Shown here piece by piece: positions 1 through 53,665 of a stretch of 53,665 nt of DNA (its first letter is position 1; every line of letters starts with the position of its first letter). The stretch lies in NCBI GenBank assembly GCA_947629005.1, contig CANRCD010000012.1, forward strand, positions 1 through 53,665, given 5' to 3'. The stretch is from an uncultured Clostridia bacterium. Lineage in GTDB: Bacteria; Bacillota; Clostridia; UMGS1883. The position numbers and the translations under genes are program-made. A model generated the notes under the pieces. That model worked only from the letters and a program-made list of their open reading frames with translations, was not told the DNA's origin and searched no databases.

Positions 1-529
1 GGCTCGCGCCGCTGCTCCTCCTTTTCGCGAAAAGTTTCGCCGCGCTACGGCTACTCGGGCGGATAAGCCGCCCTCATAACGCCTCCGCTTGCTTTTCAAC
101 TTTTCGCGAGTCGCCGCCTTCGGCGGCTTGTCAAGCGTTGCATCGCTTGTTCCGATTTTTTTTAATCGGAACGTGGCTCGCGCCGCTGCTCCTCCTTTTC
201 GCGAAAAGTTTCGCCGCGCTACGGCTACTCGGGCGGATAAGCCGCCCTCATAACGCCTCCGCTTTGCTTTTTCAACTTTTCGCGAGTATGTCGCCTTCGG
301 CGGCTTGTCAAGCGTTGCATCGCTTGTTCCGATTTTTTTGAAAATCGGAACGTGGCTCGCGCCGCTGCTCCTCATTTTCGCGAAAAGTTTCGCCGCGCTA
401 CGGCTATTCGGGCGGATAAGCCGCCCTCATAACGCCTCCGCTTTGCTTTTCAACTTTTCGCGAGTATGCCGCCTCCGGCGGCTTGTCAAAGCCTGTCTTT
501 GCTCCGACGCTTTTTCTTGAAAAAGATCT
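1..529. repeat. Tandem array of ~176-bp structured repeats
   Basis: Three head-to-tail copies begin at about 1, 175 and 354 (periods 174 and 179 bp); the array probably continues off the left edge. Each unit contains several short palindromes: CTTTTCGCGAAAAG, a GCCGCC-TTCG-GGCGGC-type hairpin, and a GTTCCGATT/AATCGGAAC hairpin with a T-rich loop. Copies differ by small indels and point changes, and the third copy degenerates after about 490. Short open frames inside are translations of the repeat and have no ribosome binding sites. There are no unique spacers, so it is not a CRISPR array. Confidence 0.85.
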
Positions 530-540
530 GTGTGGTCTGT

Positions 541-571
541 GCGTAAAAGCCGCGGCTATTCTGCCGCGGCT
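541..571 (-). terminator. Intrinsic terminator of the rluD end of the operon
   Basis: Perfect 9-bp stem (AGCCGCGGC/GCCGCGGCT, 548-571) overlapping the rluD stop codon and followed on the minus strand by a short U-run (A's at 545-548). It closes the long minus-strand block. Confidence 0.7.
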
Positions 572-1488
572 CTTTTTCTGAGTATATCCAGAACCCGTCG
601 AAAATCCTCGGGCAGCGGCGCGGTGAAGCTGACCCGTTCGCCTGTGCGCGGATGGATAAAGCCTATCTCTCCCGCGTGGAGAAGCTGTCCCTCGAGGTTG
701 AATTCCTCGTTTTTCACGCCGTAAGTCTTATCGCCCACAATGGGGTGATGGATGAACCTCATGTGCACGCGGATTTGGTGCGTTCTGCCGGTGCGGAGTT
801 TGCACTCCACAAGGGTATAAGCGCCAAACCGCTCCAGCACACGAAAATCGGTGACGGCATCGCGGGCCCTTTCGGCCTTATGCAGCACAGCCATACGGCG
901 GCGGTCAATGTCGCTGCGGGCAATGGGCGCGTCGATAGTGCCGCTGTCGTCCTTTATGTTTTCGTGCACGAGAGCGTAATAGGTGCGGCTAAGGCTCCTG
1001 TCCTTAAGCTGGGCGGCAAGGCTGAGGTGGGCCCTATCATTTTTCGCGACAACCAAAAGGCCGGTGGTATCCTTATCTATTCGGTGGACAATGCCGGGCC
1101 GAATAACCCCGTTTATAGCCGAAAGCGAACCGCCGCAGTGGTAGAGCACGGCATTCACCAACGTTCCGTCCTCATTGCCGGCGGCGGGGTGAACCACAAG
1201 CCCTCGGGGCTTATTCACCACTAAAACGTCCCCATCCTCGTAGACTATATCAAGCGGGATATCCTGTGGCGCGACGCCGAGCTCTCTCGGGTCGGGCAGC
1301 TCAACATCTATACCGTCTCCAATTTTCAGCACATAGGACGCCGGTCTTACCTCGCCGCAAACGGTGATAAGGCCATCCTCCATGAGTTTTTTCACGCGGC
1401 TGCGGGTTATCCCCTCACCGCCGAGCTGCGCGGCAATGAACCTGTCGGCCCTCTCACTCCGGGTCGCCGTCAAAGAAATCTTCTTCAC
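556..1488 (-). CDS. RluD-family 23S rRNA pseudouridine synthase (YlyB type)
   Basis: Pseudouridine synthase of the RluA/RluD family, expected to isomerise uridines in 23S rRNA. The 310-residue protein has an N-terminal S4 RNA-binding domain (about residues 13-60) and then the catalytic domain with the HRIDKDTTG motif at 135-143, Asp138 being the expected nucleophile. Length is normal for RluD. The start is GTG, overlapping the 3' end of lspA by 35 bp, so the two are translationally linked. lspA-rluD (ylyB) after ileS is a conserved Bacillota order. Which uridines are modified cannot be told from sequence. Confidence 0.93.
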   Translation of the reverse strand: MKKISLTATRSERADRFIAAQLGGEGITRSRVKKLMEDGLITVCGEVRPASYVLKIGDGIDVELPDPRELGVAPQDIPLDIVYEDGDVLVVNKPRGLVVHPAAGNEDGTLVNAVLYHCGGSLSAINGVIRPGIVHRIDKDTTGLLVVAKNDRAHLSLAAQLKDRSLSRTYYALVHENIKDDSGTIDAPIARSDIDRRRMAVLHKAERARDAVTDFRVLERFGAYTLVECKLRTGRTHQIRVHMRFIHHPIVGDKTYGVKNEEFNLEGQLLHAGEIGFIHPRTGERVSFTAPLPEDFRRVLDILRKRAAAE

Positions 1489-1936
1489 TTCGCCTGTGCT
1501 CCTCCACCATAATATAAAGCACCATCATCACGGCTCCCACAGTCACGGCGCAATCCGCAATATTGAACACCGGAAAGCGCATAAAAGAAATGTCAATAAA
1601 ATCGCGCACATAGCCGAAAACCACTCGGTCGATAAGGTTACCCAGCCCGCCCGAGCACACAAGCGTCAACCCCCACATGAGCCAGCGCGAGCTTGTATCG
1701 CGGCGCAGGGCGTAAATTATGAGGAAGGCCAAAATCGCCAGAGTTATCGCTATAAGCAGCAGCTTTCTCCCATGAAGCAGGCCGAAGGCCGCGCCTTGAT
1801 TTTGAACATAGGTTATATCGAACAGGCCCCTTATGCCGCTAAGGCTCTCGCCCACGCCAAGCCGTCCCGCAACGAGGAGCTTTGTCAGCTGGTCGGCAAT
1901 AAGGATAATTGCAAACGGTATGAGGTATAAAAGCAA
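1454..1936 (-). CDS. lspA: Lipoprotein signal peptidase (signal peptidase II)
   Basis: Membrane aspartyl protease that removes the signal peptide from diacylglyceryl-modified prolipoproteins. The 160 residues contain four hydrophobic segments and the family motifs: NQGAAFG at 46-52, NLIDRV at 100-105 (catalytic Asp103) and FNIAD at 124-128 (catalytic Asp128). The start is TTG, chosen because a strong AAGGGGGG ribosome binding site lies six bases upstream and no later ATG preserves the first membrane segment. Its clients in this window include the lipoproteins at 1967, 30176 and 41256. Confidence 0.96.
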   Translation of the reverse strand: MLLYLIPFAIILIADQLTKLLVAGRLGVGESLSGIRGLFDITYVQNQGAAFGLLHGRKLLLIAITLAILAFLIIYALRRDTSSRWLMWGLTLVCSGGLGNLIDRVVFGYVRDFIDISFMRFPVFNIADCAVTVGAVMMVLYIMVEEHRRSEEDFFDGDPE

Positions 1937-1966
1937 GTCTGACCCCCCTTACAACGGCCGAGCGGT

Positions 1967-2536
1967 TTATTCGCTGCCGCCGCCGAGCGTTGAAACTATG
2001 CCGCCGGAAACGGCGTCCACGAAGTCGGCGTTTGGCTCGACCTTCCACTTGCCGTCCTGCTCCGCCACCGAGAAATCTACGGTTTTAACCGCCATCTCTG
2101 CGTCCTCGGCGCGCATAGCGTCGAGCAGCGAGGCAAGGCCGTCATCGGCGGCGCTTTCGCCGGAGGCTTGGCTCGCGGCAAAATCCTCAAGCCACTTTTT
2201 GAACACCTTTTCCATATCCACGTTGGTTATATCAGCCGTTATGGACACGGAGCCGTCTTTCTGTTTTTCGGCGGAAGTCACCTCGCAGCTCAGGCGGCCA
2301 TATATGCCCTTGCCAAGCTCGGTCTGGTCGCCGAGTATACCGGAATCGTCCTCCTTAAAGGCGGATGCATCGGTCACAAGTGAGGCAACGGCGTCCATAT
2401 CGGCGGATTTGAGTGCGGCAATAACATCGTCCACAGCCTTTTCGGCCTTTTTAACGTCTCCCCCGCCGCAGGCGGAGAGAGAGATAAGGGCGCAGACGGC
2501 GAAAACCGCCGCCATAAGCGCGCAAAGCTTTTTCAT
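1967..2536 (-). CDS. Small secreted lipoprotein of unknown function
   Basis: 189-residue predicted lipoprotein. Residues 1-23 form a lipoprotein signal peptide with lipobox LSAC (lipidated Cys23), followed by GGG and a soluble domain of about 160 residues that starts with an acidic/alanine-rich helix (KKAEKAVDDVIAALKSADMDAV). This resembles the DUF4878/DUF5105-like lipoproteins of Clostridia whose helix precedes an NTF2-like fold, but I cannot assign a family firmly. It interrupts the usual ileS-lspA adjacency; lspA, which would process it, is 30 bp downstream. Confidence 0.8.
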   Translation of the reverse strand: MKKLCALMAAVFAVCALISLSACGGGDVKKAEKAVDDVIAALKSADMDAVASLVTDASAFKEDDSGILGDQTELGKGIYGRLSCEVTSAEKQKDGSVSITADITNVDMEKVFKKWLEDFAASQASGESAADDGLASLLDAMRAEDAEMAVKTVDFSVAEQDGKWKVEPNADFVDAVSGGIVSTLGGGSE

Positions 2537-2561
2537 TTCAATTCCCCCAGTTAGCGGCAGA

Positions 2562-2606
2562 ACGCCGGCGGGGACGGAGCGAGCTCCCTCCCCGCCGTTT
2601 TTATTT
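2562..2606. other. Strong hairpin between ileS and the lipoprotein gene
   Basis: Near-perfect 15-bp stem (arms about 2566-2580 and 2583-2597) with a T-run on the plus-strand side only. It has the shape of a plus-strand terminator although no plus-strand gene is present. On the minus-strand mRNA it would be a stem without a U-tract, possibly an RNA-stability element 3' of ileS. Confidence 0.4.
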
Positions 2607-2607
2607 T

Positions 2608-5391
2608 TTAATTCTCTAAAATTTCCGCGCAGCGGGCGCAGAGCGTGGGATGCTCGGGATGAGAGCCGACGGTGGGGGTCTTAATCCAGCAACGCTCGCA
2701 CTTTTCCCCCTCGGCAATGCTGACCTTCACGGTGATTCCTGGCTCGGCCTCACCCTTTATTCCGTCGCCATCGCCCTCCGTCACTACGGCGTCGGACACG
2801 ATGAGCACAGTGGCGAGGTCGGGTATCTCGCTCACAAACTTATACGGCTCGCCCGTGGCGAAAATCTCAACCTTGGCGTCAAGAGACTTGCCTATGGTCT
2901 TTTCGCGCCGCGCAAGCTCCAGCGCCTTGCTGACGTCGCTCTTGACGGCGAGTATGCGGGCCCACTTTGCCTCAAGGGCGTCGTCCTTCCACTCGTCGCG
3001 CACGGCGGGCATACCATTCAGTATTACGGCCTCGGCGTCATCGCCGGCCCGATGAGGCATGGCGCGCCAAATCTCGTCGGCGGTGTAGCAAAGAATGGGG
3101 GCGATGAGACGCACGATAGCGTCCAGTATCTCGTACATACAGGTTTGGGCGGCGCGGCGCTCCTTGCTGTCCTTCCTCGAGGTATAGAGCCTATCCTTTA
3201 TAACGTCAAGGTAGAAGTTACTCATATCCACAACGCAGAAATTGTGAATGGCGTGATATATCATGTGGAATTCATAGCTGCGGTAGGCCTCAAGCACACG
3301 GCCCACAATATCGTTGAGCCTTGTAAGGCTCCAGCGGTCCATCTCGCCGAGCTCAGCAAAAGGCACGCAGTCTGTTTCGGGGTTAAAATCGTGTATATTG
3401 CCGAGGATATAGCGGGCGGTGTTCCTTATCTTGCGGTAGGCCTCACTGAGCTGCTTCAATATCTCGTCGGATATTCTCATATCGGTCTTATAGTCGGCCG
3501 AAACTACCCAAAGGCGGAGGATATCGGCGCCGAACTTATTGATAATGACCTCGGGGCTGGTGCCGTTGCCCTTGCTCTTGCTGAACTTGTCGCCGTTCTG
3601 GTCAACTATCATGCCGTGGGTGATGACGGTCTTATACGGAGCCACGCCCTTTGCGGCGATAGACGTCAGCAACGACGACTGGAACCATCCGCGGTACTGG
3701 TCGTTGCCCTCAAGATAAACGTCGGCGGGGAATTTGAGGCCCTTCTTGACCTCAAGCACGCCGCTGTGCGAGGAGCCGCTGTCGAACCAAACGTCCATGA
3801 TATCCTTTTCCTTGGTGAATTCGGTGCAGCCGCACTCGCATTTCGTGCCGGCGGGAAGGATGTCCTTGACGTCGGTCTCGTACCAAGCGTTGCTGCCGCC
3901 CTTTTCGCGGAAAAGCTTGGCCGTGGCGGCTATGCTCTCCTCAGTGATGAGCTCCTTGCCGCAGTCCTTGCAGTAGAATATCGGCAGCGGAACGCCCCAC
4001 GTTCTCTGGCGGGAAATACACCAATCCGTGCGGTCGAGCACCATGCCGGTAATACGGTCCTCGCCCCACGCAGGTATCCAGTTGACGCCCTTAATGGCCT
4101 CGACGGCCTTGTCCTTAATAGCGTCCACCGAGGCGAACCACTGTTCGGTGGCGCGGAACACAATGGGCTCGTGGCAGCGCCAGCAATGGGGATACTGGTG
4201 GATGATAGGCTCGAGGGCAAAAAGCGCGTTCTCGGCCTTGAGCCTTTCGATAATCTTCGGGTTGGCCTTCTCGTAGTACATTCCCTTGAATTCGCCGGCC
4301 TGTTCGTTGAAGTAGCCCTTGCTGTCCACGGGAACTATCATGGGTATCTCGTCATACTTAAGGCAGACCTGATAGTCCTCCACGCCGTGGCCCGGAGCGG
4401 TGTGTACACAGCCGGTGCCGGCCTCGAGCGTTACGTGATCGCCTACGATGACGAGGCTTTCCCTGTCGATGAAGGGGTGCTTGACCTTCATATATTCCAG
4501 CTCGCTGCCCTTAAACGAGGCAATCGTTTCGTACTGCTCTATCCCGCCGGCCTTCATGACCGCGTCCGCCAGCTCGGCGGCAAGGACGTATACCTCGCCG
4601 TTCGCCTTCACGAGGCTGTAGTCAAAATCCGCGTTGAGGCAGACGGCGACATTCGCGGGAAGAGTCCATGTGGTGGTAGTCCAAATAACGAAATAGATGT
4701 TTTCAAGCGGCTCGCCCACCGAGGCGAACACGCCCTTATCGTCGGTGACGCGGAACTTGACGTAAATGGAGTCTGTCTTATCCTCCTGATACTCAATCTC
4801 CGCCTCGGCCAGCGCCGTTTCGCAGTCGGGACACCAGTAGATGGGCTTAAGGCCCTTATAGATATAGCCGCGCTTTGCCATCTCGCCGAAAATCTCAATT
4901 TGCTTGGCCTCAAACAGCGGATCGAGCGTAACATAGACGTCGTCCCAGTCGCCGATTGCGCCGAGCCGCTGTATCTGCTTTTTCTGGTTTTCGACATAGC
5001 CGAGAGCAAAGTCCTTGCAGACGTTGCGGAACTCCGTTACGTTGGTCTTATGGCGGTCAATGCCGAGCTTCTTTATGGCTTGACGTTCAATGGGCAGGCC
5101 GTGCGTATCCCAGCCGTGGATATATGGGGCCTTAAAGCCGTCCATATTCTTGAAACGGGTGATAATGTCCTTTAGAGTTTTGTTGAGGGCGTGGCCCATG
5201 TGCATATCGCCGTTGGCATAGGGCGGGCCGTCGTGCAGCACAAAGAGAGGCTTGCCCTCGTTGGCCTTCATCAGCTTGCCGTAAAGGTCGGTGTCAAGCC
5301 AGCGCTTGAGCGTTTCGGGCTCCCTTTCCGGCAGACCGGCCCTCATGGGAAAGTCGGTGAGGGGCAGATTAAGAGTTTCAGAGTAATCCAT
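2608..5391 (-). CDS. ileS: Isoleucyl-tRNA synthetase
   Basis: Charges tRNA-Ile with isoleucine in the cytoplasm. The 927-residue class Ia synthetase has the HIGH-type motif HMGH at 64-67 inside GPPYANGD, the KMSKS-type motif KFSKSKG near residue 600, a long CP1 editing insertion between them, an anticodon-binding C-terminal half, and a terminal zinc site with two Cys pairs (CERCW and CARC). This is the bacterial zinc-containing form. ylmH lies 23 bp upstream, leaving no room for a T-box leader, so control by tRNA-Ile charging is not evident here. An 841-residue open frame on the opposite strand is a compositional shadow. Confidence 0.97.
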   Translation of the reverse strand: MDYSETLNLPLTDFPMRAGLPEREPETLKRWLDTDLYGKLMKANEGKPLFVLHDGPPYANGDMHMGHALNKTLKDIITRFKNMDGFKAPYIHGWDTHGLPIERQAIKKLGIDRHKTNVTEFRNVCKDFALGYVENQKKQIQRLGAIGDWDDVYVTLDPLFEAKQIEIFGEMAKRGYIYKGLKPIYWCPDCETALAEAEIEYQEDKTDSIYVKFRVTDDKGVFASVGEPLENIYFVIWTTTTWTLPANVAVCLNADFDYSLVKANGEVYVLAAELADAVMKAGGIEQYETIASFKGSELEYMKVKHPFIDRESLVIVGDHVTLEAGTGCVHTAPGHGVEDYQVCLKYDEIPMIVPVDSKGYFNEQAGEFKGMYYEKANPKIIERLKAENALFALEPIIHQYPHCWRCHEPIVFRATEQWFASVDAIKDKAVEAIKGVNWIPAWGEDRITGMVLDRTDWCISRQRTWGVPLPIFYCKDCGKELITEESIAATAKLFREKGGSNAWYETDVKDILPAGTKCECGCTEFTKEKDIMDVWFDSGSSHSGVLEVKKGLKFPADVYLEGNDQYRGWFQSSLLTSIAAKGVAPYKTVITHGMIVDQNGDKFSKSKGNGTSPEVIINKFGADILRLWVVSADYKTDMRISDEILKQLSEAYRKIRNTARYILGNIHDFNPETDCVPFAELGEMDRWSLTRLNDIVGRVLEAYRSYEFHMIYHAIHNFCVVDMSNFYLDVIKDRLYTSRKDSKERRAAQTCMYEILDAIVRLIAPILCYTADEIWRAMPHRAGDDAEAVILNGMPAVRDEWKDDALEAKWARILAVKSDVSKALELARREKTIGKSLDAKVEIFATGEPYKFVSEIPDLATVLIVSDAVVTEGDGDGIKGEAEPGITVKVSIAEGEKCERCWIKTPTVGSHPEHPTLCARCAEILEN

Positions 5392-5414
5392 TTATATCTT
5401 CCTTTCAGGGGGAT

Positions 5415-6182
5415 TTACACATATTTTTTAAGCGTTACGAAGGTTCTGTCCTTTTTGCTCCGCCCGCCGGCGGTAAGCTCGGCCCGGCCGAAGCCGCGCA
5501 CGGTTATTATCTCGCCGCCCGAGAGCCTGAAATCGGCCTTCTCGGCGGCGGCGCCGTTCACAAACACGCGTCCCGCGCGTATAAGCTCACAGGCGGCCTC
5601 CCTCCCCTTTCCGATGAAAAGGGCGCATACGCTGTCAAGCCTTAGCGAGGCCACGGTGCCGCTTTTTTCCTCAAAACGGCGCTCCACATTTATTTCCGAA
5701 AGCTCCACGCGCCGCGCCGAAGCGGGGAATCTGCCCGCCGAGGTCAGACTCGCCTCCACGTAGTCCAAAATGTCAGTATGGATGAAGGCTACGGTCCTCT
5801 CCGGCGAGACAAGAATATCGCCCACCTTTTCGCGCTCAATACCCAGGCCCATCAAGGAACCGAGATAGTCACGGTGCGTAAGGCCGCGGGCGGTTTTAGA
5901 GCTTATCTCCACCGCCGCAACCGGAAAAGAACCATCGGCTGCGTTAAAGCCGGCCACCATGCGCTCGGCACCGTCGTAGCCGCCAAAGAAGCTGAGCTCC
6001 GCGTCGGGCAGGGAACCGCGCCTTTGATTGAGGTCGCTTATTTCCTTCATCGACAAAAAGTCCCCGAAGGCCGCCGCGCCGGATTTCTCAGCGCGCAGAG
6101 CCCTGTCGTACAGCTTGGTAAAGGCGTTTTTTTCCTCGGCGTCAAGTCCGGCGAGAAAGCGCTGTTTGTCGCTTAGTCCCAC
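5415..6182 (-). CDS. ylmH: YlmH-type S4-domain RNA-binding protein
   Basis: 255-residue homologue of YlmH, encoded next to sepF in Bacillota division clusters. The C-terminal quarter (about 185-245) is an S4 domain (RLDSVCALFIGKGREAACELI...), the RNA-binding module also found in ribosomal protein S4. Recent work on the family points to rescue of stalled large ribosomal subunits; the division-cluster linkage is conserved but unexplained. The start is GTG and overlaps the sepF 3' end by 10 bp, implying coupled translation. Neither divIVA nor ylmG is found on either side, unlike in Bacillus. Confidence 0.88.
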   Translation of the reverse strand: MGLSDKQRFLAGLDAEEKNAFTKLYDRALRAEKSGAAAFGDFLSMKEISDLNQRRGSLPDAELSFFGGYDGAERMVAGFNAADGSFPVAAVEISSKTARGLTHRDYLGSLMGLGIEREKVGDILVSPERTVAFIHTDILDYVEASLTSAGRFPASARRVELSEINVERRFEEKSGTVASLRLDSVCALFIGKGREAACELIRAGRVFVNGAAAEKADFRLSGGEIITVRGFGRAELTAGGRSKKDRTFVTLKKYV

Positions 6183-6643
6183 GGGAAAAGCCTGCCGCTT
6201 TCAAGCTCGCTCTTGACGGCGGGCGTAACGTCCACATTGGAGGGAGCCAAAAGGAGTATCCCGTCGCTTATCTTGCGGAAGGAACCGCGCTTGGCATAGG
6301 CCGCCCCGCTGATGAAGTCTATAGTGCGTCGGGCCTGCTCGCGGTCCATATCCTCGATATTAATGATAACGGGCTTGTTGTTGTTCAAATTGTCTACCAC
6401 GCTTTTACAGCTGTCGTCAAAGGAATCCAGCTTAAGCACAACTACCTTGAGCTGTGTGGTAGCGGCAAAGTTCACCACTCTCGGCTGATTTTTACGCGCC
6501 GAAGGAGCCGCCGCGGAGGAAGTCCTGCGGGCGGGTTCGGGAGCGGGCTCCTCGTCCTCGAAGCCGACCTCCTCAAAATCGTCGTCCATGTCGGAATCGC
6601 CGAACACCAGGTCAGCCATGCGGTTAAAAATGTTCTTTTTCAT
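6173..6643 (-). CDS. sepF: Cell division protein SepF
   Basis: Membrane anchor and bundler of FtsZ filaments at the division site. The 156-residue protein begins MKKNIFNRMADLVFG, matching the amphipathic N-terminal helix that binds membrane. An acidic, proline-rich linker (about 15-60) leads to the C-terminal SepF domain containing NLNNNKPVIINIEDMD and DFISGAAYA, which dimerises and binds the FtsZ tail. I use the ATG at 6643: the open frame extends further upstream, but only this start gives the conserved N-terminus, and an AGG-rich binding site precedes it. It is followed immediately by ylmH. Confidence 0.93.
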   Translation of the reverse strand: MKKNIFNRMADLVFGDSDMDDDFEEVGFEDEEPAPEPARRTSSAAAPSARKNQPRVVNFAATTQLKVVVLKLDSFDDSCKSVVDNLNNNKPVIINIEDMDREQARRTIDFISGAAYAKRGSFRKISDGILLLAPSNVDVTPAVKSELESGRLFPWD

Positions 6644-6665
6644 CTCTGTCCTGCCTTTCCGCCCA

Positions 6666-7343
6666 TTATCGGGCAAATCCTTCTTTGAATATCGCGCTGC
6701 CCACGCGGACATGAGTCGCGCCCTCCTCGACGGCGATCTCGAAATCACCGCTCATTCCCATTGAAAGAATGTTCACGCCGCCGCCCTTTATCTCGCCAAA
6801 GAGACGGGCCGCGTCGCGGAACACCGGACGGCACAGTTCCTTATTCTCAAAGTTCGGCGCCATTGCCATCAGCCCGCGCAGCCGAACCGAGGGATAGTCC
6901 CTTAACTTGTTTATTATATAATGAAATTCCTCAGTTGTCAAACCATATTTGCTTTCTTCCGAAGATATGTTTACTTCGAGCAATATATCCTGTATTTTGT
7001 TCAGTTCCTTGGCCTTTTTATCAATCGCTTCCAAAAGACGAAGGCTGTCCACCGAATGTATGAGCTCGGCGAGCTCCACCGCACGGCCAACCTTGTTAGT
7101 CTGCAAATGGCCGATGATGTGCCAGCGAGCGTCGGGCAGCAACGGGGCCTTGCGGGCCAGCTCCTGCACGCGGTTCTCGGCCAAGGTGGTAAGGCCCAGC
7201 TCCATAGCGCGGCGCACGAGTTCAATATCCACAAACTTGCTGACAGCCACGAGGGTTATCTCCCCCGCGTCTCTGCCGGAGCGCTGCGCAGCGGCGGCTA
7301 TTCTCCGGCGAACTGAGTCGATGTTTTTTTCAAGCTGATCCAT
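6666..7343 (-). CDS. YggS/YlmE-family PLP homeostasis protein
   Basis: 225-residue PLP-binding protein of the YggS/YlmE/PROSC family, a TIM-barrel without known catalysis that buffers pyridoxal phosphate. The PLP lysine lies in VAVSKFVDIE near residue 36, and the family landmarks GENRVQE-like (LAENRVQE), WHIIGHLQTNK, SVDS, GLMAMAP, SMGMSGDFEIAVEEGATHVRVGSAIF are all present. Start ATG with GAGGAAGTG, inside the end of the preceding gene, as binding site. Its place just upstream of sepF is the ylmE position of the Bacillus cluster. Confidence 0.93.
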   Translation of the reverse strand: MDQLEKNIDSVRRRIAAAAQRSGRDAGEITLVAVSKFVDIELVRRAMELGLTTLAENRVQELARKAPLLPDARWHIIGHLQTNKVGRAVELAELIHSVDSLRLLEAIDKKAKELNKIQDILLEVNISSEESKYGLTTEEFHYIINKLRDYPSVRLRGLMAMAPNFENKELCRPVFRDAARLFGEIKGGGVNILSMGMSGDFEIAVEEGATHVRVGSAIFKEGFAR

Positions 7344-7344
7344 T

Positions 7345-8556
7345 TTATTTCACTTCCTCGGGTTTAAGGAGAACCTTATCCAGTTCCTTCAGCGGAACAT
7401 AACTGGCCTTCGCGCCGGAAGGCGTATAGTTGCGGTCAACTATGTAATATCTGTCGTCCTCTGTGCCAAAGGGATCGCTGTTAACGCTCTTGAACTGCTT
7501 GGTGTGCTTGTCTACAAGGATGTAAACGCCCTTTTCACCGTTCTCTATTCTCAGCGCCTCGGAGGGAATACGAAGGCCGCTCTTTCGGAGAAGCACAAGC
7601 TTATAGTCCACGCTGCGAAGGCTTGTGATACCGTCCACAAATTTGCCGCACTGAACCACCACAACGCGCTTGCCGTCCTCCTCCTCGCTAAGGGAGAGCA
7701 CGGTGGCGTCCACCTCGGCGGTTTCCGACGCGTCCACCATAAGGCTGACGTCGGCGCCGACGGTAACGTCCTCGGCCTCCTCGGCTGAAATGACCGCCGC
7801 AAGATACCAGTTATAGTTATCGGTTATCTTGCACAGCACGTTTTCATCCTTTTCCGCGTCCTTCATAAGGCCGTCGAAGCCCTCCACCTGCGAGGGAGTG
7901 AGGGCAGCCATCGCTTCTTCTGAACCAAATTCCTCAAGTCCGTCAATGGAGGCGCTGTATATGCCGGCCTTCGGGGCAAAAACCTCGCTCTGGGCGCCGC
8001 CGATGGCGTTCTCAATATCCGCCTTGCGGTCGTAAAGCTCGGCCAAAAGTTCGTCGCTTTGGTCAGTCTCTATGTCCGCGCCGCGCCCCTTTAGATAGCC
8101 CACCTCGCGCTTGAGCTCCGAGGCGCGGGCGTAGTCGCCTTCGCGCACGGCCTCGCGCAGGCTCTTTACGTCGGCGGATACCGCTCCCGCGATACGCACC
8201 GCGTCGGACTGATACATCTCGGACATTATCTGGCTTTTTTCAATATCCTCAATGCGCTCGTTTATAATGTTGAGCTCGTCCACCATGGCGTCGTCGGGGC
8301 GGCCCGTGATTACGGTGCCGACCTTTGCGTTTTTAGCGACGCGCTCTCCGTCGTTGACAAAGGGCTCGAACACGCCGGGAGCCTCGCTCCTCACAAGGGT
8401 CTCGCCGCGCAGGATATACCCCGAGCCGCTGACGCTCTTTTCATATTCGTAATAGGTGACCGTTTCGGTGCCGTAAGGACTGGCGCAATAGCGCACGGAA
8501 CTAATAAGCGCCGCCGCGATCACCACTATAAAAATCACTCTGACTGCTTTGCGCAA
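7345..8556 (-). CDS. HlyD-like membrane-anchored adaptor protein
   Basis: 403 residues with one N-terminal membrane segment (about 5-25) and a large extracytoplasmic part. Residues about 40-90 (GSGYILRGETLVRSEAPGVFEPFVNDGERVAKNAKVGTV) look like half of a lipoyl/barrel-sandwich hybrid motif; a helical coiled-coil hairpin follows (about 95-190) and beta-rich domains come after, the arrangement of HlyD/AcrA membrane-fusion proteins. Proteins of this type are common beside sepF/ylmE in Clostridia, and no partner transporter is present here. The best start is TTG at 8556 with an AGGTG site seven bases upstream. Function in envelope or division is inference. Confidence 0.75.
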   Translation of the reverse strand: MRKAVRVIFIVVIAAALISSVRYCASPYGTETVTYYEYEKSVSGSGYILRGETLVRSEAPGVFEPFVNDGERVAKNAKVGTVITGRPDDAMVDELNIINERIEDIEKSQIMSEMYQSDAVRIAGAVSADVKSLREAVREGDYARASELKREVGYLKGRGADIETDQSDELLAELYDRKADIENAIGGAQSEVFAPKAGIYSASIDGLEEFGSEEAMAALTPSQVEGFDGLMKDAEKDENVLCKITDNYNWYLAAVISAEEAEDVTVGADVSLMVDASETAEVDATVLSLSEEEDGKRVVVVQCGKFVDGITSLRSVDYKLVLLRKSGLRIPSEALRIENGEKGVYILVDKHTKQFKSVNSDPFGTEDDRYYIVDRNYTPSGAKASYVPLKELDKVLLKPEEVK

Positions 8557-8566
8557 GCTCCTTCAC

Positions 8567-8803
8567 CTACTCGTCTACTTCCTCAAGGTTAAATTTAACG
8601 GGAGAAAAAGGGATAATGGTAGATATGGCGTGCTTGTAAACAAGCTCCTGCTTGCCGTCGCTGTCGATGACTACTGTGTAGTTGTCAAAGCCCTTCACCT
8701 GTCCCTTGATTTGAAAGCCGCTGACAAGATAAACCACGATGGTGGTGTGGTCGCGGCGGACGGAATTAAGAAATACGTCCTGAAGGTTAATGTTGGATTT
8801 CAT
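8567..8803 (-). CDS. hfq: RNA chaperone Hfq
   Basis: Hexameric Sm-like RNA chaperone that binds sRNAs and A-rich mRNA segments. The 78 residues contain the Sm1 motif ([20 protein letters not shown]) and the Sm2 signature YKHAIS at 56-61; Gln8 of the proximal RNA-binding face is retained. The C-terminal tail is short and acidic, as in other Gram-positive Hfqs. It overlaps the 3' end of miaA by 17 bp; miaA-hfq is a widely conserved pair. Confidence 0.96.
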
Positions 8804-9752
8804 TGTTATTTCCTCCTTGTATTATCGGCATTTCCTCTTTATATATTTTCTCGGCCGCATCGGCCGCGTTTTCCGGACTGAGCCAATTAATATCCCCGTT
8901 CCGCCGCAGCCACGTAAGCTGACGCTTGGCGTAGCGGCGGGTATTGCGTTTTATGGTTTCAACGGCCTCGTCAAGGGAGCAGCGTCCCTCAATGCAGTCC
9001 ACGATTTCCTTATAGCCTATGGCTTGGGCCGCTGTTCCGGCCCTGTCAAGCGCCGGAATCAGCACGCGGCGGACCTCGTCAACAAGGCCTTTTTCAAGCA
9101 TTTCGTCCACGCGGGCGTTTATCCTTTCATAAAGGACGGCCCTATCCCACTCGACAGCGAAGCGAAGGGCATGATACGGAGACTCGCGGCGGCTGCTTTC
9201 GTCGAGCTCTGCGCGGCTTTTTCCGCTCAGGCTTATCTGCTCAATGGCGCGTATAACGCGCTTTACGTTGTTGGGATGTATAGTCTCCGCGACCTGCGGA
9301 TCAAGCCTGCGGAGCAGCTCGTGCAGGTACACGTTTCCTTTTTCCTCCGCCTCGCGCATAAGCTCGGCGCGGAGGGCTTCATCGCCGCTCGGGGACGAAA
9401 AATCAGTGTTAGCGACAAGGCTGTCGATGTAAAGTCCCGTCCCTCCCACGATTATGGGGAGCCTTCCTCTGCGGGCTATATCCTCGATTACGGGAGCGGC
9501 CTCGGCGCAGTATCGCGCCACGCTGTAGTTCTCCCACGGTTCGGCCACATCTATCATGTGGTGGGGCACACCGCGCCGCTCCTCAGCGGTGGGCTTGGCG
9601 GTGCCGATATCAAGTCCTTTATAGACCTGCATTGAATCCGCCGAGACGACCTCCCCGCCGAGGCGGAGCGCCAGCTCGACCCCAAGGGCCGTCTTGCCGC
9701 AGGCGGTAGGCCCGCAAACCACGACAAGCGGGATTTTTTTCATATCCGTCAT
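8787..9752 (-). CDS. miaA: tRNA dimethylallyltransferase
   Basis: Transfers a dimethylallyl group to N6 of A37 in tRNAs reading UNN codons, the substrate that MiaB (encoded at the head of this operon) then methylthiolates. 321 residues, with P-loop GPTACGKT at 14-21, the conserved [17 protein letters not shown] segment, [10 protein letters not shown], and the C-terminal [10 protein letters not shown] motif. The start ATG overlaps the mutL stop by 4 bp (ATGA). Both enzymes of the ms2i6A37 pathway therefore sit in the same transcription unit. Confidence 0.96.
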
Positions 9753-11719
9753 ACTATCCTCTTGAACATTTTTTCAAGGTTATATTTTGTCATTTTTACT
9801 GTTATGGGCCGCCCGTGGGGACAGGTGGATATGCCCTCAAGCTTCAGAGCGTCGGCGGCAAGCCGCTCCATCTCCTCCACGCTGAGCTCGCGGTTAGCTC
9901 TGACGGCGCTGTGGCAGGCCAAGGTATACATGGCCCTGTCGCGACGTTCCATAACAGCGCCGCCCCCCTCGCCCATCAATACGGATGCAAGCTCCGCAAG
10001 CAGACTTTCGGCCTCGGTGGGAGAGCAGTCCGCGGGGACGCTCCTGATGAGGACGGATGAGCCTCCCATATCCTCAAGCTCGAAGCCCATGTCCCACAAA
10101 AATTCGCTGTTTTCCGTCACGGCCTGATGTTCCCGCGCCCCGAGAGCCGCGCTCTGCGGAAGCAGCAGGAGCTGCATGGAGGCTTTGCCCTCGCCGCGGC
10201 GCAGCTCCTCGTACCTAATTCGCTCGTGGGCGGCGTGCTGGTCAATTATAATAAGCTCGTTTTCCGCTTCAGCCAGAATGTAGGTAGAAAAAAGCTGTCC
10301 GATTATCCTTATGGGGAGTTCCTGCTCTCCGGCAGATTCCTCCGTCGGCGCGGGAACAGGCTCGGAAGTCTTGGTTCCTAAGTCGCCAAAAAGGTCGACT
10401 CTTTTGATTACGGGGGCCTTTATCTCGCCGCTTTTAAGCTTTTGCTCGTGCTCCTCTTTAAGGCGCTCTATCTGCTTTTTAGGCAGCAGCGGCTCTACGT
10501 CCGTCCTAACGGTAACCTCGCCGAAAACATTTTTATCTTTGGGGGCAATTTCGGGAGGAGCCGTAACATACTGCCTGAACTTCGCCGTTTTTCCGTTTTG
10601 TTTTTCGGGCGGCTTCTCGGGCGGCATTTCTGACGGTTTTACGGCCTGCCGCACCGTAAGCTGCCCCGCCGGAGCGGCGGAAAACGGCAGCCTGTAGCTT
10701 TCGCCAGAGGGGCGGAGCCCGCCCGCTCCCGAGGCCTTCATCAGCATATTCCGAACGGCCCAGTACACTGCGTTATACACTGCTCTTTCGTCGGCAAATT
10801 TGACCTCGGTCTTTGAGGGGTGAACGTTCACGTCGCAAAGGGCGGGGTTGAGCTCGATATTCAGCACGGCGGCGGGAAAACGCCCGCCCATGAGCTCGTT
10901 TTTATAGGCGTCTGCAAGGGCAAGGGCGAGCGTGCGGTTCTGCACCGTTCTGCCGTTCACGAAAAACATTTGCAGCGCCCTGCTTGGGCGGGACAGGCTG
11001 TTGTTACCGGCCAGACCCGTGACGCGCACAGCCTCGGCTTTGTACTCCACCGAATTCATGCACTGCGCCACGTCCCTTCCCCAAAGACAGCGGACCGCGT
11101 CGGCAAGTTTGTTGTTGCCGGGCGTGAAAAATATCTCCTTGCCGTCGCGTATGAGCCTCAGCGACACATCGGGCCGGCTGAGAGCCTGCCGCTGGCAGAT
11201 TTCCGTAACGAGGGCAGCCTCGGCGCTGTCCTTTTTCAGGAATTTCATGCGGGCGGGCGTGTTAAAAAACAGGTTTTCGACCGTAATGCTCGTACCGTCG
11301 GGGCAGCCGGTTTCGCCCTTTTCAATTATTTCCCCGCCCTCGAGGACTATTTTCGTACCCAAACGCTCACGGGCAGTCTTTGTCACCATTTCGGTGCGGC
11401 TGACCGAGGCTATGGAGCACAACGCCTCGCCTCGGAAACCGAGGGTGGTTATGTGCTCAAGGTCGTCGGCGTTCCTGATTTTGCTTGTGGCGTGGCGCAT
11501 GAAGGCGCGCTCCGCATCGTCGGGCAGGATGCCGGAGCCGTCGTCGGTGACGCGGATGTAGCTGACTCCGCCGCGGCGGATTTCCACCGTAACGGACCTT
11601 GCGCCGGCGTCAACGGCGTTTTCCACCAATTCCTTTACGACGCTGCCGGGCCGCTCAACCACCTCGCCCGCCGCAATTTTTTCTGCGGCGTCCTTGCTGA
11701 GAATATTTATTTTTCCCAT
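9749..11719 (-). CDS. mutL: DNA mismatch repair protein MutL
   Basis: Mismatch-repair ATPase/endonuclease. The 656-residue protein has the GHKL ATPase N-terminus (KELVENAVDAGA; GFRGEAL), a charged linker (about 330-430), and a C-terminal domain with the metal-binding endonuclease motif DQHAAHERIRYE at 493-504, fitting DQHA(X)2E(X)4E, plus a late CPHGRP motif. The nick-generating motif implies methyl-independent strand discrimination, as expected for a bacterium without MutH. It lies directly after mutS. Confidence 0.97.
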   Translation of the reverse strand: MGKINILSKDAAEKIAAGEVVERPGSVVKELVENAVDAGARSVTVEIRRGGVSYIRVTDDGSGILPDDAERAFMRHATSKIRNADDLEHITTLGFRGEALCSIASVSRTEMVTKTARERLGTKIVLEGGEIIEKGETGCPDGTSITVENLFFNTPARMKFLKKDSAEAALVTEICQRQALSRPDVSLRLIRDGKEIFFTPGNNKLADAVRCLWGRDVAQCMNSVEYKAEAVRVTGLAGNNSLSRPSRALQMFFVNGRTVQNRTLALALADAYKNELMGGRFPAAVLNIELNPALCDVNVHPSKTEVKFADERAVYNAVYWAVRNMLMKASGAGGLRPSGESYRLPFSAAPAGQLTVRQAVKPSEMPPEKPPEKQNGKTAKFRQYVTAPPEIAPKDKNVFGEVTVRTDVEPLLPKKQIERLKEEHEQKLKSGEIKAPVIKRVDLFGDLGTKTSEPVPAPTEESAGEQELPIRIIGQLFSTYILAEAENELIIIDQHAAHERIRYEELRRGEGKASMQLLLLPQSAALGAREHQAVTENSEFLWDMGFELEDMGGSSVLIRSVPADCSPTEAESLLAELASVLMGEGGGAVMERRDRAMYTLACHSAVRANRELSVEEMERLAADALKLEGISTCPHGRPITVKMTKYNLEKMFKRIV

Positions 11720-11735
11720 TTTTGCCGCTTCCTTT

Positions 11736-14306
11736 TTACTTTTGTATCATTTTTTGTAATTCATACAGCTTGTTTAGCGCCTCAATGGGCGTCAGCGTCG
11801 TAACGTCTACGGTGCGGAGAGCCTCGATCGCGGGGCTCTCCTGCGCGGAGAAGCTGAGCTGGGGCTCGGCCTCCGAGGGAGAAGCCGTATGCTTCACGGC
11901 TCCGGTCCTTATTTCTGTCAGAACCTCCTTGGCGCGCCTGATAACAGGCGCGGGCACGCCGCTCAGCTTGGCCACCTCAACGCCGTAGCTCTCGTCGGTG
12001 CCGCCTCGGACGATTTTCCGCAAAAAGGTGATATCGTCGCCGCGCTTCTTGCAGACGGTATTGTAATTTTTTACGCCTGTCAGGCTGTCCTCCAACGCCG
12101 TAAGCTCGTGATAATGCGTGGCAAACAAAGTTTTCATACCGATTTTTTTAACTATATGCTCAATAACCGCCCAAGCTATGGCCAGCCCGTCGAAAGTGCT
12201 GGTGCCGCGGCCTACTTCGTCCAATATACAAAGACTGCTTTTAGTGGCGTTTTTCAGAATATAGCTGACCTCGCTCATCTCGAGAGTGAAGGTGCTTTGA
12301 CCGGAGGCAAGGTCGTCGCTGGCGCCAATACGCGTGAAGATTTTGTCCACCACGCCGATACGGCATTCCGCCGCGGGCACAAAGCTGCCCATCTGCGCCA
12401 TAAGCACAATGAGCGCGACCTGCCGCATATAAGTGGACTTACCCGACATATTCGGGCCGGTGATTATGGCCGCACGGTTCGCCCCGCAGTCGAGCTCGGT
12501 ATCATTCGGCACAAACACGCCGTTTTTAAGCACCTGCTCCACCACCGGATGGCGGCCGTCCTTTATGTATATTTCATCTGAAACGTCAATTTGCGGGCGT
12601 ACATAGCGGTTTTTGACGGCAACTTCCGCCAGCGAACACAGAACGTCAGCCGTGGCGACGGCGCGGGCCGTTTTTTCTATCCTGCCGGCCTCGGCGGCAA
12701 CGCGCGCGCGCACCTCGACAAACTGCTCGTACTCCAAGGCCGCAAGCCGCTCGGTTGCGCCGAGTACCGTGCTTTCAATCTCCTTGAGCTCCGGCGTGAT
12801 GAACCTCTCGCCGCCCACGGTTGTCTGCTTGCGCACATAGTCGTCGGGCACCCTGTCGAGGTTTGACTTGCTGATTTCGATATAATATCCAAAAACCTTG
12901 TTATACTTAACCTTCAGGTTCTTTATGCCGGTGCGCTCACGCTCTCGGGCCTCCACCGCGCCAATGCTGCCGACGCCGTTTTTTGAGGCGTCGCGCAGAC
13001 GGTCAATATCTTCGTTAAAGCCGCCCTTTATGAGCCCGCCCTCTCGCAGAGAAACCGGCGGCTCGTCCTCAATGGCGCGGTTCAGATATTCGCAGATATC
13101 CTCCAAAGCGTCGAACGAAGCGGCCTGCCGATTCATTATCGGGCTGCGACAGGAACAAAGCGCCTTGTAAAGCCTTGGAAGAGCGGCAAAGGACGAACGC
13201 AGCGAAACAAGGTCTCTGGCGTTGCATATTCCCATGGATACACGGCTCATCAGCCGCTCCATGTCAAGAATTCCGCCCATAGCGTCGCGCAGCTCCTCGC
13301 GCAGGGGAAGGCTTTTCGCCAGCTCCTCCACTCCGCTGTGGCGCGCGGTTATAGCGCCGGCGTTGACAAGCGGGCAAAGTATCCAGCTTTTGAGCATTCG
13401 GCTGCCCATGGAGGTGCGCGTTTTATCCAGCACCCAAAACAGACTGCCCTTCTTGGTCTTATCGCGCATGGTTTCGACAAGCTCCAGATTGCGCAGACTG
13501 TTCATGTCTATATCCACAAACTCCTTGGAGGCGTAAATATTAATCTCATTTATATGCGAAAGGCCGGATTTCTGCGTTTCCACCAGATATTCAATTATCG
13601 CGGCGGCGGCCGTGAGCAGCAGCGGATTTCTCACCTCGGCCGCGTTTTTCAGCTGTTTATCCACCACCTCGCGGGCAGTCGGAGAGACGTCCTCCCCGTT
13701 ATACGAAAAAGCGCTGATTTCGCTGTGAGTGCGGAAATATTCGTCTATCCGCTTATGGAAGCGCCCCTCGCCGCCGATAGCGGCCTCGACGGGGGCAAAG
13801 CGTGCAAGCTCGTTCATAAGCTTGTCGCAGTTTTTGTCGTCCTCAAGAACGGTGCCCAGCATTTCGCCGGTGGAAACATCCACAAAAACGACGGCTTCAG
13901 AGCCGTTTTCGGCAAAAATGGAGGCCATATAGTTCGTCCTTCTCGCGGCGAGCACGTTCTCATCGACTATTGTTCCGGGGGTGACGGTGCGGATAATGTC
14001 GCGCTTAACTATGGTTTTAGCCTTTTTCGGGTCCTCCATCTGCTCACATATAGCCACCTTATAGCCCTTGGCCACAAGCCGCGCGATATAACCCTCGGCC
14101 GCATGGAATGGCACGCCGCACATCGGCGCGCGCTCGTCCATACCGCAGCTTTTGCCCGTCAGCGTGAGCTCAAGCTCACGGCTGGCAGTCACCGCGTCGT
14201 CAAAGAACATCTCGTAAAAGTCGCCGAGGCGGAACATGAGGATAGCGTCCTTATTCGCCTCTTTAATTTCCAGATACTGTTTCATCATCGGCGTGTATTC
14301 CGCCAT
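11736..14306 (-). CDS. mutS: DNA mismatch repair protein MutS
   Basis: Mismatch-recognition ATPase of 856 residues. The N-terminal mismatch-binding loop has the Phe-X-Glu motif (DFYEMF), and the C-terminal ATPase has Walker A GPNMSGKST, Walker B LCILDE followed by GRGTSTFDG, and the FATHYHEL segment. I use the ATG at 14306 (MAEYTPMMKQY) because GAGGAGGG lies seven bases upstream; the open frame starts six codons earlier but without a suitable binding site. Long frames opposite this gene are shadows. Confidence 0.97.
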   Translation of the reverse strand: MAEYTPMMKQYLEIKEANKDAILMFRLGDFYEMFFDDAVTASRELELTLTGKSCGMDERAPMCGVPFHAAEGYIARLVAKGYKVAICEQMEDPKKAKTIVKRDIIRTVTPGTIVDENVLAARRTNYMASIFAENGSEAVVFVDVSTGEMLGTVLEDDKNCDKLMNELARFAPVEAAIGGEGRFHKRIDEYFRTHSEISAFSYNGEDVSPTAREVVDKQLKNAAEVRNPLLLTAAAAIIEYLVETQKSGLSHINEINIYASKEFVDIDMNSLRNLELVETMRDKTKKGSLFWVLDKTRTSMGSRMLKSWILCPLVNAGAITARHSGVEELAKSLPLREELRDAMGGILDMERLMSRVSMGICNARDLVSLRSSFAALPRLYKALCSCRSPIMNRQAASFDALEDICEYLNRAIEDEPPVSLREGGLIKGGFNEDIDRLRDASKNGVGSIGAVEARERERTGIKNLKVKYNKVFGYYIEISKSNLDRVPDDYVRKQTTVGGERFITPELKEIESTVLGATERLAALEYEQFVEVRARVAAEAGRIEKTARAVATADVLCSLAEVAVKNRYVRPQIDVSDEIYIKDGRHPVVEQVLKNGVFVPNDTELDCGANRAAIITGPNMSGKSTYMRQVALIVLMAQMGSFVPAAECRIGVVDKIFTRIGASDDLASGQSTFTLEMSEVSYILKNATKSSLCILDEVGRGTSTFDGLAIAWAVIEHIVKKIGMKTLFATHYHELTALEDSLTGVKNYNTVCKKRGDDITFLRKIVRGGTDESYGVEVAKLSGVPAPVIRRAKEVLTEIRTGAVKHTASPSEAEPQLSFSAQESPAIEALRTVDVTTLTPIEALNKLYELQKMIQK

Positions 14307-14338
14307 GGTCCGCCCTCCTCTCAAGCTTCGGTTTTACC

Positions 14339-14725
14339 TCAGTTGCAGCCCGAGCAGCCCTCGCAGCTTCCGCTGCACCCGCCGGGCAGCTTGCCGGTGA
14401 TGTGGAAAGAGAGTATAGTGTTCATCTGGTCGATTATGGCTTGGAACGCGTTCTTAGCGTTGAGGTATTCCACAATAGTGTCGTTGGTGGTGACCTTCTC
14501 ATAGGCCTCCTCCACCTTTTCGCGTATTTCGGCGAGACGCTCCTCGCTGACGTCGCCCTTATTTATCTCCTCGGCCAAATCGCGGCGGATGGCGCTGTAC
14601 TCCTGAAGAAGCTTCATCGCCTCTTCGTCCTGCTCCTGCTTGGCCTCGGCCAGCTTCAGAGCTTTGTACTCGTTGCTCTCGACGATGGCCTCGCCGAGCT
14701 CTCTTGCTTTGTCAAAAATTTCCAT
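14339..14725 (-). CDS. YlbF-family regulator with cysteine-rich tail
   Basis: 128-residue helical protein of the YlbF/YmcA (RicF/RicA) family. Residues 1-105 form the charged helical bundle typical of the family. The C-terminus carries four closely spaced cysteines (CSGSCEGCSGC). In Bacillus the RicA-RicF-RicT complex binds [4Fe-4S] clusters through cysteines and steers RNA maturation by RNase Y; the tail here fits such a role, which is inference for this organism. No ymcA or ricT is in the window. It sits between miaB and mutS. Confidence 0.82.
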   Translation of the reverse strand: MEIFDKARELGEAIVESNEYKALKLAEAKQEQDEEAMKLLQEYSAIRRDLAEEINKGDVSEERLAEIREKVEEAYEKVTTNDTIVEYLNAKNAFQAIIDQMNTILSFHITGKLPGGCSGSCEGCSGCN

Positions 14726-14753
14726 TTGTATCTTCCTTTCAATTAATTCCGCG

Positions 14754-16154
14754 TTATACCGGCTCTCCGAGCAGCGCCCACGTCTGCGCGGAGATAATCC
14801 TTACCCTTGCGATTTTACCAACGAGGGAGGGGTCGCCCTTAAAATTGACTATTTTGTTGGCGTAGGTGCGGCCCATGAGCATATCCGGCTCGTGACGGCT
14901 TGGGCCCTCGACGAGAATGTCGTATGTCTTACCCACGCAGGCAAGGCTCCTCTCCGCGCTGACGGCGTTCTGCACCTCGAGCATTTCATTAAACCATGCG
15001 GTTTTTTCCTCATCGGTGGCGCGGCTTTTCATTTTCGCCGCCGGAGTGCCCTCACGCGGAGAAAAAATAAACGAAAAAATGCTCTCGCAGCGGATTCGCC
15101 TCAGCATATCAAGCGTTTCCTCAAAATCGGCGCGCTCCTCGGTGGGGAAGCCGACAATAATATCGGTCGTCAGCGCCAGATCGGGCATGACGCTTCGGGC
15201 GTAGTCCACGATTTCGAGATAGCGTTCCCTATCGTAGCGGCGGTTCATATCCTTAAGCACCCTGTCGCTGCCCGACTGAAGCGGAAGATGAAGCTGATTG
15301 CAGACCTTTTCGCAGCGGGCCATGGCGTCGAGCAGGGTTTTGGATATGTCCTTGGGATGGCTGCTCATGAAGCGTATCCGCTCGATACCGTTCACCTTGC
15401 CGACGCTTTCAAGCAGACGGGCGAAGGCGTCTGTCTCGCCCCTGTCGTTGCCGTAGGAGTTTACGTTCTGGCCGAGGAGCATTACCTCCTTCACGCCGCT
15501 TTCCGCGAGGGCCCTGACCTCCGCAAGCACGTCCTCCGGAGCGCGGCTGCGCTCCCTGCCGCGGACGTATGGGACCACGCAGTAGGAGCAGAAGTTGTTG
15601 CAGCCGTACATCACCGAAACAAAGGCCTTTACTCCGCCGTCGCGGAGGCTTGGCAGCCCCTCGGCTATCGCGCCCCCGCCGCCGATATCGACAACACGGC
15701 TGCGGTGCTCCAGAGCCTCGGCAAGAAGCGAGGGAAAGCGGTAGAGCGCGTGCGTGCCGAAAATTAGGTCAACATGGCGGTGCTTGGCCTTGATACGCTC
15801 GGCCACGGCGCTCTGCTGCGGCATACAGCCACACACGCCTATGATGACGTTCGGGCGCTCGTCCTTTATGTGCTTCATCGCGCCCAAAACGCCGAAAACT
15901 CTCTGTTCGGCGTTTTCGCGCACAGCACAGGTGTTGAGCAGGATAAGGTCGGCCTCGCCGCGGCTTTCGGTCATAGTGTACCCCATTTCCGCCAGCATAC
16001 CCTTGAGCCGCTCGGAATCGTTCACATTCTGCTGGCAGCCGTAGGTCTCCACAAGAGCCTTAAGCTCCCTGCCGGCGTTATTTTGCTTTATGCGCCGCAT
16101 TACGGCCAGCTGGGCCTCTATCTCGGCTTTTTCAACGGTTGGTGTCGCCTTCAA
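14754..16154 (-). CDS. miaB: tRNA-2-methylthio-N6-dimethylallyladenosine synthase
   Basis: Radical-SAM methylthiotransferase that converts i6A37 to ms2i6A37 in tRNA. It has the N-terminal UPF0004 domain with three cysteines (TYGCQQN, LLNTCAVRE, GVCGC), the radical-SAM CX3CX2C motif in YGCNNFCSYCVVPYVRG, and a C-terminal TRAM domain. The open frame runs 60 codons further upstream through the promoter and has no family similarity there. I place the start at the TTG at 16154, nine bases after CGGGAG, giving 466 residues, the usual length. The first gene of the operon. Confidence 0.94.
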   Translation of the reverse strand: MKATPTVEKAEIEAQLAVMRRIKQNNAGRELKALVETYGCQQNVNDSERLKGMLAEMGYTMTESRGEADLILLNTCAVRENAEQRVFGVLGAMKHIKDERPNVIIGVCGCMPQQSAVAERIKAKHRHVDLIFGTHALYRFPSLLAEALEHRSRVVDIGGGGAIAEGLPSLRDGGVKAFVSVMYGCNNFCSYCVVPYVRGRERSRAPEDVLAEVRALAESGVKEVMLLGQNVNSYGNDRGETDAFARLLESVGKVNGIERIRFMSSHPKDISKTLLDAMARCEKVCNQLHLPLQSGSDRVLKDMNRRYDRERYLEIVDYARSVMPDLALTTDIIVGFPTEERADFEETLDMLRRIRCESIFSFIFSPREGTPAAKMKSRATDEEKTAWFNEMLEVQNAVSAERSLACVGKTYDILVEGPSRHEPDMLMGRTYANKIVNFKGDPSLVGKIARVRIISAQTWALLGEPV

Positions 16155-16188
16155 AACGCATTTCTCCCGATAATCATACTTATATTTA

Positions 16189-16217
16189 ATTTTATACCAA
16201 ATTTGTGAAAATGTCAA
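16189..16217 (-). promoter_or_regulatory. Sigma-A promoter of the miaB operon
   Basis: -35 TTGACA at 16217-16212, 17-bp spacer, -10 TAAAAT at 16194-16189. The expected start near 16182 leaves a leader of under 30 bases before the miaB TTG codon. Confidence 0.8.
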
Positions 16218-16278
16218 TGTTTTTTTTGGCGCTAAGGGCCTCGGTCGAAAAAAATTCAAAAAAATTTTGAAAAAGGTA

Positions 16279-16307
16279 TTGCTTTTTTGTTTTCGTTGTG
16301 CTATAAT
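16279..16307 (+). promoter_or_regulatory. Promoter of the tRNA-Asn gene
   Basis: TTGCTT at 16279-16284, 17-bp spacer, TATAAT at 16302-16307; the tRNA begins 21 bases beyond the -10 box. Divergent from the miaB promoter. Confidence 0.75.
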
Positions 16308-16327
16308 ACAATTCGTCAGCGAAATAT

Positions 16328-16403
16328 TCCTCAATAGCTCAGTCGGTAGAGCATGCGGCTGTTAACCGCAGGGTCGTTGGTTCGAGTCCAACTTGAGGAG
16401 CCA
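16328..16403 (+). tRNA. tRNA-Asn (anticodon GUU)
   Basis: 76-nt cloverleaf: acceptor stem TCCTCAA/TTGAGGA, D arm GCTC...GAGC, anticodon stem TGCGG/CCGCA around loop CTGTTAA (anticodon GTT), T arm GTTGG-TTCGAGT-CCAAC, encoded CCA end. All stems pair. Confidence 0.97.
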
Positions 16404-16405
16404 AG

Positions 16406-16440
16406 ACGCCGTGAAGCGAAGGCTTTACGGCGTTTTTTTT
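16406..16440 (+). terminator. Terminator of tRNA-Asn
   Basis: Stem ACGCCGTGAAGC / GCTTTACGGCGT (16406-16433) followed by a T-run, three bases after the CCA end of the tRNA. Confidence 0.88.
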
Positions 16441-16637
16441 GTTTTTGACTGTATTCCCGAAAAAACGGCAAAAAAACCGTGATTTTCGGCAACTGCGCCC
16501 GAAAGCCATGCAAAACGGCAAGTATAACCGACGTTTTGCAGTCAAAACCGCAAGAAAACTGCCCGCGAGTGATAAATTCAATCGCAAAATAGTCAAAAAT
16601 CAATACCTCATCCGCGCCGTTATGGGCAATTTAACGG

Positions 16638-16666
16638 TTGACAGAGGAATTTTTTTGTGCTATAAT
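16638..16666 (+). promoter_or_regulatory. Consensus sigma-A promoter of the symporter gene
   Basis: TTGACA at 16638-16643, 17-bp spacer, TATAAT at 16661-16666: both hexamers are perfect consensus. The 200 bp before it (16441-16637) hold no gene, only a 9-bp inverted repeat TGCAAAACG/CGTTTTGCA near 16508-16542. Confidence 0.88.
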
Positions 16667-16697
16667 GTTTCGCAACTTATATTAAGAGGTGATACTA

Positions 16698-18218
16698 ATG
16701 ACAACGGCTTCCATCTGCATACTTATCACGATATTCCTTTATCTGATAGGTGTGATTTTAGTTGGCTTCCGCTTCGCCAAAAGGAACGAATCCGCCTCGG
16801 ACTTCTATCTGGGCGGGAGAAAGCTCGGCCCCTTTGTGACGGCGATGAGCGCCGAGGCCTCGGATATGTCGAGCTACCTATTGATGGGCCTGCCCGGCCT
16901 TGCCTACCTTTCCGGCGTGGCGGACGTGGGCTGGACGGTCATCGGCCTCGCCGCCGGCACCTATCTTAACTGGCTGCTGACGGCCAAGCGTTTGCGCCGC
17001 TACACCCACGTGACGGGTTCCTTCACGCTGCCGCAGTTCTTCTCGAACCGCTTCCACGACAGCAAAAACATCCTTGCGGCCATCGCCGCCGTGATTATCA
17101 TCGTGTTCTTTGTTCCCTACACCGCGTCGGGCTTCGCCGCCTGCGGCAAGCTGTTCTCGTCGCTGTTCGGCTGGGATTACATGACGGCGATGATAATTTC
17201 GGCTGTCGTTATTGTAGGCTACACCGCCGCGGGCGGCTTTATGGCGGCCTCTACCACGGACTTTATCCAGAGCATAATCATGTCTATCGCGATTTTGTTT
17301 GTGCTCGTGTTCTCCACCGTGAGCGTCGGCGGCATAGGCGCGGTTATGGATAACGCCCGCGCGCTGCCCGGCTACCTTTCCCTCACGAGCACCTACGCAG
17401 ACGGGGCCGCGCAGCCCTACGGCCCGCTAAAGATAGCCTCCACACTCGCGTGGGGCCTCGGCTACTTTGGTATGCCGCACATTCTGCTGCGATTCATGGC
17501 CATTGAGGACGAAAACAAGCTCAAGCTCTCCCGCCGCGTGGCCTCGGTTTGGGTTGTCATCGCCATGAGCATGGCCGTACTTATAGGCCTTATCGGCAAC
17601 GCCATGAGCCACAGCGGCCTTATCGAAACGCTCTCCGGAAACAACACTGAAACCGTTATCGTGCGTATAGCCGATATGCTTTCCACCCACGGCATTCTTC
17701 CCGCGCTTATGGCGGGACTTATCCTCGCGGGTATTCTGGCGAGCACTATGTCTACTGCGGACTCGCAGCTTCTGGCGGCGTCGAGCAGCGTTTCGGAAAA
17801 CCTGCTGCAAGAGGTTATGCACATTAAAATCTCCAAAAAGGGCAGCATGATTGCCGCGAGGCTGACGGTCGTTATCATCGCTATTCTCGGCGTGTTTATC
17901 GCCCGCGACCCTGACAGCTCCATCTTCGGCATAGTGTCCTTCGCGTGGGCGGGCTTCGGCGCGAGCTTTGGGCCGATAATGATATGCGCCCTGTTCTGGA
18001 AGCGCGCCACCCTTCCCGGCGCAATAGCGGGCATGGTGGCCGGCGGCGTGATGGTATTCGTGTGGAAGTACCTCGTCGCCCCCATGGGCGGCGTGTGGGC
18101 CATTTACGAGCTGCTCCCCGCTTTCATCGTCGGCATTGTGACGATAGTCGTCGTCAGCCTGCTTACCAAGGCTCCCTGCAAAGAGATCGAGGAAGAGTTC
18201 GAGGCCGCCAAAGGTTAA
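16698..18218 (+). CDS. putP: Sodium/solute symporter, PutP (proline) type
   Basis: 506-residue integral membrane transporter of the SSS family, with about 13 hydrophobic segments. Diagnostic segments are SDFYLGGRKLGPFVTAMSAEASDMSS at the end of helix 1, GLPGLAY, and GILASTMSTADSQLLAASS, matching Na+/proline symporters. I choose ATG 16698, six bases after AAGAGGTG, rather than the GTG three codons earlier. Monocistronic between a consensus promoter and a terminator. Proline is the likely substrate; other SSS substrates are not excluded. Confidence 0.9.
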   Translation: MTTASICILITIFLYLIGVILVGFRFAKRNESASDFYLGGRKLGPFVTAMSAEASDMSSYLLMGLPGLAYLSGVADVGWTVIGLAAGTYLNWLLTAKRLRRYTHVTGSFTLPQFFSNRFHDSKNILAAIAAVIIIVFFVPYTASGFAACGKLFSSLFGWDYMTAMIISAVVIVGYTAAGGFMAASTTDFIQSIIMSIAILFVLVFSTVSVGGIGAVMDNARALPGYLSLTSTYADGAAQPYGPLKIASTLAWGLGYFGMPHILLRFMAIEDENKLKLSRRVASVWVVIAMSMAVLIGLIGNAMSHSGLIETLSGNNTETVIVRIADMLSTHGILPALMAGLILAGILASTMSTADSQLLAASSSVSENLLQEVMHIKISKKGSMIAARLTVVIIAILGVFIARDPDSSIFGIVSFAWAGFGASFGPIMICALFWKRATLPGAIAGMVAGGVMVFVWKYLVAPMGGVWAIYELLPAFIVGIVTIVVVSLLTKAPCKEIEEEFEAAKG

Positions 18219-18228
18219 TTCGCAAACG

Positions 18229-18259
18229 AAAAAAAGCGCGGGATTGCCCGCGCTTTTTT
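18229..18259. terminator. Bidirectional terminator
   Basis: Perfect 12-bp stem AAAAAGCGCGGG/CCCGCGCTTTTT (18231-18258) between two converging genes; A/T tracts on both sides serve both strands. Confidence 0.9.
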
Positions 18260-18263
18260 ACTG

Positions 18264-19196
18264 TTATTCCGCCGATTTTTCGCCGTTTACCACATATATG
18301 CCGAGGCAGACGAGCGCAAGCGCAACGGCGCTTCTGAGGCCGAGAGCGGAGGTTTTCTCGTCGAGCAGCCACGCCGAAAGCAGTACACCGCACACAGGAT
18401 TCATAAAGCCGAAAACCGACACCCGCGAAACGGGGTTATACTTCAGCAGCACCGCCCATAGCGAATAAGCCGCCGCGGAAACAAAGGCAAGGTAAAACAG
18501 CATTGAGGCTCCGGCGGGCGTAGGCGAAGCTATTCTGCCGCCGAGGGCAAAACCCGCCGCGGCCATGAGCAGCCCGCCAACCAAGAACTGCCAACCGCTG
18601 AGCATGACAGGGTCGGCCCGACGTGAGTAGCCCTTCATAATGACCGACGAAGCCGCGTAGGCAAAGGTGGAAATGAACACAAAGCCCTCGCCCAAAAAGC
18701 TGACGCCGCCGGTCAGCGCGCTGCCGGTTAAGTTTATCACCACAACGCCGGCGAAGCCCACAAGACAGCCCATGAGTTTACGCGGCGTGAGCTTTTCGAT
18801 GCGAAATATCAACGCAGCGACCAGCACGCTCACAAACACGTTGGAACCTTCGATTATGGCGCTTTTCGCGCCCTCGGCGTGGGCAAGGCCGATATAGAAG
18901 AACACGTACTGGAGCACTGTCTGGAACAGGCAGAGCTTCAGTACCATGAGCGTCTCGGCCTTGGATGTCGGCCTAAGCAGCCTTTTAGCTCCAAAGCTTG
19001 CGGCGGCCACCGTCATAAAGCCCGCGAGAGCAAAGCGACAGCCCGCAAACAAAATCTGCGAGGCTATGTCGTCCGAGGCTACGGCAAAAAGGCGGTAGCC
19101 TATCTTTATACATGGAAACGCGCTGCCCCACAGGGCGCAGCATACAAAGGCCAAAGCGGCCACAACAGGTGTTTTGGTAAGAGTTTTTTCATTCAT
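18264..19196 (-). CDS. EamA-family (DMT) transporter
   Basis: 310-residue drug/metabolite transporter-superfamily protein: ten predicted membrane helices as two EamA repeats, each starting with a motif of the ALWGSAFP / YSLWAVLLKYN type. Such proteins usually export amino acids or other metabolites; the substrate cannot be read here. The ATG at 19196 gives the family's usual N-terminus, though its binding site is weak; an in-frame TTG at 19238 lies further upstream. Transcribed from its own consensus promoter, convergent with the symporter gene. Confidence 0.87.
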   Translation of the reverse strand: MNEKTLTKTPVVAALAFVCCALWGSAFPCIKIGYRLFAVASDDIASQILFAGCRFALAGFMTVAAASFGAKRLLRPTSKAETLMVLKLCLFQTVLQYVFFYIGLAHAEGAKSAIIEGSNVFVSVLVAALIFRIEKLTPRKLMGCLVGFAGVVVINLTGSALTGGVSFLGEGFVFISTFAYAASSVIMKGYSRRADPVMLSGWQFLVGGLLMAAAGFALGGRIASPTPAGASMLFYLAFVSAAAYSLWAVLLKYNPVSRVSVFGFMNPVCGVLLSAWLLDEKTSALGLRSAVALALVCLGIYVVNGEKSAE

Positions 19197-19292
19197 GTCA
19201 AATCTGTCCGTTATTCGGGATATTTTTCCTCGTTCCAAAGGCTGAAGTCGCCGAGGTTGTTATTGCGTTTGCTCCGTTGGAATTACAATTAA

Positions 19293-19321
19293 AGTATAAT
19301 ATACCGGCTCTGAAATGTCAA
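19293..19321 (-). promoter_or_regulatory. Promoter of the EamA transporter gene
   Basis: TTGACA at 19321-19316, 17-bp spacer, TATACT at 19298-19293. Confidence 0.8.
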
Positions 19322-19356
19322 GCCTCGACATTATTAATTTTGAAGGCGACAGATTA

Positions 19357-19385
19357 TTGACAATTCCGTTCCGGCGGGCTATAAT
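19357..19385 (+). promoter_or_regulatory. Promoter of the chromate transporter pair
   Basis: TTGACA at 19357-19362, 17-bp spacer, TATAAT at 19380-19385, with the ATG 34 bases downstream. Divergent from the EamA promoter. Confidence 0.87.
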
Positions 19386-19418
19386 AAATGCGTAATCTGC
19401 AATTACGGAGATGAACAA

Positions 19419-19973
19419 ATGCTTAAAAAGCTAAAAACCGACGTGAGCTTATTTATCACTTTCATGAAAATCGGCGCCTTTACCTTCGGCGGAGGCTACG
19501 CTATGATACCGCTCATAGAGCGCGAGCTCGTGGAAAACAAAAAATGGCTCTCCGGCGGCGATCTACTTGAAATTGTCGCCATAGCCGAGTCCACCCCCGG
19601 GCCCGTCGCAGTGAACGCCGCCACCTTCGCGGGGAAACGGCTGGGCGGCTTTTTCGGCGCGGTCTGCGCCACGCTGGGCGTTGTGCTGCCTTCGTTTATT
19701 ATAATTCTGGCGCTTTCGGCGGCGCTGCGCAGATTCGAGGCTCTGCCCGCCGTGCGCTTTGCCTTTCGCGGAGTGCGGGCCGGAGTGCTGGCGTTGATAC
19801 TGAAAGCGCTTTTTTCGATGTACCGACAGTGTCCCAAGGGGGCCGCGTCATACGCTCTTATGGGGCTGTCCTTCGTGCTGACGGCTTTTTTTGGCGCGCC
19901 GGTCATAGCTGTCATCATCGGCTGCGGAGCGTTCGGCCTCGTCCGCGCTCTTACGGGAAGGAGGATGGCATGA
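19419..19973 (+). CDS. Chromate transporter, first half-size subunit
   Basis: 184-residue member of the short-chain CHR (chromate ion transporter) family. The landmarks are KIGAFTFGGGYAMIPLI near residue 18, AESTPGPVAVN, and VCATLGVVLPSFIIILAL, with about six hydrophobic segments. Short-chain CHR proteins occur as pairs and act together as a heterodimeric anion transporter. Physiological substrate in anaerobes (chromate, sulfate or another oxyanion) is unknown. The stop overlaps the next start. Confidence 0.9.
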   Translation: MLKKLKTDVSLFITFMKIGAFTFGGGYAMIPLIERELVENKKWLSGGDLLEIVAIAESTPGPVAVNAATFAGKRLGGFFGAVCATLGVVLPSFIIILALSAALRRFEALPAVRFAFRGVRAGVLALILKALFSMYRQCPKGAASYALMGLSFVLTAFFGAPVIAVIIGCGAFGLVRALTGRRMA

Positions 19974-20533
19974 TACTGCTTGAGCTTTTATGGACCTTCC
20001 TCAAAATCGGGGCTTTCACCTTCGGCGGAGGATACGCCATGCTGCCTCTTATCCAGCAGGAGGTGGCCGCCCACGGCTGGCTCAGCGCGGCGGAGCTTGT
20101 CAATTTTGTGGCCGTTAGCGAAAGTACTCCCGGCCCTTTCGCCGTCAATATCGCGACATACGTCGGGGCCGAGACCGCCGGAGCCGCCGGAGCGGTCTGC
20201 GCCACGCTCGGCGTGACGCTTCCATCGTTTATTGTTATCCTTATCGTGGCCGGAAGCTATGAGCGTTTTAAAAACAGCTCGGCAGTCAGGGGCTGCATGA
20301 GCGGTCTCAGGCCCGCCGTTGTGGGGCTTATCGCATCCGCGGCGGTATCGGTGGGCAAAACGGCGCTCTTTCCCGCGGGCTTCAGCGCCGAAGCGCTTCT
20401 CTCACCTGATACGCTCGGAGCGGCGGCGGTGTTTGCCCTGTCGCTGCTCTTTGCCGCAAAAAAGCTGCACCCGATAATAATTATCTGCCTTTCGGCAGCC
20501 ATAGGCGTCTGCCTCGGCTTTGCCGGCCTGTAA
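19970..20533 (+). CDS. Chromate transporter, second half-size subunit
   Basis: 187-residue paralogue of the preceding gene with the same motifs (KIGAFTFGGGYAMLPLI, SESTPGPFAVN, VCATLGVTLPSFIVIL). I start it at ATG 19970, overlapping the upstream stop by 4 bp (ATGA) and preceded by GAAGGAGG; a longer frame begins at 19829 but only duplicates the neighbour's DNA in another frame. The pair forms one transcription unit. Confidence 0.9.
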   Translation: MILLELLWTFLKIGAFTFGGGYAMLPLIQQEVAAHGWLSAAELVNFVAVSESTPGPFAVNIATYVGAETAGAAGAVCATLGVTLPSFIVILIVAGSYERFKNSSAVRGCMSGLRPAVVGLIASAAVSVGKTALFPAGFSAEALLSPDTLGAAAVFALSLLFAAKKLHPIIIICLSAAIGVCLGFAGL

Positions 20534-20553
20534 CGAACGTATAGTAAGAACAG

Positions 20554-20580
20554 CCCTCCGCCAAGCGCGGAGGGTTTGTC
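20554..20580 (+). terminator. Putative terminator after the chromate genes
   Basis: Stem CCCTCCGC/GCGGAGGG (20554-20574) followed by TTTGTCTGTC, an imperfect T-run 20 bases after the stop codon. Confidence 0.6.
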
Positions 20581-20626
20581 TGTCTGTGAGATTAATTTTA
20601 AGAACCAACTCAAATAAAAATAAAAT

Positions 20627-20763
20627 TATGAAATTCCGGGGCGTGTACCCGGAATTTCATACCTTAGTCGGGGTAGAAAAATCAATTTATTGATTTTTCG
20701 TAAGCGAAAGCGCCCGACGCGGAGGGGTAGACTCAAAGGGGAACCGTGCGGGTTCCCCTTTGA
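20627..20763. repeat. Cluster of three perfect inverted repeats
   Basis: Three consecutive perfect palindromic hairpins: 20627-20661 (14-bp arms TATGAAATTCCGGG), 20676-20699 (10-bp arms GAAAAATCAA), 20733-20763 (13-bp arms TCAAAGGGGAACC). None has a clear T-run. They fill the gap between the chromate operon and spoIIIA; no open frame with a binding site lies here. Confidence 0.75.
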
Positions 20764-20783
20764 TGCGCAGCTACGGAGGGTTG

Positions 20784-20812
20784 TTCTATTTTTTTGCCGG
20801 ACGCCATATACT
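20784..20812 (+). promoter_or_regulatory. Candidate sigma-E promoter of spoIIIA
   Basis: TTCTATT at 20784-20790, 14-bp spacer, CATATACT at 20805-20812. This matches 6 of 7 and 7 of 8 positions of the Bacillus sigma-E consensus (KHATAWW / CATACAMT). In Bacillus the spoIIIA operon is transcribed by mother-cell sigma-E, so a sigma-E promoter is expected here. Confidence 0.55.
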
Positions 20813-20835
20813 TTACCGAAAGCGAGGACAGACCT

Positions 20836-21666
20836 ATGAACACCATACTTCAATACCTGCCGGCGGAAGCAGCCCGCGAAGCGGAGCCGCTGATGGACAG
20901 CGCAAGGGAAATTCGCCTGATGTCGAACGGCGCGGCGGCGGTCATGACGGACAAGGGACTTATCCGTCTGCCGGTAGTAATAACGCAGTCACAATTAAGG
21001 AACACCCTGAACTATATATGCCGCGGCGCGGCCTACAGCGCGCAGCACAGTCTGCGAGAGGGATACGTCACTCTTGAAGGAGGGCACCGCGTGGGAGTTT
21101 GCGGCAGGCTCGCGGTCGGCGCGGGAGGCGAGGCTATGGTGGAGCCGTCGGCCCTGTGCTTCCGTGTGGCTCGGGAAATTACCGGCGCGGCAAAGGCCCT
21201 TGAGCGTTATCTCGGCGGCAGCATACTTGTAATTTCGCCGCCCGGCTGCGGCAAAACAACCCTTTTGCGCGACGCAGCGCGGATGCTCGGCGACCGCGAG
21301 CCCGTCTGCATAGTAGACGAGCGCAGCGAGCTGGCCGCCATGAGGGGCGGCGTTCCGCAGATGGACGTGGGAGCCTACACCTGCGTGCTGGATGGGGTAA
21401 AAAAGCCGCAGGGCATGATGATGGCCCTGCGCGCAATGTCGCCAAGGGCAATCGTTACGGACGAGATAGGCGGCGACGAGGACGCGGAGGCCATTTTTCG
21501 GGCGGTGAACTCGGGCGTTGCGGTGATGACCTCCGTCCACGCGGCGGACGCGGGCGAGGTAAGGCGGAGAACAGCCCTCGGCGGTCTGCTTGACCGGCAT
21601 ATTTTTGGCTGCGTGGTGACCTTGGGCGGCGTGGGAGTGATAACGGAGGTAAACTGTTATGCTTAA
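20836..21666 (+). CDS. spoIIIAA: Stage III sporulation protein AA (ATPase)
   Basis: Secretion-type ATPase of the mother-cell SpoIIIA complex, which with forespore SpoIIQ forms the feeding-tube channel during engulfment. 276 residues with Walker A SPPGCGKTT, Walker B-like CIVDERSEL and a conserved TDEIGGDEDAE segment, as in SpoIIIAA. I take ATG 20836, eight bases after GAGG; the open frame extends to a TTG at 20794, which would lie upstream of the predicted -10 box. First gene of the eight-gene operon, overlapping spoIIIAB by 8 bp. Confidence 0.94.
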   Translation: MNTILQYLPAEAAREAEPLMDSAREIRLMSNGAAAVMTDKGLIRLPVVITQSQLRNTLNYICRGAAYSAQHSLREGYVTLEGGHRVGVCGRLAVGAGGEAMVEPSALCFRVAREITGAAKALERYLGGSILVISPPGCGKTTLLRDAARMLGDREPVCIVDERSELAAMRGGVPQMDVGAYTCVLDGVKKPQGMMMALRAMSPRAIVTDEIGGDEDAEAIFRAVNSGVAVMTSVHAADAGEVRRRTALGGLLDRHIFGCVVTLGGVGVITEVNCYA

Positions 21667-22111
21667 GGCCGCGGGAGCGGCGCTCATCATGGCCGGAAGC
21701 ACGGCGCTGGGCTTTTCAAAAAGAATGACGCTCAGCCGCAGGCTCGATAATCTCCGCCGCCTGCGTTGGGAGGCCGCCTCTCTCAGAAGCAAAATATACG
21801 GACGAGGCATAAGCCTCGAGGAGGCCTTTGCCGAAAGCGAGTTTTTTGCTCCGGCGGCAAAGGCGCTCGAGCGAGGAGTGCCGGTGCGCGAGGCCGTGCT
21901 ACCGCTCGGGCAGGGCGCCGAAGGCTTTGAGCTTTTCGCGAAGGGGCTCGAGGCCGACACCTTTGAGGGGCAGATAAGGAACATAGACGTTTTTCTTTCC
22001 GAGCTCGAGGGCGGCATAGCCCGCGCCGAGGACGACCTTAAGCGCCGCGGCAGGCTGTACCTCGGCGGCGGGGCGCTGGCCGGAGCGGCGGCGGTGATAA
22101 TGCTTATGTGA
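21659..22111 (+). CDS. spoIIIAB: Stage III sporulation protein AB
   Basis: 150 residues: an N-terminal hydrophobic segment (about 3-20), a cytosolic helical region that includes RLDNLRRLRWEAASLRSKIYGRGISLEEAF, and a C-terminal membrane segment. This is the GspF-like membrane platform subunit of the SpoIIIA channel, expected to be stimulated by SpoIIIAA. The start overlaps the preceding gene, a sign of coupled translation. Confidence 0.93.
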   Translation: MLKAAGAALIMAGSTALGFSKRMTLSRRLDNLRRLRWEAASLRSKIYGRGISLEEAFAESEFFAPAAKALERGVPVREAVLPLGQGAEGFELFAKGLEADTFEGQIRNIDVFLSELEGGIARAEDDLKRRGRLYLGGGALAGAAAVIMLM

Positions 22112-22122
22112 GGAGGGCTGGC

Positions 22123-22317
22123 ATGGACGTTGATTTGATTTTTCAAATCGCGGGTGTGGGGATAATCGTGGCCGTGATGAATCAACTGCTCACCCGCTCG
22201 GGCCGCGAAGAGCAGGCCATGATGACGACTATCGCCGGCCTTGTGGTGGTACTGATAATCCTCGTGGACAAGATTGGCGAGCTGTTCGCCACGGTAAAGA
22301 CCGTATTCGGCCTATGA
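22123..22317 (+). CDS. spoIIIAC: Stage III sporulation protein AC
   Basis: 64-residue protein with two membrane helices, starting MDVDLIFQIAGVGIIVAVMNQLL. Start ATG at 22123 is preceded by AGGAGGG; an in-frame earlier codon at 22108 is unlikely. Small membrane component of the SpoIIIA complex; its stop overlaps the spoIIIAD start by 4 bp. Confidence 0.94.
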   Translation: MDVDLIFQIAGVGIIVAVMNQLLTRSGREEQAMMTTIAGLVVVLIILVDKIGELFATVKTVFGL

Positions 22318-22697
22318 GCGTGGCGGGCATTTGCGCACTGGCGGTGTGCGCGGCGATAATTGCACTGTCGCTCAGAGAGATGCGGCCCGAAATGGCGCGG
22401 CTGTTGGCGCTGGCGGCCTCGCTTGTGGTCATGGGCGCGGCGGTGCCCATGGCGGCGGAGTTTGTGGCCGCGCTTAAGGATTTTAGCCTTATAAGCCGCC
22501 CCATGACCCAGTTCCTGCGGCCCATGCTTAAGGTAACCGGCGTAGCCTACATAGCCCAGTTTGCGGCGGAGCTGTGCCGCGACTGCGGCGAGAACGCTCT
22601 CGCCGGACGGGTGGAGCTTGCCGGAAAAACCGCCGTAGCTCTGATGAGCTTTCCGATTATAAAAGACGTGTTTTTAAAGCTTATGAATTTTTTGTGA
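22314..22697 (+). CDS. spoIIIAD: Stage III sporulation protein AD
   Basis: 127 residues with about four hydrophobic segments, ATG overlapping spoIIIAC by 4 bp. Conserved SpoIIIAD features include YIAQFAAELCRDCGENALAGRVELAGK and the terminal FPIIKDVFLKLMNFL. Membrane component of the mother-cell channel. Confidence 0.94.
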   Translation: MSVAGICALAVCAAIIALSLREMRPEMARLLALAASLVVMGAAVPMAAEFVAALKDFSLISRPMTQFLRPMLKVTGVAYIAQFAAELCRDCGENALAGRVELAGKTAVALMSFPIIKDVFLKLMNFL

Positions 22698-22706
22698 GGT
22701 GTGAAA

Positions 22707-23741
22707 ATGGACGAGTTCACCTTCCCGGCCCTGTCCGCCGAGAGCGAAAGCTGGCTGGAGCGGCTGATGCCCGACTTTTCCGCCGAGGGCGCAATGGCCG
22801 ATATGTTAGCCGGCAGCTTTGGGTTCGACATGAGCTCTGCCGCCGGCCGGCTGCTTAACCTGTTTTTTGGCGAGCTGCGGCTCTGCCTGCGCACGCTGGC
22901 GCTGCTGCTGGCGCTGGGGGTGTTTTTGGCGATAATACGGAATTTACAGGCCTCCTTTGGTCGCGAAAGCGTGGCCGCGGCCGCCAATCTAGCCTCCGCG
23001 GCTTACCTTACGGCCATTGCCCTTGAGGCCTTTTCATCGGCGCGAGAATACGCCCTTAACGCGGTGGAAGATTTGAGCATGATAATGAACGCCATCCTCC
23101 CCGCCACGCTCACGCTGATGATGAGCGGAGGCATGGCCGCGAGCGGCGGAGCGATTCACCCTGTTATATATTTTATGTGCGCCGTCCTTACGTTTATAAT
23201 ACGGCGGCTGGTGATACCCATGGCAATGTTTTCTATGGTGCTGCGTCTGCTCGGAGGCATTTCTTCCGGAGTGGACGTTGGCGGCATGGCCGATTTATGC
23301 CAACGGATAAGCGCATACGTGCTGAGCTTTGTTATGGTGATATTTACGGGAGCGCTCTCGGTGACGCGGTTTGCGGCCTCGTCCTTTGATTCGCTGGCGG
23401 CGCGCGGGCTAAAGTTCGCCGTGTCGTCGGCGCTGCCGGTGGTGGGCGGCTCCATAGCCGACGCCATGAACAGCGTGGCCGGCGGCAGTCTGCTGCTCAA
23501 AAACACCATCGGCGCGGTGGGAGTGGCGCTTATTATCGCCGTGGCGCTGCTGCCGGTAGTAAAAATAGGCGCGCTGGCTCTGGTTTTCCGCGTGGGGGGA
23601 GCTTTAACGGGCCCTATGGGCGGTCAGGTGGCGGATTCGGTATACCGTATGGCGGGGTGCCTCGAATCGCTGTTGGCCTCGGTTGCCTGCGTGGCCGTGA
23701 TGATGGTTATCGCCGTGACGGCGCTGATGGGCGGCGCTTAA
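22707..23741 (+). CDS. spoIIIAE: Stage III sporulation protein AE
   Basis: 344-residue polytopic membrane protein with about eight helices; the largest membrane subunit of the SpoIIIA complex. Characteristic are ILPATLTLMMSGG, the long hydrophobic FMCAVLTFIIRRLVIPM stretch and SALPVVGGSIADAMNSVAGG. ATG 22707 is preferred over GTG 22701, since the GAGGTG around the latter is the binding site. The gene follows spoIIIAD by nine bases. Confidence 0.94.
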   Translation: MDEFTFPALSAESESWLERLMPDFSAEGAMADMLAGSFGFDMSSAAGRLLNLFFGELRLCLRTLALLLALGVFLAIIRNLQASFGRESVAAAANLASAAYLTAIALEAFSSAREYALNAVEDLSMIMNAILPATLTLMMSGGMAASGGAIHPVIYFMCAVLTFIIRRLVIPMAMFSMVLRLLGGISSGVDVGGMADLCQRISAYVLSFVMVIFTGALSVTRFAASSFDSLAARGLKFAVSSALPVVGGSIADAMNSVAGGSLLLKNTIGAVGVALIIAVALLPVVKIGALALVFRVGGALTGPMGGQVADSVYRMAGCLESLLASVACVAVMMVIAVTALMGGA

Positions 23742-23742
23742 C

Positions 23743-24180
23743 ATGGCAGAATACATACGGGCGCTGGGGGCGGCGGTCATCCTTGCGGCGCTGACGGATA
23801 TGCTCGTACCCGAGGGAAGCTTTCGCGGCTACTGCCGGTTGGCATGTGGTTTTGTGGTTCTCTCGGCGGCGCTCTCGCCTATACTCGGCGGCGCCGACTT
23901 GACTCTTCCGAGCTATACGGCGGCGGATACCGAGGCCGCCGAAGCCGAGGCCCGCGCGAGAGTGCTTTTGCAGCACAAATCTAATCTTGAGGATATTATC
24001 GAGGCCGCGTTTCCCGACTGTGAGGCCCATGTCGAGGTAGACAGCGAGGGAGGCGTAAAAAGCGTCACAGTTGAAAACGCTTCCGACCCTGACGCCGTGC
24101 GCGCCTATGCGGAAAGGGAGCTTGGCGCTGAAAGGAGCAACATTGAAATTATTGAAGCTGAAGGAGCTGCCGGAGGGTGA
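23743..24180 (+). CDS. spoIIIAF: Stage III sporulation protein AF
   Basis: 145 residues: two N-terminal hydrophobic segments (about 5-22 and 32-47) and an extracytoplasmic domain of the ring-building type (about 75-140), as in SpoIIIAF. Starts one base after the spoIIIAE stop and overlaps spoIIIAG by 38 bp. Confidence 0.92.
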   Translation: MAEYIRALGAAVILAALTDMLVPEGSFRGYCRLACGFVVLSAALSPILGGADLTLPSYTAADTEAAEAEARARVLLQHKSNLEDIIEAAFPDCEAHVEVDSEGGVKSVTVENASDPDAVRAYAERELGAERSNIEIIEAEGAAGG

Positions 24181-24634
24181 TAAAAAGCGGAGCTTCGGAA
24201 TATATATTATACTGCTGCTGGGGGTGGCGCTGCTCGCCTTTGGTTCACTGCCGGACAAAAAGCCCGAGGCCGCGCCCGAGCCCTCACAGAAAAACAGCGG
24301 CTACACCGAGCAGCTTGAGGCAAGGCTCGAAGCCGCGCTTTCCGAAATAGACGGCGCGGGCCGCGTGGAGGTAATGCTCGTGGCTGAAAACGGCGGCTCT
24401 ATAGCCGTTCAGCAGGACGGCAGCGGCGAGAGCAGCAAAACCGTGGTGCTCTCGGGCCCGAGCGGCAGCGAAGCTCTTGTGCTGGCCGAAAACGCGCCCT
24501 CTGTCCGAGGCGCGCTCATAATAGCGGAAGGCGGCGGCAGCGACCGCGTGCGAGCCGAGCTCGCCGAGGCGGCCTCCACGGCTCTCGGTATAGGCGCCCA
24601 CAGAGTAAAGGTTTACAAAATGCGGCAAATGTAA
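24143..24634 (+). CDS. spoIIIAG: Stage III sporulation protein AG
   Basis: 163 residues: short cytosolic N-terminus, one membrane helix (IYIILLLGVALLAFGSL), a linker, and a ring-building domain with the family segment ALSEIDGAGRVEVMLVAE. SpoIIIAG forms a large ring in the intermembrane space. I place the start at TTG 24143, five bases after AAAGGAG and inside the end of spoIIIAF. The open frame reaches back to 24071, but that part is a second reading of spoIIIAF, not a frameshifted extension. Confidence 0.9.
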   Translation: MKLLKLKELPEGDKKRSFGIYIILLLGVALLAFGSLPDKKPEAAPEPSQKNSGYTEQLEARLEAALSEIDGAGRVEVMLVAENGGSIAVQQDGSGESSKTVVLSGPSGSEALVLAENAPSVRGALIIAEGGGSDRVRAELAEAASTALGIGAHRVKVYKMRQM

Positions 24635-24660
24635 AAAAAATAATGTAAAGGAGCATTTTT

Positions 24661-25179
24661 ATGATGATGGTATTCAAAAGGAAGCAGCTTGTGCTGGCGG
24701 TTCTGGCGGTTCTCGTGGGCGTGGCGGGGTATGTAAACATAAGCCGCGAGCGCAGCGTATCCACCGAGGAGGACGCGGAAACCTCGGCCGGCTACCTCGG
24801 CGAGGCGCAGCTTGTCGAAAGCGACAGCGTGACGGATTTCTTCGCACAGGCAAGGGTTGACCGTGAGGCCGGCCGCAGCAAGTCCATCGAGACCTTCAAT
24901 TCGCTTATCTCCAACGAGGACGCCGACGAGGAGACCCGCGAGACGGCCCAGCAGGGCGTGCTTACCCTCGCGCAGAACACCGAGACCGAGACCGCCGTTG
25001 AAAACCTTATCCGCGCCAAGGGATTTGAGGACGCTGTGTGCTATATCAACAACGGCATGGCAAACGTGGTGGTTAAAGCGGAATCAATCGACAGCAGCGA
25101 CGCGGCCATAATTTCGGAAATCGTTTCGGAGCAGAGCGGCATACCGAACGAAAAAATCAAAATCGTGGAACTGAATTAA
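24661..25179 (+). CDS. spoIIIAH: Stage III sporulation protein AH
   Basis: 172-residue protein with an N-terminal membrane anchor (LVLAVLAVLVGVAGYVNIS) and a C-terminal YscJ/FliF-like ring-building domain (NLIRAKGFEDAVCYINNGMANVVVKAESI). SpoIIIAH is the mother-cell protein that binds forespore SpoIIQ across the septal space. Strong AAAGGAG site. Last gene of the operon; a new promoter follows. Confidence 0.94.
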   Translation: MMMVFKRKQLVLAVLAVLVGVAGYVNISRERSVSTEEDAETSAGYLGEAQLVESDSVTDFFAQARVDREAGRSKSIETFNSLISNEDADEETRETAQQGVLTLAQNTETETAVENLIRAKGFEDAVCYINNGMANVVVKAESIDSSDAAIISEIVSEQSGIPNEKIKIVELN

Positions 25180-25187
25180 ATTAATAC

Positions 25188-25216
25188 TTGAATTTAAGGG
25201 AAAACTATGATAAAAT
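25188..25216 (+). promoter_or_regulatory. Promoter of the Asp23-family gene
   Basis: TTGAAT at 25188-25193, 17-bp spacer, TAAAAT at 25211-25216; GGAGGG binding site and ATG follow at 25246. Confidence 0.65.
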
Positions 25217-25245
25217 AAAAGGAGAAAAATTATGGAGGGATAAAT

Positions 25246-25656
25246 ATGGCAGAAGGCTTTATTGTTTCCGAAAACGGGAACGTAAATATTTCCGACGAGG
25301 TCCTGATAAGAATAAGCTCCATCGCCGCCCGCGAGGTGGACGGCGTGGTCGCTCTCGGCGCGCCCGGAGGTTCGCTGAGCGAATTCCTTGGTAAAAAGGG
25401 GCAGTCTAAGGGCGTTAAGGTAGATCTCGGCGAAAACAGCGCCGAGATCGACATCCATATATGCGTGCGCTTCGGGGTGAAGATCTGCGATGTGGCCCGC
25501 AAGGTGCAGGAATCCGTCAAGTTCGCGCTGGAATCCTACGCCGGCATGGACAACGTGCTTGTGAACGTCTTTGTTGACGCCATCGACGTCGACAAGGCGG
25601 CGAAGCCCGCCGCCGATGATTCCGCCGCCGAGCCGGAAAAGCCTGAAGAAAATTAA
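25246..25656 (+). CDS. Asp23/Gls24-family protein (YqhY type)
   Basis: 136 residues, Asp23/Gls24 domain about 7-120 (GNVNISDEVLIRISSIAAREVDGVVAL at the start, CDVARKVQESVKFALESYAGMDNVLVNVFVDAI at the end) with an acidic alanine-rich tail. In Bacillus, YqhY is encoded just downstream of the spoIIIA and acc genes and influences acetyl-CoA carboxylase activity; this position after spoIIIAH matches that neighbourhood, although accB/accC are not present. Cytoplasmic. Confidence 0.88.
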   Translation: MAEGFIVSENGNVNISDEVLIRISSIAAREVDGVVALGAPGGSLSEFLGKKGQSKGVKVDLGENSAEIDIHICVRFGVKICDVARKVQESVKFALESYAGMDNVLVNVFVDAIDVDKAAKPAADDSAAEPEKPEEN

Positions 25657-25686
25657 AGCCAATTATTTAACAAAGGAGAGATAACA

Positions 25687-27171
25687 ATGCAAAACATTCC
25701 CAAAATCAAGGTCGGCGTCGTAGCCGTCAGCCGCGACTGCTTTCCCGAGTCGCTTTCTGTTTCGCGCCGTCAGGCCCTCATTAAGGCCTACACGGATAAA
25801 TATGGCGCGGAGGACATCTACGAATGTCCCGTCTGCATAGTTGAAAGCGAAATCCACATGAAGCAGGCTCTGGCCGACATTGAGGCCGCCGGCTGCAACG
25901 CGCTGTGCGTTTACCTCGGCAACTTTGGGCCGGAAATATCCGAAACCATGCTCGCACAGGAGTTCGACGGGCCGAAGATGTTTGTGGCTGCCGCCGAGGA
26001 AAACATCGGCTGCCTGTCCGACGACAGAGGCGACGCCTACTGCGGTATGCTCAACGCCAGCTACAACCTTAAGCTGCGCGGAGTGACCGCCTACATACCC
26101 GAGTACCCCGTCGGCACGGCGGAGGAGTGCGCCGACATGATACACGACTTCCTGCCCATAGCCCGCGCGGTGGCCGGCCTTAAAAACCTCAAGCTAATTT
26201 CCTTCGGCCCGAGGCCCCTCAACTTCCTTGCCTGCAACGCCCCCATCTATCAGCTTTACAAGCTGGGCGTCGAAATCGAGGAAAACTCCGAGCTCGATTT
26301 GTTTGAGGCCTTCAACAAGCACGATGGCGACAAGCGCATCCCCAGTGTCATGGCAGATATGGAAAAGGAGCTCGGCGAGGGCAACCTCAAGCCGGAGGTG
26401 CTGCCCAAGCTCGCCCAGTACGAGCTTACGCTGCTCGACTGGATAGAGGAGCATAAGGGCTCCAAGCAGTATGTGGCAATAGCCGGCAAGTGCTGGCCCG
26501 CCTTCCAGACGCAGTTCGGCTTTGTTCCCTGCTATGTAAACAGCCGCCTTACGGGCCGCGGAATACCCGTGTCCTGCGAGGTTGATATTTACGGCGCGCT
26601 GAGCGAATACATAGGCGCCTGCGTCAGCGAGGACGCCGTTACCCTGCTCGACATCAACAATTCCGTACCCGCCGATATGTTTAAGGCCGACATTGAGGGC
26701 AAATTCCCCTATACCCATAAAGACACCTTCATGGGCTTCCACTGCGGCAATACCTGCTCCTCCAAGCTCGCGGCCTGCTCGATGAAATACCAGAAGATAA
26801 TGGCGAGGAGCCTCCCCGTCGAAGTCACAAACGGTACCCTCGAGGGCGACATAGCCCCCGGCGACATCACCTTCTTCCGCCTTCAGTCCACGGCCGACGC
26901 CAAGCTCCGCGCCTACATAGCCAACGGCGAAATTTTGCCCGTCGCGTCGCGCTCGTTCGGCGGCATAGGCGTGTTCGCCATTCCCGAAATGGGCCGTTTC
27001 TACCGCCATGTGCTCATCGAAAAGAACTTCCCCCACCACGGCGCGGTGGCCTTCGGCCATCACGGCAAGGCGCTGTTCGAGGTATTCAAGTACATCGGAG
27101 TGCCGACGGACGAGATAGGCTTTAACCGTCCGAAGGGTATGCTGTATAAGACGGAAAACCCGTTTGAGTAA
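25687..27171 (+). CDS. L-fucose/L-arabinose isomerase-family protein
   Basis: 494-residue sugar isomerase of the FucI/AraA fold. The metal-site residues of the family appear in CEVDIYG (Glu), LLDINN (Asp) and the C-terminal [11 protein letters not shown] (His). Expected to interconvert an aldose and its ketose with a divalent metal ion. Sequence is short for FucI (about 590) and closer to the uncharacterised FucI-like family of Clostridia, so the substrate is open. Followed after 11 bp by an AraD-type gene, suggesting a short pathway from an aldose toward a ketose phosphate, although no kinase is present. Confidence 0.83.
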
Positions 27172-27182
27172 GGAGCGCCGCT

Positions 27183-27881
27183 ATGCTTGAACAATTAAAA
27201 GAAACCGTGCTCCGCGCTAATTTGGAGCTTCCGAAGAAAAACCTTGTCACCTACACCTGGGGCAACGTCAGCGGCATAGACCGCGAAAAGGGTCTTGTGG
27301 TAATCAAGCCCAGCGGCGTTCCCTACGAGGATCTCAAGGCCGAGGATATGGTCGTGCTCGACCTTGACGGCAACAAGGTGGAGGGCGATTTGCGCCCCTC
27401 CAGCGACACTCCAACGCACATCGCTCTTTACAAGGCCTATCCTGCGCTTGGCGGCGTTGTCCACACTCATTCGCGCTACGCTACGATATGGGCGCAGGCC
27501 GGTAAAAGCATACCGCCGCTCGGCACCACCCACGCGGACTACTTCTACGGCCCTATCCCCTGCACCCGTCCCCTCACCAAGGATGAGATCGAGGGCGAAT
27601 ACGAGCTCAACACCGGCAAGGTAATCATTGAGACCTTCAACAATGCCGGTATCAACCCCGTATATGTGCCGGGCGTAGTGGTTCAGTCGCACGGGCCGTT
27701 CGCTTGGGGCAAGGACCCCGACGAGGCCGTACATAACGCCGTTGTCATGGAGGAGGTCGGCATGATGGCGCTGAACACTAAGCTGCTCAATCCCTCCGTA
27801 CCCGACGTGGACGCATTCCTGCTGGACAAGCATTTCATGCGCAAGCACGGCAAGAACGCCTACTACGGCCAAAGTAAATGA
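27183..27881 (+). CDS. L-ribulose-5-phosphate 4-epimerase (AraD-like, class II aldolase)
   Basis: 232-residue class II aldolase/adducin-family protein. The zinc ligands lie in [12 protein letters not shown] and [11 protein letters not shown], and the segments [30 protein letters not shown] and the overall length match L-ribulose-5-phosphate 4-epimerase (AraD/UlaF/SgbE) more than fuculose-phosphate aldolase. Converts L-ribulose-5-phosphate to D-xylulose-5-phosphate. Forms an operon with the upstream isomerase and the downstream TSCPD gene. Confidence 0.87.
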
Positions 27882-27890
27882 GGCGCGGCC

Positions 27891-28145
27891 ATGACATACA
27901 CATATAAGACGAGAGGCGTATGCTCCCGCGCCATCACCGTTGAGATAGACAGCGACCACACCATAAAGAGCGTTGCTTTCGCCGGCGGCTGCAACGGCAA
28001 CACTCAGGGCGTTGCGAAGCTCGCCGTCGGCATGAGAGCCGAGGACGTTATAGGCCGCCTGCGCGGCATAAATTGTAACGGACGCGGCACCTCCTGCCCC
28101 GATCAGCTCTCGAACGCCATTGAAGAGGCTCTCGCCGCAATGTAA
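27891..28145 (+). CDS. TSCPD-domain protein
   Basis: 84-residue protein that is essentially one TSCPD domain (TIGR03905 type), named for the motif TSCPDQL near residue 67. Conserved cysteines are in GVCSRAI, GGCNGN, INCNGRG and TSCPD. The domain also occurs at the C-terminus of some class II ribonucleotide reductases, where it may bind metal; the function of the stand-alone form is unknown. Starts nine bases after the epimerase stop. Confidence 0.85.
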   Translation: MTYTYKTRGVCSRAITVEIDSDHTIKSVAFAGGCNGNTQGVAKLAVGMRAEDVIGRLRGINCNGRGTSCPDQLSNAIEEALAAM

Positions 28146-28426
28146 ACTGGGCCGTAAAAATGCGCGCAGGCCGGCGTCGGAACAAGGTCGGTATCGCTTA
28201 TTTCGATTTCTTAAATCGAAACGCGGTTCACCTCACTGTTTCTCCTTCTCCCCACAAATCCGGCACAGCTGTCTTTGCGGGGTCCCGTGGCTTAATGTCT
28301 TGTATTAAGGCGACTTTGAGCATTAAATTTTGCGGAAATAAAATAATGAATTTATATGGAAAATCCGCTCGTAACGAGCGGATTTTCTGCGTGTTTACGA
28401 ACCATTACTGTCGTTAACATACAAGC
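28146..28426. other. Intergenic region with hairpins and a diverged repeat copy
   Basis: No gene. 28188-28260 resembles the tandem repeat at the left edge (ATCGCTT, a TTTCGATTT/AAATCGAAA hairpin, then a CT-rich stretch). 28359-28387 is a near-perfect 14-bp hairpin (GAAAATCCGCTCGT/ACGAGCGGATTTTC) that could stop transcription of the TSCPD operon. Confidence 0.55.
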
Positions 28427-28447
28427 GGGGCGCGCAATGCGCGCCCC
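28427..28447 (-). terminator. Putative terminator of the ABC transporter operon
   Basis: Perfect 9-bp GC-rich stem GGGGCGCGC/GCGCGCCCC just beyond the ATPase stop; the U-tract on the minus strand is poor, so efficiency is uncertain. Confidence 0.5.
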
Positions 28448-28458
28448 TAATTATTCAG

Positions 28459-29232
28459 TTAATTTCCGCTTTCAATACTGATTTGGTTGAACCTGTCGAG
28501 CAAATCATCCACATCGACGTTACGGCGGGCCTCGCCGCTGAGGTCCATCTCTATCCCGCCGCGGTGGAACATCAAAAGCCTATCGCCGTAGGAAACGGCG
28601 TGACGCAGATTATGCGTCACCATCATAGTAGTTATGCCCTTCTCGCGGACGATTTTATTCGTCAGTTCAATTATGAGCTCGCTCGTTTTGGGGTCAAGAG
28701 CGGCGGTGTGCTCGTCAAGAATTAGCAGCTCGATATCGGTCATAGTGCACATAACCATGGCCAGCGCCTGCCTCTGCCCGCCTGAAAGCGAGCCCACGAG
28801 CACATCCAGCTTGTTTTCGAGGCCCAGCCCCAGCGGGGCCAGCATTTCCCTGTAGGCGTCGATACGCTTGCGGTTCACTCCCAAACCGAGGCCGTGAAAC
28901 CTGCCCTTATTGTCAGCAAGGGAGAGGTTTTCAAGTATAGTCATATTGGGCGAGGTGCCCTTCTGAGTGTCCTGAAAAACGCGTCCTATATGGCGGGCGC
29001 GGCGAAACTCAGTCATGGAGGTAACGTCGCTCCCGTCGAGGAAAATTTTGCCGGAGTTTGGAAAAATCGTACCGCAGATAAGGTTCAGTATCGTGGTCTT
29101 GCCGCTGCCGTTGCTGCCGATTACGGTCACAAACTGGCCTTTGGGCACGCTTAGATTAAAGCCCTCGAGCACCTTTGTCTCGTTGATGAGACCGACGTTA
29201 TAGGTTTTGTAAATATCCTTCAGTTCAAGCAT
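28459..29232 (-). CDS. ABC transporter ATP-binding protein
   Basis: 257-residue ATPase: Walker A GSNGSGKTT, signature LSGGQRQ, Walker B LLILDE, H-loop MVTHNLRHAV. Overlaps the permease gene by 8 bp. It powers the importer formed with the next two genes. ATPases of this set are close to the LivG/branched-chain class and to TrpZ-like systems. Confidence 0.92.
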   Translation of the reverse strand: MLELKDIYKTYNVGLINETKVLEGFNLSVPKGQFVTVIGSNGSGKTTILNLICGTIFPNSGKIFLDGSDVTSMTEFRRARHIGRVFQDTQKGTSPNMTILENLSLADNKGRFHGLGLGVNRKRIDAYREMLAPLGLGLENKLDVLVGSLSGGQRQALAMVMCTMTDIELLILDEHTAALDPKTSELIIELTNKIVREKGITTMMVTHNLRHAVSYGDRLLMFHRGGIEMDLSGEARRNVDVDDLLDRFNQISIESGN

Positions 29233-30103
29233 CGGCGGCGCCCCCTTTGAACAGCTTGCTGTTTATTGTGAGAATAACAAGGAACAGCGCGGCGATAACG
29301 AGCTTCAGCAGCTGCGGCTTAAGCCCCAGCATAAGCGACGCGCTGATACAAAGGTAATATGTCACTCCGCCGAAAATGACCTTTAATGTGTCGCCCATGA
29401 ATTTTACCTTGCGCAGTATTGTCATGCCGATGATGACCGACGCAAGGCCGATGACCATCGAGCCGGTGCCGGTGGTGATGTCGAAGCCCATGTTGTACTG
29501 GCACATCATTGAGCCGCTTAACGCCACAAGGCCGTTGGCTATAGCGAGGCCGAGCATTTTGATTTTGCCGCTGTCCACGCTGAGCGACTTGATAAGCTGC
29601 TCGTTCGCGCCGCAGGCGCGCAGCAGCATACCGCTTTTGGTTTTCATGTACAAATCGAAAAGCGCCTTTATCACAATGACGCAGATTATTATGATTATGA
29701 GCTTAGCCTGCCTATCGGGGAGGAGCCTTGCCAGCGCGCCCTTAAAAATTGTGGGCTGAGAATAGAACTGAAGGTTGCTGCGGCCGGCTATCGTGAGGTT
29801 GACGCTGTATAGCGCCGTCATCATAAGTATGCCGCTGAGGAGGTTCGTCACGTTCAGCTTGACATGGATAAGGCCCGTCACTGCGCCGGCGGCTGCCCCG
29901 CAGAGAAAAGCCGCAGGCAGGCAGAGCCACGGGTTCGCGCCCGAAATTATCAGCACCGCCGTAACGGCGCTGCCTAACGGAAAGGTGCCGTCCACGGAAA
30001 GGTCGGGAAAGTCGAGCACGCTGTAGCTGATGTAAAGTCCAAGCGCCAGCACGGCGTAAATAAGGCCCTGCTCGACCGCGCTTTGCAGCATATTAAGCAA
30101 CAT
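29225..30103 (-). CDS. ABC transporter permease
   Basis: 292 residues with about eight to nine membrane helices; belongs to the branched-chain-type permease superfamily (BPD_transp_2). Motifs include GLYISYSVLDFPDLSVDGTFPLG near the N-terminus and the EAA-like region with GLAIANGLVALSGSMMCQYN. Partner of the ATPase and of the PF04392-type binding protein. The gap upstream contains a terminator-like stem. Confidence 0.9.
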   Translation of the reverse strand: MLLNMLQSAVEQGLIYAVLALGLYISYSVLDFPDLSVDGTFPLGSAVTAVLIISGANPWLCLPAAFLCGAAAGAVTGLIHVKLNVTNLLSGILMMTALYSVNLTIAGRSNLQFYSQPTIFKGALARLLPDRQAKLIIIIICVIVIKALFDLYMKTKSGMLLRACGANEQLIKSLSVDSGKIKMLGLAIANGLVALSGSMMCQYNMGFDITTGTGSMVIGLASVIIGMTILRKVKFMGDTLKVIFGGVTYYLCISASLMLGLKPQLLKLVIAALFLVILTINSKLFKGGAADA

Positions 30104-30123
30104 GGAAGAACCCCCATTCTGAG

Positions 30124-30157
30124 AAAAAACGCGGGAGCGGAACGGCTCCGCCCCCGC
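30124..30157 (-). terminator. Attenuator-like terminator between binding-protein and permease genes
   Basis: Stem GCGGGGGCGGA/TCCGCTCCCGC with one mismatch (30131-30157) followed on the minus strand by a run of U's (A's at 30124-30129). Partial termination here would make the binding protein more abundant than the membrane parts. Confidence 0.7.
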
Positions 30158-30175
30158 AGGCTTTTACTGTAGGAA

Positions 30176-31201
30176 TTACTCGGCCTCGGTGTATTCGGCG
30201 CGGGCGTCAAGTTCCTCGGGAATGGTTATGCCGAGAGACTCAGCCACGGCCTTGTTGATTGTGAGCTTGCTGTCCTCAACGTACTCGCTGCCGATACCGG
30301 AGATATCCTCGCCGTTTAATACTCGAGCGGCCATAGCGCCGGTCTGCTTGCCGAGCGCCACGTAGTCAAGCCCTTCGGAGGCAATACAGCCGTTCTTCAC
30401 CTGCTCCTCCTCGCTGCCGAACACGGGTATTCTGGCGGCGTTGGCCTTTTCAAGCAAAACGGGAAGGTTTTCAACGATGAGGTTGTCGGTCAGATTAACT
30501 ACGCAGTCAACCTCGCCCACAAGCCTTTCTGCGGCCAGCGGTATCTCGTTGGCGGCGGTAACGCCTATGGCGTTTATTTCGAGGCCGTAGTCGCCGGCCT
30601 TAAGGGTATATTCTCCTACCTGAGTTTCGCTGTTGACCTCGCTGGTATTATAGAGAATGCCAAGCTTAGACGCTTCGGGAAGCAGAGTGTGGATAAGGTT
30701 GAGCTGCTTTTCAACGGGAATAAGGTCGCTGACGCCTGTAACTCCCTCGCCGGCCTTGCCCATTTCGGGAACGAGGCCCGCGGCAACGGGATCGCTCACA
30801 GCGCAGAAAACGAGGGGAATGCCCGCGTCTTGACCGGCCACATAGCAGGCCTGAGCCGATGGCGTAGCGATGGCTCCCATGAGGTCCACCTTCTTGGCGG
30901 CAAACTGCTGGGCGATAGTGGTTGCGATGGAGGTATCGTTATTGGCGTTCTGGTAGTCTATAACAAGGTTCTCGCCCTCGACGAAGCCGCCCTCGGCAAG
31001 GCCCTCGATGAAGCCTTCGCGGCAGTTGTCAAGCGAAGGATGGTCGGCGATCTGGGTTATGCCCACGGTGACGGTTTTAGTCTCGGTTTCGGTTTTGTTC
31101 TGCGCGTCAGTATCGGGAGTTCCGGTTCCCGCAGGGGAATTGCAGGCGCACAGCGACAGCGCCAGGGCCGCGGAAAGCGCGGCTATCATGCTCTTTTTCA
31201 T
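30176..31201 (-). CDS. ABC transporter substrate-binding lipoprotein (PF04392 type)
   Basis: 341 residues. Signal peptide with lipobox ending at Cys20 (LCAC), a low-complexity linker (about 21-42), then the two-lobe binding domain (TVTVGITQIADHPSLDNCREGFIEGL onward; QQFAAKKVDLMGAIATPSAQA; GIPLVFCAVSDPVAAGLVP). This matches the ABC_sub_bind family whose better-known members include TrpX of streptococcal tryptophan-type systems. Ligand unassigned: likely an aromatic amino acid or related compound. No T-box is visible in the leader. Confidence 0.88.
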   Translation of the reverse strand: MKKSMIAALSAALALSLCACNSPAGTGTPDTDAQNKTETETKTVTVGITQIADHPSLDNCREGFIEGLAEGGFVEGENLVIDYQNANNDTSIATTIAQQFAAKKVDLMGAIATPSAQACYVAGQDAGIPLVFCAVSDPVAAGLVPEMGKAGEGVTGVSDLIPVEKQLNLIHTLLPEASKLGILYNTSEVNSETQVGEYTLKAGDYGLEINAIGVTAANEIPLAAERLVGEVDCVVNLTDNLIVENLPVLLEKANAARIPVFGSEEEQVKNGCIASEGLDYVALGKQTGAMAARVLNGEDISGIGSEYVEDSKLTINKAVAESLGITIPEELDARAEYTEAE

Positions 31202-31228
31202 TATAGTTACTCCTTTACAAAGAATTTA

Positions 31229-31258
31229 CCTATATATACTACCACACAGGCCGCAAAA
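31229..31258 (-). promoter_or_regulatory. Promoter of the ABC transporter operon
   Basis: TTGCAA, 17-bp spacer, TAGTAT on the minus strand about 30 bases upstream of the binding-protein gene; moderate match to sigma-A consensus. Confidence 0.5.
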
Positions 31259-31335
31259 TTGCAAATATTTTTTTGCGATTTTTTAATTTAAGTAATTTTC
31301 AATGCAAATTTTTCACTAAAACCGCAATCTTTGGC

Positions 31336-31364
31336 TTGCATTTTATGTCGAAAGCGATTATAAT
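31336..31364 (+). promoter_or_regulatory. Promoter of the DUF554 gene
   Basis: TTGCAT at 31336-31341, 17-bp spacer, TATAAT at 31359-31364; GAGGTG binding site and ATG at 31385 follow. Confidence 0.78.
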
Positions 31365-31384
31365 ATGTTGCGAGGTGTTTTTTA

Positions 31385-32122
31385 ATGGCTTATATCCCCG
31401 GCATAGGAACTGTTGTCAATTCGGCGGCCATAGCTGCCGGCTGCCTTTTGGGGCTCGTTTTCAAGCGGCTCATATCGGACAAAATGAACGAAGCGCTCAT
31501 GCACGCCTTGGGCCTTTGCACCATAAGCATAGGTATAGCCGGCGCAATTCAGGGCGGTATGCACCTCCTTGAGGGCGAGCTCGCGCAGCGCCACACAATG
31601 GTGATGATAATCAGCATGGTCGTGGGAACTGCTCTCGGCGAGCTTATTGACATCGACCGCCGGCTTGAAAGCCTCGGTAACGCGGTGGAGGCGCGCTTTG
31701 CCTCCGGCGCGGGCGGCGGCTTCAGCCGAGGGTTCGTCACCTCCACGCTGACGGTCTGCGTGGGTGCGATGGCAATTGTCGGCGCGCTTGAGGACGGCCT
31801 GAGCCACAATCCCTCGGTGCTGTTCTCAAAAAGCGTGCTGGACTTTGTTATATCCGTTGTTTTCGCTTCCACGCTCGGGATTGGGGCGCTGTTTTCCGCC
31901 GTGAGCGTGGCGGTATATCAGGGGGCCATAACCCTGTTCGCCTCGCTGCTGGAGCCGCTGCTGACGGAGGAGGTCGTGACGCAGATGTCGTTTATAGGAA
32001 ATATTTTAATTATGGGAATAGGATTGAATTTCATTTACAAGCCAAAAATAAAGTTAGCAAATATGCTGCCCGCGATTTTTATCCCCGTTCTGTGGCACGC
32101 GGCGCGCAGTATCGTTATTTGA
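31385..32122 (+). CDS. DUF554 family membrane protein
   Basis: 245-residue membrane protein with six to seven hydrophobic segments. The start (GIGTVVNSAAIAAGCLLGLVFKR) and the conserved GALEDGLSHNPSVLFSKSVLDFVISVVFASTLGIG segment identify DUF554 (YqgA-like), a family of probable transporters of unknown substrate. First gene of a plus-strand run; malQ follows after 16-25 bp. Confidence 0.87.
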   Translation: MAYIPGIGTVVNSAAIAAGCLLGLVFKRLISDKMNEALMHALGLCTISIGIAGAIQGGMHLLEGELAQRHTMVMIISMVVGTALGELIDIDRRLESLGNAVEARFASGAGGGFSRGFVTSTLTVCVGAMAIVGALEDGLSHNPSVLFSKSVLDFVISVVFASTLGIGALFSAVSVAVYQGAITLFASLLEPLLTEEVVTQMSFIGNILIMGIGLNFIYKPKIKLANMLPAIFIPVLWHAARSIVI

Positions 32123-32147
32123 CAATCAGTACGAGAGGATGACAATC

Positions 32148-33677
32148 TTGTCAGAAGCAAAAACCAACTTTAACCGCAGCGCGGGAGTGCTTATGCACAT
32201 ATCGTCTCTGCCGGGGAAATACGGAATAGGCAACCTCGGGCGGCCCGCCCGCGACTTTGCCGATAAGCTTGCCGAAATGGGCATGGCCGCATGGCAAGTT
32301 CTGCCCGTGGGGCCGACGGACTTTTTCAATTCGCCCTACGCCAGCCTAAGCGCCTTCGCGGGGAACCCTTCTTTTATCGATCCGGAGACTCTTTTTGATG
32401 ACGGGCTAATCACGCGCGAGGAGCTCCGCGCCTGCGAAGTGGACTCGCCATACTCGGCGGATTACGCCGCCGTTCACGAATGGCTGATGCCCACTCTAAA
32501 AAAAGCGTTCGCTCGGGCGGACAGGGAGCTCAGGGAAAAGGTGGCTGCCTTCGCCGCCGAAAATGACTGGCTGCCCGATTACGCCCTGTTCCGCGCCCTG
32601 CGCGAGAAAACCGGCCTGCCGTGGCAGCAGTGGAACGACGGGCTGCGGCTGCGCGAGCCGAAGGCCCTCAAAAAAGCCCTTGCCGAGCTTTCGGACGAGG
32701 TCGAGTTCTACTGCTTTGTGCAGTACGAATTCTTTTCCCAGTGGGACGCGCTTAAAAATTACGCCAATTCCGTGGGCGTCAGTATAATCGGCGATATGCC
32801 GATATACCTTAACCTTGACAGCGCCGACGTATGGGCCGCCCCGTCCCTGTTCAGCCTGAGCTCGGATCTCAGACAAAAAACCTGCGCCGGAGTCCCGCCA
32901 GACTACTTCTGTGAGGACGGCCAAAAATGGGGCAATCCGCTCTACGACTGGAAGGCCATGAAAAAGGACAGCTATTCGTGGTGGATACGCCGCATAAGGC
33001 ACTCTCTGCGCCTTTATGACGCGGTGCGCATAGACCATTTTCGCGGCTTCAGCTCCTATTGGGAGGTGCCCGTAAATAAGAGCGCACGCTACGGAAAATG
33101 GCGCAAGGGGCCGGGGCTTGATTTGTGGAGGGCAGTCGAAAAGGCTATCCCCCACGCCGCCATAATCGCAGAGGACCTCGGCGCGGAGGACGAGGCCGTG
33201 CCAAAGCTCCTGCGCGATACGGGCTTCCCGGGAATGAGCGTTATGCAGTTCGCCTTTATCGACAGCGGAGACAACATCCATCTCCCCCACAACTACACGA
33301 AAAACACCGTCGCCTATACAGGCACGCACGATAACAACACCATGGTGGGCTGGCTGTGGGAGGCCGACGAGGGCAGCCGCCGCTACGCGCTGGATTACTG
33401 CGGCTTCAACGGCGACTGGGGCCAAGGCGGAGCGCAGAGCCCCGTCATAAAAAGCGTGATTCGCACCCTTTGGCGCAGCGGAGCCGTGCTGACAGTGGTG
33501 CAGCTTCAAGACTTGTGCGGCTATGGCGGCGACGCGCGAATGAACCGCCCCGGCGTGGCCGAGGGCAACTGGAGCTTCCGCGCCACGAAGGAAGCTATTG
33601 ACAGCATTGACGCCGCCTTTATCCGAGGCATTACCGAGCTTTACAGAAGGAACAATCCTCTTATAAAGGAGAATTAA
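32148..33677 (+). CDS. malQ: 4-alpha-glucanotransferase (amylomaltase)
   Basis: GH77 enzyme that transfers maltodextrin chains between glucans, releasing glucose; cytoplasmic. Conserved motifs: GVLMHISSLPGKYGIGN, WQVLPVGPT, SPYASLSAFAGNP, DMPIYL, RIDHFRGF (nucleophile Asp), IIAEDLG (acid/base Glu) and YTGTHDNNT (Asp). About 509 residues, normal for MalQ. The start is uncertain: TTG 32148 sits nine bases after GAGAGG, while ATG 32139 overlaps that site; the difference is three residues. The next gene starts one base after the stop. Confidence 0.95.
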   Translation: MSEAKTNFNRSAGVLMHISSLPGKYGIGNLGRPARDFADKLAEMGMAAWQVLPVGPTDFFNSPYASLSAFAGNPSFIDPETLFDDGLITREELRACEVDSPYSADYAAVHEWLMPTLKKAFARADRELREKVAAFAAENDWLPDYALFRALREKTGLPWQQWNDGLRLREPKALKKALAELSDEVEFYCFVQYEFFSQWDALKNYANSVGVSIIGDMPIYLNLDSADVWAAPSLFSLSSDLRQKTCAGVPPDYFCEDGQKWGNPLYDWKAMKKDSYSWWIRRIRHSLRLYDAVRIDHFRGFSSYWEVPVNKSARYGKWRKGPGLDLWRAVEKAIPHAAIIAEDLGAEDEAVPKLLRDTGFPGMSVMQFAFIDSGDNIHLPHNYTKNTVAYTGTHDNNTMVGWLWEADEGSRRYALDYCGFNGDWGQGGAQSPVIKSVIRTLWRSGAVLTVVQLQDLCGYGGDARMNRPGVAEGNWSFRATKEAIDSIDAAFIRGITELYRRNNPLIKEN

Positions 33678-33678
33678 C

Positions 33679-33927
33679 ATGGAAAATACCCGCGTCGCCC
33701 TGCTGGGCATTGTCGTCGAGGATACCGCCAGCGCAGCGCAACTTAACGCCCTGCTCCACGAATACCGCGAGTATATTGTGGGGCGCATGGGCATACCCTA
33801 CCATAAGAAGGGCATAAATATAATAAGCGTGGCAATGGACGCTCCGGCAGACGCCATCAGCTCCTTAAGCGGCAAAATCGGCCTGCTCGACGGCGTGAGT
33901 ATAAAAACCGTGTATTCTAAAATATAA
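33679..33927 (+). CDS. TM1266-type hydrogenase-system regulator
   Basis: 82-residue ferredoxin-like/ACT-like small protein of the TM1266 family (iron-only hydrogenase system putative regulator). Segments ALLGIVVEDTASAAQLNALLHEYREYIVGRMGIPY and INIISVAMDAPADAISSLSGKIGLLDGVSIKTVYSK match the family. It directly precedes hydG, the usual context. Its biochemical role is unproven; it resembles NikR-like C-terminal domains. Confidence 0.87.
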   Translation: MENTRVALLGIVVEDTASAAQLNALLHEYREYIVGRMGIPYHKKGINIISVAMDAPADAISSLSGKIGLLDGVSIKTVYSKI

Positions 33928-33972
33928 CTGACGGGGAAGTTTAGTCTGACCCAAAAGAAAGGAAGATTTGAA

Positions 33973-35394
33973 ATGTACGACCCAAAATCCAAACACGCGG
34001 AGGACTTCATCAACCACGAGGAAATCCTCGAAACACTGGCCTACGCCGAAGCTAACAAGCGCAACGCCGCCCTCATCGACGAAATAATTGCCAAGGCTCG
34101 GCTCAAAAAGGGTCTCGGCCACAGGGAGGCCTCGGTGCTGCTGGCCTGCGAGCTGGAGGACAAAAATCAGGAGATATACGCCCTTGCAAAGCAGATTAAG
34201 CAGGAATTTTACGGCAACAGAATTGTGATGTTCGCCCCGCTGTACCTCTCGAACTACTGCGTCAACGGCTGCACCTACTGCCCCTACCACCTCAAGAACA
34301 AGCACATTGCAAGGAAAAAGCTCACCCAAGAGGAAATAAGAAACGAGGTAATCGCCCTTCAGGACATGGGCCACAAGCGCCTTGCCCTCGAAACCGGCGA
34401 GGACCCCGTGAACAACCCCATTGAATACGTGCTTGAGAGCATTAAGACCATCTACTCCATCAAGCACAAGAACGGAGCGATACGCCGCGTTAACGTGAAT
34501 ATCGCCGCCACCACTGTTGAAAACTACCGCCGCCTCAAGGAGGCCGGCATTGGCACATACATTCTTTTCCAAGAGACCTACCATAAAGAGAGCTACGAAA
34601 AGCTGCACCCCACCGGTCCCAAGCACAACTACGCCTATCACACCGAGGCGATGGACCGTGCCATGGAGGGCGGCATTGACGACGTAGGCTGCGGAGTGCT
34701 GTTCGGGCTGGAGCTTTACCGCTATGAGTTCGCGGGACTTTTAATGCACGCCGAGCACCTTGAGGCCGTATTCGGCGTTGGGCCGCACACCATCAGCGTG
34801 CCGAGGCTTAAGCGAGCGGACGACATTGACCCTGACGCCTTCGACAATGGAATTGACGACGACACCTTTGCCAAAATTGTGGCCTGTATCCGCGTGGCCG
34901 TGCCCTATACCGGCATGATAATATCTACTCGCGAAAGCCAAAAGTGCCGCGAGCGCGTGCTGGAGCTCGGAATAAGCCAAATAAGCGGCGGCAGCAAGAC
35001 AAGCGTCGGCGGCTATGCCGAGGGCACCCTTGAGGACGACGACGTGACCGAGCAGTTTGACGTAAGCGACACTAGAACGCTCGATCAGGTAGTCCGTTGG
35101 CTGATGGAGAACGGGCATATTCCCTCCTTCTGCACCGCCTGCTACCGCGAAGGCCGCACCGGCGACCGATTTATGACGCTTTGCAAGAACGGGCAGATAC
35201 TCAACTGCTGTCACCCCAACGCCCTTATGACACTTAAGGAATATCTGATGGACTACGCCTCGCCCGAAACCCGCGCCATCGGCGAGAAGCTCATTGCCGA
35301 GGAGATAGAAAAGATAACCAATCCCAAGGTCAAGGAGATTGCCAAACGCAACCTTATTGACATAGAAAACGGAAAACGAGATTTCAGGTTTTAG
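33973..35394 (+). CDS. hydG: [FeFe]-hydrogenase H-cluster maturase HydG
   Basis: Radical-SAM tyrosine lyase that makes the CO and CN ligands of the H-cluster. 473 residues, with the CX3CX2C motif at Cys96/Cys100/Cys103 (NYCVNGCTYCPYH) and the C-terminal auxiliary-cluster region (FCTACYREGRTGDRFMTLCKNGQILNCCHPNA) that binds the dangler iron. Resembles ThiH but the C-terminus is diagnostic of HydG. Strong AAAGGAAG site. HydE, HydF and the hydrogenase are not in the window, so the maturation genes are dispersed. Confidence 0.95.
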   Translation: MYDPKSKHAEDFINHEEILETLAYAEANKRNAALIDEIIAKARLKKGLGHREASVLLACELEDKNQEIYALAKQIKQEFYGNRIVMFAPLYLSNYCVNGCTYCPYHLKNKHIARKKLTQEEIRNEVIALQDMGHKRLALETGEDPVNNPIEYVLESIKTIYSIKHKNGAIRRVNVNIAATTVENYRRLKEAGIGTYILFQETYHKESYEKLHPTGPKHNYAYHTEAMDRAMEGGIDDVGCGVLFGLELYRYEFAGLLMHAEHLEAVFGVGPHTISVPRLKRADDIDPDAFDNGIDDDTFAKIVACIRVAVPYTGMIISTRESQKCRERVLELGISQISGGSKTSVGGYAEGTLEDDDVTEQFDVSDTRTLDQVVRWLMENGHIPSFCTACYREGRTGDRFMTLCKNGQILNCCHPNALMTLKEYLMDYASPETRAIGEKLIAEEIEKITNPKVKEIAKRNLIDIENGKRDFRF

Positions 35395-35404
35395 GAGGAT
35401 AAGC

Positions 35405-36730
35405 ATGGCCACCTACCGCAACGGAAAACCCCTGCTTGATACCGACGGCAACCCCGTCCACTGCCACGGAGCGGGCCTCCTGCTCCACGACGGCTGGTAC
35501 TACCTGTTCGGCGAGGACCGCCGCGGCGACAACCGCGTTTCCTGCTATCGCAGCAGGGACCTTGTGAACTGGGAGTTTCGCAGCATCGTGCTCTCGCTCG
35601 GCAGCAAAACCGCGCGCCATTATATCCGCACCGATTTGCACCTTTCAGGCCGCGGGCTCAGGCACGACGGCCTTCCCGAGGTTGGCCCGCGCGGCGCGAA
35701 CATCGAACGCCCGAAGGTACTTTACTGCGAAAAAACCGGCAAATTCGTCATGTGGATGCACTTTGAGAACGGGCGCGATTACAACGCGGCCCGCTGCGCC
35801 GTGGCCGTGTGCGACAGTGTGGACGGCGATTACACCTATCTTGGCAGCTTCAACCCCGTAGGCAATATGTCGCGCGACTGCACGCTTTTCAAGGACGATG
35901 ACGGCACTGCCTACTTCATTTCGTCCTCCCGCGACAACGCCGACATGATTATCTACCGCCTGAGCGAAGACTACCTTTCCATTGACGAGCAGGTCAAAAC
36001 GCTTTGGCCCGGGCAGTACCGCGAGGCTCCGGTGCTCTTTAAGCGCGGCGGGTACTACTTTATGCTGACGAGCGAATGTACCGGCTGGAACCCCAATCAG
36101 GGCGGTTACGCCGTGGCAAGCTCCATCGAAGGCCGCTGGAGCTCCATCCGCCCCTTCGGCGGGCCGACCACCTTTAACACTCAGCCCACCGCCGCGATTG
36201 AGGTCGGCGGCACGATGTTATACATAGGCGACCGCTGGGATCCTTCGGACTACTTCAATTCCGGCATTATCATACTGCCGCTTTCCTTTCCCAAGGAAGG
36301 CGTGTGCGAGGCCGAATGGGCCGACGAGGTGGACATCTCGCCCAAGGGTGTCAGCGCGCGTACCGAGGAAAAGAGCCTTGTGCGAATTATGCTTCACGAC
36401 AAGACGAACTACGTCGCGAGCGACGGCTATAACGTGTTCGCCGGCAGGCTCGGCTACGCCAATAAAGGCCTGCTTTGGAAGCGCGAGGACGCCGACGGCG
36501 GCTTTGTGCTGCGCCACGCCGAAAGCGGGCGCTGCCTCAGCGGCGACGGCATAATGGCCGAATACAGCGCGGACGAGCCGCGCCTTGTGTGGCGTGCCGA
36601 CGCCTTTGAGGAAAGCGGCCTTCTGATAAACCGCCATAGCGGGAAATCCTTCATGGTGTTTGGCCGCAGGGTCGTTTTGGCCGACCCCGACGAACGCTTC
36701 GGCGGCTACCGCCTCGTGACGGATTATTAA
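35405..36730 (+). CDS. GH43-like glycoside hydrolase with beta-trefoil-like C-terminus
   Basis: 441-residue protein. The first ~300 residues form a five-bladed beta-propeller typical of GH43 (HCHGAGLLLHDGWYYLFGED; IERPKVLYCEKTGKFVMWMH; SRDCTLFKDDDGTAYFISSS; YREAPVLFKRGGYYFMLTSECTGW), closest in style to subfamily-24 exo-beta-1,3-galactanases. Residues about 315-440 look like a carbohydrate-binding beta-trefoil. No signal peptide, so it is predicted to be intracellular, unlike most galactanases. Starts ten bases after hydG, with GGAGGA. Confidence 0.78.
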   Translation: MATYRNGKPLLDTDGNPVHCHGAGLLLHDGWYYLFGEDRRGDNRVSCYRSRDLVNWEFRSIVLSLGSKTARHYIRTDLHLSGRGLRHDGLPEVGPRGANIERPKVLYCEKTGKFVMWMHFENGRDYNAARCAVAVCDSVDGDYTYLGSFNPVGNMSRDCTLFKDDDGTAYFISSSRDNADMIIYRLSEDYLSIDEQVKTLWPGQYREAPVLFKRGGYYFMLTSECTGWNPNQGGYAVASSIEGRWSSIRPFGGPTTFNTQPTAAIEVGGTMLYIGDRWDPSDYFNSGIIILPLSFPKEGVCEAEWADEVDISPKGVSARTEEKSLVRIMLHDKTNYVASDGYNVFAGRLGYANKGLLWKREDADGGFVLRHAESGRCLSGDGIMAEYSADEPRLVWRADAFEESGLLINRHSGKSFMVFGRRVVLADPDERFGGYRLVTDY

Positions 36731-36735
36731 AATAT

Positions 36736-36764
36736 GCGGGGGAGGGCTCGCCTCCTCCGCTTTT
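36736..36764 (+). terminator. Terminator after the hydG/GH43 run
   Basis: GCGGGGGAGG/CCTCCTCCGC stem (one mismatch) plus TTTT, six bases after the GH43 stop. Confidence 0.75.
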
Positions 36765-36768
36765 ATGC

Positions 36769-36797
36769 TTGACAATAACAGTCACAAGATGTATAAT
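36769..36797 (+). promoter_or_regulatory. Consensus promoter of the small membrane protein gene
   Basis: TTGACA at 36769-36774, 17-bp spacer, TATAAT at 36792-36797, directly after the terminator. Confidence 0.87.
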
Positions 36798-36821
36798 ATA
36801 GAAAAAACGGGAGGTATACAC

Positions 36822-37364
36822 ATGAAAAAGGCAATCAACATAATTGGTATGATCATTGGAGTTATATCAATCGCGGCGGGCATAGCCTTCGCAGCCGTTC
36901 CATCGGCGGGCTCCTCCACCTCAACGCCGCGGTCAGCGGCCTTCGGCGCGGACTACTACACCTATCAGTACGAGGCCACCGAGTACGCCGCAAGAAACGC
37001 CGCAGCCACGGCGAAAAACGTCGCCTCGCTTGCCTACAGGATAAACCTTATGGGAGGCGCGGCTTTTATCCTTGCCGGAGCGCTGACGCTGCTGCACTTC
37101 GGAGCCAGGTACGCTGAGCTCCGCGAGGCCGCCGTGGCCGAGACGGGCGAGGCTATTAATCTCTCTGAGTCTGCCGAGACCGAGGCTGCTTCCGACGGCT
37201 ATGCCATAAGCTATGCGGATGAAGCTCCGGCCGAGGACGATAACGGCCTCGAGGCCGACTGGACCGACGGCGCTGCCGAGACCGAGACCGAGGCCGCGGA
37301 CGCCGTTGATGCTATGGAACCGGCCGAGCCGGAGCCCGCTGCCGAGGATAGGCCCGAGGAATAA
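36822..37364 (+). CDS. Membrane protein with acidic C-terminal tail
   Basis: 180 residues, no family recognised. Two predicted membrane helices (about 4-25 and 75-93, LMGGAAFILAGALTLLHFGA) frame a Ser/Thr/Tyr-rich extracytoplasmic loop; the C-terminal ~80 residues are very acidic and Ala/Glu-rich, probably disordered and cytosolic. ATG 36822 is chosen for its GGGAGG site; the open frame extends into the promoter. Confidence 0.72.
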   Translation: MKKAINIIGMIIGVISIAAGIAFAAVPSAGSSTSTPRSAAFGADYYTYQYEATEYAARNAAATAKNVASLAYRINLMGGAAFILAGALTLLHFGARYAELREAAVAETGEAINLSESAETEAASDGYAISYADEAPAEDDNGLEADWTDGAAETETEAADAVDAMEPAEPEPAAEDRPEE

Positions 37365-37407
37365 CGGCAAAAAACAGAGACGGGAAATCCGCCTCCTGCT
37401 ATTAACA

Positions 37408-37436
37408 AAGCCGCCGGATTAACCGGCGGCTTAGCT
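37408..37436. terminator. Terminator hairpin between convergent units
   Basis: Perfect 10-bp stem AAGCCGCCGG/CCGGCGGCTT (37408-37432), between the plus-strand membrane-protein gene and the minus-strand LRR unit; short A/T runs on either side. Confidence 0.65.
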
Positions 37437-37448
37437 TATTTAATAATC

Positions 37449-37547
37449 TCAAACGTATATGAAACCGTTTCCATAGGTTCGCCGTCCGCATTGAGACAGG
37501 CAGATAAAAAGCTCCGCTGATTTTATTAACCTTTTGATAACTGTCAT
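37449..37547 (-). pseudogene. Possible small or frameshifted gene after the LRR gene
   Basis: A 32-codon frame (MTVIKRLIKSAELFIC...) starts 18 bases after the LRR-gene stop, with a very strong AAAGGAG site. A neighbouring frame over the same DNA gives a more protein-like end (LNADGEPMETVSYTFEIIK then stop), which suggests that a longer gene has lost its frame. Not recognised. Confidence 0.3.
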
Positions 37548-37565
37548 TTTTCTCCTTTGATTATC

Positions 37566-39029
37566 TCACTCCGCCGCAAACCTGACGCCCGTTTCCTCGG
37601 CGTAAAGAGCTCCCCGCGAGCCGAGAGACGCGTGTACAGTCACGTTGGGGCAGCCGTCAAAAATATCCCCTGCCATACTCACAAGGCTGTCGGGCAGATA
37701 AACGTCGGCGAGTTTGCTGCAATCCCTAAATACGCCGGTATACATTTTCTCCACGCCGTCAGGCACAACTACCGACGTCAGCGACGAGCAGCCGCTGAAA
37801 ACCATGTTCGCAATAATTTTCACGCCGTCAGGAATCGTCACAGCTTTAAGGCTTGAGCAGTCACTGAACATATTGTCGCCAAGCGTTTCAAGGCCGGCGG
37901 GCAGAGTGACGCTCTCAAGGCCGGCGCAGTCCTCAAAGTTCCCGCCGCCCATAGAGACTACGCTGTCTGGCACGACAACCGACTTTAGGCTCTTGCAGCC
38001 CCTGAAGCTATTATGGCCCAACATTACCACCGCGTCGGGAATATCAAAGCCTTCAAGGCTTTCACAGCCCGCAAAGCACCAAGTGCCGATCCTTTGCAGG
38101 CCGTCGGGCAGCGATACGGCTTTAAGCGAGGAGCAGTCTTCAAAAACGCTGCTTTCCAAGGCTTCGAGGTCGTTTGGTAATGTTACGGTCTCAAGCGCCG
38201 CGCAGCCGCAAAAGGCTTGGTAACCGATAGTCCCTGTGGGAACGGAGGCACTCTTTAACGAAACGCATCCGTAAAAGGCTCTGTCGCCTATTTCAATAAG
38301 GCCGTCCGGTAGCGCGGCGGCCTCCAGCCTTTCGCAGCCGCTGAAGGCCTCTCTGCCGATATATTTAAGTCCGGCCGGCAGCGATACGCTCATGAGAGAG
38401 GCGTACCTAAAAGCGTTTTCGCAAATTCTCGTCACCGTGGCGGGAACGGTATAGCTTTCGCTCGGCAGTTTCGAGGGATAGTGAATTAGCTTGGTTTTCC
38501 CCTTGTCAAAAAGAATGCCGTCCTCGGAGCAATACCACAGATTGCGCGGGTCAACGTCAAAGCTGACGTTCGTGTCCGGTTGGGTGAGGGAGTTCATGTC
38601 AATACATTCAAGACTCTTCACTCCCGCAGGAATGTTGATCCGCTCAAGCCCATAGCATCCCATGAATACGCTCTGGAAATACGCTTTGCTCCTCAGTTCG
38701 GTAAGGGTGGAGGGCAGAACGACCTCACGCAGATTGGGCAAACACATCGTCGTCGCGACGCCGAGCGTGGTAATGCCCTCCCCCACCTCAATGCGGCGAA
38801 TATCGTCGATATACTGCCGCCACGGCAAATAGGTGTAATAATAATAATCCGCCATTGGACCGTGGCCCGTAAAGCGCAGCGTGCCGTCGTCGAAGCTCCA
38901 CGTGATGTCGTCGTTGCCGCAGTAGCCCACGCCGCCTCCGCCCGCAGGTTCGGGGATTGCTTCGGCCATTGCCGCGCCGCCGCTCAAAGTCATAAGCGTC
39001 GCCAAAACCATTGCAATAATTCTTTTCAT
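37566..39029 (-). CDS. Secreted BspA-like leucine-rich repeat protein
   Basis: 487 residues. Signal peptide (MKRIIAMVLATLMTLSGGAAMA), an N-terminal domain with the BspA-type pattern ITWSFDDGTLRFTGHGPMADY, then about fourteen ~23-residue LRR_5 repeats of the type FxGCxSLxxVxxPxGxxxI (for instance CGCAALETVTLPNDLEALESSVFEDCSSL). No LPXTG or membrane anchor, so it should be released or loosely held. BspA-like repeats often bind host or surface ligands. Own promoter of the ECF type upstream; the preceding unit ends in a terminator at 39103-39138. Confidence 0.88.
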   Translation of the reverse strand: MKRIIAMVLATLMTLSGGAAMAEAIPEPAGGGGVGYCGNDDITWSFDDGTLRFTGHGPMADYYYYTYLPWRQYIDDIRRIEVGEGITTLGVATTMCLPNLREVVLPSTLTELRSKAYFQSVFMGCYGLERINIPAGVKSLECIDMNSLTQPDTNVSFDVDPRNLWYCSEDGILFDKGKTKLIHYPSKLPSESYTVPATVTRICENAFRYASLMSVSLPAGLKYIGREAFSGCERLEAAALPDGLIEIGDRAFYGCVSLKSASVPTGTIGYQAFCGCAALETVTLPNDLEALESSVFEDCSSLKAVSLPDGLQRIGTWCFAGCESLEGFDIPDAVVMLGHNSFRGCKSLKSVVVPDSVVSMGGGNFEDCAGLESVTLPAGLETLGDNMFSDCSSLKAVTIPDGVKIIANMVFSGCSSLTSVVVPDGVEKMYTGVFRDCSKLADVYLPDSLVSMAGDIFDGCPNVTVHASLGSRGALYAEETGVRFAAE

Positions 39030-39054
39030 ACGTTTTCCTCCGTTTCACCGTTTA

Positions 39055-39086
39055 TAATTTAGACGGCAAAATCCATAAAAAGTTCC
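39055..39086 (-). promoter_or_regulatory. ECF-sigma-type promoter, copy 1
   Basis: On the minus strand GGAAC (39086-39082), 16 bp, CGTC (39065-39062) continuing as TAAATTA. The bipartite GGAAC/CGTC form with 16-bp spacing is typical of ECF sigma factors and shows no -35/-10 sigma-A pair. Serves the LRR gene at 37566. Confidence 0.65.
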
Positions 39087-39102
39087 ATATTGGCGCAAAA
39101 AA

Positions 39103-39138
39103 TTTCAAAAAAGCAAGGGAGCAGCCCTGCCCGCTCCC
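39103..39138 (-). terminator. Terminator of the 310-aa protein/68-aa ORF unit
   Basis: GGGAGC/GCTCCC stem (39117-39138) followed on the minus strand by a U-rich run (A's at 39103-39112). Confidence 0.65.
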
Positions 39139-39159
39139 GAAAAGGCTATAAATCCGTGA

Positions 39160-39366
39160 TTAAATCTTAATCATTAATTTTATATATGTTTCTGTAACAC
39201 CCCATGTTCCGCGATATCCGCCCACTGCGTCGTGAATTACAATGTGGTAGGAATATCTCCCGTGGCTGCCCGAAACCTCCAAAATCGGCGCAAACAGACA
39301 TTCCGTCAAGAATAAATACCGCAAAAAAGACGCGCCTAATAAATGAACGCCCTTTATTGTTTTCAT
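39160..39366 (-). CDS. Short protein of unknown function
   Basis: 68 codons from ATG 39366, with an excellent AAAAAGGAG site eight bases upstream and 43 bases after the stop of the secreted 310-residue protein, so it should be translated from the same mRNA. The first 28 residues are hydrophobic but do not look like a clean signal peptide; the C-terminal half (SYHIVIHDAVGGYRGTWGV) looks like part of a beta-sandwich domain. It could be a shortened remnant of a secreted protein. Not recognised. Confidence 0.45.
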   Translation of the reverse strand: MKTIKGVHLLGASFLRYLFLTECLFAPILEVSGSHGRYSYHIVIHDAVGGYRGTWGVTETYIKLMIKI

Positions 39367-39409
39367 AACCAATACTCCTTTTTACTATAAGCTCTTTTAG
39401 GATTTTTTA

Positions 39410-40342
39410 TTAATTCAAATAAGTCACTTCGCCGGTCTCGATGCTTATTTTGCAAGGGCCACCGTTTGTGATAAATTTCCCCGTATCGGGGTCATTCCCA
39501 CCGGGATAGTGTACAGTATAAATATATTCTCCATCTACCGTAAAGAGAGGCCCCTTCTTCTGTCCGTGACATGAATATCCGGGAACGGTTTTTTCAACTC
39601 CGTCCTTTATAATAATCAAATTACTCCGGTTCGGCCCAATCATGTTTATATGCTCTATTTCAGCGTACACCCTTACTCCGTTTTTACCCCAATAGGTTTT
39701 ACCCGGCGCAACGGTGGCTCCCAGATTCTCCTCCGTTATTTCAAAAAACGAATCACCAGACGAATAATAATAATAGCTGTCGGTAAAAAGCTTGATAGCT
39801 TCCTCCTCAACACGGACGGTATCGCTCCAGTCGCCAAAGTAATAGCTCCAGCCCATGATGTCATGCACAACAGTCCACGTCAGAGGAAGGTATACAATAT
39901 TTTTGTAGAAAAGAAAGGGATAATTCACATCGTCATAGACCGCGCCGTTTACATTTACTGTGAACGGCGCCTTTTGCGCGTAAAGCGGGTTGTCGGGGGC
40001 CTCGTCCGATTGGTCGCTGAAATACGGCATCGGCTCTGTGAAATCCGCCTTATTGATAAAGGCCTGCCCGTCCCGAAGCTCCAAGGTCACTCCGATAAGA
40101 TTACAATTATAATAAGTAAGCGGAAAATATGTTATACCTTTATACGCTATCATCGGATATTCGCAGTATTCCATCTTGTTATAACCTGAGTAAGGTAAAT
40201 TATAAAGCTCATAATTGATGTTAACAGGAAAATCCACTATTGTTACCGGCACGCTTTCTTCCGCCCGCGCCGCCGTCGCTTGCGAAATTTGACACAGGCA
40301 GATAATAACCGCCGCCAAAATCATCGCGATAAATCTTTTCAT
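39410..40342 (-). CDS. Secreted protein with copper-amine-oxidase-N-like domains
   Basis: 310 residues with a signal peptide (MKRFIAMILAAVIICLCQISQA). Two repeats of the copper amine oxidase N-terminal-like type follow: MIAYKGITYFPLTYYNCNLIG (about 45-65) and FLFYKNIVYLPLTWTVVHDIMGW (about 125-147); this module is a common non-catalytic wall-associated domain of Bacillota. The C-terminal part (about 185-310) is beta-rich and unrecognised. Starts behind an ECF-type promoter almost identical to that of the LRR gene downstream. Confidence 0.75.
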   Translation of the reverse strand: MKRFIAMILAAVIICLCQISQATAARAEESVPVTIVDFPVNINYELYNLPYSGYNKMEYCEYPMIAYKGITYFPLTYYNCNLIGVTLELRDGQAFINKADFTEPMPYFSDQSDEAPDNPLYAQKAPFTVNVNGAVYDDVNYPFLFYKNIVYLPLTWTVVHDIMGWSYYFGDWSDTVRVEEEAIKLFTDSYYYYSSGDSFFEITEENLGATVAPGKTYWGKNGVRVYAEIEHINMIGPNRSNLIIIKDGVEKTVPGYSCHGQKKGPLFTVDGEYIYTVHYPGGNDPDTGKFITNGGPCKISIETGEVTYLN

Positions 40343-40366
40343 ACATTTTCCTCCGTTTAACGTTTA

Positions 40367-40398
40367 TAATTTAGACGGAAAAATTCATAAAAAGTTCC
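40367..40398 (-). promoter_or_regulatory. ECF-sigma-type promoter, copy 2
   Basis: Minus-strand GGAAC (40398-40394), 16 bp, CGTC (40377-40374) then TAAATTA. Nearly identical to copy 1 over about 60 bp including the A/T-rich DNA upstream, which suggests duplication of the whole promoter. Confidence 0.65.
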
Positions 40399-40409
40399 AT
40401 ATTGGCGCA

Positions 40410-40446
40410 AAAAATTCAAAAAAGGGAGCGGGCCGAACCCGCTCCC
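40410..40446 (-). terminator. Terminator of the rubrerythrin-rubredoxin operon
   Basis: Perfect 9-bp stem GGGAGCGGG/CCCGCTCCC (40424-40446) followed on the minus strand by a U-rich tract, 13 bases after the rubredoxin stop. Confidence 0.85.
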
Positions 40447-40459
40447 TCTGATTTTGCTT

Positions 40460-40615
40460 TTATTCCTCTACGAATACGTCCTTGCCGAGGCCGCACACGG
40501 GGCAAACCCAATCATCCGGAATGTCCTCAAAGGCGGTGCCGGGGGCGATGCCGCTGTCGGGGTCGCCCTGCTCGGGGTCATAAACATAGCCGCAGGGGCA
40601 AACATATTTTTTCAT
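40460..40615 (-). CDS. Rubredoxin
   Basis: 51-residue one-iron electron carrier, starting [20 protein letters not shown] and ending [16 protein letters not shown]. The second knuckle is the usual CPVCG; the first is C-P-C-G, one residue shorter than the canonical CxxCG. All other rubredoxin landmarks (Tyr, [19 protein letters not shown]) are intact. Start ATG with GGAGGGT. Encoded just downstream of rubrerythrin, for which it is the probable electron donor. Confidence 0.93.
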
Positions 40616-40633
40616 AATAAGTACCCTCCGCGA

Positions 40634-41182
40634 TTACTTAAAGTAGCGATTGAGCAGGCCCTCGAAGCCGCAGCCGTGACGGGCCTCGTCCTTGGCCATC
40701 TCATGAACGGTATCGTGAATGGCGTCATAGCCGAGCTCCTTGGCGAGCTTGGCAATTTCGAGCTTACCGGCGGTGGCTCCGTTCTCAGCGTCGCGGCGAA
40801 GCTCAAGGTTCTTTTTTGTGGAGTCGGTAACGACCTCACCCAAAAGCTCGGCAAACTTTGCGGCGTGCTCGGCCTCCTCATAGGCGGCCTTCTCGTAGAA
40901 GGCGCCAATCTCGGGATAGCCCTCGCGGACGGCCTGACGGGCCATCGCAAGATACATACCTACCTCGGTGCACTCGCCCTCGAAGTTAGCCTTAAGACCA
41001 TCGTAAACTCTTTCGTCGATCTTATCCTTCGCGCCAACGCCGATAACGTGCTCGCAGGCCCAAGTGAGCTTACCCTCCTGCATAACGGTAAACTTACTGC
41101 CGGGCAGCTTGCACACGGGGCAGAACTCGGGAGCGCTGTCGCCCTCATGGATGTAACCGCATACGGGACATACGAATTTCAT
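40634..41182 (-). CDS. Rubrerythrin-type peroxidase with N-terminal rubredoxin domain
   Basis: 182 residues: an N-terminal rubredoxin-like iron site ([29 protein letters not shown]) and a C-terminal ferritin-like diiron domain with helices carrying [34 protein letters not shown] and [22 protein letters not shown]. This order, rubredoxin first, is that of reverse rubrerythrins of Clostridia, which reduce hydrogen peroxide and oxygen. Start ATG 41182; the open frame begins three codons earlier. First gene of an operon with rubredoxin. Confidence 0.94.
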
Positions 41183-41221
41183 AATAGACACCCTTTCGTT
41201 TAAATGATATTAACGGTAAAT

Positions 41222-41240
41222 AAGAACGATTACCATTAAG
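41222..41240 (-). promoter_or_regulatory. Candidate Fur/PerR-family operator
   Basis: Minus-strand CTTAATGGTAATCGTTCTT matches 13 of 19 positions of the classical Fur box and covers the predicted transcription start of the rubrerythrin operon. A peroxide- or iron-responsive repressor is plausible; PerR controls such genes in clostridia. Confidence 0.45.
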
Positions 41241-41243
41241 ACC

Positions 41244-41272
41244 ATTATAATACTCTTACGCGGATTTGTCAA
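41244..41272 (-). promoter_or_regulatory. Consensus promoter of the rubrerythrin operon
   Basis: TTGACA at 41272-41267, 17-bp spacer, TATAAT at 41249-41244 on the minus strand. The -35 box lies inside the end of the VanW gene. Confidence 0.87.
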
Positions 41273-41849
41273 GGGCTTTTTTGGTAACGGACGCAAAAAC
41301 GTTTTCGCCGTCTGTCCAAGCGTGAAGCGTGAGTACTTCGTTGGTATTATTTGTAAAAGCCAAGTCCTTTTCGCCGAAAACCACAGTGGCGTCACGGCCC
41401 TTGGGCGCGTAAGCCACGCCGTCGCTGTGGGCGTGCCGCTCGTCGATGGAAAGGCCGGCGTCGAGCGCGGCCATATAGATCGTGGAGCTGACCTGACACA
41501 CGCCTCCGCCGCAGCCCTGCTCCTTGTGGCCGTCCACCAAAACAGGCGCGTCGCGGTAGCCCTTTTCCTCGGTGCGGCGGCCAACCGCTTCGTTAAAGCT
41601 GAAACTGCCGCCCGGATAGAGCGCAAGGCCGTTTATAGCTCCGCAGGCGATATTAATGTTCTCCACTCTTGACGCAGAATCATCAAGGAGCGGCGTGGAG
41701 GCCTGCGATACGGTAACGTCAATATATTTTTCCTCATCCTTTTTTTCCGCGGTGACTGCCGCCCGACGCACCTCACCGCGGGTGTTGTCGGCGGTTTTCT
41801 GCGCGCAGCCCGCCAGAAGCAAAAGCAAAACGGCTATAAAAATCTTCAT
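41256..41849 (-). CDS. VanW-family lipoprotein
   Basis: 197 residues: lipoprotein signal (LLLLLAGC, lipidated Cys15), a short linker, and the VanW domain with INIACGAINGLALYPGGSFSFNEAVGRRTEEKGYRDAPV and EQGCGGGVCQVSSTIYMAALDAGL. VanW-like proteins are named for a gene in some vancomycin-resistance clusters and have no proven activity; extracellular wall-linked function is inferred. I use ATG 41849, six bases after GGGGGA; the open frame continues upstream through a hairpin. No van genes are nearby. Confidence 0.88.
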   Translation of the reverse strand: MKIFIAVLLLLLAGCAQKTADNTRGEVRRAAVTAEKKDEEKYIDVTVSQASTPLLDDSASRVENINIACGAINGLALYPGGSFSFNEAVGRRTEEKGYRDAPVLVDGHKEQGCGGGVCQVSSTIYMAALDAGLSIDERHAHSDGVAYAPKGRDATVVFGEKDLAFTNNTNEVLTLHAWTDGENVFASVTKKALDKSA

Positions 41850-41890
41850 AAAAAATCCCCCTTTGAGTAACATTTTGCCCAAAGGGGGAG
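41850..41890 (-). promoter_or_regulatory. Terminator-like hairpin containing the VanW binding site
   Basis: 10-bp arms TCCCCCTTTG/CAAAGGGGGA (41856-41889) followed on the minus strand by UUUUUU and directly by the VanW ATG. It looks like an intrinsic terminator for the upstream LRR gene, yet its 3' arm is also the VanW Shine-Dalgarno sequence. Confidence 0.7.
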
Positions 41891-41955
41891 TATTTTATTT
41901 TTCCATTTATTTGTCAATCCCGACAAACTATAGCCGACTTTGTATGCTCGGCCGG

Positions 41956-43650
41956 TCAATATACGGTGCGCTCGGCCACAGCGTTAAGGTCGAGCAGGCT
42001 TTCGCCGCCGCCGATATTGAGCGACGGTATCTCAAAGCCGTTCAGAACGAACTTTATGTCCGACGACCAAATGCCGGCGGTCTTAGGCTCGCCGACAACG
42101 CTGTTAAGCACAGCGAGCGACGGTTCTTCGGGCGCGGTGATAGTTGTTGTGCGGGCCTCGGCATCCCATGAAAAGGCGTAGCCGCAGCGCATGAGGTCCC
42201 TCTCCGAAACATAGAGCGGCTCGCGGGGCTCATATCCGTCCCAGACGTCGACAATCTCACGGGTATCTGTCAGCATCGTTTTTTTCCACGCAGGCGCGAG
42301 AACTCTCCATGCGGGAATTCTCACCCCGTTTATCTCGGCCTCGCGGTCGGCGGCTACCTTGCCCACCTCGGTTGACTCCCCTCCCCGATTTATTATCGAC
42401 GGAATATAAAAGCTGCCGTCCCGAACCAATGCCGCCTCAGTGGCTGTGCCTGCCCGACAAAGGGCGTTTATACCGAGAACGCCAGCGTGTCCGAGATTGT
42501 CGGGCAAAATGACGGTTTTGGCTCCCAATGAGGACTGCTCAAGATACCAGAGCGAGGAAGGAAATTTTATGTTCACAACGTCCTCCTCAAAGGCGCGGCG
42601 GTACTCCTTCACCCCGTCCGGCACGGCGAGCCGCGTCAGTTTTGGGCAGTGGTTCACCGTGCCGCTCTCGAGCCTCTCCACGGCGGGCAGGCGCAGGCTC
42701 CCGAGCATCGGGCAGCGGTTAAAGGCGTAGCTGCCGATTATCTTAACGCTGTCGGGTACGGTCACGCTTTTAAGATTTCGCACCTTGTCGAACGCTTGAG
42801 AGCCAATCTCCGTAACGCCGTCGGGCACGGCGTATGCCTCGCCCGCCTTTTCGTAAGGGTAGCGCAAAAGCACGGTTCCCGAGCGGTCGAACAACACTCC
42901 GTCACGCGCTGAAAAGCTCATGCTGCCGCTTTCGACCTCGTATTCCTCAATGCCCGCGCCGCCCGAGGAATACAGGTACAGCGCCTTAAGCCCCGCGGGA
43001 ATTATCAGCTTTTTGAGATAGGGATTCGTCATATCGCAGGTCACCGACGTAAGGCCGTCGGGAATACGGTAGACCTCGTCTCTCTTCGCGGGAGGGTAGT
43101 ACATCGAGGAGGCGTCCTCCGCCCTGCACAGCAGCGCGCCGCCGTCGTCGTAAAATACGGGGTTTTGGTCGTTGACCTCAACCTTTCGCAGGCCTGAACA
43201 GTCATAAAATATTTCCGCCGCCCAAATATCGCTCAATTGCGCGGTAAGGCTGTATATTTCGGTCAAGGTCGAGGGCAGTCGAACCTCCTCGAGCGCGGCG
43301 CATCCCGATATGGCAGCCTCCGACATTCTTTTTACGCCCTCGCACAGCTCGACGGTTTTGAGCGCGTCAAGGCCTGTCAGCGTTTTCATGCCGAGCGAGG
43401 CGACGCCGCCCTCCACGCGGACGGACTTTATTTCGCCCGCGTAAGGCTGCCAGCCGGGGGCGGGATAGTTAAATATGTAGTCCGCCATCAAGCCTTCGCC
43501 GTATATGCGCAGCCCGCCGGTCTCCCTGTCAAGCTCCCATTTCACGTTGGAGCCGCCGTTTTCGCCGCAGTCGCCGCCCACGACCTCGGCCGAGGCTGAG
43601 ACGCAAAGGGCGGAAAGAGCCGCAATAATAAGCAAAATGATTTTTTTCAC
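41956..43650 (-). CDS. Secreted BspA-like LRR protein with copper-amine-oxidase-N-like tail
   Basis: 564 residues. Signal peptide (MKKIILLIIAALSALCVSASA), BspA-type N-terminal domain (VKWELDRETGGLRIYGEGLMADY), irregular LRR_5 repeats to about residue 390, then a C-terminal module (LYVSERDLMRCGYAFSWDAEARTTTITAP) of the copper amine oxidase N-terminal-like type also seen in the 310-residue neighbour. No sortase signal. Transcribed from ECF promoter copy 3; ends at the hairpin that overlaps the VanW binding site. Confidence 0.85.
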   Translation of the reverse strand: MKKIILLIIAALSALCVSASAEVVGGDCGENGGSNVKWELDRETGGLRIYGEGLMADYIFNYPAPGWQPYAGEIKSVRVEGGVASLGMKTLTGLDALKTVELCEGVKRMSEAAISGCAALEEVRLPSTLTEIYSLTAQLSDIWAAEIFYDCSGLRKVEVNDQNPVFYDDGGALLCRAEDASSMYYPPAKRDEVYRIPDGLTSVTCDMTNPYLKKLIIPAGLKALYLYSSGGAGIEEYEVESGSMSFSARDGVLFDRSGTVLLRYPYEKAGEAYAVPDGVTEIGSQAFDKVRNLKSVTVPDSVKIIGSYAFNRCPMLGSLRLPAVERLESGTVNHCPKLTRLAVPDGVKEYRRAFEEDVVNIKFPSSLWYLEQSSLGAKTVILPDNLGHAGVLGINALCRAGTATEAALVRDGSFYIPSIINRGGESTEVGKVAADREAEINGVRIPAWRVLAPAWKKTMLTDTREIVDVWDGYEPREPLYVSERDLMRCGYAFSWDAEARTTTITAPEEPSLAVLNSVVGEPKTAGIWSSDIKFVLNGFEIPSLNIGGGESLLDLNAVAERTVY

Positions 43651-43668
43651 GGAAATCTCCTCCTTTTT

Positions 43669-43699
43669 AATTTAGACGATGAAAAACAGGAAAAGTTCC
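43669..43699 (-). promoter_or_regulatory. ECF-sigma-type promoter, copy 3
   Basis: Minus-strand GGAAC (43699-43695), 16 bp, CGTC (43678-43675) then TAAATTA. Spacer sequence differs from copies 1 and 2, but both elements and the spacing are kept, which argues that they are functional. Confidence 0.65.
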
Positions 43700-43711
43700 A
43701 AAAAATTTTAT

Positions 43712-43742
43712 AAAAATACCCGCTCACATGAGCGGGGTATTT
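43712..43742. terminator. Terminator after the gyrB-like gene
   Basis: AAATACCCGCTCA/TGAGCGGGGTATTT stem with one bulge. The 176 bp between it and the gyrB-like stop (43743-43918) hold no supportable gene. Confidence 0.75.
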
Positions 43743-43918
43743 CATTTGACGGTCACCTTGATCAAATAATCCCAATGCCGATCTCACCCGCATTTGCGTC
43801 GGCTGCGGCCGTTTGTCCGGCTTCGGGGCGGCGCGGCGGGGTCGGCGCGTCCTACGGTTTCGGCTCCGAATAAACCGCAAAAGCCAAACCGTATTTTGCC
43901 CGTTTTCCGGTCCCGCGT

Positions 43919-45895
43919 CTACGAAATTTCGGACAAATCTATATACTTGCTGCCGAACTCGGCGATAAATTCCTTTCGACCGGCAAGGTTATCGCCGAGG
44001 AGGATATCAAACATCTCGGCGGTCTTTTCGGCGTCCTCGGGAAGCACCTGAATAAGGCGGCGGGTCTCGGGGTTCATAGTGGTGCGGCTCATCATCTCGG
44101 GCTCGTTTTCGCCAAGGCCCTTGCTGCGCTGAATGTCCACTCCCTTTTCGGGGAGCTTGGCGAGTATTTGTATCTTTTCGCGCTCGTTATAGGCGAAATA
44201 GGTCTGGTTTTTATAGTTTATCTCAAAGAGCGGCGACTCCGCGATATAGACTCTTCCCTCCTTAATCAGCGTGGGCATGAGAATATAGAGCATGGTTATA
44301 ACAAGGGTGCGAATGTGGTAACCGTCAAAGTCGGCGTCGGTGCAGATGATGACCTTGCTCCAGCGGAGGTTGTTGATGTCAAACTCCGGAAACTCCTTGT
44401 TATAGCGGGTTTTCATCTCCACGCCGCAGCCCAGCACCTTCAAAAGATCGGTGATGATAGGGCTGGCGAAAATCTTATCCGGCTCGGCCTTAAAGCAGTT
44501 GAGTATCTTCCCGCGGATAGGCATAACCGCCTGAAATGAGGCGTCGCGCCCGAGCACCACGCTGCCTTTGGCGCTGTCGCCCTCGACGATGTAGAGCTCG
44601 CGCTCCTCGGGGTCCTTGCTGCGGCAGTCCACAAATTTTTTGACGCGGTTCGTCACGTCCATTGAGGCGCCAAGCTTCTTTTTGGCGTTAGTGCGGGCCT
44701 TTTCGGCGGTCTCGCGGCTGCGCTTGTTCAAAAGGATTTGGTCGCATATTCGGTTGGCCTCGGGTATGTTTTCAATGAAAAAAGCCTCGAGCTGGTGACG
44801 GATAAATTCAGTCATTGCCTCTTGGATAAACTTGTTGGTTATGCTTTTTTTGGTCTGATTCTCGTAGCTGACGACGGTTGAAAAACAGTTTGTCACAAGC
44901 ACAAGGCTGTCGGTGATGTCGTTCCAGGTGATTTTGCTCTCGTTTTTGGTATATTTGCCGTTCTGCTTGATGAAAGCGTCGGCAGCGGCGACAAAGGCTC
45001 TCTTAGCCGCGCGCTCCGGCGCGCCGCCGTGCTCGAGAAAGCTGCTGTTATGGTAGTATTCCACAAGCTGAACCTGGTTTGAAAATGTGAAGGCAAAGCT
45101 TATCTTGACCTTGTAATCCTCCATATCGGCGCGGTCGCGGCCCTTGCGCTCGCCGGAGTAGAACGCGGGCTCACAGAGCTTGTCCCCGGGGCAAAGCTCG
45201 TTTATGTAGTCCACGATGCCGTTGTCGTACTTGTATTCAAAGCGCTTTACGCCCTCGTCGGTATGGTATGCCAGCTTAAAAGCCAGACCGGCGTTCACGA
45301 CCGCCTGCCGCTTAAGGCTGTCCTGAAAATACTCAAGAGGAATGTCAATATCGGTAAAAACTCCGAGATCGGGCTTCCACCGAATCGTTGTGCCGGTGTG
45401 ACGGTATTTTTTTGCCTCCTTATACAGGCCGCCCACATTTTCGCCTCTCTCAAAATAAAGCTTGTATTCAAAGCCGTCACGGCAGACCGTCACGTCCATG
45501 TACTCCGAAGCGAACTGCGTTGAGCAGAGGCCGAGGCCGTTCAGGCCCAGCGAATAGAGATAGCTTTCGTTTTCGCCCTTGTCGTACTTGCCGCCGGCGT
45601 ACATCTCGCAGAACACAAGCTCCCAGTTGTAGCGCTCCTCGCGCGGGTTCCACTCCACGGGGCAGCCACGCCCGTAGTCCTTGACCTCGATGGAGCCGTC
45701 GGCAAAGCGCGTGACCTCAATCACGCTGCCGTTGCCCTCCTTTGCCTCGTCGATGGAGTTGCTTATGATTTCAAAAACACTGTGCTCACAGCCCTCAAGC
45801 CCATCGCTGCCAAAAATAACCGCGGGACGCTTGCGCACTTTGTCGGGGCCTTTGAGCATGGTTATGCTTTCATTATCGTAGGTTTTCTTAGCCAT
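43919..45895 (-). CDS. GyrB/ParE-type topoisomerase subunit B
   Basis: 658-residue type IIA topoisomerase B subunit. The GHKL ATPase has EIISNSIDEAKEG, KDYGRGCPV and the ATP-lid SLGLNGLGLC; the TOPRIM domain has EGDSAKGSV, the DADFDG acidic pair and a late RSKGLGENEPE segment. An insertion in the N-terminal domain (EWNPREERYNWELVFCEMYAGGKYDKGENE) is unlike ordinary GyrB. It starts behind a TTTACA/TAAAAT promoter. The A subunit that normally accompanies ParE is absent on either side, so it is either an unlinked topoisomerase IV subunit or an additional GyrB paralogue. Confidence 0.9.
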   Translation of the reverse strand: MAKKTYDNESITMLKGPDKVRKRPAVIFGSDGLEGCEHSVFEIISNSIDEAKEGNGSVIEVTRFADGSIEVKDYGRGCPVEWNPREERYNWELVFCEMYAGGKYDKGENESYLYSLGLNGLGLCSTQFASEYMDVTVCRDGFEYKLYFERGENVGGLYKEAKKYRHTGTTIRWKPDLGVFTDIDIPLEYFQDSLKRQAVVNAGLAFKLAYHTDEGVKRFEYKYDNGIVDYINELCPGDKLCEPAFYSGERKGRDRADMEDYKVKISFAFTFSNQVQLVEYYHNSSFLEHGGAPERAAKRAFVAAADAFIKQNGKYTKNESKITWNDITDSLVLVTNCFSTVVSYENQTKKSITNKFIQEAMTEFIRHQLEAFFIENIPEANRICDQILLNKRSRETAEKARTNAKKKLGASMDVTNRVKKFVDCRSKDPEERELYIVEGDSAKGSVVLGRDASFQAVMPIRGKILNCFKAEPDKIFASPIITDLLKVLGCGVEMKTRYNKEFPEFDINNLRWSKVIICTDADFDGYHIRTLVITMLYILMPTLIKEGRVYIAESPLFEINYKNQTYFAYNEREKIQILAKLPEKGVDIQRSKGLGENEPEMMSRTTMNPETRRLIQVLPEDAEKTAEMFDILLGDNLAGRKEFIAEFGSKYIDLSEIS

Positions 45896-45917
45896 TTAGA
45901 TTTTCCCTTTCAAGTGT

Positions 45918-46307
45918 TTATACAGCTATTTTACCATATTTTTTCTCGTTTGTAAAGAGTAAAATTCCCATCCACACCGCGCCAATGAGGAAGGATATAT
46001 AAAACGCGGGCTCCGTTTTCATCAGCAGCCACCCCGACGCGGTCAGCACAGCGGCTCGCGTAAAGCTCGTAAATGACAGCAGCACCGCCGCCGTGATTAG
46101 AAGTATCCAAAAAACCGGCATGGCCTCGCCGAAAACAATAGCCATCAAGTCGCCAAAAAAGGCCCCGAGAACGAGAGCAATGCAGCTTGGCAGCGGCCTT
46201 CGCCCAAGGCCCAGCAGCGACGCGGCAAAGAAACCCAGCCCCGCGGGCAGCACGCCGAGAAGTATACACACAAGTATTCCCAGCGCACAAAAAAGCATAT
46301 TCTTCAT
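45918..46307 (-). CDS. Small integral membrane protein
   Basis: 129 residues with four to five hydrophobic segments and no recognised family; GVLPAGLGFFAASLLG and ALVLGAFFGDLMAIVFGEAMPVFWIL are glycine-rich helices. Start ATG 46307 with a GGAGG site. Divergent from hflX. Confidence 0.7.
   Translation of the reverse strand: MKNMLFCALGILVCILLGVLPAGLGFFAASLLGLGRRPLPSCIALVLGAFFGDLMAIVFGEAMPVFWILLITAAVLLSFTSFTRAAVLTASGWLLMKTEPAFYISFLIGAVWMGILLFTNEKKYGKIAV
45928..45956 (-). promoter_or_regulatory. Promoter of the gyrB/parE-like gene
   Basis: TTTACA at 45956-45951, 17-bp spacer, TAAAAT at 45933-45928; lies within the end of the upstream membrane-protein gene. Confidence 0.6.
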
Positions 46308-46334
46308 GGCAGCCTCCGAAATCAAATATTTCTC

Positions 46335-46363
46335 TTGATATTCTTCCCGAAATCTGCTAAAAT
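46335..46363 (+). promoter_or_regulatory. Promoter of hflX
   Basis: TTGATA at 46335-46340, 17-bp spacer, TAAAAT at 46358-46363, 30 bases before the ATG. Confidence 0.65.
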
Positions 46364-46392
46364 ATATTCATAAGGTATAAAGGACTGATAAC

Positions 46393-47658
46393 ATGACACC
46401 GGAAAAGGAAACAGAAAGGGTAATTCTCTGCGGAGTCCACACCGGCTGTCCGGACCCTCTCGCCGACACAACGGACGAGACAATGGCCGAGCTGCGAGAG
46501 CTTGCCAAAACAGCCGGAGCCGAGGTCGTGGGCGAAATGGTGCAGAACCGTGACAAGCCCGAGGGCGCAACATACTTTGGCGAGGGAAAAATAGCGGAAC
46601 TCAAGGCCGCGGCGCAGGCGCTTGGCGCAACGCTTGCGATTTTTGACGCAGAGCTCAGCGGCAGCCAGATACGAAACATCGAGGACGCGGCCGACATTCG
46701 CGTCATAGACCGAAGCACGCTCATTCTTGACATTTTCGCCCAAAGGGCCCGCTCGAAGGAGGGCAAGCTTCAGGTGGAACTGGCGCAGCTTCGGTATAAT
46801 TTGCCGAGGCTTATCGGCCTTGGGAATCAGCTTAGCCGCCTCGGCGGCGGCATAGGCACCCGCGGCCCCGGCGAAACAAAGCTCGAAAGCGACCGCCGCC
46901 ACATTCGCCGCCGCATTGAAGCCCTTGAAAACGAGCTGGCCGAGGTGGAAAAGCACCGCGAGCTTCAGCGTAGGCGCCGCGCCAAGGACGGCGCCGCCAC
47001 AGCCGCGCTGGTCGGCTATACCAACGCGGGCAAAAGCAGCCTTATGAACCGCATAGTAGGCAGTGATATTTTCGCCGAAAATATGCTTTTTGCAACTCTT
47101 GACCCCACCGTCAGAGCGCTCAGCCTTTCCGATGGACGCAACGCCTGCCTTATAGACACCGTAGGCTTTATCCGTAAGCTGCCCCACCATCTTGTGAAAG
47201 CATTCCGCTCTACGCTGGAGGAGGCCTGTGAGGCCGACGTGCTGCTGCACGTTATCGACTCGTCCGACCCCGAAATGCAAAACCATATCCGCGTGGTGGA
47301 CGGGCTTTTATCCGAGCTTGGCTGCCGCGCCGAGCGAATAATCGCCGTGTTCAACAAGAGCGACATCGCCCCTCCCCTTTCGCCGCGTCCGGAGGGGAAC
47401 TACACGGACTATGTTTCCGTCAGTGCGGTCACGGGCGATGGCATACGCGACCTGCTGGCAATTCTTGAGGATGCCCTCCCTGGCAAAAAACGGGAGATTA
47501 CCGTGCTCATTCCATACGACAAAAGCGGCGTTGCGGCAAGACTTCACGAGAGCGAGGTCATCATCTCCGAAAGCTACGGGGAAAAAGGCACAAGGCTCAC
47601 CCTTCTTGCCGATACCGCTCTCCGCGCGAAGCTCGCCGAATTTGAGGTAACGCCATGA
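46393..47658 (+). CDS. hflX: GTPase HflX
   Basis: Ribosome-binding GTPase that splits stalled or stress-arrested 70S ribosomes. 421 residues: N-terminal HflX domain (TYFGEGKIAELKAAA; GSQIRNIEDA; VIDRSTLILDIFAQRARSKEGKLQVELAQLRY; GGIGTRGPGE), a helical linker, then a G domain with G1 GYTNAGKSS, G3 DTVGF, G4 NKSD and G5 SAVTG. ATGA overlap with yigZ. Confidence 0.95.
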   Translation: MTPEKETERVILCGVHTGCPDPLADTTDETMAELRELAKTAGAEVVGEMVQNRDKPEGATYFGEGKIAELKAAAQALGATLAIFDAELSGSQIRNIEDAADIRVIDRSTLILDIFAQRARSKEGKLQVELAQLRYNLPRLIGLGNQLSRLGGGIGTRGPGETKLESDRRHIRRRIEALENELAEVEKHRELQRRRRAKDGAATAALVGYTNAGKSSLMNRIVGSDIFAENMLFATLDPTVRALSLSDGRNACLIDTVGFIRKLPHHLVKAFRSTLEEACEADVLLHVIDSSDPEMQNHIRVVDGLLSELGCRAERIIAVFNKSDIAPPLSPRPEGNYTDYVSVSAVTGDGIRDLLAILEDALPGKKREITVLIPYDKSGVAARLHESEVIISESYGEKGTRLTLLADTALRAKLAEFEVTP

Positions 47659-48299
47659 CGGAAGCCTATAAAACAGTGCGGGGCTTCGGCCGTGCCGAGA
47701 TGGTCGAAAAAAAGAGCCGCTTCATCGGCTTTTGCAAAAACGTCAAAACCGAGGATGAGGCCATTGCCTTTATAAACGCCGTCCGCGCCGAGCACCGCGA
47801 GGCTACCCACAACGTCTACGCCTACATTCTGCGCGAGAACAACGCCATGCGCTACAGCGACGACGGCGAGCCCGCAGGCACCGCCGGCGTACCCGTGCTC
47901 GAGGTGCTGCGCAAGGAGGGGCTTGTGGACGCAGTTGTCGTGGTGACGCGCTACTTCGGCGGGGTTCTGCTGGGGGCGGGCGGCCTCGTGCGAGCCTACG
48001 GCAAGGGCGCGAAAATCGGTGTTGACGCCGCCGGCCGCGTGGAAATGCGCCTGTGCAATGTGTATTCGGTTAAGACTGACTACTCCTCCTACGGCAAGCT
48101 ACAATACGCTATAGCGGAGGGCGGCTATCAGCTTCGCGACGTGCGCTTTACCGAAGCAGTGGAGCTCATTGTCTGCGCCGAAACAAGCCGCGCCGCCGAA
48201 TTTGAAGCCATGGTGACGGAGCTCAGCCTCGGCCGAAGCTCGGCGGAGCTTGTCTCAACCGAATTTGTGGAAAGAAATATAAAGAACGCCCCCGAGTAA
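47655..48299 (+). CDS. YigZ/IMPACT-family protein
   Basis: 214 residues, UPF0029 family. The N-terminal IMPACT domain contains ATHNVYAYILRENNAMRYSDDGEPAGTAGVPVLEVL and VVVTRYFGGVLLGAGGLVRAYG; a C-terminal DUF1949 domain (about 140-205) resembles an EF-G domain. The eukaryotic relative regulates Gcn2; the bacterial role, likely translation-linked, is unknown. Coupled to hflX by 4-bp overlap, a pairing that supports a ribosome-related function. Confidence 0.92.
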   Translation: MTEAYKTVRGFGRAEMVEKKSRFIGFCKNVKTEDEAIAFINAVRAEHREATHNVYAYILRENNAMRYSDDGEPAGTAGVPVLEVLRKEGLVDAVVVVTRYFGGVLLGAGGLVRAYGKGAKIGVDAAGRVEMRLCNVYSVKTDYSSYGKLQYAIAEGGYQLRDVRFTEAVELIVCAETSRAAEFEAMVTELSLGRSSAELVSTEFVERNIKNAPE

Positions 48300-48315
48300 T
48301 TCGGGAGCGTTTTTT
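48285..48315 (+). terminator. Terminator of hflX-yigZ
   Basis: AACGCCCCCGA/TCGGGAGCGTT stem with one mismatch and a T-run, overlapping the yigZ stop; it may also serve the converging yycI gene. Confidence 0.82.
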
Positions 48316-49072
48316 ACTTAAACACGTGGCTTCTGCCATCTTCAAGCACTACGCGCCAAGCGGGGCGGAGCTCGTAAATATCAGTGCCTCCGCGCTTACT
48401 CAGGGCGTAGCCGAAGCGAATCCGTTTCACTGTGCCGCCGTGCTTGAACACCTCCGAAAAGCGGGGCAAATGGCTGAAAATGTTGATTCCGCTTGACGCA
48501 GCGCCCGAAGCCGAAAGCTTGGGCCAGCGGGCCTCAATCGAGCAGATCTCCCCCTCCGCGTCAAGCTTCGCCCTAAGGTACATTTCAAGCAGCGGATACC
48601 CGCCGTAGTAGCAGCAAAATATTTCCTGCTCCGGCGAGTAGGCCGCGCCCCGCAGACTTATACCGAGCTCACGCAGCTTTTTACGCAGCCGTTCCTCGGA
48701 AGCCTCGACGGGCTCCGCCTCTGTTTTGTAGACAAAGGCCTCGCCGTCCACTGTGAGCTCGGCCCCATCGCTGCGGGCGATAAGCGCGCTGCCGCTCGTT
48801 TGGAAGGCGAGCTGCGAACCGAAAAACATTCTCGAAAGCTCTACAGGGGAATAAAAGCTGACGGATGGTATATCCGCCGTGATATACTTATCCGGCAGCA
48901 GGGCCGCGTCGCATGAAAAGCCGCTGTTTTCAAGCGCGTCCACCGCGGCGGAGATTGCCACCGGCGGGATTCGCTCGCTGCTCAGCCGCCGAACCATCAG
49001 CGCGCTGATAACAAAAATGTTCATCACTATAAGCATACCAAGCAGGATTGTTTTTACGGAGGACCATTTCAT
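48314..49072 (-). CDS. YycI-like membrane-anchored regulatory protein
   Basis: 252 residues: N-terminal membrane helix (VKTILLGMLIVMNIFVISALMV) and an extracytoplasmic domain; the gene is small, follows the YycH-like gene with a 4-bp overlap, and the YYGGYPLLEMYLRAKLDAEGEI segment fits the PepSY-like fold of YycI. In Bacillus YycH and YycI restrain the WalK sensor kinase. I take ATG 49072; the open frame runs upstream into the neighbour. Confidence 0.75.
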   Translation of the reverse strand: MKWSSVKTILLGMLIVMNIFVISALMVRRLSSERIPPVAISAAVDALENSGFSCDAALLPDKYITADIPSVSFYSPVELSRMFFGSQLAFQTSGSALIARSDGAELTVDGEAFVYKTEAEPVEASEERLRKKLRELGISLRGAAYSPEQEIFCCYYGGYPLLEMYLRAKLDAEGEICSIEARWPKLSASGAASSGINIFSHLPRFSEVFKHGGTVKRIRFGYALSKRGGTDIYELRPAWRVVLEDGRSHVFK

Positions 49073-50490
49073 TGCGCATCCTCCTCTCTCGGCTCGTAAG
49101 CGTAGGTGACGTCGTCGCCGCGAATGTTGGCAAGCCAGCACGCGGAAAGCTCACCCGCTCCGCCTCGGTCCATATAGCCGATATATATATCGTCAATAAC
49201 GGTGCCTTTTCTGTACGAAAAATTATTCACAAAGAAGTCCAACGCGCCGACGAACTCCGCGCCGAGCGCAAGCTCTCCCCTTGCCTCGTATCGGCGGAAA
49301 AGCTGACGGTAGGAAACTATCCTGCCATTTTCAATTTCAATTTCAAGCCCGTGGTCCATCTGAGCGGCACGGCCCGCGGCGGGAAGGCTGACGGCAACGG
49401 GGCGGCCGTCGTAGTAATAATCCATAGTTATACGCACGCTCCGCCCGTCGTCAGCGTTGAGATTACTGGTAACAAGCATTGAGAGCGGCTCTCCGCCGCA
49501 AACGCTTTCCCACAAGTTCTCGGCAAAGCGAATGGCGGCGTTCACGGTTTCGTAGGCCGAGGCGTACCGGCTCGCTATCTCCACTCCTTTGTCCTCGCTG
49601 ACCGCCTTGTACTCGAGCAGGCCGACGGGATAGAAGCGGACGTCGCTGTAATTTTCAACGTAGGTTATAACGCCGTCATCATCGTAGCTGCCGGCGGTAT
49701 CTACATTGTTCGAAAACGACTCCAACGCGCGCAGACGGCTCTCCTGAGTGGAAAGCGGGTTAACCGGCGCGAGCGCCGCCGACATGGGACGGCTGTCAGA
49801 AAACAGCACCATCGGGTCGAGGCTGACCGATTCCGGCTCTACTCCGGTGCTGAAGGCCGGCTCATAATAGCCGCTGTTATTCTCTGTATATATCGCGATA
49901 TCTTCACGGGTCAGACTGTAGTTTCCGCGCGCAAAGCGGTAGATAAAAGCCTTGTCGTTCGTTGTGTCGCGTACGATAAGGTATACGCTGTTTTCCGCGT
50001 CCGAAGGAAGAATTATAAAATCCTCCACCGATGTAACGTCCTTAGGCGCCGCGTCGGAGCCTATGCCCATCACCGCGCAGAGCATATCTATCGAATAGGT
50101 TATCGGGTATTCCACATAAACGCTTACGCTTTCAAGCGCCCGCTGCCATTCCTCAAGGGATATTTCACGCTTGTCCTCGGCCTCGCCGCGGAGGAAGCCC
50201 TCAATTATCTGACGGGTGCGGTTCTCAAGCGGGCCGAACACGGCGTCGCTGTTGTAGTAGGCAATCCAAAGAGCCCCATCGTTTATCAGTATCTTCTGAG
50301 GAGCGCTGAGACGCTCACGCGGGATGGAATAACTGTCGCGCCTAAGCAAGCGCACGATGGGCAGATTACCTGCCATTTCAGGCAGGCTTTCCTGCCACAG
50401 GCCCTCGGCGAACCAAAGCCGGCAGGTCATGAATATAAGGTTGACAAAAAGCAGGGCGATGACCGAGGTTTTTACCCGTTCCTTAAGCAT
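49069..50490 (-). CDS. YycH-like membrane-anchored regulatory protein
   Basis: 473 residues: N-terminal membrane anchor (VIALLFVNLIFMTCRLWF) and a long extracytoplasmic part with features of YycH (EFVGALDFFVNNFSYRKGTVIDDIYIGYMDR near the end; repeated PepSY-like folds). ATG 50490 is preceded by GGGAGG. Promoter TTGAAA/TATAAT upstream. WalR/WalK, usually in the same operon, are not here. Confidence 0.78.
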   Translation of the reverse strand: MLKERVKTSVIALLFVNLIFMTCRLWFAEGLWQESLPEMAGNLPIVRLLRRDSYSIPRERLSAPQKILINDGALWIAYYNSDAVFGPLENRTRQIIEGFLRGEAEDKREISLEEWQRALESVSVYVEYPITYSIDMLCAVMGIGSDAAPKDVTSVEDFIILPSDAENSVYLIVRDTTNDKAFIYRFARGNYSLTREDIAIYTENNSGYYEPAFSTGVEPESVSLDPMVLFSDSRPMSAALAPVNPLSTQESRLRALESFSNNVDTAGSYDDDGVITYVENYSDVRFYPVGLLEYKAVSEDKGVEIASRYASAYETVNAAIRFAENLWESVCGGEPLSMLVTSNLNADDGRSVRITMDYYYDGRPVAVSLPAAGRAAQMDHGLEIEIENGRIVSYRQLFRRYEARGELALGAEFVGALDFFVNNFSYRKGTVIDDIYIGYMDRGGAGELSACWLANIRGDDVTYAYEPREEDAQ

Positions 50491-50526
50491 TGCTCCGCCT
50501 CCCTTCGGCATAAAATCATCTATTTC

Positions 50527-50555
50527 ATTATACCACACCCGCGCCCTTCTTTCAA
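50527..50555 (-). promoter_or_regulatory. Promoter of yycH-yycI
   Basis: Minus strand TTGAAA at 50555-50550, 17-bp spacer, TATAAT at 50532-50527. Confidence 0.75.
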
Positions 50556-50573
50556 CATTTATTTGTAAATTAT

Positions 50574-50602
50574 TTGACTGCGCGAAAATTATGTGCTATA
50601 AT
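50574..50602 (+). promoter_or_regulatory. Promoter of the AlkD-like gene
   Basis: TTGACT at 50574-50579, 17-bp spacer, TATAAT at 50597-50602. Confidence 0.8.
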
Positions 50603-50632
50603 ATATACATCTGAATGTGGGGAGGCGTCGCT

Positions 50633-51322
50633 GTGACGGACATACAAGCCAGGCTTTTTGCAATGGCGGACGAGGGCTACAAGGCCTTTCACTCAAAGCT
50701 GATACCCAATATAGATTCCGCGCTCGTTATCGGCGTTCGCACGCCGGAGCTGAGGAAGTACGCCCGCGAGTTCGAGAAAACGCCTGTCGCGGCGGATTTT
50801 CTCGTTTCACTGCCGCACAAATACTACGAGGAAAATAACCTCCACGCCTTTATTATCGAGAGAACAGAGGACTTTGACATCGCTCTGGCCGAAACCGAGC
50901 GTTTTCTTCCGTTCATCGACAACTGGGCCACTTGTGATATGTTCATGCCGAAAGCCTTCAAGCGCGAGCCCGAAAGACTTTTGGACAGTATTTACCGCTG
51001 GCTCGGGAGCGGCGAGACATATACCGTCCGCTATGGCGTCGGCTGTTTGATGAACCTGTTCCTTGACAAACGCTTCTCGCCCGAATATATGGAGGCCGTG
51101 GCCTCGGTCAAAAGCGACGAGTACTACGTGAATATGATGATAGCTTGGTATTTCGCCACAGCTCTTGCCAAGCAGTACGACGCCGCAATTCCCTACCTCA
51201 CCAATCGCCGCCTGCCCGTGTGGACGCATAATAAAACTATACAAAAAGCTGTTGAGAGCAGCCATATAGACGCGCAGACTAAGGCTTTTTTGCGGGGGCT
51301 GAGGATAAAACTAAAAATGTGA
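50633..51322 (+). CDS. AlkD-like DNA alkylation repair protein
   Basis: 229-residue helical-repeat protein of the DNA_alkylation (AlkD) family, DNA glycosylases that remove bulky or cationic alkylated bases. Typical segments: GVRTPELRKYAREF, YYEENNLHAFII, FLPFIDNWATCDMF, RYGVGCLMNLFLD, YYVNMMIAWYFATALAK and HNKTIQKAVES. The W and D of NWATCDMF correspond to the family's active-site Trp/Asp. Start GTG 50633, seven bases after GGGGAGG; an ATG six codons upstream overlaps that site. Confidence 0.88.
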   Translation: MTDIQARLFAMADEGYKAFHSKLIPNIDSALVIGVRTPELRKYAREFEKTPVAADFLVSLPHKYYEENNLHAFIIERTEDFDIALAETERFLPFIDNWATCDMFMPKAFKREPERLLDSIYRWLGSGETYTVRYGVGCLMNLFLDKRFSPEYMEAVASVKSDEYYVNMMIAWYFATALAKQYDAAIPYLTNRRLPVWTHNKTIQKAVESSHIDAQTKAFLRGLRIKLKM

Positions 51323-51330
51323 TAAAATGG

Positions 51331-51365
51331 AAAAACAGCCTATGGTAAGCCAGGCTGTTTTTCTT
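51331..51365 (+). terminator. Terminator after the AlkD-like gene
   Basis: AAAAACAGCCT/AGGCTGTTTTT stem (51331-51362), bidirectional; also near the end of the converging TPP-enzyme gene. Confidence 0.88.
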
Positions 51366-51378
51366 TTGGCACTTGTAG

Positions 51379-53121
51379 CTATTTCCGCAATATTTTCTTA
51401 ATTGTCTGCACGCCTTTATCCCCAACCACATTTTTAACTATTTCTTTAACTCCTTGATGTGTTGAAACCTCAAGGTGATTTATCGTCCGTATAGCATCAC
51501 TCTCATCTTTATGGTCAGTAAAAATCTCAAATACCATAGGTTTCTCTGTCAAATGAGGGGTGAAAAATCGTTCTACATTAGCCAAATATTCCTCTTTATT
51601 GGAAGCAGACATATATTCATACCCTAAATCCTCGGCATAATGCCTGACAAGATCCTTAGATTGCTGCCCGTAATGCCCCATCGCCGCCATATAGTCATTG
51701 GCATCTTCACCAAATTTAGCAGCAAAATGATTGTAATTCTTAAACTCAGTTCCGCAACCGTTATTTATGAGCATGATTCTTATGTTAGGACCGACATGGC
51801 GGTTTCCTAAAACATTCATTTCGTAGAAAAAACCCAAATCGCCAACAACACCGAAATAGAGCCTGTCCTTGCACGCCAAAGACGCCCCCAACAGAGTTGA
51901 TACGCCTCCGTCAATGCCAAAACCTCCAGTGTTAGAATATACCGCAACCGTATCAGGCGTTTCAAAAAAATTCCAACTGCGCAGTGTATTCAATATTCCA
52001 AGATACAGTACAGAATTTTCGGGCAATCGGCTCGCCGAGTTTTGAGCTATCCATATATTGGAATACGGTAAGTCGGGAATTTCGCTAAGTAGGCGTTCTT
52101 GCTCGCCCCTCCAAATCTGCAAATACGAATTACCGGCAGTGCTATCTTGATTTTTGCGGCTATACGCCTCAAAAAAGCTTTTTTCTTCCATTTCAAATAT
52201 ATACCGTAATTTAAAGTATGTATCTCGTATTTCCCCGTCTGGATTTACCCGCCACACCTGTTTGGGATAGATAGACAGATACGAACCTGATATATTTCCC
52301 ATGTCAATCATTAAGTCGGGCGAAATGCAGGAATCAAGGTGCTGCGACTGTGCGCACACCATGCTGGCAAGAACTCTGTATTTGCCACGGTAATTACTGG
52401 TTTGGTCACAAATTACCACACTGTTGTATTTTTCACAAAAATCGTCAACGGCCGCTGTTAACTCCGTCGTCCATCTACGATGAGCGCCAACAAAAATTAC
52501 AATGTTTCCAAACGGCATCTCGGGCAGTTCGTCGCCAAAGCAGATGCGATTTATTACCCTTGTCTTAGGCAGTTCTTTAACACTAAAATCACGGCTGTAT
52601 GACGTGGTTAAATTAATATGTACAGGACCGCCTCCAGCCCTGCGCAGTTCCAGCAAGGCCTGATTAATTTTTACCTCGCAAGACCACCTGTCCTCTTTAG
52701 AATGGACCCCCGGAATTTGCACGCTAAGTCTTGCAATATCATTCGGTAGTACGCTCCTATCTATCACCTGAGGAACGTTATGCCCAACTTTACCTGTAAA
52801 TTGCGTAGCTGTAATTGCCAATACCGGCAGTTTACTGTAATATGCCTCCGTAAGGGCCGGGATATAGTTGCGTGAAGCGGTTGCCCCGGTGCAGCTCAAG
52901 GCAACGGGTTCATTACTTTCCGCCGCAAGCCCACACGCCATATATGCCGCGGAGCGTTCATCAGCCGATGAATAAAGTTCAAAAAATGAATCCTGTTGAA
53001 CGCTTGCAACAAAACATATATTAGTTGTTCCCGGGCTTACCACGATTTTCCGAACACCGTGCGCTTTCATAAGCGCAACCAAAATCTGAACATTATCTTC
53101 TACTGAATATGATGTATCCAT
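51379..53121 (-). CDS. MenD-like thiamine-diphosphate-dependent enzyme
   Basis: 580 residues with the three-domain plan of TPP enzymes. The N-terminal PYR domain has the catalytic Glu55 in SSADERSAAYMACGLA and SPGTTN; the C-terminal PP domain has the TPP/Mg motif GDLGFFYEMN ending in LINN. Order and motifs resemble MenD (SEPHCHC synthase) more than acetolactate synthase, but no other menaquinone gene is near and the substrate-binding DRP of MenD is replaced. Possible role in surface-polysaccharide or secondary metabolism. Visibly more AT-rich and different in codon use from its neighbours, pointing to transfer. Monocistronic. Confidence 0.8.
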   Translation of the reverse strand: MDTSYSVEDNVQILVALMKAHGVRKIVVSPGTTNICFVASVQQDSFFELYSSADERSAAYMACGLAAESNEPVALSCTGATASRNYIPALTEAYYSKLPVLAITATQFTGKVGHNVPQVIDRSVLPNDIARLSVQIPGVHSKEDRWSCEVKINQALLELRRAGGGPVHINLTTSYSRDFSVKELPKTRVINRICFGDELPEMPFGNIVIFVGAHRRWTTELTAAVDDFCEKYNSVVICDQTSNYRGKYRVLASMVCAQSQHLDSCISPDLMIDMGNISGSYLSIYPKQVWRVNPDGEIRDTYFKLRYIFEMEEKSFFEAYSRKNQDSTAGNSYLQIWRGEQERLLSEIPDLPYSNIWIAQNSASRLPENSVLYLGILNTLRSWNFFETPDTVAVYSNTGGFGIDGGVSTLLGASLACKDRLYFGVVGDLGFFYEMNVLGNRHVGPNIRIMLINNGCGTEFKNYNHFAAKFGEDANDYMAAMGHYGQQSKDLVRHYAEDLGYEYMSASNKEEYLANVERFFTPHLTEKPMVFEIFTDHKDESDAIRTINHLEVSTHQGVKEIVKNVVGDKGVQTIKKILRK

Positions 53122-53178
53122 AAAGTTTCTCCTTTTACTATTATTTACCTAATAAAAACAGGGTTTTATTACTCCTTT

Positions 53179-53207
53179 AGTATACCACAAAGCAAATAAA
53201 AAATCAA
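53179..53207 (-). promoter_or_regulatory. Promoter of the MenD-like gene
   Basis: Minus strand TTGATT at 53207-53202, 17-bp spacer, TATACT at 53184-53179; AAAAGGAG site before the ATG. Confidence 0.7.
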
Positions 53208-53261
53208 GCATTATCTGCACAAATCCATAAAATTACTTCTAACCAAAAGGAGGCGCTATTT

Positions 53262-53303
53262 ATGATTTTTAATAGTTTTTTCTGTCCACTTTATTTACAT
53301 TGA
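53262..53303 (+). pseudogene. 5' stub of a gene cut by a direct repeat
   Basis: A very strong AAAAGGAGG site precedes an ATG that opens only 13 codons (MIFNSFF, then six codons read from the repeat at 53284). The coding start was probably separated from its body by a rearrangement. Parent gene unknown. Confidence 0.4.
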
Positions 53304-53363
53304 TCCAATGATCCCTTAATACTTTTTTCTCTCTTTTTTGTCTACTTTATTGACATTGATCCA
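53284..53363. repeat. Pair of 24-bp direct repeats
   Basis: Copies at 53284-53307 and 53340-53363 agree at 22 of 24 positions (core ACTTTATT and ACATTGATCCA), 56 bp apart. Each copy ends the reading frame of a gene stub coming from its own side. Confidence 0.7.
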
Positions 53364-53479
53364 GATTTTGCATTTTGATAGGCAAGATATTTTCGTAATG
53401 CTTCTTTTAACGTCCTGCCTGTCATTTTTGTCGTATTGACAATCAGCGTAACCGTCTTGTTTTCAACTTCTTCCTGCAT
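53342..53479 (-). pseudogene. Truncated PcfB-like (DUF3801) gene
   Basis: 45 codons, start ATG 53479. The first part (MQEEVENKTVTLIVNTTKMT and on to LRKYLAYQNAK) resembles the N-terminus of PcfB-family proteins of conjugative plasmids and integrative elements, which are normally about 150 residues. The last seven codons come from the direct repeat, so the gene has lost its 3' two thirds. Remnant of a mobile element. Confidence 0.5.
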
Positions 53480-53501
53480 AAATCCACTTCCTTTGAGCAT
53501 G

Positions 53502-53531
53502 AAAAAAGGAGTAACCCATAAGGATTACTCC
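53502..53531 (-). terminator. Terminator of the amidotransferase-like gene
   Basis: GGAGTAA/TTACTCC stem (about 53508-53531) followed on the minus strand by UUUUUU (A's at 53502-53507). Confidence 0.75.
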
Positions 53532-53554
53532 GTGCTTTAATTGTAGATTTTTAT

Positions 53555-53665
53555 TCAGTTTTTCTTTGTTGCCGTAACAAACGTCTCGAAAATCCGTCTG
53601 CTGTTTTCATCGCTCAAATACGCAAATTCGGGATGCCATTGTACGCCCCATACAAACCGTTTCTG
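53555..53665 (-). CDS. Class I glutamine amidotransferase-like hydrolase, C-terminus (partial)
   Basis: The last 36 residues of a protein whose start lies beyond the right edge. GVQWHPEFAYLSDENSRRIFETFV carries the His-Pro-Glu of the catalytic triad of class I amidotransferases and is typical of the gamma-glutamyl-gamma-aminobutyrate hydrolase (PuuD, peptidase C26) family. Stop TGA at 53555, followed by a terminator. Confidence 0.75.
   Translation of the reverse strand, partial: QKRFVWGVQWHPEFAYLSDENSRRIFETFVTATKKN

What the first reader, a model, noticed from the sequence alone, without database searches (positions are those of the whole stretch)
1..529. Tandem ~176-bp hairpin-rich repeats of unknown nature
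Three copies with strong internal palindromes and no plausible protein. Copies differ mostly at loops and by indels while the palindromic arms largely persist, as expected for an element acting as structured RNA or DNA (REP/BIME-like or a small-RNA array). It abuts the end of a long housekeeping operon.
Basis: seen in the sequence. Interest (0 to 1): 0.55.

Follow-up and report, generated by a model that had tools for sequence, protein, structure and literature searches.

The report
Terminator-bearing repeats behind tRNA genes
The three tandem repeats belong to a family of hairpin-rich DNA elements of uncultured Clostridia, many of which sit exactly at the ends of tRNA genes and carry what looks like the stop signal that those tRNA genes use.

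Summary
The array is real: period 179, 2.8 copies at 1-489, with a half-unit to ~525. It is one locus of a dispersed family (37 model hits in the genome). The key lay outside the coordinates: the family's first module often starts 0-3 nt after the CCA of tRNA genes, and its first hairpin plus T-run has the form of their intrinsic terminator. Here 8 of 37 modules do so; ~0.003 expected. The window starts at a contig edge; beyond it most likely lies tRNA-Val, as in relative G005. The same isoacceptor can have an ordinary terminator in one species and the module in another; in G005 tRNA-Gly a full element lies between CCA and the terminator that G000 uses directly. Stems covary. Hits are many (30-79) in 6 of 8 genomes of the genus, few in the rest of the order, where 13 of 22 hits examined lie 0-3 nt behind a CCA. 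Best reading: a non-autonomous, terminator-carrying repeat that docks on tRNA 3' ends and amplifies in tandem; its mover is unknown. REP/BIME membership is not supported.

The parts
1..174 (+). array copy 1 (upstream side cut by the contig edge)
132..149 (+). internal module: H1 upper stem CAAGCG/CGCTTG; the A arm that completes the terminator in tRNA-adjacent copies is absent here
   Evidence: classes compared
149..172 (+). H2 hairpin (B arm plus T-run paired with A-run plus C arm)
   Evidence: covariation
175..353 (+). array copy 2 (179 nt)
175..200 (+). conserved box GGCTCGCGCCGCTGCTCCTCCTTTTC; contains the D segment GCTCC, complementary to the A arm GGAGC of the tRNA-Val-adjacent copy
199..285 (+). 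body-1: P1 stem 199-210 with 274-285, enclosing the P2 hairpin 231-247
290..304 (+). unit-terminal hairpin GTCGCCTTCGGCGGC
301..379 (+). second internal module plus box, covariance-model hit 89.7 bits (C12:301-379)
354..489 (+). array copy 3 (shares the first 137 nt of the unit)
487..525 (+). terminal truncated module (CAAAGCCTGTCTTTGCTCCGACGC-TTTTT-CTTG-AAAAAG), resembling by eye the H1/H2 start of the second ('beta') module type seen behind tRNA-Glu, tRNA-Leu(aag) and tRNA-Gly
545..574 (-). probable own intrinsic terminator of the convergent rluD-like gene (556-1488, minus); not part of the repeat
28175..28250 (+). second, dispersed copy of the module inside the window (57.4 bits), followed by a CCCACAAATCCGG..TTTGCGGGG hairpin

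Best explanation
The window array is a tandem amplification of a non-autonomous repeat (~180 nt here) whose home is the 3' end of tRNA genes. SHOWN BY SEQUENCE: in tRNA-docked copies the first unit begins 0-3 nt after the encoded CCA; its first hairpin (H1) plus T-run has the form of an intrinsic terminator for the tRNA operon; H1, H2, a long-range A:D pairing and the P1/P2 body stems are kept by two-sided changes; the same isoacceptor differs between species in having the element or an ordinary terminator; hits are many in one genus and few elsewhere in the order. INFERRED: the element arrives as a unit just behind CCA, takes over termination while the former terminator is pushed downstream, and is then duplicated by recombination between units. 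Internal units, no longer needed for termination, lose the A arm of H1. The window array is the distal part of such a series, between tRNA-Val and the convergent rluD gene. UNKNOWN: what moves it and how the CCA end is recognised.
For: Own genome: 8 of 37 modules start 3-6 nt after the last base of the tRNA model, i.e. 0-3 nt after CCA; expected ~0.003. That is 8 of the 29 operon-terminal tRNAs whose flank could be read. Of 119 distinct modules of at least 40 bits in 109 fetched genus loci, 20 are at a CCA, behind tRNAs for 12 amino acids, and all 20 fold H1 at -19.5 kcal/mol or better. The A arm is fully paired (8 of 8 nt) in 19 of 20 tRNA-adjacent, 0 of 5 tandem-internal and 37 of 89 dispersed modules. 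Synteny: G005 has tRNA-Met, tRNA-Val-CCA-module-tandem units-rluD on one contig; G000 contig C1 ends in tRNA-Met, tRNA-Val and module, and its last 66 nt match the window unit 100%. Turnover between G000, G005 and G001 at Thr(cgt), Leu(cag), Leu(tag), Glu(ctc), Pro(cgg), Cys and Gly(gcc) (details in the full report). Covariation: H2 93.2% paired, 7 of 10 pairs changed on both sides, 53 cells; H1 87.7%, 4 of 13, 34 cells; body 95.1%, 5 of 18, 22 cells; outside the genus H1 91.4%, 4 of 10 and A:D 97.1%, 4 of 5. Outside the genus a P1 stem is found at an offset of 67-71 nt in 17 of 21 copies, and 13 of 22 hits examined start 0-3 nt after a tRNA CCA.
Against: No enzyme with these ends was found (only Y1 transposases were searched), and there is no clear target-site duplication. 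Most modules seen in the genus are not at tRNAs (89 of 119 dispersed), and many lie in larger composites, so tRNA docking may be ancestral retention rather than targeting. With a laxer cut (6 or more of 8 A-arm nt paired) tRNA-adjacent and other modules do not differ (22 of 25 against 72 of 94, p = 0.28); the 8-of-8 cut was chosen after seeing the data, and only 5 tandem units were available. The number of pairs with two-sided changes is itself reached by 43, 46, 3, 103 and 23 of 500 shuffles. Turnover compares isoacceptors; orthology of the locus was seen only where flanks could be read on both sides. The genomes are fragmented, with breaks and possible misjoins at the repeats; the tRNA-Val/array/rluD order in G000 is inferred from G005. 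Cells count sequences, not events, and could come from hairpin-templated DNA correction. No transcription data exist.
Confidence: 0.65

Rival explanations
1. The module is simply the native tRNA-operon terminator of this lineage. It spreads between tRNA loci by gene conversion or recombination, and the tandem and dispersed copies are by-products; nothing transposes.
For: Outside the genus 13 of 22 hits examined are at tRNAs, so the tRNA position looks old. Copy number changes at the same locus (tRNA-Val, -Glu, -Leu(aag)) fit recombination. At some tRNAs only the H1 or H1-H2 part is present (Thr(cgt) in G005, Pro(cgg)).
Against: The body beyond the terminator (P1) is not needed for termination yet is found in 17 of 21 out-of-genus copies. 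In G005 tRNA-Gly the terminator used by G000 survives downstream of the element, which fits insertion better than replacement. 30-79 hits per genome in 6 of 8 genus genomes, most of those examined away from tRNAs, indicate amplification.
Confidence: 0.2
2. A conserved non-coding RNA made by read-through of tRNA operons, or from the opposite strand; the hairpins are its fold.
For: Fold z-scores near -3.2 on both strands and covariation.
Against: A terminator-like hairpin precedes it, so little of it should be transcribed from the tRNA promoter. A:D has no one-sided changes in 105 cells, and all 10 one-sided cells of H2 lie at the closing pair, which looks more like DNA-level pairing. No Rfam family fits. 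Hits are very uneven (2-79 per genome in one genus).
Confidence: 0.08
3. REP/BIME-REPIN elements moved by a RAYT (Y1) transposase.
For: Intergenic palindromes, inverted pairs of modules in composites, high copy number.
Against: Y1 transposase hits are 0-3 per genome and do not track copy number: none in G006 (47 modules, 86% complete), and the G000 hit is a truncated IS200-looking protein.
Confidence: 0.03
4. The apparent covariation is a by-product of quasi-palindrome correction (hairpin-templated replication errors; recalled concept) in otherwise neutral repeats.
For: Two-sided changes without one-sided intermediates at A:D and most pairs of H2.
Against: The full A arm is paired behind tRNAs in 19 of 20 but in 37 of 89 dispersed modules, and H1 shows one-sided steps, as expected under selection on RNA termination. 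Does not explain the tRNA docking.
Confidence: 0.08

Closest known systems
Intrinsic (rho-independent) terminators of tRNA operons
   Same: GC-rich hairpin followed by a T-run directly behind the tRNA CCA
   Different: Here the terminator is the first part of a ~200-nt repeated, tandem-forming element with further conserved stems
DNA-uptake-sequence terminators (USS/DUS in Haemophilus and Neisseria; passages of PMC5217627 and PMC2267715 seen, which cite PMC1852404, search listing only)
   Same: A repeated sequence family that supplies terminators
   Different: USS/DUS are about 10-nt words in inverted pairs at gene 3' ends; this is a long multi-stem element, often at tRNAs
REP/BIME and REPINs (PMC3116915, search listing only)
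   Same: Palindromic intergenic repeats, also in inverted pairs
   Different: No RAYT found; longer; tRNA 3'-end position; built-in terminator
Bacterial MITEs (example PMC6382973, search listing only)
   Same: Non-coding, multi-copy, lineage-limited, presence/absence between relatives
   Different: No autonomous partner found (narrow search), no clear target-site duplication; the tRNA-docked unit lacks conventional terminal inverted repeats
[quoted passage not shown]
   Same: Repeated palindrome behind tRNA genes
   Different: A short spaced pentamer pair (CGTTA-N9-TAACG) in an archaeon; its authors propose a role in tRNA 3'-end maturation

Membership tests
Intrinsic terminator (H1 part) | stable hairpin immediately followed by a T-run, directly downstream of a gene | tested here: met
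   20 of 20 tRNA-adjacent modules at -19.5 kcal/mol or better, followed by T-runs; termination itself not tested
REP/BIME-REPIN | cognate RAYT (Y1) transposase in the genome (recalled definition) | tested here: not met
   PF01797 hits 0-3 per genome, none in G004 and G006, truncated IS200-looking in G000; genomes are incomplete
REP/BIME-REPIN | 20-40-nt palindrome with a conserved flanking tetranucleotide (recalled definition) | tested here: inconclusive
   palindromes present, but the unit is ~180 nt with several stems
MITE | terminal inverted repeats | tested here: inconclusive
   tRNA-docked unit: A:D complementarity lies within the ~80-nt module, not at the unit ends; composites show inverted modules and seemingly matching outer ends, read by eye
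MITE | target-site duplication | tested here: inconclusive
   G005/G000 tRNA-Gly pair shows none clearly; two out-of-genus copies end in ...CTTCCA, a possible CCA repeat
MITE | autonomous relative encoding a transposase | not tested
   only Y1 transposases were sought
CRISPR array | short repeats separated by unique spacers | tested here: not met
   units are contiguous, with no variable spacers
Known Rfam RNA family | match at the gathering score | tested here: not met
   only tRNA in the window and in 9 element loci; in 5 loci at E<=1 nothing else near a gathering score
Integron attC array | attC sites with an integron integrase | not tested
   no integrase search made

The most novel reading that the evidence does not exclude
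A site-specific parasitic element of bacteria whose integration address is the 3' CCA end of any tRNA gene. It survives there because it brings its own terminator, displacing the host's, and it uses a four-segment (A-B-C-D) DNA fold, either two hairpins or one long hairpin, as the substrate for its own movement; once docked it multiplies in tandem and seeds non-tRNA composites.
Probability: 0.3. Interest if true: 0.8.

Novelty: new variant of a known kind. Interest (0 to 1): 0.6.

Why it matters
tRNA 3' ends are classic integration sites for phages and ICEs, which must keep the tRNA whole (general knowledge). A small non-coding repeat that docks just behind CCA and takes over transcription termination would be a different way to live at the same address. 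It would explain how tRNA terminators turn over between related species, and offers a system in which terminator gain, loss and tandem growth can be followed across genomes. It also marks spots where assembled genomes break or may be misjoined.

Tried and rejected
RAYT/REP hypothesis: Y1 transposase searched in the own genome and in the genus; no correlation with copy number. Rfam: no family. Mobile carriers: two exact-pattern scans of viral contigs gave 0 hits, and distant blastn of one unit gave no match in plasmids or phages. Antiterminator switch: H1 and H2 share the B arm, but the C and D arms lie downstream of the T-run, so a classical leader switch is unlikely (reasoned, not tested). 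H2 was not counted outside the genus because its C arm does not stay in register in alignment A5. tRNA swap: G000 tRNA-Pro(cgg) and G005 tRNA-Leu(cag) precede what looks like the same downstream gene; left open because misjoins at repeats are likely. A mostly blind 685-kb sample of G027 gave 11 operon-terminal tRNAs, 3 with the module (all in stretches picked because they held hits) and 8 with other 3' sequence, by eye mostly ordinary terminators. One search's first measure was flawed: its T-run finder missed short T-runs, so some dispersed modules were folded with H2 included, and its 'tandem' class held 3 modules that are not tandem; one search replaced both and added 5 'tRNA by eye' modules, of which L138 is probably false. 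Two more that look tRNA-adjacent by eye (L224, L253) stayed in 'dispersed'. A MAFFT alignment of the tRNA-Gly pair misplaced the tRNA end; the reading rests on the printed sequences. Literature: searches of the held open-access library listed no paper that, by title and abstract, describes such a family; only passages of two papers were read, and subscription journals are mostly not held.

Full report
OBSERVATION. The window is contig C12 of a 2.04-Mb, 30-contig genome and its first base is the contig edge. TRF finds 2.8 copies of a 179-nt unit at 1-489, 95% matches; ungapped copies start at 1, 175 and 354. The unit folds better than shuffles on both strands (z -3.28 and -3.16). About 487-525 is a truncated start of another unit, followed by what looks like the terminator of a convergent rluD-like gene (545-574).

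A DISPERSED FAMILY. blastn with the unit gives 21 matches on 9 contigs of the genome. Reading their flanks showed that many begin right after the CCA of a tRNA gene. I collected the 3' flanks of the 42 tRNA genes found (two end at contig edges) and defined a module: H1 (A arm, loop, B arm), a T-run, H2 (B arm plus T-run paired with an A-run plus C arm), and a box such as GGCTCGCTCCGCTGCTCCTCCTTTTC. It is followed by body-1 (long P1 stem enclosing the P2 hairpin, often then a GCCGCC-TTC-GGCGGC hairpin) or by a CCCACAAA..TTTGTGGGG-like hairpin, or by neither.

STRUCTURE. On 34 distinct modules H2 is paired in 93.2% of cells, with 7 of 10 pairs changed on both sides and 53 such cells; 0 of 500 shuffles reach the paired percentage, the number of such cells or the covariation score, 43 of 500 reach the number of pairs and 459 of 500 the number of pair types; slid controls fall to 26-60% paired. 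H1 gives 87.7%, 4 of 13 pairs (46 of 500 shuffles reach this), 34 cells. Body-1 (33 sequences) gives 95.1%, 5 of 18 pairs (3 of 500), 22 cells. The modules of A1 were chosen by a pattern on the box, so box conservation there is by construction, the structures were drawn from these sequences, and cells count sequences, not events. Outside the genus (A5: 22 sequences, 21 distinct, two of them from G001, a low-copy member of the genus) H1 gives 91.4% and 4 of 10 pairs (103 of 500), and a long-range A:D pairing, A arm GGAGC/GGAAC/AGAGC/GAAGC/GCGGC/GGGGC with box segment GCTCC/GTTCC/GCTCT/GCTTC/GCCGC/GCCCC, gives 97.1% and 4 of 5 pairs (23 of 500) with no one-sided change. Within the genus this A:D match is complete for GGAAC in 24 of 27 and GGAGC in 11 of 15 but for GTCGC in only 3 of 52. 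A P1 stem with at least 8 of 10 Watson-Crick pairs is found at an offset of 67-71 nt in 17 of 21 out-of-genus copies (L324 and L328 are near-identical; for L319 and L126 shuffled sequence reaches the score 22 and 15 times in 200); L122, L315, L125 and L323 lack it.

tRNA DOCKING. Model R1 finds 37 hits in the genome. Eight start 3-6 nt after the last base of the tRNA model, i.e. 0-3 nt after CCA: C1 Val, C1 Pro(cgg), C2 Tyr, C3 Glu, C4 Lys, C11 Cys, C15 Pro(tgg), C16 Met (positions, names); expected about 0.003. These are 8 of 29 operon-terminal tRNAs with a readable flank; by eye Leu(aag), Gly(gcc), Ala(cgc) and Arg(ccg) have related or degenerate H1 hairpins as well. In 109 fetched genus loci R1 gave 170 matches at E<=0.01; I kept the 120 of at least 40 bits, 119 distinct. 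Twenty are at a CCA (Arg, Cys, Gly, Leu, Lys, Met, Pro, Ser, Thr, Trp, Tyr, Val), all with H1 at -19.5 kcal/mol or better. The full A arm is paired in 19 of 20 of these, 3 of 5 'tRNA by eye', 0 of 5 tandem-internal and 37 of 89 dispersed modules (p about 1e-5 against dispersed). With a cut of 6 of 8 there is no difference (22 of 25 against 72 of 94, p = 0.28), so this contrast depends on the cut.

THE WINDOW LOCUS. Contig C1 begins, on its reverse strand, with tRNA-Met, tRNA-Val, CCA, the module and the start of the unit; its outermost 66 nt equal the window unit 100%. Relative G005 shows tRNA-Met, tRNA-Val(tac), module, tandem units and then the rluD gene (86% identical DNA) on one contig. 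So the window array most likely sits between tRNA-Val and rluD. In the up to 1.3 kb read beside rluD in the six other genus genomes ARAGORN finds no complete tRNA and I see no such array next to rluD; by eye the G002 and G003 stretches hold other pieces of the repeat composites and the G001 stretch begins in a tRNA end.

TURNOVER. I compared 29 (G000), 19 (G005) and 13 (G001) operon-terminal tRNAs by isoacceptor. Leu(cag): ordinary terminator in G000, full module in G005. Leu(tag): other sequence in G000, full module in G005. Thr(cgt): ordinary in G000 and G001, H1 part of the module in G005. Glu(ctc): beta module in G000 and G005, ordinary in G001. Pro(cgg): H1-H2 in G000 and G005, ordinary in G001. 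Cys: module in G000, ordinary in G001. Gly(gcc): G000 reads CCA-TG-GCGTCGGAGCAAAG..terminator; G005 reads CCA-TG-TCGTCGCAAG..full element.. and then GGCGTCGGAGCAAAG..the same terminator and the same downstream gene; gain in G005 is the simpler reading, loss in G000 is not excluded. The series of units behind the tRNA differs between G000 and G005 at Val, Glu and Leu(aag). By eye, two out-of-genus copies (tRNA-Asp L316, tRNA-Met L320) lie between CCA and a further terminator-like hairpin.

DISTRIBUTION. R1 hits per genome in the genus at E<=0.01: 37, 3, 79, 58, 2, 30, 47, 51 (at most 150 candidates are scored per genome, so these may be low). In the 20 other genomes of the order searched, at most 4 at E<=1e-6; in eight of them with hits, 1 to 6 at E<=0.001. 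One search gave 32 rows from ten genomes, two of them of the genus. I examined 26 rows. Of the 22 outside the genus, 13 start 0-3 nt after a tRNA CCA (Val, Arg, Asp, Met four times, Asn, Gln, Lys, Gly, Leu, Ala), 2 lie behind a second copy of a tRNA-Leu 3' end (one of these tRNAs read by eye), 1 behind GGTGCACCA at the end of a recombinase-like ORF, and 6 have no tRNA recognised. Of the 4 in G001 and G004, two in G001 follow tRNA-like 3' ends near contig edges, by eye. Of the six rows left out, three were read (L323, L327, L330) and show no tRNA; three were not looked at. R1 was built from genus copies, so divergent copies elsewhere may be missed. A scan of a set of 84,980 species genomes with an exact genus-type box pattern found 33 stretches, all in five MAGs of uncultured Clostridia whose isolate names begin with 'Lapin' (rabbit, by my reading); records near this genome may be left out of that scan, and the pattern would miss out-of-genus boxes.

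MECHANISM. Shown: position, form of the terminator, conserved stems, interspecies presence/absence by isoacceptor. Inferred: arrival behind CCA with takeover of termination, tandem growth by recombination, relaxation of the A arm in internal units. Unknown: the enzyme. A:D and most H2 pairs change on both sides without one-sided steps, whereas H1 does show one-sided steps; this hints that H1 is selected as RNA and the others as DNA, but relatedness was not modelled.

NOVELTY. Repeats that act as terminators (uptake sequences) and palindromic repeats (REP, MITE) are known. A long, multi-stem, terminator-bearing repeat docked on tRNA 3' ends did not turn up in searches or 91 (listings; passages of PMC5217627 and PMC2267715 seen). 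I call it a new variant of a known kind, the bacterial intergenic repeat.

Noticed in passing
L123 (G014:C61) and L126 (G014:C36), upstream of the module: An insert of roughly 200 bp between a tRNA-Leu and its module carries its own terminator-like hairpin, an inverted T-arm-like stretch (GGACTTGAACC), and ends in a second copy of the tRNA 3' end: looks like a small integrated element with att-like duplication.
   Followed up: partly
L372, L365 and L358 (G027), roughly 40-100 nt behind tRNA-Arg, tRNA-Ser and tRNA-Lys: Inverted T-arm-like stretches (GGGATTCGAACCCTGAGAGGGCACGCG and similar) lie behind ordinary-looking tRNA terminators; possibly a second tRNA 3'-end repeat family.
   Followed up: no
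L128/L063 (G000:C15 ~35.4 kb) and L124 (G020:C44): The module is preceded by GGNGCACCA at the 3' end of what reads by eye like a large serine recombinase ORF, as if a mobile element had integrated at a tRNA 3' end and left the module at its far edge.
   Followed up: partly
L083, L084, L085, L091 and others (dispersed copies in G002, G003, G007): Dispersed modules sit as inverted pairs inside larger composites with outer ends like GGGGCYGTAAAAAA and inward-facing terminator-like hairpins; other modules abut different repeats (TGTAGGGCGGGCTGCC, AAGGCTTCCCCAT).
   Followed up: partly
L042 (G000:C1:55 kb) and L300 (G005:C59): Different tRNAs (Pro(cgg) and Leu(cag)) precede what looks like the same downstream gene in two species: recombination at the repeats, or misjoin.
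   Followed up: no
L035 (tRNA-Thr(cgt), G000:C17) and L055 (tRNA-Pro(ggg), G000:C17): Sequence downstream of these tRNAs reads by eye like phage-type integrase genes, suggesting integrated elements.
   Followed up: no
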